Positions 1-54,409 of a stretch of DNA of 54,409 bases are shown one piece after another (position 1 is the stretch's first letter; each line of letters starts with the position of its first letter). The position numbers and the translations under genes were made by a program. The stretch is taken from contig PKUE01000169.1 in the NCBI GenBank assembly GCA_002869685.1, forward strand, positions 1,576 through 55,984, given 5' to 3'. Under the pieces are notes generated by a model. That model was not told the DNA's origin. It saw only the letters and a list, made by a program, of their open reading frames with translations, and did not search any database. The DNA comes from Desulfuromonas sp. (GTDB lineage: Bacteria > Desulfobacterota > Desulfuromonadia > Desulfuromonadales > Desulfuromonadaceae).

Positions 1-2594
1 GCCACGCTGCGCCCCGGAACCTCAGGGTCAAACTCGGCAACCGGCGTCCGTTCGCCAGCTTCAGTCGAACCTTCATAGCCGGCAGTTTCCCAGGCAGCAT
101 AGCCCCCTTCCATGAGGCGCACATCTTCAACTCCGGCATAAAGCAGGGTCCACACCAGACGGGCGGCTGCGGTCTGATCATCGCCATAGACAACCACGGT
201 GGTGTCTTTGTCGATACCCATGTAAGCGATACCGGGCAGCAGGTATTGGTCGGGGTAGATATTCCACCAGTTGCGCGGCAGCGAGTCGTCCGGACCGAGC
301 CCTTTAGCGGCATCTTCCTCTTCAGTGGTACTGCGATCCCAGCAAGCTGGCTCACCAGGATCTACAGGCCAGTCGTTACGCGCATTGAAGCAGTCATACT
401 CAATCTCGTCGGTGTTAACGTGAATGGCTCCGGGAACATGGCCGTTGTTATAGGCATCGCCAGCCGGCCCCCAGCCCACGTCAGCGATCACATAAGGCTT
501 ATCGAAGTTGTTGTTTTCCAACAGCACTTCTTTGACCCAGCGTGCATCAACCACGTGGTTGACGTTGGGATAAGCATCAAAATCCCACTCGGGATGCACA
601 CCAAAGGAAACCGGACGCTCGGAACGCTCCTGTCGCCAGCCATCAGTGCTGCCGGGAACATCCGCTTCGGCCACGTAGGAGGCATCTTCGACGTAGTCGG
701 TACTCCACCCTTCCCAGCCGTCGGAGTAGTTACGTGCATTACTGATTCCCATCAGATGAGCGTAGAGGTAGCTGATACTGGAGCGGTAACCGCTACCGCA
801 GTAAAAGATGACCTCTTTGCTGAAAGTGGTGTCGGTAGCGTTTTCAATGCCGATACCGTTCCACATGGTGGCCACTTCGCTGTAGTTGCGGAAGGTGCCG
901 TCATTGTCGAGATACTCACGATCTGGATTGTCAGCATGGAACGCATAGGTGGCACCGGGAATCCGGCCTTTGTTGACCACATAACTGTAACCACTCACTT
1001 CACCGGCATATTCCTCATACATCCGGACATCGGCGACCAGGGTATTGGCATCATCATAGACACCAGCCACGTAGTCCGTGGTGGCAGCCACTTCGGGCAG
1101 CGTGCTGCCACTGTAGGTGGTGGCAACCGGCTCATTGATGGTGGTTTCTCCGTCATACCCGGCGGCGGTCCAGGTGTCGTAGCCGCCGTTGAGCAGGCGC
1201 ACATCATCGACCCCGGCGTAGAGCAAGATCCACCACAGCCGGGCCGCAAAGATCGGGCTGTTGCTGTAGACAATAACGGTCGTGTCTTCGGTGATCCCCA
1301 TGCTGCCGACGGCGGCTTTCAGTTCGTCATCGGGCAACATGAACCAGCGCGGGTAGCCGTTTTCATAGACATCGGAGTTGGAGTGGATCGCTCCGGGGAT
1401 ATGGCCATCGAGATACGAGGCATCAGCCCAGCCATTGGCCATGTCGGTAAAGCTGCCCCACTGGGTTTCAAAAATCAGGTACTTGTGATCGCGATCATAG
1501 CTGTAGTTGGCCGGAGCGGCACTGGTGCTGCCAGCGGCATGATAATCAATCAACCCTTTAACCCAGCCGGGATACACCAAATCCGCGTAGTTGGGCAACG
1601 CTTCCATGGGATAGGTGGCCGCGTCTGCAGCCGCCCAGTCCCACATGGAGGCATCATAGTTGGCAACATTTTCAAAGCCCATCAAGCGGGCGAGAAAGTA
1701 GGCAAAACCGCTACGAATCCCGGCAGTGCAATACGCGGCCACCTGCTTGTCGGCGGTAATGCCCCGTGCATCAAAGTAAGCTTTCATGGTGGCGTAAGGC
1801 ACCAGGGTGTGATCATCGGCATAGGACCATTCATAAGGCAGATGCACCGCGCCGGTGATATGACCTTCGCGCGCCTCGCCGTACAGTTGCCAGCCGTTAT
1901 ATTCTTCGTCGGTACGGGTATCGATCAGCACAAAATTGCTGTCGCCCAGGCGCGAAGCAATGGTTTCCTTGTCGATGACCACGGAGGTATTAGCTGAAGC
2001 GGTGAAGGTGGTTGCTTCGAGGGTGTTTGCCGCCAGTTCCGTGGTGCGACCGTCGGCACTCCATTTGTCCCAGCCGCCGTTAAGCAGATGGACATCGCTG
2101 CAACCGAGGTATTCCAACGCCCAGAACACGCGTCCGGCAGATCCCCAGGAGGTGATGGTATCGTCATAGAGGACAATTTTAGCGTCGGCCACCAGACCTT
2201 TGTCGCCCAGCAGTGTTTCCAGCTCGGCAACAGATTTGAGGTTAAGGCTGCCATCGGCCAGTTCGCCATGAGCCATGTGAATCGCACCGGGAATATGCCC
2301 GGCAGCGTAGGCATCGGCAGAACGGGTATCGATGACAATCAGGGTGCCGGTCGTGGCAGCTGTCGCCGTTTCTACGGACAGTAAGCTGGTCAATTCATCT
2401 GCAGACAGCAATAAAGTGGCGTTGGGATACGGCGTGGTATCGGTGGTGTTGTCACCATCACCGCCATCCGTGTTGCCGCCGTCTGTTGTTGTGGTGGTTT
2501 TATGGGTCACGGATTCACCGCAACCTGTGAGCATAAAAGCCGTCAGTGCTACCAGCATCAGCACCAGCAGCATCGATTTAAGTCGTTGCATCAT
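1..2594 (-). CDS. Tandem multi-rhodanese lipoprotein (partial, C-terminus off the left edge)
   Basis: This reading frame stays open to the window edge (864 codons visible). It begins with a lipoprotein signal peptide whose lipobox is LTGC at about residues 22-25, then a Thr/Gly/Asp-rich linker. Five rhodanese domains are visible. Domains 2 and 4 keep the catalytic loop (CTAGIR with Cys289, CGSGYR with Cys599). Domains 1, 3 and 5 have DDTIT, SNSPI and GDDQT in that place and should be inactive. Classical thiosulfate sulfurtransferases are inactive-active domain pairs, so this is such a pair repeated with a period of about 310 residues; the active half of the third pair would lie beyond the edge. 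I chose the ATG at 2594 because an AGGA lies eight bases upstream. The barrel gene ends 17 bp upstream on the same strand, so the two are probably cotranscribed. The likely role is periplasmic or outer-membrane sulfur transfer; the substrate is unknown. Confidence 0.9.
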   Translation of the reverse strand, partial: MMQRLKSMLLVLMLVALTAFMLTGCGESVTHKTTTTTDGGNTDGGDGDNTTDTTPYPNATLLLSADELTSLLSVETATAATTGTLIVIDTRSADAYAAGHIPGAIHMAHGELADGSLNLKSVAELETLLGDKGLVADAKIVLYDDTITSWGSAGRVFWALEYLGCSDVHLLNGGWDKWSADGRTTELAANTLEATTFTASANTSVVIDKETIASRLGDSNFVLIDTRTDEEYNGWQLYGEAREGHITGAVHLPYEWSYADDHTLVPYATMKAYFDARGITADKQVAAYCTAGIRSGFAYFLARLMGFENVANYDASMWDWAAADAATYPMEALPNYADLVYPGWVKGLIDYHAAGSTSAAPANYSYDRDHKYLIFETQWGSFTDMANGWADASYLDGHIPGAIHSNSDVYENGYPRWFMLPDDELKAAVGSMGITEDTTVIVYSNSPIFAARLWWILLYAGVDDVRLLNGGYDTWTAAGYDGETTINEPVATTYSGSTLPEVAATTDYVAGVYDDANTLVADVRMYEEYAGEVSGYSYVVNKGRIPGATYAFHADNPDREYLDNDGTFRNYSEVATMWNGIGIENATDTTFSKEVIFYCGSGYRSSISYLYAHLMGISNARNYSDGWEGWSTDYVEDASYVAEADVPGSTDGWRQERSERPVSFGVHPEWDFDAYPNVNHVVDARWVKEVLLENNNFDKPYVIADVGWGPAGDAYNNGHVPGAIHVNTDEIEYDCFNARNDWPVDPGEPACWDRSTTEEEDAAKGLGPDDSLPRNWWNIYPDQYLLPGIAYMGIDKDTTVVVYGDDQTAAARLVWTLLYAGVEDVRLMEGGYAAWETAGYEGSTEAGERTPVAEFDPEVPGRSV

Positions 2595-2611
2595 GGTCAT
2601 CGTCCTTTGCG

Positions 2612-3445
2612 TTAGCGGATCTGGTAGGTCAGAGCCAGGGTGTAAGTGGCGCCAGCGGCGGTATTTTCACCACACAAAGCCGGGGTGTACACAGCTTCCC
2701 AGCCCCAGGCCTCGTCGATGCGATAGCCCACAGCCACATCCAGCTTGAGCAGGTCATATTCGGTGGTGATCGTCGGGTTGCCCGAAGCATCCACCATCGT
2801 ATCGCCATTATTGGCACTGAGCAGTCCGTCGAGTTTTACCCGGGCATAAAGTTTATCGGTTAGGTCGCTGCCCACTTCAACGAGGTAGCGATATTCGTCG
2901 CTTGGCTCTTCAAACCGCCAGCGATAACCGAATTCAAAATTGCAGTAGCCGGGAAACAGATAGGCCAGGGAGTGACCGAACAGGATACGCGCCTCGACAT
3001 CGTACTGTCCGTTACCCAACGGCAGGGAATCGTTTTCATCATAGAGTTCAGGGATTTTAACCAAGCCTTGAATCGCCAGCACACCCGCCGGAAGGTTCAA
3101 CAGCCGATATTTCAGCCCAAGATCGACATCGCCAAGACCATAGGTCTTCATCTCAATGGTGTCATCTTCATGCTGGATCTGCTTGTAGTAAACCGAAGCA
3201 ATCACCGTTGCGGCATCGGTGAGACCATATTCCACATAATAGTTGAGGTTGAGGTCGTAGAACTCGCCATCATTGGCCATCGCTTTGCGATCACCATCAT
3301 CATCAAAATTACGATCAGCGGCGTAATAATTACCTGACAAGCGGTTGTAGGACTGACCGGCGTGCTGTGTCCAGGCCCCGGCAAACGCCTGGCTGGCACA
3401 ACACAGCACAATCAAAAGCAGTGGCAGTAGTGCTTTCTTTAACAT
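2612..3445 (-). CDS. Outer-membrane beta-barrel protein, family not recognised
   Basis: The 277-residue product has a clear Sec signal peptide (MLKKALLPLLLIVLCCASQAFA) followed by alternating aromatic/polar strands typical of an outer-membrane barrel, ending in TYQIR. Segments such as YDLNLNYYVEYGLTDAATV and FEFGYRWRF look like beta-hairpins. The ATG at 3445 has AAAGG ten bases upstream; a TTG seven codons further up has no ribosome-binding site. It is followed after 17 bp by the multi-rhodanese lipoprotein. From memory, Geobacter extHIJKL also pairs a rhodanese-like lipoprotein with an outer-membrane channel, so a functional pair is plausible, but homology to ExtI is not shown here. Confidence 0.75.
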   Translation of the reverse strand: MLKKALLPLLLIVLCCASQAFAGAWTQHAGQSYNRLSGNYYAADRNFDDDGDRKAMANDGEFYDLNLNYYVEYGLTDAATVIASVYYKQIQHEDDTIEMKTYGLGDVDLGLKYRLLNLPAGVLAIQGLVKIPELYDENDSLPLGNGQYDVEARILFGHSLAYLFPGYCNFEFGYRWRFEEPSDEYRYLVEVGSDLTDKLYARVKLDGLLSANNGDTMVDASGNPTITTEYDLLKLDVAVGYRIDEAWGWEAVYTPALCGENTAAGATYTLALTYQIR

Positions 3446-3657
3446 TGGGAGAGAACCTTTCTTCAATGCGGTTTTGAATTCAACTAAAGAACGGGCGATG
3501 AATTCATTAACGGAACAGATGTTCGCTCCTTATTGCATAAGAAAAGCCGAAAACACAAATAACTATTTCTGATAATATTTTCTCGTAGAATCGGTTAAGC
3601 AAATAGGTGGGGATTGAAGACTTAAACAGCGCAGACGAGATGATCGTCGCTGGACAT
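3446..3657. other. Gap upstream of the barrel gene
   Basis: This AT-rich interval lies between the hemE terminator and the barrel gene and should hold the promoter of the minus-strand barrel-rhodanese unit. I see no convincing consensus promoter and no supported gene in it. Confidence 0.4.
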
Positions 3658-3689
3658 AAAAAAAGCCCCGCAGATCTCTGCGGGGCTTG
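3658..3689 (-). terminator. Rho-independent terminator of hemE
   Basis: A perfect 12-bp stem (AAGCCCCGCAGA against TCTGCGGGGCTT, 3664-3675 and 3678-3689) is followed on the minus strand by eight Ts (the A run at 3658-3665). It sits 12 bp past the hemE stop. Confidence 0.92.
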
Positions 3690-3701
3690 AAAATCACTTC
3701 G

Positions 3702-4739
3702 CTACTTCTGACTGAGCCGATGAACGGCGTCAACCATGAAAATGGCATTTTCCGGCGGCACCGACGGCAGGATACCGTGGCCAAGATTGAAAATAAATCC
3801 GGGGCGACCGGCATTCTCGTCGAGAATACGCTGCACCTCTTTCTCAATGTACGGCTTTGGTGCGTAAAGCACGGTCGGATCGAGGTTGCCCTGAACAGCG
3901 ATATCGTCACCGAGAATATCACGTGCCTTACCCAGATTGATGTGCCAGTCGAGACCAACCACATCACTACCGGCTTCCTTAACCAGTTCCAGCATGGTGC
4001 CAGAGTTTTTAACAAAGTAGATCACCGGTACATCTTTGCGGTTGAGACCGGCAATCAGTTTCTTGGTATAAGGCAAGACAAACTTCTCAAAATCATGGGG
4101 AGCCACCAGCCCACCCCAGGTATCGAAAATCTGGATGGCCTGAGCACCCGCCTCAATCTGCATATTGAGGTAACGTCGGTCCATTTCGGTGATCTTTTCC
4201 ATCAGAGCGTGGTAGAGAGCCGGATCGCCATACATCATCTGCTTGAGCGCGGCAAAGTCCTTGCTACCTTTGCCTTCCACCATGTAGCAGGCCAGTGTGA
4301 ACGGGGCGCCACCAAAACCGATCAGCGGCACGCGTCCTTCAAAGGCGGTACGCAGACGCTTGATAATGGCCGGAACATAAGACACGGCCTGAGCCATATC
4401 CTCAGGGACAATCAGCTTGTCCACATCGGCCTGAGTACGGATCGGATCGGCAAACACCGGACCGGGAGTAAAATCAAGAGCCATGCCCATGGGCTCAATC
4501 GGCGTCAGAATATCGGAAAACAGGATAGCGGCATCCGCATTGAGAATATCGATCGGCTGAATGGTGACTTCGGCAGCACGTTCGGGGTCTTTGCACAGAT
4601 CGAGAAAGGTGCCTTCGCCGCGGGAGCGCACTTCACGGTATTGTGGCAGGTAACGACCGGCCTGGCGCATCAGCCACACGGGGACACGGTCAACGGGCTG
4701 GCCCCAGCAGGCCTTGAGAAAGTTGTATTCAGTCGCCAT
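3702..4739 (-). CDS. hemE: Uroporphyrinogen decarboxylase HemE
   Basis: This 345-residue protein matches the usual HemE length. It decarboxylates the four acetate side chains of uroporphyrinogen III to give coproporphyrinogen III in the cytoplasm. The family signature PVWLMRQAGRYLPQYR is near the N-terminus, and GFGGAPFTLACYMVEG and the C-terminal FNLGHGILPSVPPEN are typical. I start at the ATG at 4739, which has AGGA with a nine-base gap; the ATG at 4748 directly abuts that site. The AhbD-like radical SAM gene lies 48 bp upstream on the same strand and a strong terminator follows, so hemE closes a small operon. Confidence 0.97.
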   Translation of the reverse strand: MATEYNFLKACWGQPVDRVPVWLMRQAGRYLPQYREVRSRGEGTFLDLCKDPERAAEVTIQPIDILNADAAILFSDILTPIEPMGMALDFTPGPVFADPIRTQADVDKLIVPEDMAQAVSYVPAIIKRLRTAFEGRVPLIGFGGAPFTLACYMVEGKGSKDFAALKQMMYGDPALYHALMEKITEMDRRYLNMQIEAGAQAIQIFDTWGGLVAPHDFEKFVLPYTKKLIAGLNRKDVPVIYFVKNSGTMLELVKEAGSDVVGLDWHINLGKARDILGDDIAVQGNLDPTVLYAPKPYIEKEVQRILDENAGRPGFIFNLGHGILPSVPPENAIFMVDAVHRLSQK

Positions 4740-4787
4740 TAAACTCATTCCTTTTTCTTTATAGATGAAGTTGGGTTGTCTCTACGT

Positions 4788-5897
4788 TTATTCGCCGCGA
4801 TTCTCAGCAGCTTCTTTTTCCATCCGTTTGCGGGTCTTGCGCGGGATGTAATTACAGAACGGCTCTTCGGCCATATAGTCACCATACACCGCATCAGCAC
4901 GCGCGCGGCAGCCACCACAGACGTTAATGAACTCACACTCGCCACATTTTCCCTTGTACTTGGAAAAGTCGCGCAAATCATTGAACACCTTGGAATTGAA
5001 CCACAAATCTTTAAACGGTATCTGCTTAACATTCCCCACCGAGGAATGGAAGTAGGAGCACGGCTTGAGATTGCCGAAGCAGTCGATCAGGCAGATCGTT
5101 TGCGCGGCAATACAGCCTTTGCCACCGCCGGTGGAAAAGGTCAGGCTGCGCCGTTTGAAATCCACCCCTTCGGCCTTGGCCATCTGTGGCACGATACGGT
5201 AGTAGTGCGGCGCACAGGTGGGGCGCATGAGGATTTCATCCTCGTGCTTTTCCTGTTCATAGTGCCAGGAAAGAATCTCTTCGTAATCTTCCTTGGACAC
5301 CAGCTCATTCATGATCTCTTCGCCGCGACCGGTGGGCACGATCATAAACATGTACCAGGCCGTGGCGCCCAGCGACTTGGCCAACTTGAAGGTATCGGCA
5401 ATATCGTGCTGGTTGCGCTTGGTAAACGATGAATTGATAAGAAACTTGATGCCGTTGCGGGTCAGGGTTTCCGCCGCACGTTTCACCCCTTCAAAGGCAC
5501 CGGGGCACTGACGGAAATCGTCATGAATTTCGGCCGTGGAACCGTCAAGAGACAGGGACACCATCTTGATATCGGCCTTATTCATCTTGGCGCAGACCTC
5601 ATCCGTGATCAGGGTGCCGTTTGTGGCCATGCACATGCGCAGCCCTTTGGAGGTGCCATACTCGGCGATCTCAAAAATATCGGGGCGCATCAGCGGCTCA
5701 CCACCGGACAACACCATCACCGGCTTAGAGACTTCGCAGATGTCATCAATCATTTTGAATGCTTCTTCCGTGGTGAAGTCGCCGGAAGCGGCTTCCATAT
5801 CAGAGGAGCAGCGGCAATGAACACAGGTCAGATTGCAACGACGGGTGGTTTCCCAGGCAATCCACTTGGGGATAAACTTTTCTTCTTGATCAGCCAT
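4788..5897 (-). CDS. Radical SAM/SPASM enzyme, AhbD/NirJ-like (probable tetrapyrrole modification)
   Basis: The 369-residue protein carries the radical SAM cluster motif CNLTCVHC (Cys21, Cys25, Cys28) after [10 protein letters not shown], followed by the GGEP motif. The C-terminal third is a SPASM region rich in cysteines ([38 protein letters not shown]), which should bind extra 4Fe-4S clusters. The CGGCRARA ending is what I expect of haem b synthase AhbD and the related NirJ proteins. Those act on sirohaem-derived tetrapyrroles. Its place directly before hemE supports a haem role, yet AhbD belongs to the route that does not need HemE, so the exact substrate is open. AGGAGA ten bases upstream supports the ATG. 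Confidence 0.82.
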
Positions 5898-5969
5898 GCG
5901 GCGATTTTCTCCTGAGGGTCAAAGGGTTTAGCAGATCTTTTCACCTTGTTGTCACAGCAAAACGCGATT

Positions 5970-6485
5970 CTAACCCAGATCGCCCTGTGAGACAAGTTCC
6001 GCGATGGTTTCGGCCATCTCGTCCTGATCCATCACATTGCCGTCTACGGTGACCTCCGCGTAGCGGCGATAAAGCTGCAAGCGCTCGTGATACAGATCTT
6101 CAAAAGTCTGGTTTTCGGCACAGGCAATGCCGCGGGTATCGAAGTTATGAATCCGCCGACAGATTTCATCAAACGATACATCGAGAAACACGATGGTGGA
6201 GATGGATTTGAGGTGGGCCATGGTCTTTTCGCTGTACACGGCACTGCCACCAGTGGCGATAATCTGATTGGTGATATTGAGACGGAGGATTTCCTGCTCT
6301 TCAATGCGGCGCAGGTTGAGATAGTCCGTTTCGTCGAGAATGTCCTGCAGGGTCTTCTGCTGATTGATCTGGATGAGGATATCGGTGTCGATATAGCCCA
6401 TGCCGAGATTTTTGGCGAGGATGATGCCGATAGTGCTTTTGCCGGCACCGGGCATGCCGATCAGAGTGATGTTGCTCTTTTTCAT
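5970..6485 (-). CDS. aroK: Shikimate kinase-like P-loop kinase
   Basis: The 171-residue protein is the size of shikimate kinase, which phosphorylates shikimate with ATP. Walker A is GMPGAGKST at residues 10-18 and the DTD motif follows (YIDTDI). The family's GGG substrate-binding motif appears as GGS in IATGGSAVYS, so another small alcohol substrate is possible. I start at the ATG at 6485, which has AAAGGA five bases upstream; upstream codons run into the repeat R1 and encode spurious Thr-Leu repeats. The radical SAM gene begins 72 bp downstream, so aroK, radical SAM and hemE may be cotranscribed. Confidence 0.8.
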   Translation of the reverse strand: MKKSNITLIGMPGAGKSTIGIILAKNLGMGYIDTDILIQINQQKTLQDILDETDYLNLRRIEEQEILRLNITNQIIATGGSAVYSEKTMAHLKSISTIVFLDVSFDEICRRIHNFDTRGIACAENQTFEDLYHERLQLYRRYAEVTVDGNVMDQDEMAETIAELVSQGDLG

Positions 6486-6532
6486 AGGGTTCCTTTTTAT
6501 GCAGTGCGATGCTGCTTTTATTTCTTTAAATT

Positions 6533-7085
6533 TCAAGGTCAAAATCAGGGTCAAGGTCGCCGGGTTTCGTCCCGGCAGCCGACATCCTTTTGACTGGCCG
6601 CTCAAAAGGATGCAAAAACCAGCTTAACTTCTCCTGAACCTAGATTTACCTGCACTAAGTCTGTTTCCGATGTTCGTTACGGATTCGGCTTGCCTCCCTT
6701 TAGCTCAGCAAATCGTGCAACTCTTCATCTTAGGTGTAAAACGTTGATAACTCTCTTTCGTCTTCCTCTATCTCTGGTGTGGCACCAATCAAACGGGTGG
6801 GGCGGAGCCCCCCTACAGAAATATGTTATTTAGTACCCAGCCCTCCCGTTCAGCAGCGCCGAACGCAAAGAGTGTCGCTGTGATGGTTGTCGTCAAACGG
6901 GTTGAGGACTGTGGTACACAGGCCGAGTTTTTGCCGACATCACAGCGTAAGCGAATGAAGTGAGGGAACCCGCAGGGCGCAATGGTCGGGAGTCGATTTT
7001 GCGCTACTTTTGTCGACGCAAAAGTAGCCCGACGTGTGGGCGTGGAAGCCCACGTCACCTGGGCGCCAAGCCACGAGAAAGGACA
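6533..7085 (+). repeat. Dispersed structured repeat copy R1 (module A then B)
   Basis: This gene-free stretch is homologous to 46585-46965 (R2) and to the reverse complement of 53826-54409 (R3). Module A is about 6533-6850 and module B about 6862-7085. Hairpins in A: GCCGGG/CCCGGC (6559-6576) and CATCCTTTTGA/TCAAAAGGATG (6583-6612). Hairpins in B: CGCTGTGATG/CATCACAGCG (6876-6885 with 6938-6947), GCTACTTTTG/CAAAAGTAGC (7003-7028) and GACGTGTGGGC/GCCCACGTC (about 7030-7053). Several pairs change in a compensated way in R2 or R3. The short open frames here are not conserved as proteins between copies. It lies between the 5' end of the shikimate-kinase-like gene and the 3' end of the SH3 protein gene. 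Confidence 0.88.
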
Positions 7086-7108
7086 AAGCCTAGACGCTTT
7101 TATCTAGT

Positions 7109-7729
7109 CTACCGAGGCGCCGTCACCTCACCGCGCACAAACTGCCGCCACACCCATCCGAATCCACCATCAGGCAGACGCACATAATACCACTCCGGTG
7201 CCTGCCCCAGCACGTATAATCGGTCACCGGCAGCCACATGATCACTCACCGGCTGCAGGCGGCTTGGTCCGCTGCGCACATTGAGCACCTCGACGGTGAC
7301 AGTCACAGTGCCAAGGGCCGATGCCGGAACCGCCGTCACATCGGGCTGAGGCGGTGGCGGCGCACTCGGCGGCGCTTTGACCACCCGGTAACCGCGTGGA
7401 ATCGGCTCATAATAGATATCGTTGTAACGGGCATAAACCCGGTTGCCAAAGCGGACATCGACATAGCCATAGGGCAATGTTGAAACCACCAGACCGACCG
7501 GCGGATACACCACCCGATAAAAGCTGTCAAAAGGAGAATAGAAAATACCATTGAGATAAAAATAGGTATCGTGATGATGGTGAACCCTGTGATGTCCACG
7601 CGGCAAAACTTTAACCACCTCACCATAACCGGGCCGATAATGTGAATGGCCTTTTTTAGCCCACGCGGGTGCGCTGCCTGTAACAACCAGAACTGCGAGC
7701 ACTAACAAGAAGAGGGAACGTGTTTTCAT
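7109..7729 (-). CDS. Exported DUF6515-like protein with C-terminal bacterial SH3 domain
   Basis: The 206-residue protein starts with a Sec signal peptide (MKTRSLFLLVLAVLVVTGSAPAWA). A His/Tyr-rich segment follows (HHRVHHHHDTYFYLNGIFY) with repeated YxP and YYEPIPRGYRVV motifs like those of the DUF6515 family. A proline-rich linker leads to an SH3b domain (TVEVLNVRSGPS to GWVWRQF), which in other proteins binds peptidoglycan. It is probably periplasmic or envelope-attached. AAAGGAG with an eight-base gap supports the ATG at 7729; an upstream ATG adds eight unlikely residues. The stop codon lies about 25 bp from the edge of repeat R1. Confidence 0.78.
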   Translation of the reverse strand: MKTRSLFLLVLAVLVVTGSAPAWAKKGHSHYRPGYGEVVKVLPRGHHRVHHHHDTYFYLNGIFYSPFDSFYRVVYPPVGLVVSTLPYGYVDVRFGNRVYARYNDIYYEPIPRGYRVVKAPPSAPPPPQPDVTAVPASALGTVTVTVEVLNVRSGPSRLQPVSDHVAAGDRLYVLGQAPEWYYVRLPDGGFGWVWRQFVRGEVTAPR

Positions 7730-7780
7730 GGCAAAGCTCCTTTCACACAGCAAGAGCTTCTATTTTACCATAGTGGTCCA

Positions 7781-7819
7781 GACAAAAAGAAACAGCGCAC
7801 CGCAAAAAGCGGTGCGCTG
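7781..7819 (-). terminator. Terminator-like hairpin downstream of the nitronate monooxygenase gene
   Basis: A perfect 11-bp stem CAGCGCACCGC/GCGGTGCGCTG (7793-7803 and 7809-7819) has an AAAAA loop. On the minus strand it is followed by a T-rich tract (complement of 7781-7792). It ends the transcript that enters from the gene at 7917. Confidence 0.75.
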
Positions 7820-7916
7820 AATTAATGTTCGTAGCTATTTCCTGCAAAACCTTGCCCTACGTGGTTCGAAAAGCGCGTTTTTTTCACCCACACAAAACCG
7901 AAAAAGAACTGAAATG

Positions 7917-8969
7917 CTAATCGAACAACTCGGCAAAAATCTCGGCAACTGTTTCAATTTTATGAGCCTTCCAGGCATTGGTGCCACAGAAGATCAGCCC
8001 GCTATCGCGGTCACCGCGCTGAGCACGATCCAGAGCGTGAACAATGCAGAACCGCTCTTTGTCCTTTTTATAGGCGCACTTTTTCAAACATCCTGAGGGA
8101 CAACTGATATTGCCATCGATATCGTGAGCACGAATCTGGTCAATATTGCCCTTGAGAGCGCGTCCAGGCAGCCCGGCGGGACTCATAATCAGGCCGATAT
8201 CCTCCTGAGTGCATTCCATATAGGCTTGCTTGAACGCCGGATCAGCATCGCACTCTTCCGTGCAGACAAAGCGACTGGCCATCTGAACAGCGTCGGCTCC
8301 TTCGGCCAGAGCCCGTTCCAAATCACCACGATCCCAGATTCCTCCGGCCGCAATAATGGGGATATCCAGTTGCCAATTTTCTTTAAAGTAGGCTTTGACA
8401 CCACGCACCGTCTCATACTGGTCGTAGTCGCCATTGCCGATATTTTCCAGTTTCTCGCCAAGATGGCCACCGGCAGTATCGGGATCTTCGACAACAACGC
8501 CGTCAGGAAGACGGCCGTAACTCTTATGCCATTTGCGGGCAATCAGTTCGGCAGCTTTGACCGAGGAAACAATGGGCACCAAGGCAACATCGGGATAGTC
8601 GGCAGTCAATGCCGGCAGATTCAGAGGCAAACCCGCTCCGGTGACCAGCACTTTGGCTCCACCTTCGCAGCTGGCACGCACGACGTCGTCGTAGTTGGAC
8701 ACGGCCACCATACAATTGGTGCCAATCACGCCATCCGGTGCAATCTCATACGCTTTACGCAACTCTTCTTTCAAGGCCAACAGATCGGCTTCGAAATATT
8801 TTTTATCAGTAAAATCGCTGTTCAGGGCCAAACCCGCCGTGGCAATCAATCCGATGCCGCCACATTTGGCGACAGCCCCTGCCAGCCCAGCAGCAGAAAC
8901 ACGCACACCCATACCGCCCTGAATCAACGGGTAGGGAACCGTGTATTTGCCAATGGTCAATGATTTCAT
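7917..8969 (-). CDS. Nitronate monooxygenase / 2-nitropropane dioxygenase family FMN protein
   Basis: This 350-residue TIM-barrel flavoprotein has the family's N-terminal YPLIQGGMGVRVSAAGLAGAV, the GTNCMVAV strand and the FMN phosphate-binding region AAGGIWDRGDLERALAEGADAVQM. Members oxidise nitronates or, in the FabK branch, reduce enoyl-ACP; which applies here cannot be read from sequence. A cysteine-rich C-terminal stretch (CPSGCLKKCAYKKDKERFC) is longer than in the textbook enzyme and might bind metal. AAGGA eight bases upstream fits the ATG. It is divergent from the two-component genes, with 152 bp between. Confidence 0.85.
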   Translation of the reverse strand: MKSLTIGKYTVPYPLIQGGMGVRVSAAGLAGAVAKCGGIGLIATAGLALNSDFTDKKYFEADLLALKEELRKAYEIAPDGVIGTNCMVAVSNYDDVVRASCEGGAKVLVTGAGLPLNLPALTADYPDVALVPIVSSVKAAELIARKWHKSYGRLPDGVVVEDPDTAGGHLGEKLENIGNGDYDQYETVRGVKAYFKENWQLDIPIIAAGGIWDRGDLERALAEGADAVQMASRFVCTEECDADPAFKQAYMECTQEDIGLIMSPAGLPGRALKGNIDQIRAHDIDGNISCPSGCLKKCAYKKDKERFCIVHALDRAQRGDRDSGLIFCGTNAWKAHKIETVAEIFAELFD

Positions 8970-9121
8970 AGTAGCATCCTTAAAGCATCTTTAATCTATT
9001 ATTCCGGCAACTTTAGAGCGCAATGCTAACAGAAATCTGTCATGGCTTAATGTAATACTTGTGTAAAAGCTCCCCTGTTTCGCCCTTGTCTTGCAGCGGA
9101 AAACAATGGTAAACCAGAACC

Positions 9122-10075
9122 ATGAAATTACAGCGCCCTTCCCTCAGTCCGCTACTGGCCTTTATCGCCATCCAGTTCACCTGGATTGCCGTGGTCGTTT
9201 TCTGGATTTACTGGTTTCTCGGCAGCCACCGCCGACTGCGCAGTATTGCTGAGAAATACAGCCCTGAACTGCTGCAACCCGGTATTGACTGGGTTATTCT
9301 CACCGAGGGCTTACTGCTCCTGTTCGTCATCCTCGCCGGAGTGTATGTCATCTTTCTTTACTGGCGACGCCAGCTAGCCCTCAACCGCGAACAGAAGAGC
9401 TTTGTCTCCCAGGTGACCCATGAGCTGAAATCGCCCGTGGCATCGGTCCAATTACACCTTGAAACCATTCGCCGTCATCACCCTTCACCGGAGCAGTTGG
9501 ACGGCTTTATCGACACCATGCTCGCAGATACTGAGCGACTGAACAACCTGATCAACAAAATGCTGACTGCCAATCGGCTCGAACAAAGCCGCTGGCGCCT
9601 GACTCTGCGCCCGTGCAACCTCTCCGAATTTCTCGAAGAGTATCTGCAGCAGTGGCGCAATATGCAGGACGAATCCCTGCAACTGGATATTGAAATCGCC
9701 CCAGATATTCAAGCCAACATCGAACCCGATTCCTTTGCCATGGTGTTGCGCAATCTGCTCGAAAATGCCGTCCTGTATTCCGATCCGCCGGTAAAAATCG
9801 CGGTCGAATTAACCGCCGCGCACCAACGTTGTCATCTGCTGGTGCGCGATCAGGGGCGGGGAATTCCCGCCAGCGAGCAACACAAAGTATTTCGCCTGTT
9901 CTACCGCCTTCATCGTGAGGACAGTCATGTCAAGGGTTCCGGTCTTGGCCTGTTCATTGTCCGCGCCCTGATCAAGCGCCATAAGGGGCAAATCATGTTG
10001 CACAGTTCCGGTCCCGGCCAGGGCAGCACCTTTCACATTATTCTGCCGCAACTTCTTCCGGAGGAAACAGCATGA
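9122..10075 (+). CDS. Membrane sensor histidine kinase
   Basis: The 317-residue protein has two transmembrane segments (about residues 10-33 and 58-80) enclosing a short periplasmic loop of some 25 residues. The HisKA domain follows with phosphoacceptor His100 in SQVTHELKSPV, and then the ATPase domain with N box NLLENAVLYS (211-220), G1 DQGRGI (243-248) and G2 GSGLGLFIV (272-280). The loop is small, so the signal may be sensed in the membrane or through a partner. The stop overlaps the response regulator start by four bases (ATGA), so the two are translationally coupled. The stimulus is unknown; no pho-like accessory gene is adjacent. Confidence 0.93.
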   Translation: MKLQRPSLSPLLAFIAIQFTWIAVVVFWIYWFLGSHRRLRSIAEKYSPELLQPGIDWVILTEGLLLLFVILAGVYVIFLYWRRQLALNREQKSFVSQVTHELKSPVASVQLHLETIRRHHPSPEQLDGFIDTMLADTERLNNLINKMLTANRLEQSRWRLTLRPCNLSEFLEEYLQQWRNMQDESLQLDIEIAPDIQANIEPDSFAMVLRNLLENAVLYSDPPVKIAVELTAAHQRCHLLVRDQGRGIPASEQHKVFRLFYRLHREDSHVKGSGLGLFIVRALIKRHKGQIMLHSSGPGQGSTFHIILPQLLPEETA

Positions 10076-10788
10076 GCGAGCAACCGGTGAGAATCCTACT
10101 GGTGGAAGATGAACAGCATATTGCCCAGGGGCTGATTTTCAACCTGGAGCAGGAAGGCTATCAGGTCGTTCATGCGGTGACGGGCGAGGACGCCCTGTCC
10201 GCTCTGGAGGGCAACACCTTTTCGCTGGCGATCCTTGACCGAATGTTGCCCGGAACCATCGACGGTCTGGAGATCTGTCGCCATATCCGCCGAAATAATC
10301 CCCGGTTGCCCGTGTTGATGCTCACCGCAATGAACCGGGAGCAGGACCGGGTCACCGGTCTGGCCGAAGGTGCCGACGACTACCTGACCAAACCGTTCAG
10401 CCTTGACGAACTGCTGCTGCGGGTAGCGGGAATGCTGCGCCGGTCAGCCTGGTATCGTCCTTCCCAGGAGCAATCACAGCACTACCGTCTCGGCAATGCT
10501 CTGGTCGATCTTGATACCGGACAGGTCACTAGCCCGGACGCCGCAACGGAGCAGACGCTGACCGAACTGGAACTGAAGATGTTGCGTTTGTTCATCGCCC
10601 ATGAAGGGAAAATCCTCTCCCGAGCCTTTCTGCTTAAATCGGTGTGGGGCGTTACACCGGACACCGAGACCCGGACCCTGGACAACTTCATCGTCCGATT
10701 GCGTAAATATTTTGAAGAACACCCGTCGAAACCGCGATTTTTTGTCACAGTGCGTGGTCGCGGCTACCGTTTCACCAATCCCGCCTGA
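10072..10788 (+). CDS. OmpR/PhoB-family response regulator
   Basis: The 238-residue regulator has a receiver domain with acidic pocket EDE (12-14), phosphoacceptor Asp56 in AILDRMLPG, Thr85 and Lys107 in LTKPF. A C-terminal winged helix follows (ILSRAFLLKSVWG, TLDNFIVRLRKYFEE, RGRGYRF). It is the cognate partner of the overlapping kinase gene. Target genes cannot be told from the sequence. Confidence 0.94.
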   Translation: MSEQPVRILLVEDEQHIAQGLIFNLEQEGYQVVHAVTGEDALSALEGNTFSLAILDRMLPGTIDGLEICRHIRRNNPRLPVLMLTAMNREQDRVTGLAEGADDYLTKPFSLDELLLRVAGMLRRSAWYRPSQEQSQHYRLGNALVDLDTGQVTSPDAATEQTLTELELKMLRLFIAHEGKILSRAFLLKSVWGVTPDTETRTLDNFIVRLRKYFEEHPSKPRFFVTVRGRGYRFTNPA

Positions 10789-10937
10789 CAATTCTCTCCT
10801 CATAGTGTAGCCGCCGGTTAGGGTATACGGTTTTCTATTGCATGAGTCCGTGGAATCTCTATAATCAACACAGCGTTCTATTTCAAATCGGGCTATTGCC
10901 CATTGAATTTTTTATGCATTTTAAAGGAGATAACGGT

Positions 10938-11930
10938 ATGAAAGCAGTTTTGCTTGATGAATTTGGTGGTCTTGAAGTTCTGAAAGTTGGTGAAGTGGAC
11001 AAGCCTTCACCGAAGCCCAAAGAGGTCCTGATCAAGGTGGTAGCAACCAGCATCAACCGCCCGGACCTGGTACAGCGTGCCGGCAAATATCCGCCCCCTC
11101 CGGGTGATTCCGAAATCCTCGGCCTGGAAGTGGCTGGCGTGATTGAAGAACTGGGCAGCGAAGCTTCGGGCTGGCAGGTTGGCGACCGCGTCATGGCGCT
11201 GGTTGGCGGCGGTGGTTATGCGGAATATGCCGTCGCTTACGACAACCATGTCATGCCGATCCCCGACAGCATGAGTTTCGAAGAAGCCGCCTGCGTCTGC
11301 GAAAGTTACATCACCGCCTTCCTCAACATCTTTATGATTGGTGGCCTCGAAGATGGCCAGACAGCCATCCTTCACGGCGGTGGTGGCGGTGTCAACACCG
11401 CAGGTATCCAGCTGGCCAAAGCCCTGACCCCCAACGCCAAGCTGATCGTAACAGCCAGCCCGGAAAAGATGGAGCGCGTTAAACAACTGGGTGTCGACCT
11501 GGTGATTGACTACACCCAGACCCCGGATTTTGCCCCTGACGTCAAGGAGTTCACCAACAAAAAAGGGGTTGATGTCATCCTCGACCACGTCGGTGCCAAA
11601 TACCTGGCGCCCAACATGAACTCCCTGGCCTATAAGGGAAAACTGGTGATCATCGGCATCATCAGCGGGATCAAGGCAGAGCTCAACCTGGCTCTGATGA
11701 TGGTCAAGCGCCAGCAGATTATCGGTTCGGTCCTGCGTTCCCGCCCGGTTTCGGAAAAAGGGGAGATCATCAACGAGTTTACCAAACGCGCCCTGCCTCA
11801 TTTTGCCAACCGCAACATCGTACCGATCATCGAAAAGGTTTTCACCATCGATGAAATCGTTGACGCACACGGCATGATGGAAGAGGACAAGCACTTCGGT
11901 AAGATTGTGCTGAAAATCAGCGAAGCCTGA
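10938..11930 (+). CDS. NAD(P)H:quinone oxidoreductase, zinc-independent MDR family (PIG3-like)
   Basis: The 330-residue protein belongs to the medium-chain dehydrogenase/reductase superfamily: MKAVLLDEFGGLEVLKVGEV at the N-terminus, the quinone oxidoreductase stretch NRPDLVQRAGKYPPPPG, and a nucleotide-binding loop HGGGGGVNTAGIQLAKAL. The zinc-ligand cysteines of alcohol dehydrogenases are absent. Members reduce quinones or enones with NADPH. The ATG at 10938 follows AAGGAG with a good gap; upstream in-frame codons lie in the promoter region. A strong terminator follows 22 bp after the stop, so it is probably monocistronic. Confidence 0.88.
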   Translation: MKAVLLDEFGGLEVLKVGEVDKPSPKPKEVLIKVVATSINRPDLVQRAGKYPPPPGDSEILGLEVAGVIEELGSEASGWQVGDRVMALVGGGGYAEYAVAYDNHVMPIPDSMSFEEAACVCESYITAFLNIFMIGGLEDGQTAILHGGGGGVNTAGIQLAKALTPNAKLIVTASPEKMERVKQLGVDLVIDYTQTPDFAPDVKEFTNKKGVDVILDHVGAKYLAPNMNSLAYKGKLVIIGIISGIKAELNLALMMVKRQQIIGSVLRSRPVSEKGEIINEFTKRALPHFANRNIVPIIEKVFTIDEIVDAHGMMEEDKHFGKIVLKISEA

Positions 11931-11952
11931 TTTTCGCCACAAATCAACCAGA

Positions 11953-11990
11953 AAAAAGGCCGTTGCAGAATTTTGCAACGGCCTTTTTCA
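11953..11990 (+). terminator. Rho-independent terminator of the quinone oxidoreductase gene
   Basis: A perfect 15-bp stem AAAAAGGCCGTTGCA/TGCAACGGCCTTTTT (11953-11967 and 11974-11988) encloses a six-base loop. The A and T arms could make it work for both strands, and the convergent mltA gene ends 34 bp further on. Confidence 0.92.
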
Positions 11991-12023
11991 ATTTCGGGCG
12001 AGACGCGGGCGGGGGAGGACAAA

Positions 12024-13205
12024 TCACATCCCTGGCGGCGCCATCCCCACGGGTAACAACAGCCACAGTCGGCCGGGATATTTCATCCGTCCGGCCATCT
12101 CTCCGGCTTCATCACCAATCCCCCAGAAAAAATCGGCGCGCACCCGTCCTTTGATCGCACCACCGGTATCCTGTGCCACCATGCCCTGTTGCAACGGCTC
12201 GTCACGGTCCGGCCAGCGCGTCGCCACATAGACCGGCGCTCCCAGTGGGATATAACGGGGATCAACCGCCAGACTGCGCCGCTCGGTCAATGGGACTCCA
12301 AGAGCGCCGGGTGGGCTGCATACCTCGCCGTCCAATTCGCGAAAGAAGACATAACTGGGATTTTCATCGAGCAGATCCTGGATCAGTCCCGGATGGGCCC
12401 GCCCCCAGGCGGCAATATTCTGCATCGACATCTGATCACGGGTCATCTCACCGCGCTCAAGCAACAAGGCGCCAATCGAGCGATAGGGATGGCCATTTTG
12501 ATCAGCATAATTGACCATCACCTGACTGCCATCATCGAGATTGATCCGTCCCGATCCCTGCACCTGCAGAAAGAACAGCTCAACCGGATCCGCCACCCAG
12601 AACAGTTCGCTTCCGTGCAGCGGTTGGCTCAGACCGTCGATCTGACCACGCTCCCAGTAGGGAACCACCCGATTTCCATCCAGGCGGCCACGCAGACGGT
12701 AATTCCCCAGTTCCGGATAAACGCTGCTGAGATCAATGACCAGCAAATCGTCGGGGCGGCCATACAGTGGGTAAGGGTAGCGGGAGCTGGACTCGCGGCT
12801 GCCGTCCATATCCGGTACATAATAACCGGTAATCAACCCTTCACTTTCACCGCTGTCGCCATACAGTGTCCACGGTTGAAAGGCCCGCTCGAAATAGCTG
12901 CGGGCCTCTGCCGGCGTATTAATCCCCTGCGCCCGTTCGCACACCTGCTGCCATTCAGGCCGAAACCGCAGGGACCGGCAACTGACTCTGAAGGTTTCCA
13001 GTAACGCCAGCGGGTCATCTTCCCCCCAGCCGGGCAGATCGCTCCATGGAACCGTTTCAGCCTGCGGCAAGGAGGCCACAGGCTGCGCAGGCTTCATCTT
13101 TTCGGCCGGTGTCTTGGGCAGACAACCACCGAGAACAACCAACACGGCCCCCAAAAAAAGGATGACAATCTGCCGGAGGATTCTGCCCTTTTCTGTGTCA
13201 CGCAC
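12024..13205 (-). CDS. mltA: Membrane-bound lytic murein transglycosylase A (MltA)
   Basis: The protein cleaves the MurNAc-GlcNAc bond of peptidoglycan to give 1,6-anhydro products. The lipobox is VLGGC after a hydrophobic stretch, so it is an outer-membrane lipoprotein. The MltA domain shows GLITGYYVPDMDGS and FLQVQGSGRI, and the C-terminal 3D domain has the catalytic region AQDTGGAIKGRVRADFFWG. I favour a GTG start at 13205, eight bases after AAGGGGA; a GTG at 13211 and an ATG at 13265 are in frame but less well placed. Length is 393 residues, close to the family norm. Confidence 0.9.
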   Translation of the reverse strand: MRDTEKGRILRQIVILFLGAVLVVLGGCLPKTPAEKMKPAQPVASLPQAETVPWSDLPGWGEDDPLALLETFRVSCRSLRFRPEWQQVCERAQGINTPAEARSYFERAFQPWTLYGDSGESEGLITGYYVPDMDGSRESSSRYPYPLYGRPDDLLVIDLSSVYPELGNYRLRGRLDGNRVVPYWERGQIDGLSQPLHGSELFWVADPVELFFLQVQGSGRINLDDGSQVMVNYADQNGHPYRSIGALLLERGEMTRDQMSMQNIAAWGRAHPGLIQDLLDENPSYVFFRELDGEVCSPPGALGVPLTERRSLAVDPRYIPLGAPVYVATRWPDRDEPLQQGMVAQDTGGAIKGRVRADFFWGIGDEAGEMAGRMKYPGRLWLLLPVGMAPPGM

Positions 13206-13419
13206 TATCACATTCCCCTTAAAAAGTCTCACACCATGAGTTCTGATCTTGCTCCACTGCGCCAATTATCATCATGTTGGTCCACCGCCTGTCAACCACA
13301 ACCCCGGGCTTCTGCACTGAATGATAAATTTTTCTTCATTGAATCGACGCTACCACTTTTTTATGATAGCATGTTCACCGTCTTTTCTATGGTCTCTCCC
13401 CCAAGACAAGGAAAAAACG

Positions 13420-14622
13420 ATGCCGACGATCCATTGTCCGCAGTGTTCCTACCGCAAAGACACTGCCCCTGCCAAAATTCCTCAAGGTCACTATCGGATT
13501 ATCTGCCCGCTGTGCGGACACACGTTTTTCCCGCAACCGGCGCCGATCAAGACGGTGTCCCAACAGCAAACCACCGATGAAATTCGTGAAATCCCTTTTA
13601 CGTTTCATGGCAGGGCCGGGGAATATTTCGGGATCTGGATCGTCAACACGCTGCTGAAAATTCTGACTCTTGGATTCTATTCGCCGTGGGCCAAAGTCCG
13701 CAAACGGCGCTATCTGTACGGCAACACCCGGCTGGACAGTCACGCTTTTGACTATCTGGCTAATCCTTGGATGCTATTTCGCGGCTTTGTCATCGGTGCC
13801 ATCCTGTTGGTCGCCTATTCGTTGCTTGGCCAGCTCAATCCTCTGTTTTCCCTGCTGTTTACCCTGGCCTTTTTCCTCGCGACCCCCTGGCTGGTTGTGC
13901 GCTCACGCATGTTCAACAACCGCAATACCAGCCACCGCAATCTGCGTTTTTCATTCGCTCCCGAATTCCGCGAATCCTATCTGACCTTCGGACTGTTGCC
14001 GATCCTGACCACGGCCACCCTGGGGCTGGCGGCCCCCTATGTTCTCTATCGGCAAAAACGCTTTCTGATGGAAAACAACCGTTTCGGTCAGACACCCTTC
14101 ACCTTTGAAGCGACTGTCGCCGATTACTACCGGATTTTTCTGCGCATGCTGGGGCTGTTTATGCTGATCTCAATGGTCATTACAGCCATCGGTTATGCCG
14201 CCAGCCAATGGCTTCTCCCTCTTGTAACACTGCCGGAAAAATTATCTCGCGACCAAGCGACGTTAATGACATTTGGCGCCATGCTGTTTTTTATTGTATT
14301 CTCAATGATGGCAAGCCTTTATCTCTACGTGCGTCTGAGCAATCTTAACTGGCAGACCACCCATCTGGGCGGCCACTACTTTGACAGCCGTCTCTCGGTG
14401 CGCAAAATGGGTTGGATTGTTCTCAGTAATCTGTTCGCCATCGGGCTGAGTGCCGGGCTGCTGGTCCCTTGGGCGACCATCCGCCTGACCCGTTACCGCT
14501 TGGAATGCCTGAGCCTTATAGCGCGTGGTCCTCTCGACCATTTCCTCGCTGGCCAGGATGAAGAGGTCAGCGCCATTGGCGAAGAGATCGGTGACATTTT
14601 TGATATGGATTTTGGTATATGA
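13420..14622 (+). CDS. Zinc-ribbon DUF898 (YjgN-like) membrane protein
   Basis: The 400-residue protein begins with a zinc-ribbon-like module (CPQC at 6-9 and CPLC about 20 residues later, MJ0042 type), followed by the DUF898 domain with the typical GRAGEYFGIWIVN and YSPWAKVRKRRYLYGNT. Several long hydrophobic helices make it an integral membrane protein. The function of YjgN-like proteins is not established. The stop overlaps the M48 peptidase start by four bases (ATGA), so the pair is coupled. AAGGA seven bases upstream supports the ATG at 13420. Confidence 0.83.
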   Translation: MPTIHCPQCSYRKDTAPAKIPQGHYRIICPLCGHTFFPQPAPIKTVSQQQTTDEIREIPFTFHGRAGEYFGIWIVNTLLKILTLGFYSPWAKVRKRRYLYGNTRLDSHAFDYLANPWMLFRGFVIGAILLVAYSLLGQLNPLFSLLFTLAFFLATPWLVVRSRMFNNRNTSHRNLRFSFAPEFRESYLTFGLLPILTTATLGLAAPYVLYRQKRFLMENNRFGQTPFTFEATVADYYRIFLRMLGLFMLISMVITAIGYAASQWLLPLVTLPEKLSRDQATLMTFGAMLFFIVFSMMASLYLYVRLSNLNWQTTHLGGHYFDSRLSVRKMGWIVLSNLFAIGLSAGLLVPWATIRLTRYRLECLSLIARGPLDHFLAGQDEEVSAIGEEIGDIFDMDFGI

Positions 14623-15680
14623 CGGAATGTCGCGGAACCTACTATGACGGTCACACTGCATTAAGTCGTTCGGTGCAGCTTCTGGTCGACGAAAACGAGT
14701 TGCTGATCAAAGGGCATGAGTTTGAACGGCGCTACCCGATTCCGACATTACGGCTGTCACCGCCTGTGGGGCGGATCAATCGAGTACTGTACCTGCCGGA
14801 CGGTGGCCGTTGCGACTTGGCTGACGGTCTGATGTGCGGCGACATGGAATCTCTTTTGCGTCCCCACGGCCTGTCCCATTTCATCCACCGCTGGGAGTCG
14901 AGCCTCAGGCGGGCGGCAATCGCTCTGTTGATCACCGTGGCAGTGATCTGGGCATTCATCACCTTCGGCATTCCCGTGCTGGCCGGTCAGGTGACCGAAA
15001 TGATCCCGCCGACCATTGAGCTGCGCACCGGGGAGGAAACCCTCAATCTGCTCAACCATGCGCTGCTGAAGCCTTCCCACCTTGACGCTGATCGCCAACA
15101 CCATATTGAAGGCCTGTTTACCACCATCCTGCGCGACCTCGGCGATGACCGTCCCTACCAATTGCTCTTTTACCACTCACCGAGCCTCGGCGCCAATGCC
15201 CTGGCCCTGCCCGGCGGCACCGTTATCCTTACTGACGATCTGGTCGCCCTGGCTAAATCGGATGAAGAGTTGATTGCCGTGATGGCACATGAAATCGGGC
15301 ACATCAAACACCGCCACGCACTGCGCATGGTGATCCAAAACACCTCGGCAGGTTTTCTCGTCGCCGCCCTGACCGGCGATCTGCTCTCTACTACATCACT
15401 CTCGGCAGCCTTACCCACCATGCTGGTCGAGAGCAAATATTCGCGCGACATGGAACGGCAGGCCGATGAGTATGCCGTTCACTATCTGACCCAGAAGCAC
15501 ATTTCCCTCAACCATTTTGCCGCCATTCTCAACCGCCTGACCCAGTATCACGATGGAGGTGCCAGTAAAGAACGGGTTGACAGCTGGAACCTGTATCTGC
15601 GCACCCACCCCACTACAACCGAACGCATTCAGGCGTTGCACCTGACCCGGCGACCGACTGAAATCACCAACTCTGATTGA
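14619..15680 (+). CDS. M48-family membrane metallopeptidase
   Basis: The 353-residue protein has an N-terminal cytosolic region, one transmembrane segment at about residues 102-124 (AAIALLITVAVIWAFITFGI) and a Ste24/BepA-type protease domain. The zinc motif HEIGH lies in AVMAHEIGHIKHRHALR and the third ligand is probably the Glu of ERQADEYAV. The chain GGTVILTDDLVALAKSDEEL is typical. M48 proteases in the envelope act in membrane-protein quality control. Translational coupling to the DUF898 protein suggests a shared membrane function. Confidence 0.88.
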   Translation: MTECRGTYYDGHTALSRSVQLLVDENELLIKGHEFERRYPIPTLRLSPPVGRINRVLYLPDGGRCDLADGLMCGDMESLLRPHGLSHFIHRWESSLRRAAIALLITVAVIWAFITFGIPVLAGQVTEMIPPTIELRTGEETLNLLNHALLKPSHLDADRQHHIEGLFTTILRDLGDDRPYQLLFYHSPSLGANALALPGGTVILTDDLVALAKSDEELIAVMAHEIGHIKHRHALRMVIQNTSAGFLVAALTGDLLSTTSLSAALPTMLVESKYSRDMERQADEYAVHYLTQKHISLNHFAAILNRLTQYHDGGASKERVDSWNLYLRTHPTTTERIQALHLTRRPTEITNSD

Positions 15681-15707
15681 TCACCACTATCAATTAAAAT
15701 ATCCTAT

Positions 15708-15736
15708 TTGACAAATCAGCGATTCCTTTCTACGGT
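15708..15736 (+). promoter_or_regulatory. Sigma-70-type promoter for pstSCAB
   Basis: TTGACA at 15708-15713 is followed after 17 bases by TACGGT at 15731-15736. It lies in the 97-bp gap before pstS. I could not identify a Pho box. Confidence 0.5.
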
Positions 15737-15777
15737 AACGGCGATCTTTCCGCGTCTATTCAATCCCTGGAGGCTCT

Positions 15778-16605
15778 ATGCGCACGTTACAATCCCTTTT
15801 TGTCAGCTTTGCTGTCGTCCTGTTGATGAGTTCCATCTGTTTTGGCAGCGATCTCGACTTGTTTTCCGACCAACACGGCACTCTTCGCATCGCTGGCGGC
15901 ACGGCCCATATCCCGGTCATGAAAGAGATCACCAAGCGGATCATGACCCGCTACCCGGACGTCCGTATCTCTGTCGCTGGCGGCGGCTCCGGCGTAGGTA
16001 TTCAACAAGTTGGTGAAGGGATGGTGGAGATCGGCAATGCCGGCCGCGCTGCCACCGACGATGAGATCGCCCGTTTTGGCCTGGTGCCGTTTAAATGGGC
16101 CATCGATGGCGTCGGTGCCATTGTCCACCCGGACAATGGCGTGAAAGCTCTGACACGGACACAACTGCAAGCCGTTTTCTCCGGTACCATCACCAATTGG
16201 CAGCAACTGGGCGGTGTGGACCGAACCATTAACCTCTATACCCGCGACCAGGCCAGCGGCACCCGCAAAGTTTTCTGGAGTAAAGCTCTGAATAAAGGGG
16301 ATATCAGCATGGCAGCCAATGTGGTCAACTCCAACGGCGCCATGAAAACAGCTATCGCCAATGATCCGTACGGCATCGGCTATGTGTCGGTAGGCCACAT
16401 GGATGCCAGCACCGCACCGATCACGCTGGATGGCGTCACCCCGACACTGGAGACCGTCCGTAACGGCAGCTATGGCGTCGCTCGCGGTCTGTACAGCCTG
16501 ACCAAAGGACAACCCCAGGGCCTGACCAAGGCGTTTATCGACTATCTGTTCAGCGGTGAAGGGCAGCAGATTGCTGCAGACAAAGGGTTCATTCCAGTAC
16601 GCTAG
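15778..16605 (+). CDS. pstS: Phosphate ABC transporter, periplasmic phosphate-binding protein PstS
   Basis: The 275-residue protein has a Sec signal peptide ending near SICFGS, then the PstS-like fold: GGTAHIPVMKEITKR, the Gly/Ser-rich phosphate-binding loop VAGGGSGVGIQQV, and RDQASGTRKVFW. It should deliver phosphate to PstCA. It is the first of four genes in the order S-C-A-B with short gaps or overlaps. phoU, which often follows pstB, is absent here. Confidence 0.93.
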   Translation: MRTLQSLFVSFAVVLLMSSICFGSDLDLFSDQHGTLRIAGGTAHIPVMKEITKRIMTRYPDVRISVAGGGSGVGIQQVGEGMVEIGNAGRAATDDEIARFGLVPFKWAIDGVGAIVHPDNGVKALTRTQLQAVFSGTITNWQQLGGVDRTINLYTRDQASGTRKVFWSKALNKGDISMAANVVNSNGAMKTAIANDPYGIGYVSVGHMDASTAPITLDGVTPTLETVRNGSYGVARGLYSLTKGQPQGLTKAFIDYLFSGEGQQIAADKGFIPVR

Positions 16606-16616
16606 GCTCTACTTTG

Positions 16617-17462
16617 ATGAAATATCTGTTCCAATGGGCGGCTTTTGGCAGCGCTTTGCTGACAGCCGCCATTTTTGTCATCCTCTACCTGCTCAGTCTG
16701 CCGCTGCTCTCTCAGGGCACGCTCTGGACCGTACTGTGGCAACCGTGGGACCCTCAACACGGCAGCTTCGGCATCTATCCAATGGTGGTCACCAGTCTGA
16801 GCAGTGCCTTTGTCGCCGTCGCGATCAGCACCCCACTCTGCTTCGGCTGCGCCCTGTTTATCACCCAGTACGGGCCGCGTAACATCCGCCGCTGGATGCT
16901 GAATCTGGTTCGCCTGATGGGCAGCATTCCTACGGTAGTTTATGGTTTTACCGCGCTGTTCCTGCTCGTGCCACGCATGCGTGAGGCGCTGGGCGGCAGC
17001 GGTCTGAACATTGCCACGGCTTCCCTGATCCTCGCCCTGCTGATTGCACCAACACTCATTCTGTTTTTTGTCGACAGCATCACTCAGTCATCGCAGCGCG
17101 ATTGCCACACCGTCACCGCCCTGGGCGGGACGCGAGCTCAGGTCATTCGCCATGCCGTGCTGCCCCAGGCCTGGCCCGGATTGGTTAACGGCATCCTGCT
17201 GGGATTGGGACGCGCCATGGGCGACACGCTGATCAGCCTGATGCTGGCCGGCAATTCCGTTCAGACACCGGACGCACTCACCGATTCAGCCCGCACACTG
17301 ACTGCACACATTGCCCTGGTGATTGCTGCCGACGTCGCCAGTCTGGAGTTTCGCTCCCTGTTTGCCTGCGCCATCGTGCTGTATCTGTTCTCGGCCCTGC
17401 TGGTTATCGGTGTGCGCTGGATTAATCACAGCCAGCCTCTATCCCAGCGAAGAATGTTATGA
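16617..17462 (+). CDS. pstC: Phosphate ABC transporter permease PstC
   Basis: The 281-residue integral membrane protein has about six hydrophobic helices and the permease coupling loop HTVTALGGTRAQVIRHAVLPQAWPGLVNGILLGLGRAMGDT (EAA-type). It pairs with PstA to form the channel. The ATG at 16617 is preferred to a TTG one codon earlier. Its end overlaps the pstA start by four bases. Confidence 0.92.
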   Translation: MKYLFQWAAFGSALLTAAIFVILYLLSLPLLSQGTLWTVLWQPWDPQHGSFGIYPMVVTSLSSAFVAVAISTPLCFGCALFITQYGPRNIRRWMLNLVRLMGSIPTVVYGFTALFLLVPRMREALGGSGLNIATASLILALLIAPTLILFFVDSITQSSQRDCHTVTALGGTRAQVIRHAVLPQAWPGLVNGILLGLGRAMGDTLISLMLAGNSVQTPDALTDSARTLTAHIALVIAADVASLEFRSLFACAIVLYLFSALLVIGVRWINHSQPLSQRRML

Positions 17463-18352
17463 AGCCACGCCGGATCGACCACCTGGTGGCGCTGTTCAGC
17501 CACCTGTGTGCGCTAACACTCCTGCTGCTGATGGTAACCCTGGTCGGCTACCTGCTTTACCGGGGTCATCACACCATTGACCGCGAACTGTTTTTTGGCT
17601 GGGCCGATCCCTGGCAGGCCCTGACTTTTCAGCGCCAGGTCTTTGACGGTCTTTTTCCGGCCCTGATCGGCACCACCCTGCTGGTCGGGCTGGCGATCCT
17701 TATCGCCGCACCGATCGGACTGGCCGCGGGCATCTACCTGGCCGAATACGCCCGCGGCACCACCAGAACGGTGCTCAACCTGCTGTTCGACCTGCTCAGC
17801 GCCATCCCCTCCATCGTCATCGGTCTGTTCGGGTTGGCCGTAGCCATTGTTCTGCACCGTTGGTTTCCGGGCCGTTTTGGCCCTTGCCTGTTGCTTTCCG
17901 CCCTGTGTCTGGCATTGCTGGTGTTACCCTATCTGATCCGTGCCACCCAGAACGCTCTCGAATCCATCGATCCACAAATCCGCCAAAGCGGGCGCAGCAT
18001 GGGTGCCAGCAAGTTACAGAATCTGTTCTACATCCTGCTGCCCCATCGCCTGCCCGAACTGACCAGCGGTCTGATTCTCGCCATTGGTCGCTGCGCTGAA
18101 GACACGGCGGTGATTATGCTCACTGGTGTGGTGGCCACAGCAGGTGTGCCCCATTCCATTTTGCAGAATTATGAGGCCATCCCGTTTTACATCTACACCG
18201 TGGCATCGCAATATACCGATGCTACCGAATTGAATCGCGGATTTTCAGCCGCCCTGATTCTGATCACTCTGTGCTGCGGCCTGTTTCTGCTGGCCTTTTT
18301 CATTCAACACCACCTGCAACGCCGTCTGCTTTTTCGTCAGGAGAAGCCATGA
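17459..18352 (+). CDS. pstA: Phosphate ABC transporter permease PstA
   Basis: The 297-residue membrane protein shows the PstA signature AAPIGLAAGIYLAEYA, LLSAIPSIVIGLFG and the coupling helix QSGRSMGASKLQNLFYILLPHRLPELTSGLILAIGRCAEDTA. It forms the translocation path with PstC. It overlaps pstC and pstB by four bases at either end, consistent with coupled translation. Confidence 0.93.
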   Translation: MKPRRIDHLVALFSHLCALTLLLLMVTLVGYLLYRGHHTIDRELFFGWADPWQALTFQRQVFDGLFPALIGTTLLVGLAILIAAPIGLAAGIYLAEYARGTTRTVLNLLFDLLSAIPSIVIGLFGLAVAIVLHRWFPGRFGPCLLLSALCLALLVLPYLIRATQNALESIDPQIRQSGRSMGASKLQNLFYILLPHRLPELTSGLILAIGRCAEDTAVIMLTGVVATAGVPHSILQNYEAIPFYIYTVASQYTDATELNRGFSAALILITLCCGLFLLAFFIQHHLQRRLLFRQEKP

Positions 18353-19056
18353 ACCCCCGTGAAAAAATCCGCCTGAGCAACCTCAATTTTTTCTATGGCA
18401 AAAAGCCGATTCTCAGAGATATCTGTCTGACAGTTTACCCAGGGGAGATCACGGCAATCTGCGGACCGTCCGGCAGCGGAAAATCAACCCTGCTCACGGT
18501 ATTCAACGCACTGTGGAAGGATGACGAACACGCCAGGGTACACGGGACCGCATGCCTGTCACTGGATGGACAACACTGCAATCTATTGCACCCGGAGATT
18601 ACCCTGGAAACGCTGCGGCGGCGGGTGGGGATGGTGTTCCAAACGCCCAATCCCCTGCCGATGAGCATTCAGGCCAATGTTGCCTTTCCCCTGAAACTGG
18701 CAGGAGAAAAGATGTCGCCGCAGGTGGCCGGTCAGGTGGAAAACGTGCTGCGTCGGGTTCATTTGTGGGAAGAGGTCAAAGACCGCCTTCATCATGATGC
18801 CCGTCAGCTTTCCGGCGGCCAGCAGCAACGACTGTGCATGGCCCGCAGCCTGATACTGGAACCGGACGTCCTGCTGCTCGACGAACCGACATCCTCCCTC
18901 GACCCGGAGGCATCACAGCATATTGAGGCGCTGATGGTGGAACTGAAGCCGTTGTGCACCCAGATTCTAATCTCCCACGATCCGCTGCAGGTGCAACGCA
19001 TTGCCGATCGGCATCATTTCCTCCACCAGGGGCGGTTAGTCACACAGCCGCACTAG
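18349..19056 (+). CDS. pstB: Phosphate ABC transporter ATPase PstB
   Basis: The 235-residue ATPase has Walker [11 protein letters not shown]-loop [11 protein letters not shown], signature [13 protein letters not shown], Walker [14 protein letters not shown] and the switch histidine in ISHD. The Q-loop NPLPM with FYGKKPI near the N-terminus is PstB-like. The ATG at 18349 overlaps the pstA stop; an upstream in-frame ATG lies inside pstA and lacks a ribosome site. The TAG stop shares the four bases CTAG with the stop of the convergent msrAB gene, so there is no room for a terminator between them. Confidence 0.93.
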
Positions 19057-20162
19057 GGTGCGGCATCCGGATCCACCAGCTTAATCCACTCGGCATAGCC
19101 CTCTTCGGCCATTTTTTCCAGCGCAATAAAACGTAACGCGGCCGAATTGATGCAATAGCGCAACCCGGTGGGCGGCGGACCATCTTCAAAAACATGGCCA
19201 AGATGGGAATCCGCCAGCCGACTGCGTACTTCCGTGCGGACGATAAACAGCTTGCGATCCTTCTTCTCGACCAGGGCCTCTTCTGTTATCGGCCGATAGA
19301 AACTTGGCCAGCCGGTACCGGAGTCAAACTTGTGCCGCGAACTGAACAGCGGTTCGCCGGAAACCACGTCAACATAGAGGCCGGGCAGCTTTTGACCATC
19401 ATAGGCATTATCAAAGGGGGGTTCGGTCCCTTCGTGCTGGGTCACTTTATACTGCAGCGCCGTCAGGCGTTCCTTCAATTCAGCATCACTTGGTTTGCGG
19501 AAGGATTCCGCGCGTTGTTCCCAGGAAACTGCAGAGGTTGCAGGAGAGGGAGTCACAGTCCGCTCCTTTCCCCAGACCTGATCCAGATACTGATCACGCC
19601 CGGAATGATAGCGATAGCTGGCGTAACGCGCCGATGAGCGGCGGTAAAATTCCTGATGGTACTCTTCAGCAGGGTAAAAGGCCGTGAAGGGCCGGATCTG
19701 CGTCACGATGGCGGACGGGTAACGTTCGCTTGCCTCCAGGGCGGCTTTCGACCGTTCGGCAACCTCACGTTGGGCATCGTTGTGATAAAAAATAGCACTG
19801 CGATAATGCTGGCCGCGATCAACAAACTGACCACCGTTATCCGTCGGATCAATCTGCCGCCAGTAAATCTCCAGCAACGTCGCATAGTCCACTTTATCGG
19901 GATCAAAGGTGACCTGGATCGATTCCAGATGGGAGGTCTGCCCGGAGGCCACCTGCTCATAACTCGGATCAGCTTGCTCACCACCACTGTAACCGGAAAC
20001 AACCTCTGTCACCCCGTCAAGGGCGTCAAATGGCGCTTCCATACACCAGAAGCAACCACCGGCAAAGGTGGCTTTTTCGCTGCGGGTAACTGCCGCCAAC
20101 ACCTGCGGAACGGGCAACAACACCAACAGCCAGGTCATAACGGATAAATAACGTTTCAACAT
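19053..20162 (-). CDS. msrAB: Exported peptide-methionine sulfoxide reductase MsrA-MsrB fusion
   Basis: The 369-residue protein has a signal peptide ([16 protein letters not shown]), an MsrA domain with the catalytic [12 protein letters not shown] and an MsrB domain with [13 protein letters not shown] and the resolving/catalytic motif [11 protein letters not shown]. It repairs both S and R methionine sulfoxides, here in the periplasm. The zinc cysteines found in many MsrB proteins are not evident. GGAGG five bases upstream fits the ATG. An inverted repeat lies just upstream at 20181-20198. Confidence 0.94.
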
Positions 20163-20180
20163 AGCATCCTCCTCTACGGA

Positions 20181-20198
20181 CTATACCAACCAGTATAG
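20181..20198. promoter_or_regulatory. Inverted repeat in the msrAB promoter region
   Basis: CTATAC and GTATAG flank a six-base spacer 19 bp upstream of the msrAB start. The right arm overlaps a possible minus-strand -10 box (TATACT), so it could be a repressor operator. Confidence 0.35.
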
Positions 20199-20275
20199 AC
20201 AACTATTTTAGTCATCAAAGCAAAAGTTGATCAAACAACGATTTCCAGCCAAAGGCGCACCGCGCCGAACGTAGA

Positions 20276-21295
20276 TTACACAGTGGTGATATCGTGATAG
20301 AACACGCACCGGTTGCGCCCCTGTGCTTTAGCAGCGTACAAGGCCTGATCGGCACGACTGTAGAGGTCGTCAGGAGAGAGATTTTCTTCGGGAAGATGCA
20401 GATAAACCCCGATGGAGGTGGTCACCTTGCCATAAGGGAGATTTTTGCGGTGATCGATATTCATATCCTCAATGGCCGCCAGCAGGTTTTCCATCATCAA
20501 CGGCACGTCCTGAGAATCGTCTATGGCGTATAACACCAGGAATTCTTCTCCGCCCATGCGAAAGACAAAGTCACCAGCACGGGCCAGCTGGTTTTTCAGT
20601 ACCGTTGCCAGCTTGACCAACAACTCATCCCCTTTGAGATGGCCGTAGGTATCGTTGTATTTTTTGAAATAATCAAGGTCGAGCATGGCATAGACCAGCT
20701 TCTTGCCATCCCGACGGGCCCGCTGCATCTCATTGACAATAGTCTGATTGTAATACCCGCGGTTATACAGGCCGGTCAACGGATCTGTAACCGACAGAAT
20801 GAGGGTCTTTTCCAACAACGCTTCGGAGTGTTTCAACTCGCCAAGGTCAATATCCAGACAATAGATTTCAACGTCGCCATTCCCCGTTCGAATCAGAACA
20901 TGCTGGGAATAGACCGGCACCTCTGATCCATTTTTATGGCGCCGCACCACCTCGATGGCCGGCATGACACAGCCCTCTTCGAGCCAGGACTCAAGGCGGT
21001 GTACCGCAGCATGGCGCATCTCAGCCGGAATGAATAACTCTTCCCAGGTCCGGCCAAGCACTTCGTCACGGGCATAGCCGTAAAGCTCTTCACAATAACG
21101 GTTCCAGTAGATCAACTCGCGATTTCGGCTGTAACCCTGCACGGCAATATGGGGCGTTTTATCAAACAGATCGCGAAACATCCGTGTCGTTGCATCACGC
21201 TGCTCCATGATCCGCTGATTTTCAGCCGCCAGGCGCTGGTTCTCCAAACGCAGTTTGTTCAATTCGATTTTAAGATCCCGCTGCTGATCCACCAT
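20276..21295 (-). CDS. PAS-GGDEF diguanylate cyclase
   Basis: The 339-residue protein begins with a coiled coil (LNKLRLENQRLAAENQRIMEQ), then a PAS domain with LIYWNRYCEELYGYARDEVLGRTWEEL, then a GGDEF domain whose active site reads RMGGEEFLVL. It probably makes c-di-GMP from two GTP in response to a signal sensed by PAS. It has no membrane segment and should be cytosolic. I see no RXXD inhibitory site with certainty. The neighbours do not indicate its target. Confidence 0.92.
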   Translation of the reverse strand: MVDQQRDLKIELNKLRLENQRLAAENQRIMEQRDATTRMFRDLFDKTPHIAVQGYSRNRELIYWNRYCEELYGYARDEVLGRTWEELFIPAEMRHAAVHRLESWLEEGCVMPAIEVVRRHKNGSEVPVYSQHVLIRTGNGDVEIYCLDIDLGELKHSEALLEKTLILSVTDPLTGLYNRGYYNQTIVNEMQRARRDGKKLVYAMLDLDYFKKYNDTYGHLKGDELLVKLATVLKNQLARAGDFVFRMGGEEFLVLYAIDDSQDVPLMMENLLAAIEDMNIDHRKNLPYGKVTTSIGVYLHLPEENLSPDDLYSRADQALYAAKAQGRNRCVFYHDITTV

Positions 21296-21412
21296 GACCG
21301 CCTTCCCAGAATTGAGCTTAGCTAATAAACTCTAACAGGAAAATTAGTCAGCGCAATCGCCCGTCATGACATTTTATCTGCTGCCCGGAAACAGGAGAAA
21401 AACCACGTTAAA

Positions 21413-22081
21413 TCAAGACTGTTCCTCCAGTGTGCGGATAAAGCGATCCGCTTCATCAACCGCCGCTTCCAGCTCCTGGACCAGGGTCGCAACATCGCTG
21501 CGCACCCGTTTCAATTCACTGCCCAGAGCGGCAACGGCACGGGCATTGAGGTTGTGTTTGAGATACAGCACCTGATCGCGTAACGGTATCAGCACAGGTT
21601 CAATTTTGGCTTCGGCCCGCCGCATCTGCTTGACCAGCTGATCACAGCGTTGCCGGGTGGTTTTAAGCTGTTGTTCACTGGAGCGCCGCAATGAGGCGTT
21701 ATTGTATTGGCCCAGCTCCTCCTGCCACTCGTCAAACAGAGCTTCGGCAACATCTTCCACCGCATCGATCCGCTCACCGAGCTCATCGGCGCGTGCTTCG
21801 CTGCGGTCAAGAACATCTTTGAGTTCACGGTAGGTTTCTTCGAGTTCGCCACCATCGTAGTTGGTCACGGCCAGAAAGGTATCCAGAGCCGATTGGAACT
21901 GTTCTTTGGTGTCCTGCTGCGCCTCGCGGGCATCTTCAACCCGGCTGATGAGAATATCGCGTTTGTGAATGCCCACTTTCTCCATGGCTGAAAAATACAT
22001 ACTCTGGCAGCCACTCAGCAGTAGCGTCACCACGACAACAGTACCCAGCATCATGCGATACGCAATCATTGTTTTGTGCAT
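21413..22081 (-). CDS. DUF2959-family lipoprotein, coiled-coil
   Basis: The 222-residue protein has a lipobox (LLLSGCQS) and then a long, charged, almost wholly helical region starting YFSAMEKVGIHKRDILISRVEDAREAQ, which is the DUF2959 signature. The function of the family is not established. GGAGGAG just upstream of the ATG is a good ribosome-binding site. It lies 36 bp after priA on the same strand. Confidence 0.82.
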   Translation of the reverse strand: MHKTMIAYRMMLGTVVVVTLLLSGCQSMYFSAMEKVGIHKRDILISRVEDAREAQQDTKEQFQSALDTFLAVTNYDGGELEETYRELKDVLDRSEARADELGERIDAVEDVAEALFDEWQEELGQYNNASLRRSSEQQLKTTRQRCDQLVKQMRRAEAKIEPVLIPLRDQVLYLKHNLNARAVAALGSELKRVRSDVATLVQELEAAVDEADRFIRTLEEQS

Positions 22082-22117
22082 TTACTCCTCCATTTATCCA
22101 GATCAAACAGCAGAAAA

Positions 22118-24319
22118 TCACATCATATCCGCTGGATCCACATCGATAGCCAGCGTTACCGTGGCCGGAAACAATTTGCGCCATTGGCCACTCTGATTGA
22201 GCAAGATGCGCAGAGCCGCACGACTCTGCGCCTTGAGCAGAATCTGCATGCGGTAGCGGTTGCGCAAGCGGTACAACGGACAGGCGGCCGGCCCCAGCAC
22301 CTCGACATCGGCTGCCGTCATCAACTGCTCTGCCAGCCGTTCGGCACAGCCACTCACGGCGTCGCGATCCAAGCCGGAAACGACCAAATTCACCAGATAA
22401 CCATAGGGGGGATAAAGCAGCAACTGGCGCATGGGCAGCTCCAGCTCGACAAAGCGCAGATAATCATGGGAGACCGCGCACTCGAGTACCGGGCTGTCAG
22501 GCGCATAGGTCTGCACCAACACCTCCCCTTTCAGATCACCACGTCCCGCCCGGCCAGCCACCTGGGCCAGTAACGAGAAACTGCGCTCGGCGGCGCGAAA
22601 ATCGGGAAAGTTGAGGGCAGCATCCGCATCGAGAATCCCCACCAGGGTGACAGCCCCAAAATCATGCCCCTTGGCAATCATCTGTGTCCCAACCAGAATA
22701 TCAACATCTCCGGCTTCCATGCGGGTCACCAGCTGTTGCTGCGCCCCTTTGGCTGCGGTGGAATCGCGATCCATCCTGGCAATACGTGCGGTGGGAAAAC
22801 GCTCGCTCAACTCAGCGGCTAATCGCTCGGTCCCCATCCCCTCCGGTTCCATGGCCGCACCGCCGCAATGGGGGCAGCTGTCCTGCGGTGTCTGGACAAA
22901 ATCACAGTAATGGCAACGCAGCGTCGCGGCCTGACGATGCCAGGTCAGGGTGATGTCACAATTGGGGCAACGATAACTGCCGCCGCAATCGCGGCACAGC
23001 AGAAAGGGGGAGAAGCCACGTCGATTGAGGAGCAGCAGGCTTTGCTCTCCCCGCTCCAGCCGCAGGGTCAACGCATCAATCAGCGGCTGAGACAGGCCAT
23101 CCTCCACCTCCGCCTCGCGCATGTCGATCAGCGTGACCTCGGGCAACACCCGATCACCAATGCGGCAGGGCAGGCTCAACCCGGTCAGCGCTCCCTGCTG
23201 CATACGGTAAAAGCTGGTGAGCGACGGCGTCGCACTGCCCAGAACCACCGGCACCTGTTCCATCTGCCCACGCAACAGGGCCATGTCGCGGCCATGATAG
23301 CGAAAGCCTTCCCCCTGTTTGTAACTGTCGTCATGTTCCTCATCGACAACGATCATCCCCAGGCGGCGTAACGGGGCAAACACAGCCGACCGCGCGCCGA
23401 TAACAATTGCGATCTCATCGCGGATAATCGCCCGCCACATGTCATAGCGTTCCGCTGCGGACAATCCAGAGTGCAAGACACCAATGCGCACCCCCTGCTG
23501 CTCGAAGCGGGAACGGAAGCGGGCAACCAGTTGTGGCGTCAGGGCGATTTCCGGCACCAGCACCAGAGCCTGACGTCCGGCGGCTACCACCGCGTCAATG
23601 CTGTGCAAATACACTTCGGTCTTGCCACTGCCGGTGATGCCATGCAGCAAAAACGGTTGGAACTGGCCAGCGTTCAAACCTTCGACCACAGCCGCCACCG
23701 CCTGAAGCTGCTGTTCACTCAGCTCGGGAGCCCGATCATCCTCCACGCTGACACCGCCAAACGGGTCACGGGACGATTCCTGTTCCAAACTGTTCACCAC
23801 GCCCAATGATTCCAGTCGTTTCAAGACCGGATGAGGATTGGAAAAGTGGTCTCGCAACACGGCCAGGTCAACCGGTTGATGTTGCTGAATAAAGGAAAAA
23901 ATCTGCTGCTGTACGGCACCACGCAACCGCGTCGGTGTGTCACTGCACCGGTAAACCCGGGTGTGAAGAATTTTCGGCGCCCCCTGCAGTGAACCAAGAC
24001 CGGCAGGCAGGGCGGTTTTCAATGTCAACCCGAACGGGTGGATGTAATACTGGCTCGCCCGTTCAACAAAACGTAACAGCGGCTCGGTCAATAATGGCTC
24101 GTCATCCAGCACCGCGTCAATCGCCTTGAGACGGGTCAGATCCTGTTCAGCAGCGACCGCTTTGACGGCGACCACCACTCCGACGGCATGACGTCGTCCC
24201 AACGGAACCTTGACCCGCACGCCCGGCACAACACTGTCGGCCTGCGTTTGCGGCAACAGATAGCTGAGCGCACGGGGTAACGGAGCCAGAATGGCAACTT
24301 CGGCATAACGGCTGGTCAC
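22118..24319 (-). CDS. priA: Primosomal helicase PriA
   Basis: The 733-residue helicase restarts stalled forks. It has the DNA-binding N-terminus (VPGVRVKVPLGRRHAVGVVV), Walker A HGITGSGKTEVY, DEEH box (IVVDEEHDDSYKQGEGFRYHGRD), two zinc-binding clusters of cysteines (CRDCGGSYRCPNC, CHYCDFVQTPQDSCPHC) and helicase motifs GTQMIAKGHDF and QVAGRAGR. The start is a GTG; the first residues MTSRYAEVAILAP fit the family. It begins 7 bp after the AGCS symporter stop. Confidence 0.96.
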   Translation of the reverse strand: MTSRYAEVAILAPLPRALSYLLPQTQADSVVPGVRVKVPLGRRHAVGVVVAVKAVAAEQDLTRLKAIDAVLDDEPLLTEPLLRFVERASQYYIHPFGLTLKTALPAGLGSLQGAPKILHTRVYRCSDTPTRLRGAVQQQIFSFIQQHQPVDLAVLRDHFSNPHPVLKRLESLGVVNSLEQESSRDPFGGVSVEDDRAPELSEQQLQAVAAVVEGLNAGQFQPFLLHGITGSGKTEVYLHSIDAVVAAGRQALVLVPEIALTPQLVARFRSRFEQQGVRIGVLHSGLSAAERYDMWRAIIRDEIAIVIGARSAVFAPLRRLGMIVVDEEHDDSYKQGEGFRYHGRDMALLRGQMEQVPVVLGSATPSLTSFYRMQQGALTGLSLPCRIGDRVLPEVTLIDMREAEVEDGLSQPLIDALTLRLERGEQSLLLLNRRGFSPFLLCRDCGGSYRCPNCDITLTWHRQAATLRCHYCDFVQTPQDSCPHCGGAAMEPEGMGTERLAAELSERFPTARIARMDRDSTAAKGAQQQLVTRMEAGDVDILVGTQMIAKGHDFGAVTLVGILDADAALNFPDFRAAERSFSLLAQVAGRAGRGDLKGEVLVQTYAPDSPVLECAVSHDYLRFVELELPMRQLLLYPPYGYLVNLVVSGLDRDAVSGCAERLAEQLMTAADVEVLGPAACPLYRLRNRYRMQILLKAQSRAALRILLNQSGQWRKLFPATVTLAIDVDPADMM

Positions 24320-24326
24320 AGAGCAC

Positions 24327-25661
24327 TCATCGCTGGTCAGACGAGGAAAAATAATCGCGGGTCAACGAAACCACAACACCCGACAGGCCAATCAGGCCAA
24401 GCAGGTTAGGAATCGCCATGGCACCGTTCATAGTGTCGGAAAAATCCCAGACAAAGGCAATCTTCTGCATGGCCCCCCAGGCGATCACGGCACAAAACAG
24501 ATAGCGATACGGCACGCGAGCAGACAGACCAAACACATATTCAATGCATTGTTCACCGTAATAAGCCCAGCCGATCATGGTCGAATAGGCAAAGACCGCC
24601 AGGGCCAGGGTCACGATAATCCCACCTTGCGGCAAAGCACTCTGGAAAGCCAGAGCCGTCAGCGCGCTGGAGCTTTCGCCACTGTTCCAGACCCCGGAGG
24701 TCAAAATCACCAGGGCCGTCATGGTACAGATGACAATGGTGTCAAAAAAGACCCCGGTCATGGCCACCAGTCCCTGACGAACCGGACTGGAGGTACGGGC
24801 GGCGGCATGAGCGATCGGAGCACTGCCCAGACCGGCTTCGTTGGAAAAAACACCACGTGCCACACCGTAGCGAATGGCCATCGCCACGGTGGCTCCGGCA
24901 AAACCACCGCTACCGGCGGCGGGATTGAAGGCATGGGAGAGAATCAGGCTGAACGCCGCCGGGATCTGCGCCATGTTCATCACCAGAATCGTGCCGGCGG
25001 CAACCACATAAAGCACCGCCATCAACGGCACCAGTTTGGCGGTGACCCGGCCGATACGGTGAATACCACCAATCACGACGACAGCGGCCAGCGCCGCCAG
25101 AGCCAATCCGGTCAACGTGGGATCAACGCCAAATGTGCTTTCAAGGGCCACAGCCACTGAATTGGACTGCACCATGCTGCCGATTCCAAACGCGGCAATA
25201 CTGCCCATGACGGCAAACAGCATCCCCAGCCATTTTTGTACCAGCCCCTCGGCCAGATAACGCATCGGACCGCCCTGCATGGTGCCATCGGGCAGATGCT
25301 GACGATAGTGAACCGCCAAGACCGCTTCAGCATATTTGGTCGCCATACCGAACACCGCACACACCCACATCCAGAACACCGCACCGGGTCCACCGAGATA
25401 GATCGCCGTGGCCACCCCGGCAATATTTCCGGTACCGATGGTCGCGGCCAGCGCTGTGGTCAAGGCCTGAAATGGCGAGATATCGCCCTCGGAGCGCTCC
25501 TCATCGGGACTGTGGCTGAAAACCAGCTTCAGCGCATGAGGCAACTGGGTCAGTTGCACCCCGGCCAGCCGGACCGTGAGCAGGATACCGGTTCCCACCA
25601 GCAGGGCCAGCATGATCGGGCCCCAGACAAAGCTGTTGATACTGGACATCAGGGCAGTCAT
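24327..25661 (-). CDS. Sodium:alanine/glycine symporter (AGCS family)
   Basis: The 444-residue transporter has about ten hydrophobic helices with family stretches ATIGTGNIAGVATAIYLGGPG, MQGGPMRYLAEGL and VFSNEAGLGSAPIAHAAA. It should import alanine or glycine with Na+. The ATG at 25661 is preferred because the AAGGAGG ribosome site overlaps the more upstream GTG and ATG candidates. The gene begins 11 bp after the DAHP synthase stop and 7 bp before priA, so all three are probably one transcript, with no obvious functional logic. Confidence 0.9.
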   Translation of the reverse strand: MTALMSSINSFVWGPIMLALLVGTGILLTVRLAGVQLTQLPHALKLVFSHSPDEERSEGDISPFQALTTALAATIGTGNIAGVATAIYLGGPGAVFWMWVCAVFGMATKYAEAVLAVHYRQHLPDGTMQGGPMRYLAEGLVQKWLGMLFAVMGSIAAFGIGSMVQSNSVAVALESTFGVDPTLTGLALAALAAVVVIGGIHRIGRVTAKLVPLMAVLYVVAAGTILVMNMAQIPAAFSLILSHAFNPAAGSGGFAGATVAMAIRYGVARGVFSNEAGLGSAPIAHAAARTSSPVRQGLVAMTGVFFDTIVICTMTALVILTSGVWNSGESSSALTALAFQSALPQGGIIVTLALAVFAYSTMIGWAYYGEQCIEYVFGLSARVPYRYLFCAVIAWGAMQKIAFVWDFSDTMNGAMAIPNLLGLIGLSGVVVSLTRDYFSSSDQR

Positions 25662-25672
25662 CATTCCCTCCT

Positions 25673-26698
25673 TCACGCCGAGTTTTCAGCGGACATCAAA
25701 CAGCTTTGCAACTGCTGCAGCTCTGCCATCAAACGAGAGAATTCCGGCCCATTCAGGCTTTGAGCCCCATCGCACAACGCTTTGGCCGGGTCGTGATGAA
25801 CCTCGACCATCAAGCCATGCGCCCCGGCAACCATCGCCGCCTTCGACATCACCGGCACCAGATCACGAATGCCGGTGGCATGACTCGGATCGACGATAAT
25901 CGGCAGATGGCTCATGCTGCGCACCAAGGGCACCACCGACAGATCGAGCGTGTTGCGGGTGGCCTTTTCAAAGGTGCGAATCCCCCGTTCACACAAAATC
26001 ACCTGGTCGTTGCCCTCGGCGACGATATATTCAGCGGCGGCGAGAAATTCTTCGATGGTGGCGCTCATCCCGCGCTTGAGTAAAACCGGGTGAGACAATT
26101 TCCCCACCTCTTTGAGCAGATCGAAATTCTGCATATTGCGGGCCCCGATCTGTAACACATCGGCGTAGCGGCACACATCGTCCAATTGCCCGATGCGCAT
26201 CACTTCGGTAACTACCGGCATACCAACTTCATCACCGGCCTGACGCAACAATTTCAACCCGTCAACACCGAGGCCCTGAAACGAATGGGGACCGGTACGC
26301 GGTTTAAACGCTCCGCCGCGCAGAATGTTGGCGCCAGCCTGTTTGACTACTTTGGCGCTCTCCATCATCTGCAGTTCACTTTCGATGGAACAGGGCCCGG
26401 CCATCATCACCGGAGGTTGACCATCGCCAACCGCGACACCACCCACCTTGACCACCGTCGCCTGAGGATGAAAGTCGCGCGACACCAGTTTGTATGGTTT
26501 GCTGACATGAATCACCTCGCGCACTCCTGGCAGGTTACGGATGGTGGCATCGTCCACATAACCACGATTGCCCAACACACCAATGGCGGTGCGTTCGCTG
26601 CCGGGGATCGGTTCCGCCTGCAACCCCATATCCTTAACCGCTTGTTTGACCTGCTCTATTTCTTGCTCGTTTGCGCTGTGATGCATGACAATCAGCAT
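25673..26698 (-). CDS. aroF: 3-deoxy-7-phosphoheptulonate (DAHP) synthase, class I beta
   Basis: The 341-residue enzyme condenses phosphoenolpyruvate with erythrose 4-phosphate, the first step of aromatic synthesis. An N-terminal ferredoxin-like regulatory domain (residues 1-about 70, [17 protein letters not shown]) precedes the barrel with [45 protein letters not shown] and [16 protein letters not shown] six bases upstream fixes the ATG at 26698; in-frame codons further up belong to the divergent promoter region. Feedback control through the N-terminal domain is likely from the family. Confidence 0.95.
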
Positions 26699-26815
26699 GC
26701 CCGCCTCCTGTGGAATAAAAACGATCACGACCACCCACAGCAGCGGGAAGCCCGATCCGGAAACATTTCCAATAAAAAAATATCCTGACAGAGTAGCGGT
26801 GACGTGCCATGAATT

Positions 26816-26830
26816 CAAGGAATTTCCTTG
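26816..26830. promoter_or_regulatory. Perfect inverted repeat between aroF and trmB
   Basis: CAAGGAA and TTCCTTG flank a single T. It lies in the 243-bp gap between the divergent aroF and trmB genes and could be an operator. Confidence 0.3.
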
Positions 26831-26941
26831 TATTGGACGCAGGTTAGCCGGATCGGAAAGCCTGCGCGACAATTGCATTTCACCCCGAGCTGTGGTAGTG
26901 TCCGATGTTTTTTTTCGTCTTCAACTTGCACGGTGGCAACC

Positions 26942-27655
26942 ATGATTACCCAACGACGTATTGAAATCACTTCACCAACCTTCATCGACGCCTGGCAACT
27001 CCCTGCCGGACAGGATCTCAATGCCCTGTTTTCCAGTCGACAACCCCTGGCTCTGGAGGTCGGTTGCGGCATCGGTGACTTCATCATCCAGCGTGCGGCC
27101 CAACAGCCCGAAGTGAACTTCCTCGCCATCGACATCTACAACAAAGGCTGCTACAAAACCTGTCGCCGGATCGATGACAGCGGCCTGACCAATATCCGCG
27201 TTATGCGCATGGAAGCCCGTTACCTGCTCAACCGTTTCGGCCAGCCCGACATGCTGTCGGCGGTTTACATCAACTGCCCCGATCCCTGGCCGAAAAAACG
27301 CCACCGTGACCGGCGGTTAGTCAACACCACCTTTTTAACCCAACTGCTCTACTACCTCAAACCGGCGGGCGATCTGTATTTTGTCACTGATGTGCTCGAC
27401 TATGCCGAGCAAGTTGCTGAGATTATTCAACCTTTGAGCGGATATGCCAATCAGCTGGCGACACCCTACGTGCTGCAACTCGACGGTTATCCGCTGTCGA
27501 AATATATGCGCCGCTTTTTGAGCCAGGACCTGCCGGTCCATTTCCAGCACCATCAACGACGTTGCGATTTCACTCTGGACCCACAGGAACTCCCCGTTAC
27601 GGAAAAGGGTTTTCGCAACCGTCACAACCTGGACAGTGAATTATGGCCTACCTAA
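26942..27655 (+). CDS. trmB: tRNA (guanine-N7)-methyltransferase TrmB
   Basis: The 237-residue enzyme methylates G46 in tRNA variable loops using SAM. The SAM-binding motif is LEVGCGIGDFI, and INCPDPWPKKRHRDRRLV is the TrmB signature. The ATG at 26942 gives the usual length; its ribosome site (GGTGG) is weak. The end overlaps the truD start by 13 bases, coupling two tRNA-modification genes. Confidence 0.94.
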   Translation: MITQRRIEITSPTFIDAWQLPAGQDLNALFSSRQPLALEVGCGIGDFIIQRAAQQPEVNFLAIDIYNKGCYKTCRRIDDSGLTNIRVMRMEARYLLNRFGQPDMLSAVYINCPDPWPKKRHRDRRLVNTTFLTQLLYYLKPAGDLYFVTDVLDYAEQVAEIIQPLSGYANQLATPYVLQLDGYPLSKYMRRFLSQDLPVHFQHHQRRCDFTLDPQELPVTEKGFRNRHNLDSELWPT

Positions 27656-28860
27656 CCGAACACTTTCCCGGCACCGGCGGCGTCATCAAAGAAGCTGCTG
27701 AAGATTTCATCGTTGAAGAGATCCCGGCCTATGAGGCCAGTGGCGTTGGTGATCATCTCTATCTGCGGGTGGAAAAACAGGGGATGAGCACCTTTGCCAT
27801 GATCCAGCGCATTGCTGCGGCTTTGAAGGTCAAGGAGCGTGAAATCGGTTATGCTGGCCTCAAGGACTCCAGGGCCGTCACCCGTCAAACCATCTCGCTT
27901 CCGGCGATTGACGAATCGCGGCTGGCAGATCTGCAGCTTGATGACATCCGCATCCTTGAGATCAATCGCCACACCAACAAATTGCGTCTTGGTCATCTGC
28001 GCGGCAACCGCTTCGAAATCAGGATTCACGGCGTCACCGAGGATGCCCAACAACGCGCCCTCGACATTCTGCATATTCTTGAGCATGCCGGGGTCCCCAA
28101 TTTTTACGGTGAGCAACGCTACGGCGTCCTGCACAGTAATCATCTGATCGGCCGGGCGATTCTTCAGGACGATTTCGCCGAGGCCGCAACCTTGATGCTC
28201 GGCGATCCGGAATCCATCACCAACGAACGTTGGAAAGTCGCCGCCCAGGCCTATCGGCAGGGCGATCTCGAACAAACGCTTCAGGCCCTGCCCGGACGTT
28301 TTCGCGATGAACGCCGTCTGATCCACGGGCTGATCAAGGGGCAAACCCACCAGCAGGCGGTCCTCGGGTTGCCGCGCAAACTGCTGCGGCTTTTTCTCAG
28401 CGCATACCAGTCCCACCTGTTTGACCGCCAGGTCGCCATGCGTCTTGAAACCCTTGAGGTGTTATGGCCGGGAGATATTGCTTATATTCATGCCAAAGGA
28501 GCGTGCTTTCGGGTGGAAGATCCTGCAGAAGAGCAGCCGCGGGCCGATCGCTTTGAAATCAGCCCCACCGGACTGCTTCCCGGCCACAAAGCGATGCTGG
28601 CCAGTGGGCAAACCGGCCTGCTGGAACAAAGCCTGCTGGAAAAAGAGCAGATTTCACCCGATCGCTTCACCGCTCTGCCGGGTCTTAAACTCAGTGGAGA
28701 GCGGCGACCATTGCGCGTTCCCCTGCACCACCCCAGCTGTGAACAGGAATCCGCCGACACCCTGACGGTCCGTTTCGCCTTGCCATCTGGCAGTTTTGCC
28801 ACCAGTGTGTTGCGCGAAATCACCAAATCGACCGACGCCCCAGCTGCCGATCTGCCATAA
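27643..28860 (+). CDS. truD: tRNA pseudouridine(13) synthase TruD
   Basis: The 405-residue enzyme makes pseudouridine at tRNA position 13. The catalytic Asp75 lies in IGYAGLKDSRAVTRQ, and the N-terminal DFIVEEIPAYEASGVGDHLYL and NFYGEQRYG are family signatures. The TRUD insertion domain lies roughly in residues 150-300. It overlaps trmB. A short hairpin AAGGGC/GCCCTT (28862-28878) follows the stop but lacks a T run. Confidence 0.95.
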   Translation: MAYLTEHFPGTGGVIKEAAEDFIVEEIPAYEASGVGDHLYLRVEKQGMSTFAMIQRIAAALKVKEREIGYAGLKDSRAVTRQTISLPAIDESRLADLQLDDIRILEINRHTNKLRLGHLRGNRFEIRIHGVTEDAQQRALDILHILEHAGVPNFYGEQRYGVLHSNHLIGRAILQDDFAEAATLMLGDPESITNERWKVAAQAYRQGDLEQTLQALPGRFRDERRLIHGLIKGQTHQQAVLGLPRKLLRLFLSAYQSHLFDRQVAMRLETLEVLWPGDIAYIHAKGACFRVEDPAEEQPRADRFEISPTGLLPGHKAMLASGQTGLLEQSLLEKEQISPDRFTALPGLKLSGERRPLRVPLHHPSCEQESADTLTVRFALPSGSFATSVLREITKSTDAPAADLP

Positions 28861-28878
28861 AAAGGGCCTCGCGCCCTT

Positions 28879-29164
28879 GGCATCCATTTTGCTCTGTTGT
28901 TTGCTCATAAATACGTAAACGGTTTCGCCACGCCCCCGGGGCGATTTCGGCTTTCTTAACCGTTACGCAAGGGGGAGATATTTCTCACCGTTTTCAAACT
29001 GTTATATTATCGTAAACAGTTCTATCCTCCCATATAAACATGGATTTTTAAAAAAACAGCCCTGTCAGGTTCCATTTTCAAACTAATCATCTTGACAGCT
29101 TTAAAACAACATTCTATATTTCAACAGAATGTACTTTCCAACTGCATTTGATGGTGGGAGATGA
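28879..29164. other. AT-rich gap upstream of the small ORF
   Basis: No conventional gene is present. The stretch is markedly AT-rich beyond 28970. It contains the promoter listed at 29092-29120 and leads into the 32-codon ORF. Confidence 0.6.
29092..29120 (+). promoter_or_regulatory. Near-consensus sigma-70 promoter P1
   Basis: TTGACA (29092-29097) and TATATT (29115-29120) are separated by exactly 17 bases. It is among the best promoter matches in the window and points at the small ORF and the IclR gene. Confidence 0.72.
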
Positions 29165-29263
29165 ATGCCGCTCATGACGGGTTTTTTTGCCGGGATAGAA
29201 CAGCTTGAGAAAATTGTTCAAACGCCACTAAAGGCAACAGATTTCGCATTATTTACCACGTAG
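29165..29263 (+). CDS. Possible 32-residue ORF upstream of the IclR gene
   Basis: An ATG at 29165 has GGGAG five bases before it and lies about 40 bp downstream of promoter P1. The peptide starts MPLMTGFFAGIEQLEKIVQ and ends DFALFTT. It is not a family I know. It may be a leader peptide, a small regulatory protein or chance. An alternative ATG at 29161 reads another frame and encodes only 15 residues. Confidence 0.35.
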   Translation: MPLMTGFFAGIEQLEKIVQTPLKATDFALFTT

Positions 29264-29265
29264 AC

Positions 29266-29292
29266 TTGACAAGTGAAAAACAATTCTATAAA
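29266..29292 (+). promoter_or_regulatory. Possible promoter P2 of the IclR gene
   Basis: TTGACA (29266-29271) and TATAAA (29287-29292) are separated by 15 bases, which is short. It begins just after the small ORF stop and is 60 bp before the regulator start. Confidence 0.4.
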
Positions 29293-29351
29293 AAGCCATC
29301 ACTATAAATAAAACAGTATCTAGCCATTTTTCGTAAGCAGGGGATATCAGC

Positions 29352-30134
29352 ATGCCCGCTAAAAAAGACAAATCGGAATATATCATTAAGGCCGTATCCC
29401 ATGCGTTGGATCTGCTTGAGCAGTTTCACGATGACGTAGATGAACTGGGCGTCACCGAACTCAGCAAGCGTTTGAAGCTTCACAAGAACAACGTCTTCAG
29501 ACTGCTGGCAACACTGGAGTCTCGCGGCTATATCGAGCAGAACAAAGCCACGGAGAACTACCGGTTGGGTTTGAAGTCCCTCGAGCTCGGACAGACATTC
29601 ATCAAACAGATGGGACTGCTGCGTCAGGCCAAGCTGACGCTGGAGCACTTGGTTGAAGAGTGCAACGAAACAGCCTATGTTGCTATTTTCAAGGAAAACC
29701 ATGTTGTTTACCTTGATGTCGTCGAAACCGATATGACCGTGCGTGTTGTCTCCCGCGTAGGTTCCCGCCTGCCCGCTTATTGCACCGCTGCGGGTAAAGT
29801 CCATCTGGCTAACCTCTCCGACGAAGAGCTTGAATCGTTTTTGCCCAAAGAACTTCCCACCTTTACGGCAACCACCCACTCTTCTCTCGATGGCCTGAAA
29901 AAGGAACTGCGTCAGGTCAACGAAGACGGCTATGCCATGGACAACGAAGAGCTTGATCCCGGCGTACGTTGTATTGCCGCACCGATTCGTGATTACACCC
30001 GGAGAATTGTTGGAGCGATCAGCCTGTCCGGCCCCTCCATGCGCTTCACCGACGAACGGATGAAGGATGAACTGACCCCGCTGGTGATTGATGCGGCAGC
30101 CACATTGTCGACACGACTCGGCTACCGTCAGTAA
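29352..30134 (+). CDS. IclR-family transcriptional regulator
   Basis: The 260-residue regulator has an N-terminal winged helix (KAVSHALDLLEQF, TELSKRLKLHKNNVFRLLATLESRGYIEQN) and a C-terminal effector-binding domain (SRVGSRLPAYCTAAGKVHLA, YAMDNEELDPGVRCIAAPIRD). Family members usually sense small organic acids or aromatic compounds. No catabolic operon is next to it, so its targets are unknown or it regulates itself. AGGGGA eight bases upstream supports the ATG. A strong terminator follows. Confidence 0.93.
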   Translation: MPAKKDKSEYIIKAVSHALDLLEQFHDDVDELGVTELSKRLKLHKNNVFRLLATLESRGYIEQNKATENYRLGLKSLELGQTFIKQMGLLRQAKLTLEHLVEECNETAYVAIFKENHVVYLDVVETDMTVRVVSRVGSRLPAYCTAAGKVHLANLSDEELESFLPKELPTFTATTHSSLDGLKKELRQVNEDGYAMDNEELDPGVRCIAAPIRDYTRRIVGAISLSGPSMRFTDERMKDELTPLVIDAAATLSTRLGYRQ

Positions 30135-30158
30135 ACAATTTCACCACAATAAACGATC

Positions 30159-30190
30159 AAAGGCTTATGCCCATGGCATAAGCCTTTTTT
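30159..30190 (+). terminator. Rho-independent terminator of the IclR gene
   Basis: A perfect 13-bp stem AAAGGCTTATGCC/GGCATAAGCCTTT (30159-30171 and 30175-30187) ends in a six-T run. It separates the regulator from the CHAD-ParA operon. Confidence 0.93.
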
Positions 30191-30209
30191 ATTTTCTGCA
30201 CAATCCGAC

Positions 30210-30238
30210 TTGAATCAATCGCTCCTTTTAGATATACA
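30210..30238 (+). promoter_or_regulatory. Sigma-70-type promoter of the CHAD-ParA operon
   Basis: TTGAAT (30210-30215) and TATACA (30233-30238) are separated by 17 bases. The start site would be near 30245, giving a leader of about 20 bases before the ATG at 30264. Confidence 0.68.
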
Positions 30239-30246
30239 TTGTATAT
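30232..30246. promoter_or_regulatory. Palindromic operator candidate over the -10 box of the CHAD-ParA operon
   Basis: ATATACA and TGTATAT flank a single T, a perfect inverted repeat that fully covers the -10 hexamer and predicted start site. Binding there should repress. The ribbon-helix-helix protein encoded in the operon is a candidate autorepressor. Confidence 0.5.
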
Positions 30247-30263
30247 ACACAAAAGAGGCGGTT

Positions 30264-31769
30264 ATGACCCTTACCTGCAGCTGGCAACTCCCCACATCCC
30301 TCAACCGTGACACCGTGCTGTCGGCATTGCCCAGCGGCATGACAGCCGCGCCAAAGTCAACGCAAGAGGTCCGCGTGAGCGTGCTCGACGACGACCAGTG
30401 GCACATCTGTCAGCGCGGCGACCTGCTACTTTACAACCACCAGGACTCGCGGTTGGAGCTCTGGCAACAGCAGCAGAGGCTTGCTCAGGAAACCCGCCCG
30501 CTCACCATCCGCTTTCACTGGCAGCTCAACGACCCTGCCCTGGCTAAGCTGCTGCAGGCCCGACTGGGGGTACGCGCATTTACTGAAAAATTCACCTCCG
30601 AATGGCAGCAACATCATCTGTCCGTGTACAACAGCGACGATAAAATCATCGTCCGTCTGACATTTACCACCCTCAACAGCGTATCCCGAGAGCTTTTATC
30701 ACTCCTGACTATACAGCCGCTGCGGGGCTACGCCAAAGAAGCACGCCAGCTGTGCCGTAGCCTGAAAAAACTGGGAGCGACCCCCTGCGACCAGCTGACG
30801 CCTCTTCAACTGTTGACTCTGAGCGGATTGAACGTGCCGTTGCCGCGCCACCGGCCACCATTCAACCTGCACGACGACGAAGTGACTGCGGTGGCAATCA
30901 TGCGCATGGTCGGCCAGATTGTGGAACAGGCTCGCGCTCAGGAAGAGGGTTTGATCGCCGACATTGACAGTGAGTTTCTCCACCAGTACCGGGTTCAGCT
31001 GCGCAAGGCACGCTCACTGGTCAGCCTGTTTAAGAAGGATCTGCCAGAACCGGCTTTTCACCAGCTCAAGTCATCCCTCAAAGAGCTGAGTCAGCACACC
31101 AACCTGCTCCGTGACCTGGACGTCTTTCTGCTCGACCACGATCATTATCTGACCATGCTGCCTGAATCCCTGCGCCCCGGGCTGGAACAAGCCTGCCGCC
31201 ATATCCATCGGCTGCGCAAACGAACATGGCAAAAGGTGATCACCGCTCTCGACTCAGCCGACCATCGGGACAAAATGGACGAAATCAACCAGGCGATGAC
31301 TGCCCCCCGTTTGCAGCCCCGGGGAAAAAAACTCAAACAGCGCGTTGACCACCACATCGTCCGGCAGCACCGGCATATCTGCACCAGCGTCAGCACCCTC
31401 AGCACCTCCTGCAGTGACGACGCCATTCACCAGTTGCGAATCGAATGCAAGAAACTGCGTTATCTGCTGGAACTGTTTGCCGAACTCTATCCACGCAAAC
31501 CTCTCAAAGTTCTGACACGCGAACTTAAAGCCCTGCAGGAGACACTGGGACGCTTTAATGACTTTACGGTTCAGCACCAGTTTCTCCACCAGCTGGCTGG
31601 CGAATTACGCGACAGTGACCAAAAAAGCAGTCTCAATGCCTTGTCGGCCCTGCTCTACCAGGCCCAGAAGCAGGAAAAGAAACAGGTCTTCAGCATCCTG
31701 AGCACCTTTGATTGCGACGAAACCACGTCCCGAGTCCATCAGTTGTTAGCCTACGGAGAACCCTCATGA
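30264..31769 (+). CDS. CHAD-domain protein (polyphosphate-binding family)
   Basis: The 501-residue protein ends in a CHAD domain (about residues 205-480), a helical bundle with conserved basic residues and histidines: LHQYRVQLRKARSLVSLFK around His240 and IHQLRIECKKLRYLLELF around His389, with LRDLDVFLL and LGRFNDFTVQHQFL. CHAD proteins bind inorganic polyphosphate and some localise to polyphosphate granules. Residues 80-165 (TIRFHWQLND to QPLRGYAKEAR) faintly resemble a CYTH-like module, without its charged active site. The ATG at 30264 follows AGAGG. The stop overlaps the ParA start by four bases, so CHAD and ATPase are made together. I infer that it is the cargo adaptor of the ParA system. 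Confidence 0.88.
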   Translation: MTLTCSWQLPTSLNRDTVLSALPSGMTAAPKSTQEVRVSVLDDDQWHICQRGDLLLYNHQDSRLELWQQQQRLAQETRPLTIRFHWQLNDPALAKLLQARLGVRAFTEKFTSEWQQHHLSVYNSDDKIIVRLTFTTLNSVSRELLSLLTIQPLRGYAKEARQLCRSLKKLGATPCDQLTPLQLLTLSGLNVPLPRHRPPFNLHDDEVTAVAIMRMVGQIVEQARAQEEGLIADIDSEFLHQYRVQLRKARSLVSLFKKDLPEPAFHQLKSSLKELSQHTNLLRDLDVFLLDHDHYLTMLPESLRPGLEQACRHIHRLRKRTWQKVITALDSADHRDKMDEINQAMTAPRLQPRGKKLKQRVDHHIVRQHRHICTSVSTLSTSCSDDAIHQLRIECKKLRYLLELFAELYPRKPLKVLTRELKALQETLGRFNDFTVQHQFLHQLAGELRDSDQKSSLNALSALLYQAQKQEKKQVFSILSTFDCDETTSRVHQLLAYGEPS

Positions 31770-32545
31770 AAACAATTGCCTGCTACAGCATCAAGGGCGG
31801 CGTCGGCAAAACCGCTTCAGCAGTGAATTTCGCCTATTGGGCAGCACAGGAAGGGCTGCGCACCCTGCTGGTGGACCTCGATTCTCAGGGGGCGTCATCT
31901 TTTTATTTTCGGGTCCGCAACCCCGAGCCAAAAAATTGGGGCAAGCGGTTTTTCGATAGCGCTCACCCGCTGGTCAAACAGATCAAGGAAAGCGACTACG
32001 ACCATCTGGATATTCTGCCGGCCCATGAGTCGTTCCGCAACTTCGACAGCCTGCTGCACCAACAGGGCGGCAAGCACAACCAATTGAAAAAAATCCTTCG
32101 CGCTGTGAAAAGCGGCTACGACGTTATCATCCTCGATTGCCCGCCCAGCATCAGTTTTCTGGCGGAAAATGTCTTTGCTGCCGCAGATGCGGTTGCAGTG
32201 CCACTGATTCCCACCACCCTGTCGCAACGCACATTTGATCAGCTTCTGGCATTTTTCGACCAGAACAACTACCCGCAAGCCAAACTCAGACCGTTCTTCA
32301 CCATGGCTGATGGCCGCAAACAGTTGCATCTGGACACAGCCGCAGCGCTGAGAAAACGGTATAAATTCTTTCTTAAAAATGCTATTCCCCATTCCACTTA
32401 CGTTGAAAAGATGGGGGTACATCGCACACCGATTGATCTCTTTGCCCACGCAAGCCGGGCGAACAGCTGCTACCGGGCTCTTTGGCGGGAAATTTCCGAC
32501 TCGGTCGCACTCGGCGAAGACAATCACAGCAAACAGGGGGAATGA
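31766..32545 (+). CDS. ParA/McdA-type cargo-positioning ATPase
   Basis: The 259-residue ATPase has the deviant Walker A KGGVGKTA with signature Lys10 and Lys15, Walker A' LLVDLDSQGASS and Walker B VIILDCPPS (Asp124). No N-terminal helix-turn-helix is present, so it resembles short ParA (type Ib) or McdA-like proteins. Such ATPases coat the nucleoid in an ATP-dependent way and move plasmids, carboxysomes or other cargo. No parB, parS or plasmid gene is nearby. It starts inside the CHAD stop and ends in the start of the ribbon-helix-helix gene, so the cargo is probably defined by these partners. Confidence 0.9.
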   Translation: MKTIACYSIKGGVGKTASAVNFAYWAAQEGLRTLLVDLDSQGASSFYFRVRNPEPKNWGKRFFDSAHPLVKQIKESDYDHLDILPAHESFRNFDSLLHQQGGKHNQLKKILRAVKSGYDVIILDCPPSISFLAENVFAAADAVAVPLIPTTLSQRTFDQLLAFFDQNNYPQAKLRPFFTMADGRKQLHLDTAAALRKRYKFFLKNAIPHSTYVEKMGVHRTPIDLFAHASRANSCYRALWREISDSVALGEDNHSKQGE

Positions 32546-32724
32546 TGAGCGAAAAGAAGAAAAAGAAGAAAGACAGCCAGCTGTTGATCCGCATCAACGG
32601 CGAAGAACGGGATCAATTTGTCTCCCTGTGTGATGAGCTGGACACCAGCGCCGCCCGGGAGATCCGCAAATTCATCAAGACATTTATCCGCGAACATCAC
32701 AATAACGACGACGATTTAACCTGA
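32545..32724 (+). CDS. Small ribbon-helix-helix-like protein with polylysine N-terminus
   Basis: The 59-residue product starts MSEKKKKKKDS. It then has a short strand (QLLIRI), a helix and a second helix (TSAAREIRKFIKTFIREH), the pattern of a MetJ/Arc-type ribbon-helix-helix fold. GGGGGA five bases before supports the ATG at 32545, which overlaps the ParA stop; another ATG at 32542 is possible. In plasmid systems small ribbon-helix-helix proteins act both as ParA partners and as operon repressors. The lysine tail could contact DNA or polyphosphate. Confidence 0.7.
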   Translation: MSEKKKKKKDSQLLIRINGEERDQFVSLCDELDTSAAREIRKFIKTFIREHHNNDDDLT

Positions 32725-32754
32725 TTCCCCCCTGCACCCTGAAAGGAGCGCACA

Positions 32755-33114
32755 ATGAACACACCGATCCTCAACGTCCGTGGCATTGGCCCGGCAGCGG
32801 CAACACTCTTGGCCGAAAACGGCATCTCCAGCGCCGAACAACTGGCTCAGCAAAAAGTAGGCACGCTTGCCGCCATCAAAGGCTTCAGTGAGACCCGTGC
32901 GCGCCAGGTCATTGCCGATGCCGCTGCCCTGTTTACAACCAGCACCGTCAGCAAACCGGAAGAACCTGCAGCAAAAAAAGAACAACGTGCTGAAAAACAG
33001 AAAACAGACAAGAAGTCGGCCACAAAGAAAGCGGCCAAAAAGGGGAATAAGAAAAGCAGTGCTCAAAAAACGAAAAAGAAGAAAAAGGGCAAAAAAGGCA
33101 AAAAGAAAAAATGA
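32755..33114 (+). CDS. Helix-hairpin-helix protein with histone H1-like lysine-rich tail
   Basis: The 119-residue protein has an N-terminal helix-hairpin-helix pair (ILNVRGIGPAAATLLAENGI, LAAIKGFSETRARQVIADA) of the kind that binds DNA nonspecifically. From about residue 73 it becomes a Lys/Ala/Ser tail ending in KKKKKGKKGKKKK, resembling histone H1, AlgP and the tail of PhaM, which links polymer granules to the nucleoid. AAAGGAG with a normal gap precedes the ATG. It is the last gene of the CHAD-ParA operon, 30 bp after the small protein. Confidence 0.8.
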   Translation: MNTPILNVRGIGPAAATLLAENGISSAEQLAQQKVGTLAAIKGFSETRARQVIADAAALFTTSTVSKPEEPAAKKEQRAEKQKTDKKSATKKAAKKGNKKSSAQKTKKKKKGKKGKKKK

Positions 33115-33125
33115 TGCCGTGACGG

Positions 33126-33141
33126 AGGGGCGAGCGCCCCT
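33126..33141 (+). terminator. GC-rich hairpin after the CHAD-ParA operon
   Basis: AGGGGCG/CGCCCCT forms a seven-bp stem 12 bases after the last stop. Only a short pyrimidine tract follows, so termination here is uncertain. Confidence 0.35.
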
Positions 33142-33241
33142 TCCCCCAACGAACGGCCTCCATCCGTCAGCACGCGACCCACAGCCGGGGCCGGGCTAGC
33201 GGCGACTGAGGATCCTGTCGCCACTCAGGAGGACCGGCCCA

Positions 33242-34504
33242 CTACGGCAATACCGGGTTGCGCCAGGGCCGCAACGTTTCCGGATTGAGATTGCGCCGAC
33301 CATCAAAAAAATCGCATGCGCGGTAGTAACGCAGATCTTCGCGCCACAGGCGGTAAAAATCACGATCCTTCCATAACCGCCGCGCCAGTCGGCCCGGAGC
33401 CGTGCGCAGATCAATCAGGGGAGAGAACAGTTCCGTCGGGTCGCGAAAGCATTCCCAATCACAACGTCGGCAGGGTTGTGCGACGCCACACGGTTGCGAC
33501 GGCATCTCTTCGAAGCGACCTAGATCTTCCTCGCCGCGATAACCACAGGGGTAACTGTGGCCGGTGCGACTGTCGACAAAGAAATAATCGCGCCCACCGC
33601 GGCAGGGGGTGGTCAACTCCTCGTGCCCCCGATACTGCTGCAACAGGGCATGCAAACTACAGCGCGGGGTAAAGATGCGAATCTTTTCCCGGTGCGCGGG
33701 GATCGCATCACTCAAGGCCTGAAACAGGTTGAGCTTCTCTTCGGCGGAAAAATACACCACCCGGTCACTGGCCGTCGCCGCGTACACCGCCTGATTGGAA
33801 TTATCATCACCGTGCATGGGATAACAGACGTTGGCAATGGTGAAACCCAGGTCGGCAACGAAGCGGTAAAAACGGTCAAATCCGCCCCGAAAGAACGGAT
33901 AGTCGAGCTGTTCCCGATCTTTGTCCCGCCCGGTGAAATAGCGATTGATGCCGAGGTTGGCGGACAGATATACCCCCCGCTCGGCAAAAATCGGCAGAGC
34001 CTTCTCCACCCCTTTGATCACCCCCGGCAAGCCGCGCATCTGTTCATGGGTCGCCACATCAGAGGAATCAATACTCACCCAGATATTGCGCAGCGGTGTT
34101 GCCGCCAACTTATCTGCCAGCGCCTTCATCCGGTCGGCAAAATCGGCACGCTCGGCGTTGCGGAACAGATAGCCATTGGTGCCAGTACGAATATAGCGAA
34201 TCTGCTGGTCACCCGCCAGCGTCGCCAACCGGCAGATTTCATCGAGGCATAAAAAGGGTTCGCCGCCGGTAAACGACAGGGCGGCCACTCCCTGCTGCGC
34301 CGCATGACGGATCATCTCCGCCACCCGCTGTTCAGCCAGGGTGGTGCGGGTAAAATCATTGCCGACCCGCATGCCGCACTGCGGACAGGTGGCATTGCAG
34401 CGATCGGTGTACTGGACAATCAACTGGCCGGGAATTCGACCGGAAGCAAGCAGCCGGCCCGTCACTTTAAGCGCTTCTCTCACAGGGGAAATTCGTTCAG
34501 TCAT
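33242..34504 (-). CDS. Radical SAM protein with C-terminal cysteine cluster, function unknown
   Basis: The 420-residue protein has the radical SAM motif CNATCPQC (Cys36, Cys40, Cys43), FTGGEPFL and SIDSSD. The C-terminal part holds CSLHALLQQYRGHEELTTPC, YPCGYRG and CGVAQPCRRCDWEC, a SPASM-like set of cluster ligands. Its start overlaps the end of the PHP-glycosyltransferase gene by eight bases, so both act on one path, perhaps modification of a glycan or glycolipid. I cannot name a substrate. Reading frame and length are clear. Confidence 0.82.
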   Translation of the reverse strand: MTERISPVREALKVTGRLLASGRIPGQLIVQYTDRCNATCPQCGMRVGNDFTRTTLAEQRVAEMIRHAAQQGVAALSFTGGEPFLCLDEICRLATLAGDQQIRYIRTGTNGYLFRNAERADFADRMKALADKLAATPLRNIWVSIDSSDVATHEQMRGLPGVIKGVEKALPIFAERGVYLSANLGINRYFTGRDKDREQLDYPFFRGGFDRFYRFVADLGFTIANVCYPMHGDDNSNQAVYAATASDRVVYFSAEEKLNLFQALSDAIPAHREKIRIFTPRCSLHALLQQYRGHEELTTPCRGGRDYFFVDSRTGHSYPCGYRGEEDLGRFEEMPSQPCGVAQPCRRCDWECFRDPTELFSPLIDLRTAPGRLARRLWKDRDFYRLWREDLRYYRACDFFDGRRNLNPETLRPWRNPVLP

Positions 34505-36938
34505 AAGAATGGACCATCATGTTAGAGGCTAATTTCAGCAACCCGCCCAATCCGGGTTGATGCCGATGGCGGACCGTCCGTGGCAACGTCGTGTCGGTGG
34601 GTCGGGTCATCTCCAGCAAAATGGCGTCCCAACTGAAGCGTTGCTCGATGTGCTGGCGGGCCGCCCGGGCCAGGCGCTGACAGGTTTTGCCGTCGCCATC
34701 AAGGTCTGCCAGCAGGGTGTCGAGTTGATCGACCCAGGCCGCTGTGTTTTCTGCCGGCAGAACGAAGCCGGTTTCACCATCGACGATAATCTCCTTGGGA
34801 CCGCCGATATTGGAGACCAGTGCCGGCAGGCCACAGGCCTGAGCTTCAAGGACGACCATGCCAAAGGTGTCACTCAAGCTGGGGAAGACAAACAGATCGT
34901 GACTGGTGTACACCGACGGCAGTTCGTTGTAGGGAACCCGACCGAGAAATCTCACCTCGGGAAGGTCGCGGCAAGCCATTTTCAACTCGGCAAGATAGGG
35001 GCCGCCCCCGGCAAGGCTTAAACAGATGCCGGGATGGCGCTGACGCACCGCGCGATAGACATCGAGCAAGAAGTCGAGATTCTTGTCCTTGGAAATCCGC
35101 CCGACATAGAGCAGACGGTGGCGCCCACCCGGTTCGATAACCGGCTGTTCACGCGGGAAAAAATGTTCGGTCCGCAATCCCCGGCGAAACAGGGCCATGT
35201 GGCGATGGCGATAACCACGTGCTTTGAGCAACTCCATATATTCTCCAGTCGGCACCAGCAGGGTATCCATCTGATTGAAAAACCACTTGCTGTACTGCTC
35301 GATCATGTCGCAGATCGCCGGCTCTTCGATAATCGACTCCGCCTCGACGGTGAAATCGGTGTGATAAATCCCCTTGACCTCCGTACCGAGCATGCGCCCG
35401 ATCAACAAGCCGAGCAGCCCCACCGGGCCGGGCGTGGAAATATAGACCTCATCGGGATTGTAATCGTAGACCATCTTCAACATGCGCAACACCGACGGCA
35501 CATTGACGGTGATATCTTCGTAATGGGGCAAGGCCGTCGAATAAAGCGGTGGTACGATCAGAGTAGCCTGCGGCAACCCGGAATGTTTCTGCTCATCGGT
35601 CAGGCTGGTCATAATGCGAATGGCAAAGCCCTTCTCTTCGGCGAGATGACCGATGGTCTGCAACGTCATGGACACGCCGTTCAGATCGGTCAACGTATCG
35701 GTCAGCCACAGAATCCGTTTGGCGCGCCGGGTCACCTGTTTGCCGAGGCTGGCATTGAACTCGTTGATCAGCTGGCGGTCACCAAACATATGGCGAAACG
35801 ACGAGAAAAACGGCACCGACAGGAAGATGCCCGGAATCGACGACGACAGCCCCTGGATAATACGGATAATATCCATCTCGGTGATATTGGTGTTGAGCGA
35901 ACCGAGCAGCGAGCGGAAATACTGGTCGGAAATATTGGCAATACAGTCGTAGAGCAGATCGAGGCGTGAATCGATATCGTCCTGCTGCAGGTTGCGACTG
36001 GTCTCAATCAGTTGAACCAGATTTTGATAAACCTGATTGTTCTTTTTCGACTTCATTTTATTGAGACGCAGCCGGTCCTTGAAACTGAGCTTTTTGTCGC
36101 TGAACAGGTAGCGGGTCAGATCGCTGAGGGTCGACTGGGCAAAGGCGGTGCTGTTGTGCTGGGAGAAGTCGAAGGCGATCTTGTAGATGGCGAAAGTCAG
36201 CCCCTGAAAATCGTTCTGCCGACCACACGGTTCGGTCGCTCCGCGCCTGAGCTGATCAAGAAACTCCTGTGGGGTACGCGCCTCAGCACGAGTGGAGGTT
36301 TTGGCGACAAACAGCCCGGCATGATCGTCGGAACCACCGGTCAGCCCCTTCAACCACGGAGTGCGTCCCCAGGGCTCAAGGGCGTGCTTTTGCGCCAGCC
36401 GTTCAATATCTTCCGGGGTCAGCCCGTCCAGCACCTGCGTCAAAATATCGTTATTCAGAACACTGCGACTGCCGTTACGCCCCTCGAAGTTATTGAACAG
36501 CACCAGCAATTTTTCCAGATGTTCCAGCGTCAGACGGTTGTTGACCGCGTAGGTGGCATGGGCGACAACGCACGGCAGATCCTCTTTGAGCAGGAAGTCG
36601 CGCAGTTTATAGATATTTTTGCGTTTTTTCTGGATTTTACTGAACTGGTCGCGATCGAGACCGTAGATAAGAATGTGAACTTTGCATTTATCCTCGGGAA
36701 AATACGCCGTCGCCTCCACCCCGCTGAAACAGTGCTCGGGGTACGTCTCCACCAGTTCCAGCGACGCCTTGATGCGGTTGTGATCGGTGATGGTGACAAA
36801 ATCCATCCCGCGCTGACGGGCCAGTTTGTAGATGGTTTCAGGTTCGGTGTAGGATTCTGATGCGCCAAGGCGTTGCAAAAACCATTCGGAAGGGTGATTG
36901 GAATACTTCGAGTGAACGTGCAGATCGATCTGGGCCAT
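34497..36938 (-). CDS. PHP-domain phosphoesterase/glycosyltransferase (GT4) fusion
   Basis: The 813-residue protein joins three parts. The N-terminal PHP domain (about 1-240) shows metal-binding motifs DLHVHSKYSNHP, TITDHNRIKAS and GGSDDHAG. A helical middle (about 240-400) is unfamiliar. The C-terminal half (about 410-790) is a group 1/GT4 glycosyltransferase: GVSMTLQTIGHLAEEKGF, LLYVGRISKDKNLDFLL and FPSLSDTFGMVVLEAQACGLPALVS. The two enzymes could hydrolyse a phosphoester and transfer a sugar on the same molecule. No signal peptide or membrane segment is clear, so it is probably cytosolic or membrane-peripheral. It is followed by the overlapping radical SAM gene. Confidence 0.88.
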   Translation of the reverse strand: MAQIDLHVHSKYSNHPSEWFLQRLGASESYTEPETIYKLARQRGMDFVTITDHNRIKASLELVETYPEHCFSGVEATAYFPEDKCKVHILIYGLDRDQFSKIQKKRKNIYKLRDFLLKEDLPCVVAHATYAVNNRLTLEHLEKLLVLFNNFEGRNGSRSVLNNDILTQVLDGLTPEDIERLAQKHALEPWGRTPWLKGLTGGSDDHAGLFVAKTSTRAEARTPQEFLDQLRRGATEPCGRQNDFQGLTFAIYKIAFDFSQHNSTAFAQSTLSDLTRYLFSDKKLSFKDRLRLNKMKSKKNNQVYQNLVQLIETSRNLQQDDIDSRLDLLYDCIANISDQYFRSLLGSLNTNITEMDIIRIIQGLSSSIPGIFLSVPFFSSFRHMFGDRQLINEFNASLGKQVTRRAKRILWLTDTLTDLNGVSMTLQTIGHLAEEKGFAIRIMTSLTDEQKHSGLPQATLIVPPLYSTALPHYEDITVNVPSVLRMLKMVYDYNPDEVYISTPGPVGLLGLLIGRMLGTEVKGIYHTDFTVEAESIIEEPAICDMIEQYSKWFFNQMDTLLVPTGEYMELLKARGYRHRHMALFRRGLRTEHFFPREQPVIEPGGRHRLLYVGRISKDKNLDFLLDVYRAVRQRHPGICLSLAGGGPYLAELKMACRDLPEVRFLGRVPYNELPSVYTSHDLFVFPSLSDTFGMVVLEAQACGLPALVSNIGGPKEIIVDGETGFVLPAENTAAWVDQLDTLLADLDGDGKTCQRLARAARQHIEQRFSWDAILLEMTRPTDTTLPRTVRHRHQPGLGGLLKLASNMMVHSYD

Positions 36939-37040
36939 AGACTTTTCTCCATTCTCAGTTGTCGCTGATTATGGCGTTTCATATAAGGCACAGATAAGCA
37001 TTGTGTAAGGAGCCGGTCAGCCTCAGGAGTCCGTTGTTCC

Positions 37041-37649
37041 CTACGGACACAGCTGCCGGTAAAGATGGTGTATTTTCTCCTGCAGGGTGGGCAGATCCGC
37101 CGAATTGTCGATGACAAAATCCGCCCGCCGCGCTTTTTCTTCCTGGGGCATCTGGGCATCGATCCGTTGCCGGGCCGCCGCTTCATCACACCGGTCACGG
37201 AGCATCAACCGTTCAAGCTGCACGGCAGCATCCACCGTTACCGTCAGCACCTGATCAACCCGCCCCTCAGCGTGCGCTTCATAGAGCAGGGGGGCTTCAT
37301 AAACCACCAGACCGTTCGCCCCCGTGCGTTGAACGGCTTCCTGAATCCGCTGGGTCGACAGGCGGGCAATCGCCGGATGGAGAATGGCTTCAAGGTCGTG
37401 CCGGGCCTGGGGATCGGCAAACACCTGCGCGCCCAGAGCCGCGCGATCCAGCGTCCCCTCGGCCGTGAGGATGTCAGAACCAAAGCGGGCGATCAACGCC
37501 TCCAGCGCCGGTTGCCCCGGAGCGACCAATTCGCGCGACAGTTGGTCGGCACTGACCACGTCAGCCCCCAGCTCAGCCAGCAACTCCACCACAGTGCTCT
37601 TTCCGCTGGCAATCCCGCCAGTTACCCCTAAAACCATCGACAACTCCAT
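37041..37649 (-). CDS. coaE: Dephospho-CoA kinase CoaE
   Basis: The 202-residue enzyme phosphorylates the 3'-hydroxyl of dephospho-CoA, the last step of CoA synthesis. Walker A is TGGIASGKST, followed by GADVVSADQLSRELVAPGQPAL and VVYEAPLLYE, all typical. Two ATGs fit (37649 with AGGGGG, 37637 with GGAG). It is 102 bp upstream of the PHP-glycosyltransferase gene on the same strand. Confidence 0.95.
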   Translation of the reverse strand: MELSMVLGVTGGIASGKSTVVELLAELGADVVSADQLSRELVAPGQPALEALIARFGSDILTAEGTLDRAALGAQVFADPQARHDLEAILHPAIARLSTQRIQEAVQRTGANGLVVYEAPLLYEAHAEGRVDQVLTVTVDAAVQLERLMLRDRCDEAAARQRIDAQMPQEEKARRADFVIDNSADLPTLQEKIHHLYRQLCP

Positions 37650-37833
37650 GCTAACCCCCTAAAAACAGGAGGATAATCCCAACCAGCTTTCCTTGACAAC
37701 AATCAAGACGATATGCTAGCGTCCAAAACGTCATGGACGCGCGCTCCAGCGGAGCGAAACCCGCACTCCGACTGCGCCCGTCACTGTACCACTTCATTTG
37801 CTGAAACGCCAATATCGCTCTGGGAGAGTTGTT

Positions 37834-39117
37834 ATGAAACACGATTGTTCACACGATTATTTTGCCAAAGCCAAACAAGTGATCCCCGGAGGAGTCAACA
37901 GTCCGGTGCGCGCTTTTAAATCCGTCGGCTGTGATCCTCTTTTCATCGAACGCGCCGAAGGTTGCCGCATCTATGATGCCGACCATCAGAGCTATATCGA
38001 CTACGTTGGTTCCTGGGGACCGATGATCCTCGGCCATTGCCATCCCGAAGTGGTCCGGGCCATCCAGGACGCTGCCGTCAATGGCGCATCGTTCGGTGCT
38101 CCCACCTACAAGGAGATCGAGCTGGCGGAAATGGTGTGCGACGCCTATCCCAATATTGAAAAGGTCCGCATGGTCTCTTCCGGCACCGAAGCCACCATGA
38201 GTGCCATCCGTCTCGCCCGTGGCTGCACCGGACGCGACAAGATTCTCAAATTCGACGGCTGTTATCACGGTCATGCCGATTCCCTGCTGGTTAAAGCGGG
38301 CAGTGGTGCCGCAACGTTTGGCGTTCCCACCTCACCGGGCATTCCGGCCGATTTTGCCAAATACACCCTGACGGCCACCTACAACGACCTCGACGAAGTC
38401 AAAACCATGGTGGCAGCCAACAAGGATGAGATTGCCTGTATTATCCTTGAGCCCATCGCCGGCAACATGGGCTGTGTTCCGCCCCAGCCCGGCTTCCTCG
38501 AAGGGCTGCGCGAACTGTGCACCGCCGAGGGAATCATCCTGATAGTGGATGAGGTCATGACCGGTTTCCGCGTTGCTTACGGCGGCGCCCAGGAGCGCTT
38601 CAACGTGCGTGGCGATCTGGTCTGTCTGGGAAAAATCATCGGTGGCGGTCTGCCAGTAGGTGCCTTCGGCGGCAAAAAAGAGCTGATGGATCAGCTGTCT
38701 CCGGAAGGCGGCGTCTATCAGGCCGGCACCCTGTCCGGCAACCCTCTGGCCATGAGTGCCGGTATCACCACCCTCAAACTGCTCAAGCAGGAAGGTTTCT
38801 ACGAGCAGATCGAAGAAAAAAGTGCTTATCTTGAGGCCGGATTACGCCAGGCGGCCACCAAGAGTCAAATCCCGACCTGCTTCCAACGCGTTGGCGGCAT
38901 GTTCTGCACTTACTTCTGCGAAGGGCCGGTACACAACTTCAGCGATGCGCTCAAGAGCGACACCGAGGCATTCAGCCGCTTCTTCCGCACCATGCTCGAC
39001 AGTGGCATCAACCTGGCGCCGTCGCAGTTCGAAGCTGGCTTCATGAGTATTGCTCACAGCAAGGAAGATCTCGACCAAACCATTGAGGCGGCAGAAAAAG
39101 CCTTCTCATTGCTGTAA
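37834..39117 (+). CDS. hemL: Glutamate-1-semialdehyde 2,1-aminomutase HemL
   Basis: The 427-residue PLP enzyme converts glutamate-1-semialdehyde to 5-aminolevulinate, the first committed tetrapyrrole precursor in the C5 path. [42 protein letters not shown] and the PLP-lysine region [16 protein letters not shown] are diagnostic. The ATG at 37834 follows GGAG and gives the family length. It is divergent from coaE and ends before a hairpin terminator. Confidence 0.97.
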
Positions 39118-39162
39118 CCCTCGCCCGCTAGGGCGATCTCCTCAGCACAATGGTCCAATTTT

Positions 39163-39191
39163 CAGGGCGGCTCCGGTTACGGGCCGCCCTG
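39163..39191 (+). terminator. Hairpin terminator after hemL
   Basis: CAGGGCGGC/GCCGCCCTG (39163-39171 and 39183-39191) forms a nine-bp stem followed by GTTTCG. The T tract is short. Confidence 0.5.
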
Positions 39192-39297
39192 TTTCGTGGG
39201 CCCCTGTTCCGCTAAATAATTTACAAAACCCCTACCAGACGGTATCTTTAACAAGAATGACTATTTCTGACAGTTTTTGTCGCAGGGGATAACGCGG

Positions 39298-40872
39298 ATG
39301 GAAGGTTTTACCGACACAGATCTGGAACAGGCCCTGATCGGCTGGGCAAAGCTGCTGAAAAACGTCAGCTACTACCCCAACGGCCATCCGGCGCTTAATG
39401 ACGCCGTCAAACAGGCCGTCGAACTGTTTCTGGCTGTCCTGGAACGAGACAACAAAGCGCTGGCCCTCGGCATAAAACGCCAGCAATTTCTTGTCAACGA
39501 CCACCCCCTGCTCACCAAGAACCCCCTGCCTCCCGAAGTGGCCGGGCGGCTGTTTGCCCACAAAATCAAACTGCTGACGTTTCTGCCGGATCTGGTTGAC
39601 CGCCACCTTTTAACCCTGTGCCGAATCATCACCAGTGAGCCTTCAGCCATCAAGGAACAGGGTGGCGTTCAGGAACAGCTGGAGCAACAGCAGGTTACCA
39701 CCATCTGGACCAACGAGTTCGACTTGTCGGCGATCCACTCCCGCCGCAAAGCGATCGAACAGAACTCTTCAGGCTCGGCGGAAAAAAGTTCGGCACCGAC
39801 ATCCGGGGCGCATGGTGGCTCGGCGGGACAACTACTCGACAGCCCCGAAGCCTCTCTGGAGCAGGTGATGTACCGGCTGCAGGAGATCCTGCTGGCCCCA
39901 TCTAAAGCGACCGAGACCCCCTTTCTTCATGGCTTGCGGCAATTGACTCAGTCCCTGCAACGTCTGATGGGGGGCGGGCAGCGTCAGAAAGCCCTGCCCA
40001 TTCTCAAACAGCTGGACATCTGGATACAGAACCCTCAGTCTGATCCGCGCTATGTCCGCGTTCTGCGTCAGGCTGTTGCCTCGCTGGCCAGTCAGCCCCT
40101 GGTCGACTTGCTGATTGACAACGCCAAAACTTCACAGGAACAACATTTCGCCACCCGCGTCATCATGGAGTTGCCCACCGAGCAGATTGGCTCATTGTTG
40201 ATCCAGCGCCTCAGTGAAGAGTTGGACCACAAACTACGCAAATTTCTCAGCCAGCTGCTGGTTACCATGGGGGAAACCGTCTTTCCCATGCTCATTGACA
40301 GCCTGATGGACGATCGCTGGTTTGTCACCCGCAATGCCATCGCCATCCTCAGTGAAAGCCGTAACCCACAGCTGACCGAACAGTTTATCCCCTATCTCGA
40401 CCACCCCGATGGCCGGGTGGCCAAGGAATCGATCCGCGCTCTGGCCCGGATCAGAACCGAAGAAGCCAGCCAGGCACTGATTGCCAAGCTTGAATCGGAT
40501 GCCTACGACTTCCCCAATCAGATCATTCTCGCCCTTGGTGCCCAGGCCGATCCGGCCGCCGTACCACCTCTGGTGCGTATTGCCTGCCAACGCGACACCT
40601 TTCTTAACCAGAAAAGTCAGGTCCGTGATGCGATTCTGGCATTAAGCGAAATTGGCACCCTTGAATGCAGTCAGGCATTGATCGAGTTGATGGAGCGGGG
40701 TAAATTGGTCAAACGCAAGGAATACAATGAGATCCGCTGTCAGGCCGCCGCCGCCCTTGGCAACCTGAAAGATGCCGAAAGTCTCGCGGCTCTACAGCGT
40801 GCCTGTCAATCATCCAACCAGCAACTGGCCTCCACCGCCCGCCAGGCGTTGCGCCAGCGCACGGAAGTCTAG
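39298..40872 (+). CDS. HEAT-repeat protein with N-terminal domain shared with the adjacent HD-GYP protein
   Basis: The 524-residue protein has an N-terminal domain (about 1-115) with LLKNVSYYPNGHPALNDAV and a strand-rich IKRQQFLVNDHPLL. A polar linker follows, then from about residue 260 HEAT-like helical pairs (MLIDSLMDDRWFVTRNAIAIL, IPYLDHPDGRVAKESIRALARI, ALIELMERGKLV, ALGNLKDAESLAAL). HEAT repeats mediate protein contacts. The ATG at 39298 has AGGGGA eight bases upstream. The HD-GYP gene begins three bases after the stop, so they are partners in a signalling unit. Confidence 0.8.
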   Translation: MEGFTDTDLEQALIGWAKLLKNVSYYPNGHPALNDAVKQAVELFLAVLERDNKALALGIKRQQFLVNDHPLLTKNPLPPEVAGRLFAHKIKLLTFLPDLVDRHLLTLCRIITSEPSAIKEQGGVQEQLEQQQVTTIWTNEFDLSAIHSRRKAIEQNSSGSAEKSSAPTSGAHGGSAGQLLDSPEASLEQVMYRLQEILLAPSKATETPFLHGLRQLTQSLQRLMGGGQRQKALPILKQLDIWIQNPQSDPRYVRVLRQAVASLASQPLVDLLIDNAKTSQEQHFATRVIMELPTEQIGSLLIQRLSEELDHKLRKFLSQLLVTMGETVFPMLIDSLMDDRWFVTRNAIAILSESRNPQLTEQFIPYLDHPDGRVAKESIRALARIRTEEASQALIAKLESDAYDFPNQIILALGAQADPAAVPPLVRIACQRDTFLNQKSQVRDAILALSEIGTLECSQALIELMERGKLVKRKEYNEIRCQAAAALGNLKDAESLAALQRACQSSNQQLASTARQALRQRTEV

Positions 40873-40875
40873 CCA

Positions 40876-42198
40876 ATGCAGCACGACGAATTAAGTCTGT
40901 TTCTTCATGCATTTAACGGCATCATTAACGGATTGAAGCTCTACCCGCCGCAACATCCGGCCAACGCGCGTTTTCACACCAATCTGTGGCAGGCCCTTCA
41001 GGATGTTTTCGCCGATGACAGCACGGTCAAGATCGGCATCGTCGATGACACCCTGTATATCAACAACCAGCTGTTTGCAGATAATCCCCCGGCTGCCAAA
41101 GCCCTGCTCAAGTTGCTGGACGAATACCACATCCACGGCATGGAGATTTTCCCCGAGTTGGACGCCCTGCAGCTGCAAACCTTTGTCGAAATGTTCAACG
41201 GCGGGGAACTCAACGGCGAATTGTTTGATCATCAGCTCGACCGCGTCGGAATCTACGCTATCCGTTATGCTGAGGCAGAACGGGACCAGGAGGGAAGTCC
41301 GGCGCGTAAGGCCTACGACCATGCCCTGAAGACCATTTCTCACATCTGTGACGATATTCAGGCCGGAAAAGTGCCCCAAACGGGACAGGTGGTCAACGCG
41401 GTGGAAAAAATCGCCCGGCAGATGATCAAAACCCCTTACGCCATGCTGGCCCTGAGCATGCTCAAGGATTATGACAACTACACCTTTACCCACTCAGTCA
41501 ATGTGTCTGTCATCGCGCTGACATTGGGGCGCGCCTGTCAGTTGGACAATGAGACACTGCAGGTGCTGGGCGTCGGCAGTCTGTTGCATGATCTGGGAAA
41601 ATTAAAAATCGAACCGGAGATCATCAAAAAACCGGGCAAGCTCTCGTCAACAGAATACGAGATGATCAAGCGCCACCCGGAGCTTGGTGCCGAGATTGCC
41701 GCCCAGATGACGGATATCGATCCGCGCATTATCAGCATGATTCTCGGCCATCATCTGCATTATGATCGCAGTGGCTATCCGCAGGGCAAGCTCGAAGAGC
41801 CGCTCTCGCCGCTGGTGGACATGACCACCATCGCCGACACCTTTGACGCCATCACCTCGCTGCGCGCCTACCGCCGCCCCAGCTCACCTCTGCAGGCGGT
41901 CGCCATCATGAACAAGCTGTCGGGCAGCCACCTGCATCCGGAATACATGGAACAGTTCCGTCATGCTCTTGGCGAATTCCCGGTTGGCAGCCTGGTGCGG
42001 CTGGTGAGTAATGAGATTGGTCTGATTGTCGATATGGATGCCCTCAATCTTGACAAGAGCACCATCCGCATTGTGCGTGACCGGCATGGCAAGACGGTCG
42101 ATACCCCTTACGATCTTCTTCTGGAACAGAGCAGCGAAGCCATTGCCAGTGAGGTTGACCCGCTGCGCCTGAACATTGATATTTCCACGCTGATGTAG
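40876..42198 (+). CDS. HD-GYP domain c-di-GMP phosphodiesterase-like protein
   Basis: The 440-residue protein shares its N-terminal domain (FNGIINGLKLYPPQHPAN, VDDTLYINNQLF) with the preceding HEAT protein. The C-terminal HD-GYP domain (about 170-370) shows HSVNVSVIALTLGRA, LLHDLGKLKIEPEIIKKPGKLSSTEYEMIKRHPELGAEI, HHLHYDRSGYPQG and DTFDAITSLRAYR, with the metal-binding His/Asp residues present. It should hydrolyse c-di-GMP. No membrane segment is seen. It is convergent with the second HEAT gene, the stops being 4 bp apart. Confidence 0.9.
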   Translation: MQHDELSLFLHAFNGIINGLKLYPPQHPANARFHTNLWQALQDVFADDSTVKIGIVDDTLYINNQLFADNPPAAKALLKLLDEYHIHGMEIFPELDALQLQTFVEMFNGGELNGELFDHQLDRVGIYAIRYAEAERDQEGSPARKAYDHALKTISHICDDIQAGKVPQTGQVVNAVEKIARQMIKTPYAMLALSMLKDYDNYTFTHSVNVSVIALTLGRACQLDNETLQVLGVGSLLHDLGKLKIEPEIIKKPGKLSSTEYEMIKRHPELGAEIAAQMTDIDPRIISMILGHHLHYDRSGYPQGKLEEPLSPLVDMTTIADTFDAITSLRAYRRPSSPLQAVAIMNKLSGSHLHPEYMEQFRHALGEFPVGSLVRLVSNEIGLIVDMDALNLDKSTIRIVRDRHGKTVDTPYDLLLEQSSEAIASEVDPLRLNIDISTLM

Positions 42199-42201
42199 CC
42201 T

Positions 42202-42768
42202 TTAGTCGATCAGTTTGCCCAAGGCCTCGGCGGCGGCCAGTCGCACCGGGGCCAGCGGACTGGACAACCCCGCGATCAGGGTCGCTTCGGCGGCAACAAA
42301 GCCCATCTCGCCCAATGCCGTGAGGCAGGCACATTGCACCTCCTCATCCGCCCGCCGGTAGATCGTTTCAAAATAAGGCACCAGCCGGGCATCCCGATAA
42401 CCCGCCAACGCTTGCGCGGCATAGACCGCCACGGCCGGATGCGCGTCCTGCAGACAATTCACCAGATCGTTCAACGCTGTCGGATAGCGTTTTTTGCCGA
42501 CCACCTGGGCCGCGACGGCCCGTACATCGGCATCAGCGTCCTTCAGCGCGGCACATAATGCCGCCTTGATCTCATCACTGTCCACAGCCTCAAGACCAAA
42601 CAGAGCGGAGATTTTCTTTTCGCGACTACCCTGAGCCAACTGCTGCAACAGTTCATCGCTATGAGCCCGCTGGTCCAGCTGGTCAAGCGCCCTGGCCGCC
42701 GCATCACGCACCCGCGGATCGGAATCCTGCAGAACAGCAATGAGTGCTTCTCGTCGTTGTTGCTCCAT
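42202..42768 (-). CDS. HEAT-repeat protein, scaffold-like
   Basis: The 188-residue protein is almost entirely HEAT repeats (LIAVLQDSDPRVRDAAARALDQL, LCAALKDADADVRAVAAQVVG, LVNCLQDAHPAVAVYAAQALAGY, LIAGLSSPLAPVRLAAAEALGKL), about five to six units. The ATG at 42768 has GGAGGAG six bases before it. It follows pyruvate kinase on the same strand by 23 bp. It is probably a protein-protein interaction module; a link to the neighbouring HEAT/HD-GYP pair is possible but not shown. Confidence 0.8.
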   Translation of the reverse strand: MEQQRREALIAVLQDSDPRVRDAAARALDQLDQRAHSDELLQQLAQGSREKKISALFGLEAVDSDEIKAALCAALKDADADVRAVAAQVVGKKRYPTALNDLVNCLQDAHPAVAVYAAQALAGYRDARLVPYFETIYRRADEEVQCACLTALGEMGFVAAEATLIAGLSSPLAPVRLAAAEALGKLID

Positions 42769-42791
42769 ATCAACTCCTCCCTTTGTCGTCA

Positions 42792-44210
42792 TCAGGCGTC
42801 GGACAGCTCAATCACTTTAAGCAGATTGGTCGAACCGGTCTGCCACAACGGTGTACCGGCGGTCACCACAATACGCTGACCGGTTGAGGACAGATGACGA
42901 GCCATCACCTCTTCCCTGGCGCGCTCAAACATCTCATCCGTGCTCTTGCACGGATCAATTTTCACCGGAATCACCCCCCACAGCAGATTCATCTGTCGGC
43001 AGCGCTGTTCACTGGTGGTCAAGCCGACCACTGAACAGGCCGGGCGAAAGCGGGCCACACACGAGGCGGTAAAGCCCGACTGGGTATAGGCGACAATGGC
43101 AGAAGCACGCAGATCTTCGGCCAGAGTAACTGCGGCGCGACCAACCGCCCACGACACCTGGGGCGGATCAGTGGCATCCTCCTGAATCAGGCTCAGCGCA
43201 CTGTCAAGATGAGGCTCGGTGGAACGGGCAATGCGGTCGAGCATGCGGGTCGCCTCAACGGGATAATCGCCCGAGGCGGTCTCATCGGACAACATCAACG
43301 CATCGGTGCCATCATAGATGGCATTGGCAACGTCCGCCGCTTCAGCCCTGGTCGGGCGGGGATTAGACACCATACTCGACAACATCTGTGTGGCAGTAAT
43401 CACCGCCTTCCCTTTGAGACGTGCCTTGCGGATCAACTGTTTCTGCAACACCGGCACCTGCTCCAGCGGCACTTCCACGCCGAGATCACCCCGGGCGATC
43501 ATCACGGCATCAACCACATCAAGAATGCCCTCAATGCGGGCAACGGCCTGGGGTTTTTCAATTTTTGCCACCAGCTGGGGGCGTTGCTCCACCGGTTGCA
43601 GCATGGCCCGAATCTCTTCCAGGTCCGCTGCGCTACGCACAAACGACAGGGCGACAATATCCACCCCCTGCTCCAAACCGAAACGCAGATCATCACGGTC
43701 CTTGTCGGTGAATGCCGGAATACTCAGATCGCTGCTGGGCATGTTGACCCCTTTGCGACTGTAGGCGATACCACCACTGACCACTTCGCAATACACTTTG
43801 GGCGCCTCAATACGCGCGACGCGCAGCTCCATCAACCCATCCGCCAGCATGATGGAATCGCCGACACTGACATCCTCGGCTAGGCGCGGGTAATCCACTG
43901 GGACGTCATCGCCCTGCGCCTGTGCCGAACCACACAGACAAACGGCATCCCCCTGATGCAGACGGATCCCCTGTTCGGGCAGCTGGCCCAGACGGATTTT
44001 CGGACCACACAGGTCCTGGAGAATCGCCACCGGCTGTTGCAAACGCTCGGCAACCCGGCGAATCAATGCAATCAGTTGCTGATGGGAGGCATGATCGCCA
44101 TGGGAAAAATTCAGTCTGGCGACATTCATGCCGCTGGTGATCATCTTTTCAAGCACCGCTTCATCGGCGGAAGCCGGTCCCACGGTACACACGATTTTTG
44201 TTCGTCTCAT
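42792..44210 (-). CDS. pyk: Pyruvate kinase
   Basis: The 472-residue enzyme converts phosphoenolpyruvate and ADP to pyruvate and ATP. It starts RRTKIVCTVGPAS and contains MNVARLNFSHGDH, VAKIEKPQAVARIEGILDVVDAVMIARGDLGVEVPLEQVP and NPRPTRAEAADVANAIYDGTDALMLSDETA, the active-site signatures. The frame stays open upstream, but the ATG at 44210 gives the family N-terminus; an ATG nine codons earlier is the alternative and both have weak ribosome sites. Confidence 0.96.
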   Translation of the reverse strand: MRRTKIVCTVGPASADEAVLEKMITSGMNVARLNFSHGDHASHQQLIALIRRVAERLQQPVAILQDLCGPKIRLGQLPEQGIRLHQGDAVCLCGSAQAQGDDVPVDYPRLAEDVSVGDSIMLADGLMELRVARIEAPKVYCEVVSGGIAYSRKGVNMPSSDLSIPAFTDKDRDDLRFGLEQGVDIVALSFVRSAADLEEIRAMLQPVEQRPQLVAKIEKPQAVARIEGILDVVDAVMIARGDLGVEVPLEQVPVLQKQLIRKARLKGKAVITATQMLSSMVSNPRPTRAEAADVANAIYDGTDALMLSDETASGDYPVEATRMLDRIARSTEPHLDSALSLIQEDATDPPQVSWAVGRAAVTLAEDLRASAIVAYTQSGFTASCVARFRPACSVVGLTTSEQRCRQMNLLWGVIPVKIDPCKSTDEMFERAREEVMARHLSSTGQRIVVTAGTPLWQTGSTNLLKVIELSDA

Positions 44211-44324
44211 AAATTTCGATCCCTGACGATTTTCCATCACCCGGCACAGCGGGGCTGGATCTCGATAGCTAAAAGGATTAAAGTAGTCGGGTCGTCCATT
44301 GCTGTCACCATAACAGGTCATATC

Positions 44325-44759
44325 ATGATGATCCACCATCAACATCTCAATAGCCTTGCCGCAATCATCTGGTACTTCGGCAGCATCGCCCTGTTTGCCA
44401 AAAGTGGCGAATTGATTCTGGCGGCCGAAGAACTTCGACCGGAAGAACTCGCCCACTGGCTGGTCCCGGGTAGCGGCGTGGTTCTCGGCTGGCTGAAGGG
44501 ACGGTGGATTTTCCGGCGTGCCTGTCGTAAAAACCGGCTGCGGATCATTCGGCTCGAACAACCGAAACTCTGGCAATGTTACCGGGGCGCCTTTTATCTG
44601 ATGCTCGCGCTGATGATCAGCACTGGCGCCCTGCTTTCAACCCTGGCTCACGGCCACTATTTCGGCTTGATCAGCGTCGCCAGTCTGGATATGGCTCTGG
44701 CCTTCGGTCTGCTCTACGGCAGTCGTGAATTCTGGCAACCCTGGCCCGAGATGAGCTAA
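44325..44759 (+). CDS. Small integral membrane protein, hypothetical
   Basis: The 144-residue product has about four hydrophobic segments ([16 protein letters not shown], a second near [28 protein letters not shown] and [16 protein letters not shown]) separated by basic stretches such as [13 protein letters not shown] recognise no family. ATG codons at 44325 and 44328 are adjacent and the ribosome site is weak. It is divergent from pyruvate kinase and its stop overlaps the macro-domain gene stop by four bases on the opposite strand. Confidence 0.6.
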
Positions 44760-45268
44760 CGCCGCCGCGCCAAGCTCTGCTGCAACGCCTGATAAACACC
44801 GTCATCCACACAGGCAAACATCACCCGCCTCAAAACCGAACTCGGCTCCAGAACAGCACACACTTCGCGAATGGCAATTTCACAGGCCACATCGAGGGGA
44901 AAACGGTAGACACCGCAACTGATGGCGGGGAACGCCACACTGCTCAGGCCGTGGGAAACGGCCAGCTTCAGGCTGTTGCGATAGCAGGCCGCCAGCAACA
45001 TCTCTTCATTACGCTGGCCACCGTGCCATACCGGACCAACCGTATGGATCACATAGCGGGCGGGCAAGGCGTAACCACGCGTCATTTTGGCATCACCGGT
45101 GTGGCAGCCTCCCAGGCGGCGACATTCGTCAAGCAGTTCAGGTCCGGCAGCCCGATGAATGGCACCATCAACACCACCGCCGCCAAGCAGTGACTCATTG
45201 GCCGCATTAACGATGGCATCAACGGCCAAGGTGGTAATATCCTCTTTGACGATTTCGATCTGTTTCAT
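44756..45268 (-). CDS. Macro-domain protein, ADP-ribose hydrolase (YmdB/MacroD type)
   Basis: The 170-residue single-domain protein has the YmdB/MacroD pattern: [35 protein letters not shown] and [13 protein letters not shown]. These enzymes hydrolyse O-acetyl-ADP-ribose or remove mono-ADP-ribose from proteins and nucleic acids. The catalytic Asn of NAAN and the Asp of GVDGA are intact. A close paralogue lies at 47002-47535. Confidence 0.93.
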
Positions 45269-45404
45269 AGCGGTTACCTTAGCGGGAGAATATCAGTTGC
45301 TCACTTGTCAAATATAACGGCTTGGCGCATATTGTCCAGACAGGGAACTGCACCTGTTGGCTCCCCGCAATATCCCGCCACCGTCATCACATAAAGGACG
45401 TACC

Positions 45405-46556
45405 ATGTCACTACATCTATCCCAGCGCGCTCAGGATGTCACCCCGTTTCTTGCCATGGAAGTGATGGAGCAGGCCAAGGAACTCGAAGCCGCTGGCCGT
45501 GACATCATCTACCTGTGTCTGGGAGAACCCGATTTTGCCACCCCAGCCAAAATTGTCGCGGCCGCCCGGCAGGCGATTGCTGACGGCCACACGGCCTACA
45601 CCCATTCCCTCGGTCTGCTGGAGTTACGTGAAGAGATCTGTCGTCACTATCAGCGCCGCTATCAGGTCACTGTTGAGCCGGATCAGGTGATTGTCTCGTC
45701 GGGAACCAGCCCGTTGATGTTGTTGCTGTTCGCCGCCCTGCTCGATCCCGGTGATGAACTGATCCTGACCAATCCCGGCTACGCCTGTTACGCCAACTTT
45801 ATCCGCTTCAACGGCGGCACCCCGATAGAGATCACCACCCGCGCCGAACAGGGATTCCAGCCCGATCCGCAGGACGTACGCAAAGCGCTGTCACCACGCA
45901 GTCGCGGTCTGCTGATCAACTCGCCGTCCAACCCGGCGGGCTCGCTGATGCCAACGGCTTGGCTGGAACAACTGGCAGCGCTGCCGGTGCCGGTCATTTC
46001 CGACGAAATCTATCATGGTCTGACCTATCAGGGGGAAGAGCGCAGTATCCTTGAATTCACCGATCAGGCGTTTGTCCTCGGCGGATTTTCCAAAACCTAC
46101 GCCATGACCGGCTGGCGACTGGGTTACCTCATCGCCCCCAAAGCGGCGGTGCGGGTGCTACAGAGCCTGCATCAGAATTTCCTGATCTGTGCCGGTAGTT
46201 TTATTCAGCATGCCGGAATCGTTGCACTGCGTGATTGCCACGACGATGTGAAACGGATGCGACAGGCCTACGACGAGCGCCGCCAGTATCTCGTCGCCCG
46301 ACTCAAGGACTTGGGATTTATCATCCACAGTGAACCGGTCGCCGCCTTCTACGTGTTTGCCGATGCCCGCCATCTCGGCCACGATTCCATGGCGCTGGCA
46401 CGGGAAATTCTTGCGGAAACGGGCGTTGCGGTGACACCCGGTATCGACTTCGGCAGCGGAGGTGAAGGATTCCTGCGTTTCTCCTATGCCAACAGTCTGG
46501 AACGCCTTCAAGAGGCGACAGATCGTTTGGAGCAGTGGTTGCAGGAACGTTCCTGA
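45405..46556 (+). CDS. PLP-dependent aminotransferase class I/II
   Basis: The 383-residue fold-type I enzyme has IIYLCLGEPDFATP at the N-terminus, INSPSNPAGSLMP, ISDEIYHGLTY and the PLP lysine in GGFSKTYAMTGWRLGYL. It resembles aspartate/aromatic aminotransferases; the exact amino donor is not readable. AAGGA seven bases upstream of the ATG at 45405 is good. It lies between two macro-domain genes and is followed at once by the repeat R2. Confidence 0.9.
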   Translation: MSLHLSQRAQDVTPFLAMEVMEQAKELEAAGRDIIYLCLGEPDFATPAKIVAAARQAIADGHTAYTHSLGLLELREEICRHYQRRYQVTVEPDQVIVSSGTSPLMLLLFAALLDPGDELILTNPGYACYANFIRFNGGTPIEITTRAEQGFQPDPQDVRKALSPRSRGLLINSPSNPAGSLMPTAWLEQLAALPVPVISDEIYHGLTYQGEERSILEFTDQAFVLGGFSKTYAMTGWRLGYLIAPKAAVRVLQSLHQNFLICAGSFIQHAGIVALRDCHDDVKRMRQAYDERRQYLVARLKDLGFIIHSEPVAAFYVFADARHLGHDSMALAREILAETGVAVTPGIDFGSGGEGFLRFSYANSLERLQEATDRLEQWLQERS

Positions 46557-46584
46557 AAGACAGCATCCTGGCAACCCGGCCCCC

Positions 46585-46965
46585 TCGTTCGGCAGCGCCG
46601 AATAAAGTGAACGTTACTGCGATGGTTGTCGGCAAACAGTTTGAGGACTGGTGCTGCCAGGCCGAGTTTGACCGACATCGCAGGGTAAGTGAATGGCGTA
46701 AGAGAACTCGCAGGGCGCAATGACGAGGGTCGGCGCCACTTTTGTCGATGCAAAAGTGGCCCGAAGTGGGCGCGGAAGCCCACGTCACATGGGAACCATC
46801 ATTGCAAACGGATGAGGCTCGCCCCCTTTAGAGCGACGAATCGTGCACCTCACCATCTTTGGCGTAAAATAGAGATACCCGTCTTACGCTTTTCTCTATG
46901 TTCTTCCGTGGCACCGATCTAACGAAAGGTGGGACGGAGCCCACCCTTCGTTAGCCTGTTATTTG
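46585..46965 (+). repeat. Dispersed structured repeat copy R2 (module B then partial A)
   Basis: Gene-free stretch between the convergent aminotransferase and second macro-domain gene. Module B (46585-46800) has hairpins CTGCGATG/CATCGCAG (46617-46624 with 46676-46683) and GCCACTTTTG/CAAAAGTGGC (46736-46761), plus GTGGGC/GCCCAC. Relative to R1 both of the first two stems show compensated pair changes. The distal half of module A follows (46811-46965, ending around GGTGGGACGGAGCCCACC), in the reverse module order to R1. Confidence 0.86.
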
Positions 46966-47001
46966 GCACCCGGAATGAGCGATGAAGCCATCGTTGCCAA
47001 C

Positions 47002-47535
47002 CTAGATTGCTTCGACCAGTGGCATACGCATCTGCACCAGATGCTCACGCATACTGCGCTCGACCGCATCGCGATAGCAGACAAAATAAACCTGTTCGAT
47101 CTGATCGTTGCCATCAAGACATTGGGCCGCAACTTCCAGAGCGATCTCACAGGCGGTGGGGATCGGAAACTGGTAAGCACCGCAACTGATCGCCGGAAAC
47201 GCCAGCGTCTTGCAGCCATGCGTCCGCGCCAGTTTGAAACATTCCCGATAACAGGAGGCAAGCAACGCCTCTTCGTTGCCAACACCGCCATCCCATTGCG
47301 GGCCAACGGTATGGATCACATAACGTGCCGGCAGATTATAGCCTGAGGTGATTTTAGCCGTTCCGACCACACAGCCTTTCAGGCGGCGGCATTCGTCCAT
47401 CAATTCCGGGCCTGCGGCATCGTGAATGGCACCATCGACACCCCCGCCACCCAACAACTTTGTGGTGGCTGTATTGACAATCGCATCAACATTGAGCTGG
47501 GTAATATCCGCTTTGATAATCTCAATCCGTTTCAT
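47002..47535 (-). CDS. Macro-domain protein with altered catalytic loop (paralogue)
   Basis: The 177-residue protein closely resembles the product at 44756-45268 ([43 protein letters not shown]). However, the loop NAAN of active YmdB/MacroD proteins reads NTAT here, so the asparagine that helps catalysis is missing. It may bind ADP-ribose without hydrolysing it, or act slowly. It is on the minus strand and its stop is about 36 bp from repeat R2. Confidence 0.88.
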   Translation of the reverse strand: MKRIEIIKADITQLNVDAIVNTATTKLLGGGGVDGAIHDAAGPELMDECRRLKGCVVGTAKITSGYNLPARYVIHTVGPQWDGGVGNEEALLASCYRECFKLARTHGCKTLAFPAISCGAYQFPIPTACEIALEVAAQCLDGNDQIEQVYFVCYRDAVERSMREHLVQMRMPLVEAI

Positions 47536-47595
47536 GATTCATCCTGTTTCGAGGTTGACGTTGACAGACTCCATCGGTGCTCTTGTCGTTGCCTG

Positions 47596-49008
47596 TCAGC
47601 CCCCTCCCAGAGTGAGATGGATATTTTCCGCGGCGCGCTTGCCATCACCCATGGCCAGAATAACCGTCGAGCCCCCTCGGGTGATATCGCCTCCGGCATA
47701 GACTCCGGGCAGGTTGGTCAAACCAGAGCTATCGATACGAATCTGACCTGAATCCTGCAATTTCAGATGAGGTGCCGTCGCCGTCAGCAACGGATTGGGC
47801 CGGGTCCCCAGAGCGTTGACCACCACATCGACCTCAAGGTCGAAGGTTTCCCCGTCAATGGCCTCGGGGCGTTGCCGTCCCGACGCATCAGGCTCGCCAA
47901 GGCGCATTTTCTGGCAGCGTAGCGCCGCCACCCAGCCCTGGTCATCACCAAGGATCTCCAATGGCGAACTGAGCATAACAAACTCGACCCCTTCCGCTTT
48001 GGCATGATGGATCTCTTCAACCCGCGCCGGCATCTGCGCTTCACAGCGCCGATACACGATCATCGCCCGTTCGGCGCCCAATCGACGCGCCGTACGCACG
48101 CAATCCATGGCGGTATTCCCGGCACCGATCACCGCAACCCGGCGACCCTGAACAATCGGCGTCGGGCAGCCTTCGACACGACCGGCCCCCATCAGATTCA
48201 CCCGGGTCAAATACTCGTTGGCCGCATAAACCCCTTTGAGCGCTTCGCCGGGCAGGTTCATCATCACCGGCAATCCGGCGCCATTGCTGATCAACACCGC
48301 ATCAAACTGCTCTTTAAGCTGATCAATGGTCAGGGTTTTACCGACAATCACGTTACACTGAATATCGACCCCCCGGGCCTGCAGACGCTCAACTTCCAGA
48401 TCGACAATCTGCTTGGGCAGACGAAACTCGGGAATACCGTAACGCAACACGCCGCCGGTATCGTGCAGCGCTTCAAAAATTGTCACCTGATGGCCGTGGT
48501 GAACCAGATCCCCAGCGGCAGATAAACCACACGGACCACTGCCGACGATGGCGACACGCTTGCCCGTTGGTGCAGCATCGGTCGTCTCCCCCAGTTCCTG
48601 TGGGTGAGCCATAGCCCAATCTGCGACATAGCGCTCCAGATAGCCGATGGCCACCGACTTCCCTTTTACCCCCCGCACACAGCGCGACTCGCACTGATTT
48701 TCCTGAGGACACACCCGGCCACACACGGCGGGCAGGGCATTATCCCCCTGAAGAATACGTGCGGCTTCGGGCAGATTGTTGTCGGCAACCGCCTGAATGA
48801 ATTCCGGGATCGCCACCTGAACCGGGCAGCCTTCAACACAGACCCGATTTTTACATTGCAGGCAACGTTGCGCTTCGGCCAGAGCCTGCTCGTGGGTCAA
48901 CCCCAGGTTAACTTCAGCAAAATTACGACTGCGGGCCTGGGCATCCTGTTCCGGCATAATCGTGCGCTGGATCGCCAGCCGCTCACGTGTTGTCATAGCA
49001 TGGGTCAT
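47596..49008 (-). CDS. nfnB: NfnB/GltA-type NADPH-dependent flavoprotein oxidoreductase
   Basis: The 470-residue protein is of the glutamate-synthase small-subunit fold. An N-terminal 4Fe-4S domain has CLQCKNRVCVEGCPV and CGRVCPQENQCESRCVRG. FAD- and NAD(P)H-binding motifs are VAIVGSGPCGLSAAGDL and VAVIGAGNTAMDC, with GVYAGGDITRGGSTVILAMGDGKRAA at the C-terminus. With the overlapping NfnA-like partner it should bifurcate electrons between NADH, NADPH and ferredoxin, or act as sulfide dehydrogenase SudA. A stand-alone glutamate synthase role is less likely because the partner is adjacent. Confidence 0.9.
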   Translation of the reverse strand: MTHAMTTRERLAIQRTIMPEQDAQARSRNFAEVNLGLTHEQALAEAQRCLQCKNRVCVEGCPVQVAIPEFIQAVADNNLPEAARILQGDNALPAVCGRVCPQENQCESRCVRGVKGKSVAIGYLERYVADWAMAHPQELGETTDAAPTGKRVAIVGSGPCGLSAAGDLVHHGHQVTIFEALHDTGGVLRYGIPEFRLPKQIVDLEVERLQARGVDIQCNVIVGKTLTIDQLKEQFDAVLISNGAGLPVMMNLPGEALKGVYAANEYLTRVNLMGAGRVEGCPTPIVQGRRVAVIGAGNTAMDCVRTARRLGAERAMIVYRRCEAQMPARVEEIHHAKAEGVEFVMLSSPLEILGDDQGWVAALRCQKMRLGEPDASGRQRPEAIDGETFDLEVDVVVNALGTRPNPLLTATAPHLKLQDSGQIRIDSSGLTNLPGVYAGGDITRGGSTVILAMGDGKRAAENIHLTLGGG

Positions 49009-49841
49009 TGGGCACCTCCGGCCGCCAACGCATCAAGGTGGCAAGTTTCGTGATGACGATACATGGTCAGGCGGTCCATCAGGCCGGCAAAATCAACGTC
49101 GTGGGCATCAAATTCAGGACCATCGACACAGGCGAAACGAACCTCATCGCCCACGGTGACCCGACAGCCGCCGCACATACCGGTGCCATCGATCATAATC
49201 GGATTAAGACTGACCACCGTTTTGATCTGCCACGGCCGCGTTACCTCGGCAACGGCCCGCATCATCGGCAGCGGTCCAACGGCGAATACCGCCTGGGGAC
49301 GACGCGACTCATCGGCAATCAACGCTTCGAGGGCCTGGGTTACAAACCCTTTTGTGCCACGGCTGCCGTCGTCTGTGGTGACCTGAACCTCGCTGCTGTA
49401 TTGGCTCAGTTCCTGTTCGAGAATGACGTAATCGGCCGAACGGCCACCAATAATCGAGGTCACATCATTTCCGGCTTCATGCAGGGCGCGCACCAGCGGA
49501 TACAACACCGCCGTGCCGACACCGCCACCGATGCAGGCAACCCGTCCCCAGTGTTCAATCTCGGTAGGCTGCCCCAACGGTCCGGCAACATCGCGCAGCG
49601 CACCACCGACCGGCGTCTCGACAATCTTGCGAGTCGCCGCTCCCATGGCCTGAATAAACAGGGTGATGGTACCGGCCTGCGGATCCGCGGCACCGATAGT
49701 GAGCGGGATACGTTCTTCCCCTTCACTGCGGCGTACCATGACAAATTGTCCCGGCTGACGCGAGACGGCAATGCGTGGTGCCATCACGGTTAAACGGTGT
49801 AGATTCGGGGCCAAAACAGAATTTTCTACGACTTCAAACAT
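49005..49841 (-). CDS. nfnA: NfnA/SudB-type ferredoxin-NAD(P)+ reductase subunit
   Basis: The 278-residue protein is a ferredoxin-NADP reductase-like subunit: FAD region GQFVMVRRSEGEERIPLTIG, CIGGGVGTAVLYPLVRAL for NAD(P), and a C-terminal 2Fe-2S set in MCGGCRVTVGDEVRFACVDGPEFDAHDVDF. It starts at 49841 (GGAGAG upstream) and overlaps nfnB by four bases. The complex with NfnB transfers electrons between pyridine nucleotides and ferredoxin. Two direct repeats and palindromes lie just upstream (49851-49939). Confidence 0.92.
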   Translation of the reverse strand: MFEVVENSVLAPNLHRLTVMAPRIAVSRQPGQFVMVRRSEGEERIPLTIGAADPQAGTITLFIQAMGAATRKIVETPVGGALRDVAGPLGQPTEIEHWGRVACIGGGVGTAVLYPLVRALHEAGNDVTSIIGGRSADYVILEQELSQYSSEVQVTTDDGSRGTKGFVTQALEALIADESRRPQAVFAVGPLPMMRAVAEVTRPWQIKTVVSLNPIMIDGTGMCGGCRVTVGDEVRFACVDGPEFDAHDVDFAGLMDRLTMYRHHETCHLDALAAGGAQ

Positions 49842-49850
49842 GCTCTCTCC

Positions 49851-49939
49851 AAACTGTATACGCAATAAAAAAACTGTATACATTACAGTCACTTATACCA
49901 CAGTAACAGGCGTTTTTTTAAAGGTCAAACGTATACGTT
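49851..49939. promoter_or_regulatory. GTATAC-containing operator cluster upstream of nfnAB
   Basis: AAACTGTATAC occurs at 49851-49861 and 49871-49881, exactly 20 bp apart. The second is part of ACTGTA-TACAT-TACAGT (49873-49889), a perfect inverted repeat. A third, AACGTATACGTT (49928-49939), is a perfect 12-bp palindrome. The spacing puts sites on one face of the helix, as for a dimeric regulator. Confidence 0.5.
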
Positions 49940-49965
49940 ATCCCTGTGAAATCGCCTCTGAGAGC

Positions 49966-50002
49966 ACAAAAAAACGCGCCCGGCTCAAGGGCCGGGCGCG
50001 TT
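49966..50002 (-). terminator. Rho-independent terminator of the haem lipoprotein gene
   Basis: AACGCGCCCGGC/GCCGGGCGCGTT (49973-49984 and 49991-50002) is a perfect 12-bp stem followed on the minus strand by seven Ts. It lies 26 bp after the stop. Confidence 0.9.
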
Positions 50003-50027
50003 GATGATTCACGAATAATTCGCAGAA

Positions 50028-50714
50028 TTACTTGACGTGGCAACCGCCACATTTGGTCGGACCGCCCTGCTCTTTATGGCAATCCTTGCACAAAACGTGT
50101 GCCGTGGCTTTACCGAGCTCAAACGGGCCAGGCGTGTTGGCGCCATGGCAGGTCGGGCACCCGAAGCTCTCACCATGAAAGGCGTGAGGCAGGGTGACAT
50201 TGGCGTAACTGTTTTCAATCACGATCGTTTCCGGCGGGGTAATCGACGTTGCTGCAGCCGCTGCCGTTTCGGTGGCTTCGGTAACAGCAGTAGTGCCGGC
50301 ACTCTCGGCATCACTCTCAGCGGTCGCCACTTTGTCGGTCACCGCAGACAACAGGCCACTGCCGGTGGTCTGGGCCGAATTGGACAGATCGGCCACTTTA
50401 TCCTCAACCGCTGTCGCTACGTCACTGACCTGTGCCGCAGCCTCTTCACCGGCGGCAACAGCCGTTTCTTTAGCCGTTTCGGCAAGCTCGGTGACACCAC
50501 TGTCTTCAACCATCTGCTTACCCGCCTCGACAACGTCTGCCGCGGTCTCTTTCACCGCATCAACAGTGTTCTCCACCGCCTGATGGACGGTTTCTGTTGT
50601 TACTGTTGCCTCCGGTGCCGGAGCACTATGGCTCTCAGCAGCTTTGTCTTCTTTCTTACCGCAACCGGCAACAATCAGCATTGCCATCATCAGGGAAACC
50701 ACGAGAGTTCTCAC
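50028..50714 (-). CDS. Lipoprotein with long helical spacer and three CXXCH haem sites
   Basis: The 228-residue protein has a lipobox (LIVAGCG), about 130 residues of Ala/Glu/Thr/Val-rich, low-complexity helix (TAKETAVAAGEEAAAQVSD) and a C-terminal domain of about 60 residues with three haem-binding motifs CPTCH, CKDCH and CGGCH, plus further His residues. It resembles c7-type triheme domains. The helix could carry the haem domain across or along the envelope to take electrons. I prefer the GTG at 50714, five bases after GGAGG. It has its own terminator. Confidence 0.85.
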   Translation of the reverse strand: MRTLVVSLMMAMLIVAGCGKKEDKAAESHSAPAPEATVTTETVHQAVENTVDAVKETAADVVEAGKQMVEDSGVTELAETAKETAVAAGEEAAAQVSDVATAVEDKVADLSNSAQTTGSGLLSAVTDKVATAESDAESAGTTAVTEATETAAAAATSITPPETIVIENSYANVTLPHAFHGESFGCPTCHGANTPGPFELGKATAHVLCKDCHKEQGGPTKCGGCHVK

Positions 50715-50796
50715 ATCATCCTCCATTATTAACGTTTAGAAACATTTCTTAAACAGATTCAAAGAATAGTGCTTTTTACCGTGTCTGTCCAGCGCT

Positions 50797-51978
50797 CTAC
50801 AACTTCGCATCTACCGCTGCGGCGGCGGCCGTCCCCTTATCACGCGCACCAGCGATGGAAACATCACGGGCCAGCAACACCCCGAGGCGTCGTTTCCCCG
50901 AAACACCGGGCTTGCCAAACAGGCGGATCTGGGTGTCCGGTTGTGCCAGCGCCACATCCAGCCCGGAAAAACTTACCTGGGTAGAGTGCCCTTCCACCAG
51001 CACCACCGCCGAAGCCGACGGCCCATGCTGGACGATATTGGGGATCGGCAAACCGAGGATCGCCCGGGCATGAAGGGCAAATTCGGACAGGTCCTGGGAG
51101 ATCAACGTCACCAGACCGGTATCGTGCGGGCGGGGAGAGACCTCGCTGAAAAACACCTCATCCCCCTGAATAAACAACTCAACCCCGAAAATCCCCCAAC
51201 CACCCAACGCATCGGTAACCTGCCGGGCCATCTGCTGGGCTTTTTCCAGAGCACTGGCCAACATGGCCTGCGGTTGCCACGACTCCTGATAATCGCCATC
51301 GACCTGACGATGGCCGATCGGCTGACAAAAACTGGTGCCGTCTTTATGACGGACCGTCAGCAGCGTAATCTCGTAGTCAAAATCGAGAAATCCTTCGACA
51401 ATCACCTTGCCACCACCGGCACGGCCGCCTTTTTGCGCATATTCCCACGCGGCATCGATCTCATCTTCATGACGCACCACGCTCTGCCCTTTACCGGAAG
51501 AGCTCATGATCGGCTTAACCACGCATGGCAAACCCAGTTCAGCGACTGCGGCCTGAAACGTCACTTCGTCTTCGGCAAAACGATACGCTGATGTCGGCAA
51601 CCCCAACTCCTCGGCAGCCAGACGACGAATCCCCTCGCGGTTCATAGTCAACTGGGCGGCGCGGGCCGTTGGCACCACGTTAAAGCCCTCCGCTTCGAGT
51701 TCCACCAGCGTTGCCGTGGCAATGGCTTCTACCTCCGGGACAATGTAGTGGGGCTTTTCAAATTCGACGACGCGGCGCAGCTCATCACCGTCCAGCATGG
51801 AGAAGGTATAGGAGCGGTCCGCTACCTGCATGGCTGGCGCGTTGGCATAACTATCACAGGCAATCACTTCCACACCCAGACGCTGAAATTCGATAACCAC
51901 TTCTTTCCCCAGTTCGCCGGAACCGCAGAGCATAACGCGGGTCGCGGTCGGGGAAAAGGGCGTTCCTATTGTTGCCAT
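50797..51978 (-). CDS. purT: Formate-dependent GAR transformylase PurT
   Basis: The 393-residue ATP-grasp enzyme formylates glycinamide ribonucleotide with formate and ATP in purine synthesis. [66 protein letters not shown] and PLGVLLARD-like ends are typical. Upstream (51979-52140) two hairpins can be drawn, but I cannot assign a riboswitch class. Confidence 0.96.
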
Positions 51979-52143
51979 GGCTGATCCTCCTGAAACAAAA
52001 ACTAGGGCTGTGGTTAAACCGGTGACATTCCCCGGTCAGATTCTGTTCGGGAAAGATGATCTCTCCGCTCAAGGAGCATAACAAACAGTTGCTCCCTTGA
52101 CGAGTTTGTAAACACAATCATCAGGTTTCGCGGTGAAATAACA
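51979..52143 (-). other. Leader region of purT
   Basis: The 165 bp before purT contain hairpins on the minus strand: AAGGGAGCA/TGCTCCTT near 52075-52110 and ACCGG/CCGGT near 52020-52040. They may form an RNA leader, but no known riboswitch core was recognised. AGGAGGA precedes the start. Confidence 0.3.
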
Positions 52144-52174
52144 AAAGCCGCCCGGATGTTCTCGGGACGGCTTT
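52144..52174 (-). terminator. Rho-independent terminator of cstA
   Basis: AAAGCCGCCCG and CGGGACGGCTTT (52144-52154 and 52163-52174) pair with one bulged A, followed on the minus strand by TTTTGTT. It lies 27 bp past the cstA stop. Confidence 0.8.
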
Positions 52175-52200
52175 AAAAAGAATTGTGCGCTGCTTAGGGT

Positions 52201-53625
52201 TTAGATGGAATCCTGATCCAGAACCACATCAGGCTGACGGCCAAAACACAGCATAAAAATCGTCAGGCTGAAAATTGCCACACCCAGACCGATGTAAGTC
52301 GCGATCTGCAACGGCAGACCAAAGCCGATGGGTGCATAGCCAAGATACGTCGCCGCTACTGCGGTCATGAAGGTTGCCGGAACCGTTGCAATCCAGTGCA
52401 GCTTGCCCTGCTTGATCAGATAGGCGGCTGCAGTCCACAGCACGATGGTCGCCAGGGTTTGATTGGCCCAGCCGAAGTAGCGCCAGATCACTCCGAATTC
52501 GGCCTTGGAAATCAGGAAGCCAACTGCAAACAGCGGCACCGCCAACAACAGTCGCCGCCCTACCGCACGTTGCTCCATATTGAGAAAGTCGGCAATGATC
52601 AGGCGGGCGCTGCGAAACGCGGTATCCCCGGAGGAGATCGGCAGGATAATGACACCGATCACGGCCAGCAACCCACCGACCGGCCCCAGCAGAGTGGTGG
52701 AGATTTCGTTAACCACGTGAGCCGGGCCGCCAACGGCCAGGGCCTCATTGAGGGCACCGGGTTGATGGTAAAACGCCATGCCCAGCGTTGCCCACACCAA
52801 CGCGATCAGACCTTCACCGATCATCGCGCCGTAAAACAGCGAACGCCCATGGCGTTCGTTGGACACACAGCGCGCCATAAGCGGCGACTGAGTAGCATGG
52901 AAACCACTGATGGCACCACAGGCGATGGTGATGAACATCAGCGGCCACAGCGGTAGTTCATCGGGATGCAGGTTGCTCAGGGTCAGCTGCGGATAAAATT
53001 CATAGCCCTGGGCCATCAGCGCAATGGTCAAACCAACGGCCATAAAAATCAGCACCGCGCCGAACAGCGGATAGAGGCGACCGATGATTTTCTGAATCGG
53101 CAAAATGGTGGCCAGAAAGTAGTAACCGAAAATAATCGCGACCCACACCGTGACACTAAGGCCGGACATATTGCCGAGCAGTTTGGCCGGGCCGAGGACA
53201 AAGACGATACCGACCAACAGCAGCAGCACGATGGAAAACAGCCGCATAAACTGTTTGAAACCGCTGCCAAGCTGCACGCCTACTACATCGGGAATGCTCT
53301 TGCCGTCATGACGGATCGACAACATCCCCGAAAAATAATCATGCACCGCCCCGGCAAAAATGGAGCCAATGACGATCCAGACCAGCGCCGACGGACCGTA
53401 CAACGCACCGAGGATCGGGCCGAAAATCGGGCCGAGTCCGGCGATATTAAGCAGTTGAATAAGGAAAATTTTCCGCGGCGAAATCTCCACATAATCGACA
53501 CCATCGGCCAGCGATTGGGCGGGTGTAGGCCGGCTGGGATCAGGCCCGAAGACGTTATCAACGAAACGGCCGTAAAAAACGTAACCGAGAATCAGGGCGA
53601 GTACACAAGCGAAAAAATACAGCAT
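52201..53625 (-). CDS. cstA: Carbon starvation protein CstA family transporter
   Basis: The 474-residue protein has about a dozen hydrophobic helices with family signatures YGRFVDNVFG, QLLNIAGLGPIFGPILGALYGPSALVWI and FSGMLSIRHDGKSIPDVVG, and SGFHATQSPLMARCVSNE. E. coli CstA is about 700 residues, so this is the shorter version seen in other anaerobes. CstA transporters import pyruvate or peptides. The ATG at 53625 has AAGGAGG six bases upstream. It is separate from purT because of the terminator. Confidence 0.93.
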   Translation of the reverse strand: MLYFFACVLALILGYVFYGRFVDNVFGPDPSRPTPAQSLADGVDYVEISPRKIFLIQLLNIAGLGPIFGPILGALYGPSALVWIVIGSIFAGAVHDYFSGMLSIRHDGKSIPDVVGVQLGSGFKQFMRLFSIVLLLLVGIVFVLGPAKLLGNMSGLSVTVWVAIIFGYYFLATILPIQKIIGRLYPLFGAVLIFMAVGLTIALMAQGYEFYPQLTLSNLHPDELPLWPLMFITIACGAISGFHATQSPLMARCVSNERHGRSLFYGAMIGEGLIALVWATLGMAFYHQPGALNEALAVGGPAHVVNEISTTLLGPVGGLLAVIGVIILPISSGDTAFRSARLIIADFLNMEQRAVGRRLLLAVPLFAVGFLISKAEFGVIWRYFGWANQTLATIVLWTAAAYLIKQGKLHWIATVPATFMTAVAATYLGYAPIGFGLPLQIATYIGLGVAIFSLTIFMLCFGRQPDVVLDQDSI

Positions 53626-53825
53626 GGCGAGCCTCCTTATCGTCATGCGGCTCCAGGCACCTCAACACGCCGGACACCGCTGTTACCTTAATGATAAGCA
53701 AGGGGGAGAAGGAAGAGAAAAGGTTCCCGGTGAGTGGTTTGATTTGTGGGGTGAGTGGTCGGTTAAATGGAGTAAGTGGCTCCGTTTGTCGAGATGGCAG
53801 TTTAGCGAGCTTCATCCGTACACAT

Positions 53826-54409
53826 AGCTGGTGCCCACGTGACGTGGGCTTCCGCTGCTGAACGGGAGGGCTTAAGTGCAAAGAAAAGACTACTGTAGGG
53901 TGGGCTCCGTCCCACCCGTTTAATCGGTGCCACACCAGAGATAGAGAAAGACGAAAGCGTGTCATCAACGTTTTACGCTAAAAATGATGAGTCGCACGAT
54001 TAGCCGACCTCAAGGGCGGCGAGCCGAATCCTCAACGCACAACGGAAACAAACTCATTGTCGGTAAATCTAGGTTCAGGAGAAGTTAAGCCGGTTTTTGC
54101 ATCCTTTTGGGCGGCCAGCCAAAAGGATGTCGCCTGCCGGGGCGAAACCCGGCGACCTTGACGTTGACCTTGATCTCCTGTGGTTCCGATATTCAACCAA
54201 TCGCTCAGGCGAACCTCATCCGTTCTCATAGCTAGTCCCCACGTGACGTGGGCTTCCGCGCCCACACGTCAGGCTACTTTTGCGTCGACAAAAGTAGCGC
54301 AAAATCGACTCCCGACCATTGCGCCCTGCGGGTTCCCTCTCTGCGTTCACTTACACCGTGATGTCGGCAAAAACTCGCTAACGCTCAGACAGTTTGCCGA
54401 CAAACATCA
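53826..54409 (-). repeat. Dispersed structured repeat copy R3 (inverted; modules B-A-B end), cut by the window edge
   Basis: Reading the minus strand from 54409 this is module B (54409-54228), a linker, module A (about 54176-53868) and a short B-end fragment (53858-53826). It contains CATCCTTTTGG/CCAAAAGGATG (54100-54129), whose last pair is G:C where R1 has A:T, the stem GCTACTTTTG/CAAAAGTAGC (54273-54298) and GTGGGC/GCCCAC (54247-54265). The open frame at 54032-54265 lies inside the repeat and is not a gene. The stretch 53647-53825 between cstA and the repeat shows nothing recognisable. Confidence 0.87.

Follow-up and report, generated by a model that had tools for sequence, protein, structure and literature searches.

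A CHAD protein and a ParA-type ATPase encoded side by side: a candidate system for positioning polyphosphate granules

The placement and inheritance of polyphosphate (polyP) granules is a standing question, for which a ParA-type ATPase paired with a CHAD protein offers a concrete candidate. CHAD proteins are polyP binders found on the granules; in the available text of PMC6537752 their physiological roles are called undefined, and CHAD deletions in R. eutropha are described as giving no apparent phenotype. A dedicated ParA partner also bears on these roles. In the available text of a 2025 review, AlgP is the only entry tabulated for polyP, and the use of energy "remains to be seen" (PMC13052382). 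The locus described here, from a stretch of 54,409 nucleotides of Desulfuromonas sp. DNA (the window, that is, the whole stretch analysed), raises the question of what a ParA-type ATPase does in an operon with a CHAD protein.

The operon and its encoded proteins

The four-gene arrangement described in the first-pass annotation is confirmed, all four genes lying where it had placed them (Table 1), and the locus is syntenic in congeners. The CHAD gene and parA overlap by 4 nt (ATGA), and parA and the RHH-like gene by 1 nt. A terminator-like stem-loop lies between an IclR gene and the operon; as a possible upstream border it is suggestive only, because shuffling the region yields equally many terminator-like sites (5 found versus 4.9 expected).

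Table 1. Features of the operon and its upstream flank, in window coordinates
Feature	Position	Strand	Description
Terminator-like stem-loop	30159..30187	+	13-pair stem, then T-rich tail; TTTATTTT
CHAD gene	30264..31769	+	501 aa; PF05235 E 2.9e-51
parA	31766..32545	+	ParA/Soj-type deviant Walker ATPase, 259 aa; PF13614 E 5.8e-35; Walker A KGGVGKT
RHH-like gene	32545..32724	+	59 aa; lysine-rich N-terminal arm; PF19839 E 0.015, under Pfam cut-off
HhH/lysine-tail gene	32755..33114	+	119 aa; PF14520 E 3.4e-12

The CHAD protein is modelled as an N-terminal TTM/CYTH-like beta barrel followed by a C-terminal CHAD domain, the latter matching the CtCHAD-polyP crystal structure with a TM-score of 0.91 (by target). 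Residues that contact polyP are kept at H240, R243, R247, R283, R419 and K422, and the four "back" polyP residues are represented by two basic residues, one His and one Val. By its domain and most of the named contact residues, the protein fits the polyP-binding (phosin) class of CHAD proteins, and polyP binding is predicted for it. In catalytic TTM/CYTH enzymes the first barrel strand bears an ExExK motif. The motif occurs within the first 60 aa of all 11 stand-alone CYTH neighbours and in none of 62 CHAD frames, some of which begin too early. Among 25 aligned CHAD rows, only two ExExK words fall in the first 200 aa; 5 of the 55 rows with a located core have such a word, at about 122 or 182 and not in the first strand. 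The count covers the window plus 61 of 66 pairs (L039, L098, L103, L111 and L122 were left out), as does the distance test given below. An active TTM enzyme is rejected for this protein, since its barrel carries no ExExK at the first strand.

The ATPase is assigned from its motifs to the ParA/MinD deviant Walker A family, with KGGxGK[ST] and its signature lysine and further Walker motifs; K10, G11, G12, G14, K15, T16, D39, D124, P126 and P127 are invariant across 14 sequences. It is basic (pI 9.25), and its nearest solved relatives are Soj/ParA chains (3.8e-31 for a ParA/Soj chain and 8.3e-23 for Soj 1wcv), MinD being far weaker (8.6e-11) and McdA 6noo reaching 1.5e-11. It scores under the cut-off of every NCBIfam model among the matches listed (25 of 29). 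The canonical ParA DNA-binding arginines are only partly kept in the family: in a by-eye mapping, the position of CcParA R195 is R184 in the window and S in Oceanospirillum, most members having an R one place earlier, and the adjoining K185 is invariant, while that of CcParA R224 is Y in the window and D or E elsewhere. The limits of the family were set by a gap in the ParA score (5.3e-80, next 4.6e-40), because two non-family rows (L011 and L024) fall inside the family in the ParA tree on a branch length of 10, which is probably an artefact. That tree came from a fast search and many of its forks are weak; it omits L039 and L122 (odd length) as well as 12 of the 22 control rows, in which there is an in-frame stop. 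L035 and L063-L065 lie outside the 88 family loci.

The ribbon-helix-helix (RHH) assignment of the 59-aa protein, proposed in the first-pass annotation, is weak. Matches to RHH_9 are found for 6 of 11 aligned proteins (set A3, judged by their number to be the window's clade), the best of them at 7.5e-4 and 19.8 bits, where the cut-off is 23.4. The AlphaFold monomer has two helices (19-32 and 35-58), no strand and a mean pLDDT of 73.8, and a structure search of the PDB gave no significant match. The helix-hairpin-helix (HhH) protein ends in a tail with 24 lysines in its last 49 residues.

Conservation of the CHAD-ParA pair and its tie to polyphosphate genes

The gene order is not confined to this strain, an outcome that the first-pass annotation would have taken as refuting its reading; CHAD and ParA form an old, conserved pair, kept in several bacterial groups. 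Family CHAD lies directly upstream of ParA at 66 of 88 family loci, with three more recognised by Pfam. The pair is found in 15 of 19 cases in the window's own phylum (window included; four are without an adjoining CHAD) and in 43 of 58 gammaproteobacterial matches (15 without), the best gammaproteobacterial ParA matches, down to E 1.3e-91, being paired in 39 of 41 cases. One of the four CHAD-less ParA genes of the own phylum is cut by a contig end. Conversely, 15 of 18 own-phylum CHAD genes in frames of at least 500 aa adjoin ParA, the three without a family ParA beside them being in G284, G263 and G053. At 46 of 66 family CHAD/ParA junctions the ParA frame contains an NTGA start that would allow a 4-nt overlap; exact 4-nt overlaps (22/66) are a low figure, as the start rule often chose a later ParA start. 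CHAD and ParA tree distances are correlated (r 0.82, reached in 0 of 2000 shuffles, in a test made without species control).

The 22 genomes with a family ParA and no adjoining family CHAD comprise nine with no CHAD at all (one of which, G367, is 76% complete), nine with CHAD elsewhere, one with a CHAD fragment (G545) and three with a divergent CHAD beside ParA. CHAD-less loci are scattered on the ParA tree, with nine changes for the CHAD label. ParA can therefore do without CHAD or act on other cargo.

A search for the pair together with its two small proteins gives a divided result, the pair being conserved and the RHH and HhH genes specific to lineages. The window-type RHH was found in congeners and G216 and nowhere else, and RHH genes are missing from most family loci. 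Oceanospirillum and Paracoccus have a different RHH type, upstream of CHAD; the Paracoccus protein matches ParG at 0.014, below cut-off, and a profile of the Oceanospirillum/Paracoccus type run at other loci found no further family. Outside the own genus, the HhH gene was found only in G216, in G015 and at three gammaproteobacterial loci (L069, L072 and L073, downstream of ParA), and among 40 relatives it occurs only at loci of the CHAD-ParA type. The core is the CHAD-ParA pair, with RHH and HhH as lineage-specific accessories. This restricted range leads us to reject the reading of the four genes as a single conserved unit.

The link to polyP drawn in the first-pass annotation is supported at the genomic level by neighbours and co-occurrence. 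Genes for Ppk1, Ppx, CYTH, SixA and Nudix proteins are among the neighbours of the pair; counts made with single seeds in the fetched flanks of 76 survey loci (window excluded) give ppk1 at 14, SixA at 25, CYTH at 10 and ppx at 7, ppk1 not being found in this flank at the other 62. One genome (G015) has the order ppk1-CHAD-ParA-CYTH-SixA with ppx near, and at L110 ppk1 directly precedes parA with no CHAD between; in the window's genome ppk1 is on another contig. Among gammaproteobacterial genomes, CHAD is present in 50 of 57 with ParA versus 70 of 312 without (Fisher p 4e-21, relatedness ignored), and ppk1 in 52 of 57 versus 166 of 312 (p 1e-8, relatedness ignored), none being seen in the remaining 5 of the 57. 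In the own phylum, CHAD is present in 16 of 19 genomes with ParA versus 22 of 326 without (p 1e-14, relatedness ignored). Within the genus, ppk1 accompanies ParA in 5 of 5 genomes and is found in 0 of 5 without it; three of the latter five are less than 90% complete, and a single event in which smaller genomes lost both genes would be enough to account for this distribution.

A proposed positioning system and its alternatives

That the CHAD-ParA pair is kept, often near polyP genes, suggests that cells may use ATP to place their granules. It is fairly probable, in our judgement, that the operon specifies a system by which polyP granules are positioned (partitioned) at the expense of ATP, with CHAD as the cargo adaptor in place of the ParB or McdB of other systems. 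This reading is built on the gene pairing, the co-occurrence, the lack of an adjoining ParB, the domain architecture and the conserved polyP contacts. Against it weigh the family ParA genes with no CHAD beside them, the loci and genomes in which ppk1 was not seen, the partly kept DNA-binding arginines and the R. eutropha CHAD deletions described as giving no apparent phenotype. As we infer it, the CHAD protein would coat the granule through its polyP-binding domain, and ParA-ATP would bind the nucleoid non-specifically; on meeting granule-bound CHAD, ParA would be stimulated to hydrolyse ATP, and the granules would travel along the resulting ParA gradient, to be spaced and shared out at division. 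In the window's lineage the basic-armed RHH protein may aid the CHAD-ParA contact, and the HhH/polylysine protein may be an extra tether to DNA or polyP, much as AlgP or PhaM would be. The chances are about even for a wider form of the proposal: a widespread, modular, ATP-driven segregation of polyP granules with a CHAD-ParA core, often accompanied by enzymes of polyP synthesis and breakdown and tuned in different lineages by basic-arm RHH proteins (ParG-like activators, recruited repeatedly) and HhH/polylysine tethers.

The enzymes that are the common neighbours of the pair, and the direct succession of ppk1 and parA at L110, would also suit a ParA that regulates polyP metabolism, its ATP-dependent dimer acting on CHAD, Ppk1 or other granule enzymes to switch synthesis or breakdown with no positional role. 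This is unlikely, though the least so of the alternatives: the family is nearest to the Soj/ParA segregation ATPases, its ParA has the basic character that nucleoid binding would call for, and the window's lineage adds HhH and RHH-like proteins of DNA-binding types (the RHH weakly supported). A ParA that brings the granule to a pole or to the membrane, in a MinD-like or ParC-like manner, rather than spacing it on the nucleoid, would accord with the polar polyP granules described for some species (PMC13052382) and with the movement of R. eutropha granules to the poles under over-expressed CHAD proteins (PMC6537752), as far as the available text of these papers goes; the closeness of ParA to solved ParA/Soj chains rather than to MinD makes it improbable. 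All of the evidence is genomic and some family members have no CHAD, so that CHAD and ParA might simply be co-expressed while serving separate processes; given the tight junction kept over several classes in changing surroundings, and the correlated protein distances, we regard this as very improbable.

The slightest chance of all is left to a DNA partition system, of a plasmid or mobile element, lying near CHAD by chance. ParA has the right fold, centromere binding is a role that RHH proteins can have (the Paracoccus RHH being a weak match to ParG), and the CHAD-ParA pair is present on megaplasmids of two Paracoccus species. Against this, most loci are without RHH and, as had been noted before, no parB is near: a single ParB seed matched at 0 of 88 family loci versus 22 of 22 control ParA loci (L009-L030) and two of three extra controls (L063-L065). 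Only 11 of 72,556 plasmid records match ParA at 1e-20, all at less than 60% identity. Neighbourhoods were viewed in 5 of these 11; in Marinobacter and Pontibacter ParA has no adjoining CHAD, and the Halomonas plasmid record is unannotated. Plasmid partition is rejected on the ParB result and on the synteny of the locus in congeners.

Relation to known systems

ParABS systems of chromosome and plasmid partition share the ATPase fold and the Walker motifs of the window's ParA, yet they have parB beside parA, which the family lacks at all 88 loci with the seed used. The phosins (Ralstonia CHAD proteins, CtCHAD and YgiF), as described in the available text of PMC6537752, have the polyP-binding CHAD domain in common with the window's protein, and YgiF also its TTM plus CHAD architecture; unlike them, the window's protein has a barrel with no ExExK at its start and is paired with ParA. 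AlgP of P. aeruginosa, as described in the available text of PMC9239181 and PMC13052382, and PhaM/PhaF have a lysine-rich, histone-H1-like tail as in the HhH protein, and granule spacing on the nucleoid is a theme that would be shared, as proposed here. The likeness is one of the tail, which in the window is borne by an HhH domain and belongs to an accessory protein; the available text of the AlgP paper (PMC9239181) mentions neither "ParA" nor "McdA".

The first-pass annotation knew of no described system with this gene set. A folD-ppk-parA-CHAD cluster of Acidithiobacillus is already in print (PMC10892726, PMC6416229); the available text of these papers lists the cluster in connection with copper or cAMP and proposes no role in positioning. 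The likeness to it is one of gene neighbourhood. Should the positioning reading be true, it would bring a new cargo class to the ParA/MinD family and would be the first case known of energy being spent on positioning a polyP granule. Membership of the ParA in McdA is rejected, as it scores far better against Soj chains than against McdA ones, being nearer to Soj than to a solved McdA, and the overlapping gene is CHAD. The likeness to McdA/McdB, which positions carboxysomes, is in manner of working: a ParA-type ATPase positions a non-DNA cargo by way of a cargo-bound partner, a part that the CHAD protein would take in the system proposed.

Organization of the operon and its neighbours

The four operon genes follow an IclR-type regulator gene in the same direction and are tightly packed, with an ATGA overlap at the CHAD/parA junction, a one-base overlap between parA and the RHH-like gene, and ribosome sites that appear plausible by eye at the gene starts. 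The first-pass annotation, which saw here a possible four-gene system positioning polyphosphate (polyP) granules, was right about the presence of the genes: Pfam supports the CHAD, ATPase and HhH assignments, while the RHH-like identity is suggested by a weak match. No NCBIfam model reached its cut-off among the matches listed (for ParA, 25 of 29).

Features of the operon and its flank in the window
Feature	Position	Strand	Pfam match
CHAD gene	30264-31769	+	2.9e-51
parA	31766-32545	+	ATPase, 5.8e-35
RHH-like gene	32545-32724	+	0.015, RHH only suggested
HhH/lysine-tail gene	32755-33114	+	HhH, 3.4e-12
Radical SAM protein and 813-aa glycosyltransferase, adjoining the operon	33242-36938	-	

The N-terminus of the glycosyltransferase is weakly PHP-like (PHP 0.0057, under cut-off). 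Both flanking genes are kept in the congener loci L031, L033, L034 and L035 and were not seen at L032 (G008 chromosome-1); the glycosyltransferase is also found close to the G216 locus and to the CHAD-less ParA of G283.

Conservation of the CHAD-ParA pair and its accessories

Among 40 relatives searched, ParA orthologues occur in four congeners (69-74% identity) and, at 44-48%, in three further families of this order, with a broken one in a fourth (genome G019), all well apart from other ParAs (about 30%). A scan of named genomes added six from Oceanospirillum and Marinospirillum (55-59%). The family profile A1, built from 14 sequences, matched 19 of 345 Desulfobacterota genomes at 5.3e-80 or better, the next match coming only at 4.6e-40; the family is sharply bounded in this phylum. 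Gammaproteobacteria, to which Oceanospirillum belongs, yielded 58 matches at 1e-50, in 57 of 369 genomes.

The stretches around the ParA matches, 88 family loci, were annotated with profiles built in this analysis. A family CHAD gene lies directly upstream of parA in 66 of them, with gaps of -23 to +86 nt (start set by rule), and a 4-nt overlap is possible at 46 of these 66 junctions (NTGA start in the ParA frame). The CHAD-ParA core is a conserved pair, firmer than could be known from a single sequence. It is found at 15 of 19 Desulfobacterota loci (14/18 plus the window; among the other four, L049 is truncated by a contig end) and at 43 of 58 gammaproteobacterial matches. Of the latter, 39/41 down to 1.3e-91 are paired, as against 4/17 below that, and the unpaired ParAs are mostly low-scoring family members. 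The 22 genomes without a family CHAD beside ParA, when searched again, comprised nine with no CHAD (including G367, 76% complete), nine with CHAD elsewhere, one with a fragment, and three (G523, G636 and G587) in which Pfam identifies divergent CHADs adjoining ParA. In the relatives and the Oceanospirillum/Marinospirillum sets, CHAD precedes ParA at every locus except the second copy in G008, a degenerate cluster (L035, G008:C2, 6697-7896) with a split ParA, RHH, HhH and just a CHAD fragment nearby.

Viewed from CHAD, among 38 Desulfobacterota genomes that have it, 15 of the 18 with a frame of at least 500 aa carry it beside ParA, compared with 0/20 for shorter frames. Over 62 loci, the tree distances of the two proteins show a correlation of 0.82, species relatedness left in, and CHAD is present in 50/57 gammaproteobacterial genomes with ParA versus 70/312 without (Fisher test, relatedness ignored).

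The RHH and HhH genes proved less central to the proposed four-gene set than this core. The HhH/lysine-tail gene occurs in six of the nine ParA-family genomes among the 40 relatives, its seven copies (one being the degenerate G008 copy) all at ParA loci, and in 0/31 relatives without this ParA, setting aside a weak match in a 651-aa frame (G026); G027 has a similar match in a 1197-aa frame. HhH homologues also lie 170-178 nt after ParA in three gammaproteobacterial loci. The window-type RHH is found in Desulfuromonas and G216, and a different type, likewise with a lysine-rich arm, stands just before CHAD in 5/6 Oceanospirillaceae loci and both Paracoccus records examined. That loci of one kind carry unlike RHH types suggests that such proteins were recruited more than once, to repress the operon or to activate the ATPase, the latter a role held by the RHH protein of ParF-ParG.

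Properties of the ParA and CHAD proteins

The window ParA is basic (pI 9.25; family median 9.4), and its nearest solved structures are ParA/Soj chains. Excerpts of PMC7229837 describe two DNA-binding arginines common to many ParAs; the first, R184 in the window, is not kept across the family, the adjacent K185 being invariant, and the second is lost. The annotated lack of a nearby parB extends to the family: a single ParB seed matched 0/88 family loci, versus 22/22 other ParA loci (L009-L030) and two of three further controls (not L063).

The CHAD model, a confident one (pLDDT 91.7, pTM 0.86), predicts a beta barrel like that of triphosphate tunnel enzymes, followed by the CHAD domain. Its best solved match is 6QVA, CtCHAD with polyphosphate (TM-score 0.91 by target, 0.57 by query). 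Ten CtCHAD residues, classed as "core", "front" and "back" in excerpts of PMC6537752, were placed by number, with letters agreeing in 10/10. In the window protein the core and front positions, six in all, are H240, R243, R247, R283, R419 and K422; the four back positions are V366, R367, R370 and H371. None of the 62 paired CHAD frames has ExExK within its first 60 aa, and the barrel is therefore probably structural; across the whole N-terminal part such words turn up in 5/55 rows, each time near residue 122 or 182. The motif is present in 11/11 stand-alone CYTH neighbours.

Polyphosphate gene links and interpretation

Single-seed searches of the 76 retrieved survey loci, the window excluded, found ppk1 in 14, ppx in 7, CYTH in 10 and SixA in 25; the Nudix seed matches 12 of loci L031-L122. 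By Pfam, G015 has the order ppk1, CHAD, ParA, CYTH, SixA, with ppx beyond; L110 (4671-7689) has a family parA immediately after ppk1 and no intervening CHAD. On megaplasmids of Paracoccus marcusii and P. aestuarii, a small RHH-like gene heads a row of CHAD, ATPase, CYTH and NUDIX genes. G216 (CHAD, ParA, CYTH, RHH, HhH) bridges both neighbourhood styles.

Several side observations concern individual loci. In the polyP clusters of L049, L050, L051 and L058, SixA frames of 289-355 aa, or frames overlapping them, also match a Nudix seed, which suggests Nudix-SixA fusions or overlapping genes. Between ppk1 and ppx, L036 (6375-6917) and L037 (6504-7097) encode HhH proteins whose long C-terminal parts contain lysines (HHH_5 9e-9 for L036; 1.1e-4, under cut-off, for L037). 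A CHAD-less ParA homologue (41% identity) on the conjugative plasmid pMAQU02 of Marinobacter nauticus VT8 (L126, 1673-6747) has phbB and pyruvate kinase genes in its vicinity and possibly serves another storage-granule cargo.

Among the 40 relatives, ppk1 is present in 9/9 genomes with ParA (the broken G019 included) versus 11/31 without, and in Gammaproteobacteria in 52/57 versus 166/312 (Fisher test, relatedness ignored). In Desulfuromonas, ParA and ppk1 occur together in the same five genomes and are both missing from the remaining five; one joint loss or gaps could account for this pattern, because the lacking genomes are smaller and three are under 90% complete. The operon is best read as ATP-driven positioning of polyP granules, the main rival being that ParA regulates polyP metabolism.

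Among the matches listed, from a literature set without preprints and with few subscription journals, no title or abstract opening assigns a ParA to polyP granules. For polyP, excerpts of a 2025 review (PMC13052382) name AlgP alone and treat the use of energy as an open question. In Acidithiobacillus, folD, ppk, parA and CHAD are conserved (excerpts of PMC10892726), and the same gene context is drawn in a cAMP model (excerpts of PMC6416229). The neighbourhood is already in print for one genus; granule positioning as its interpretation is absent from these excerpts, and the core pairing now stands on firmer ground than in the first-pass annotation.
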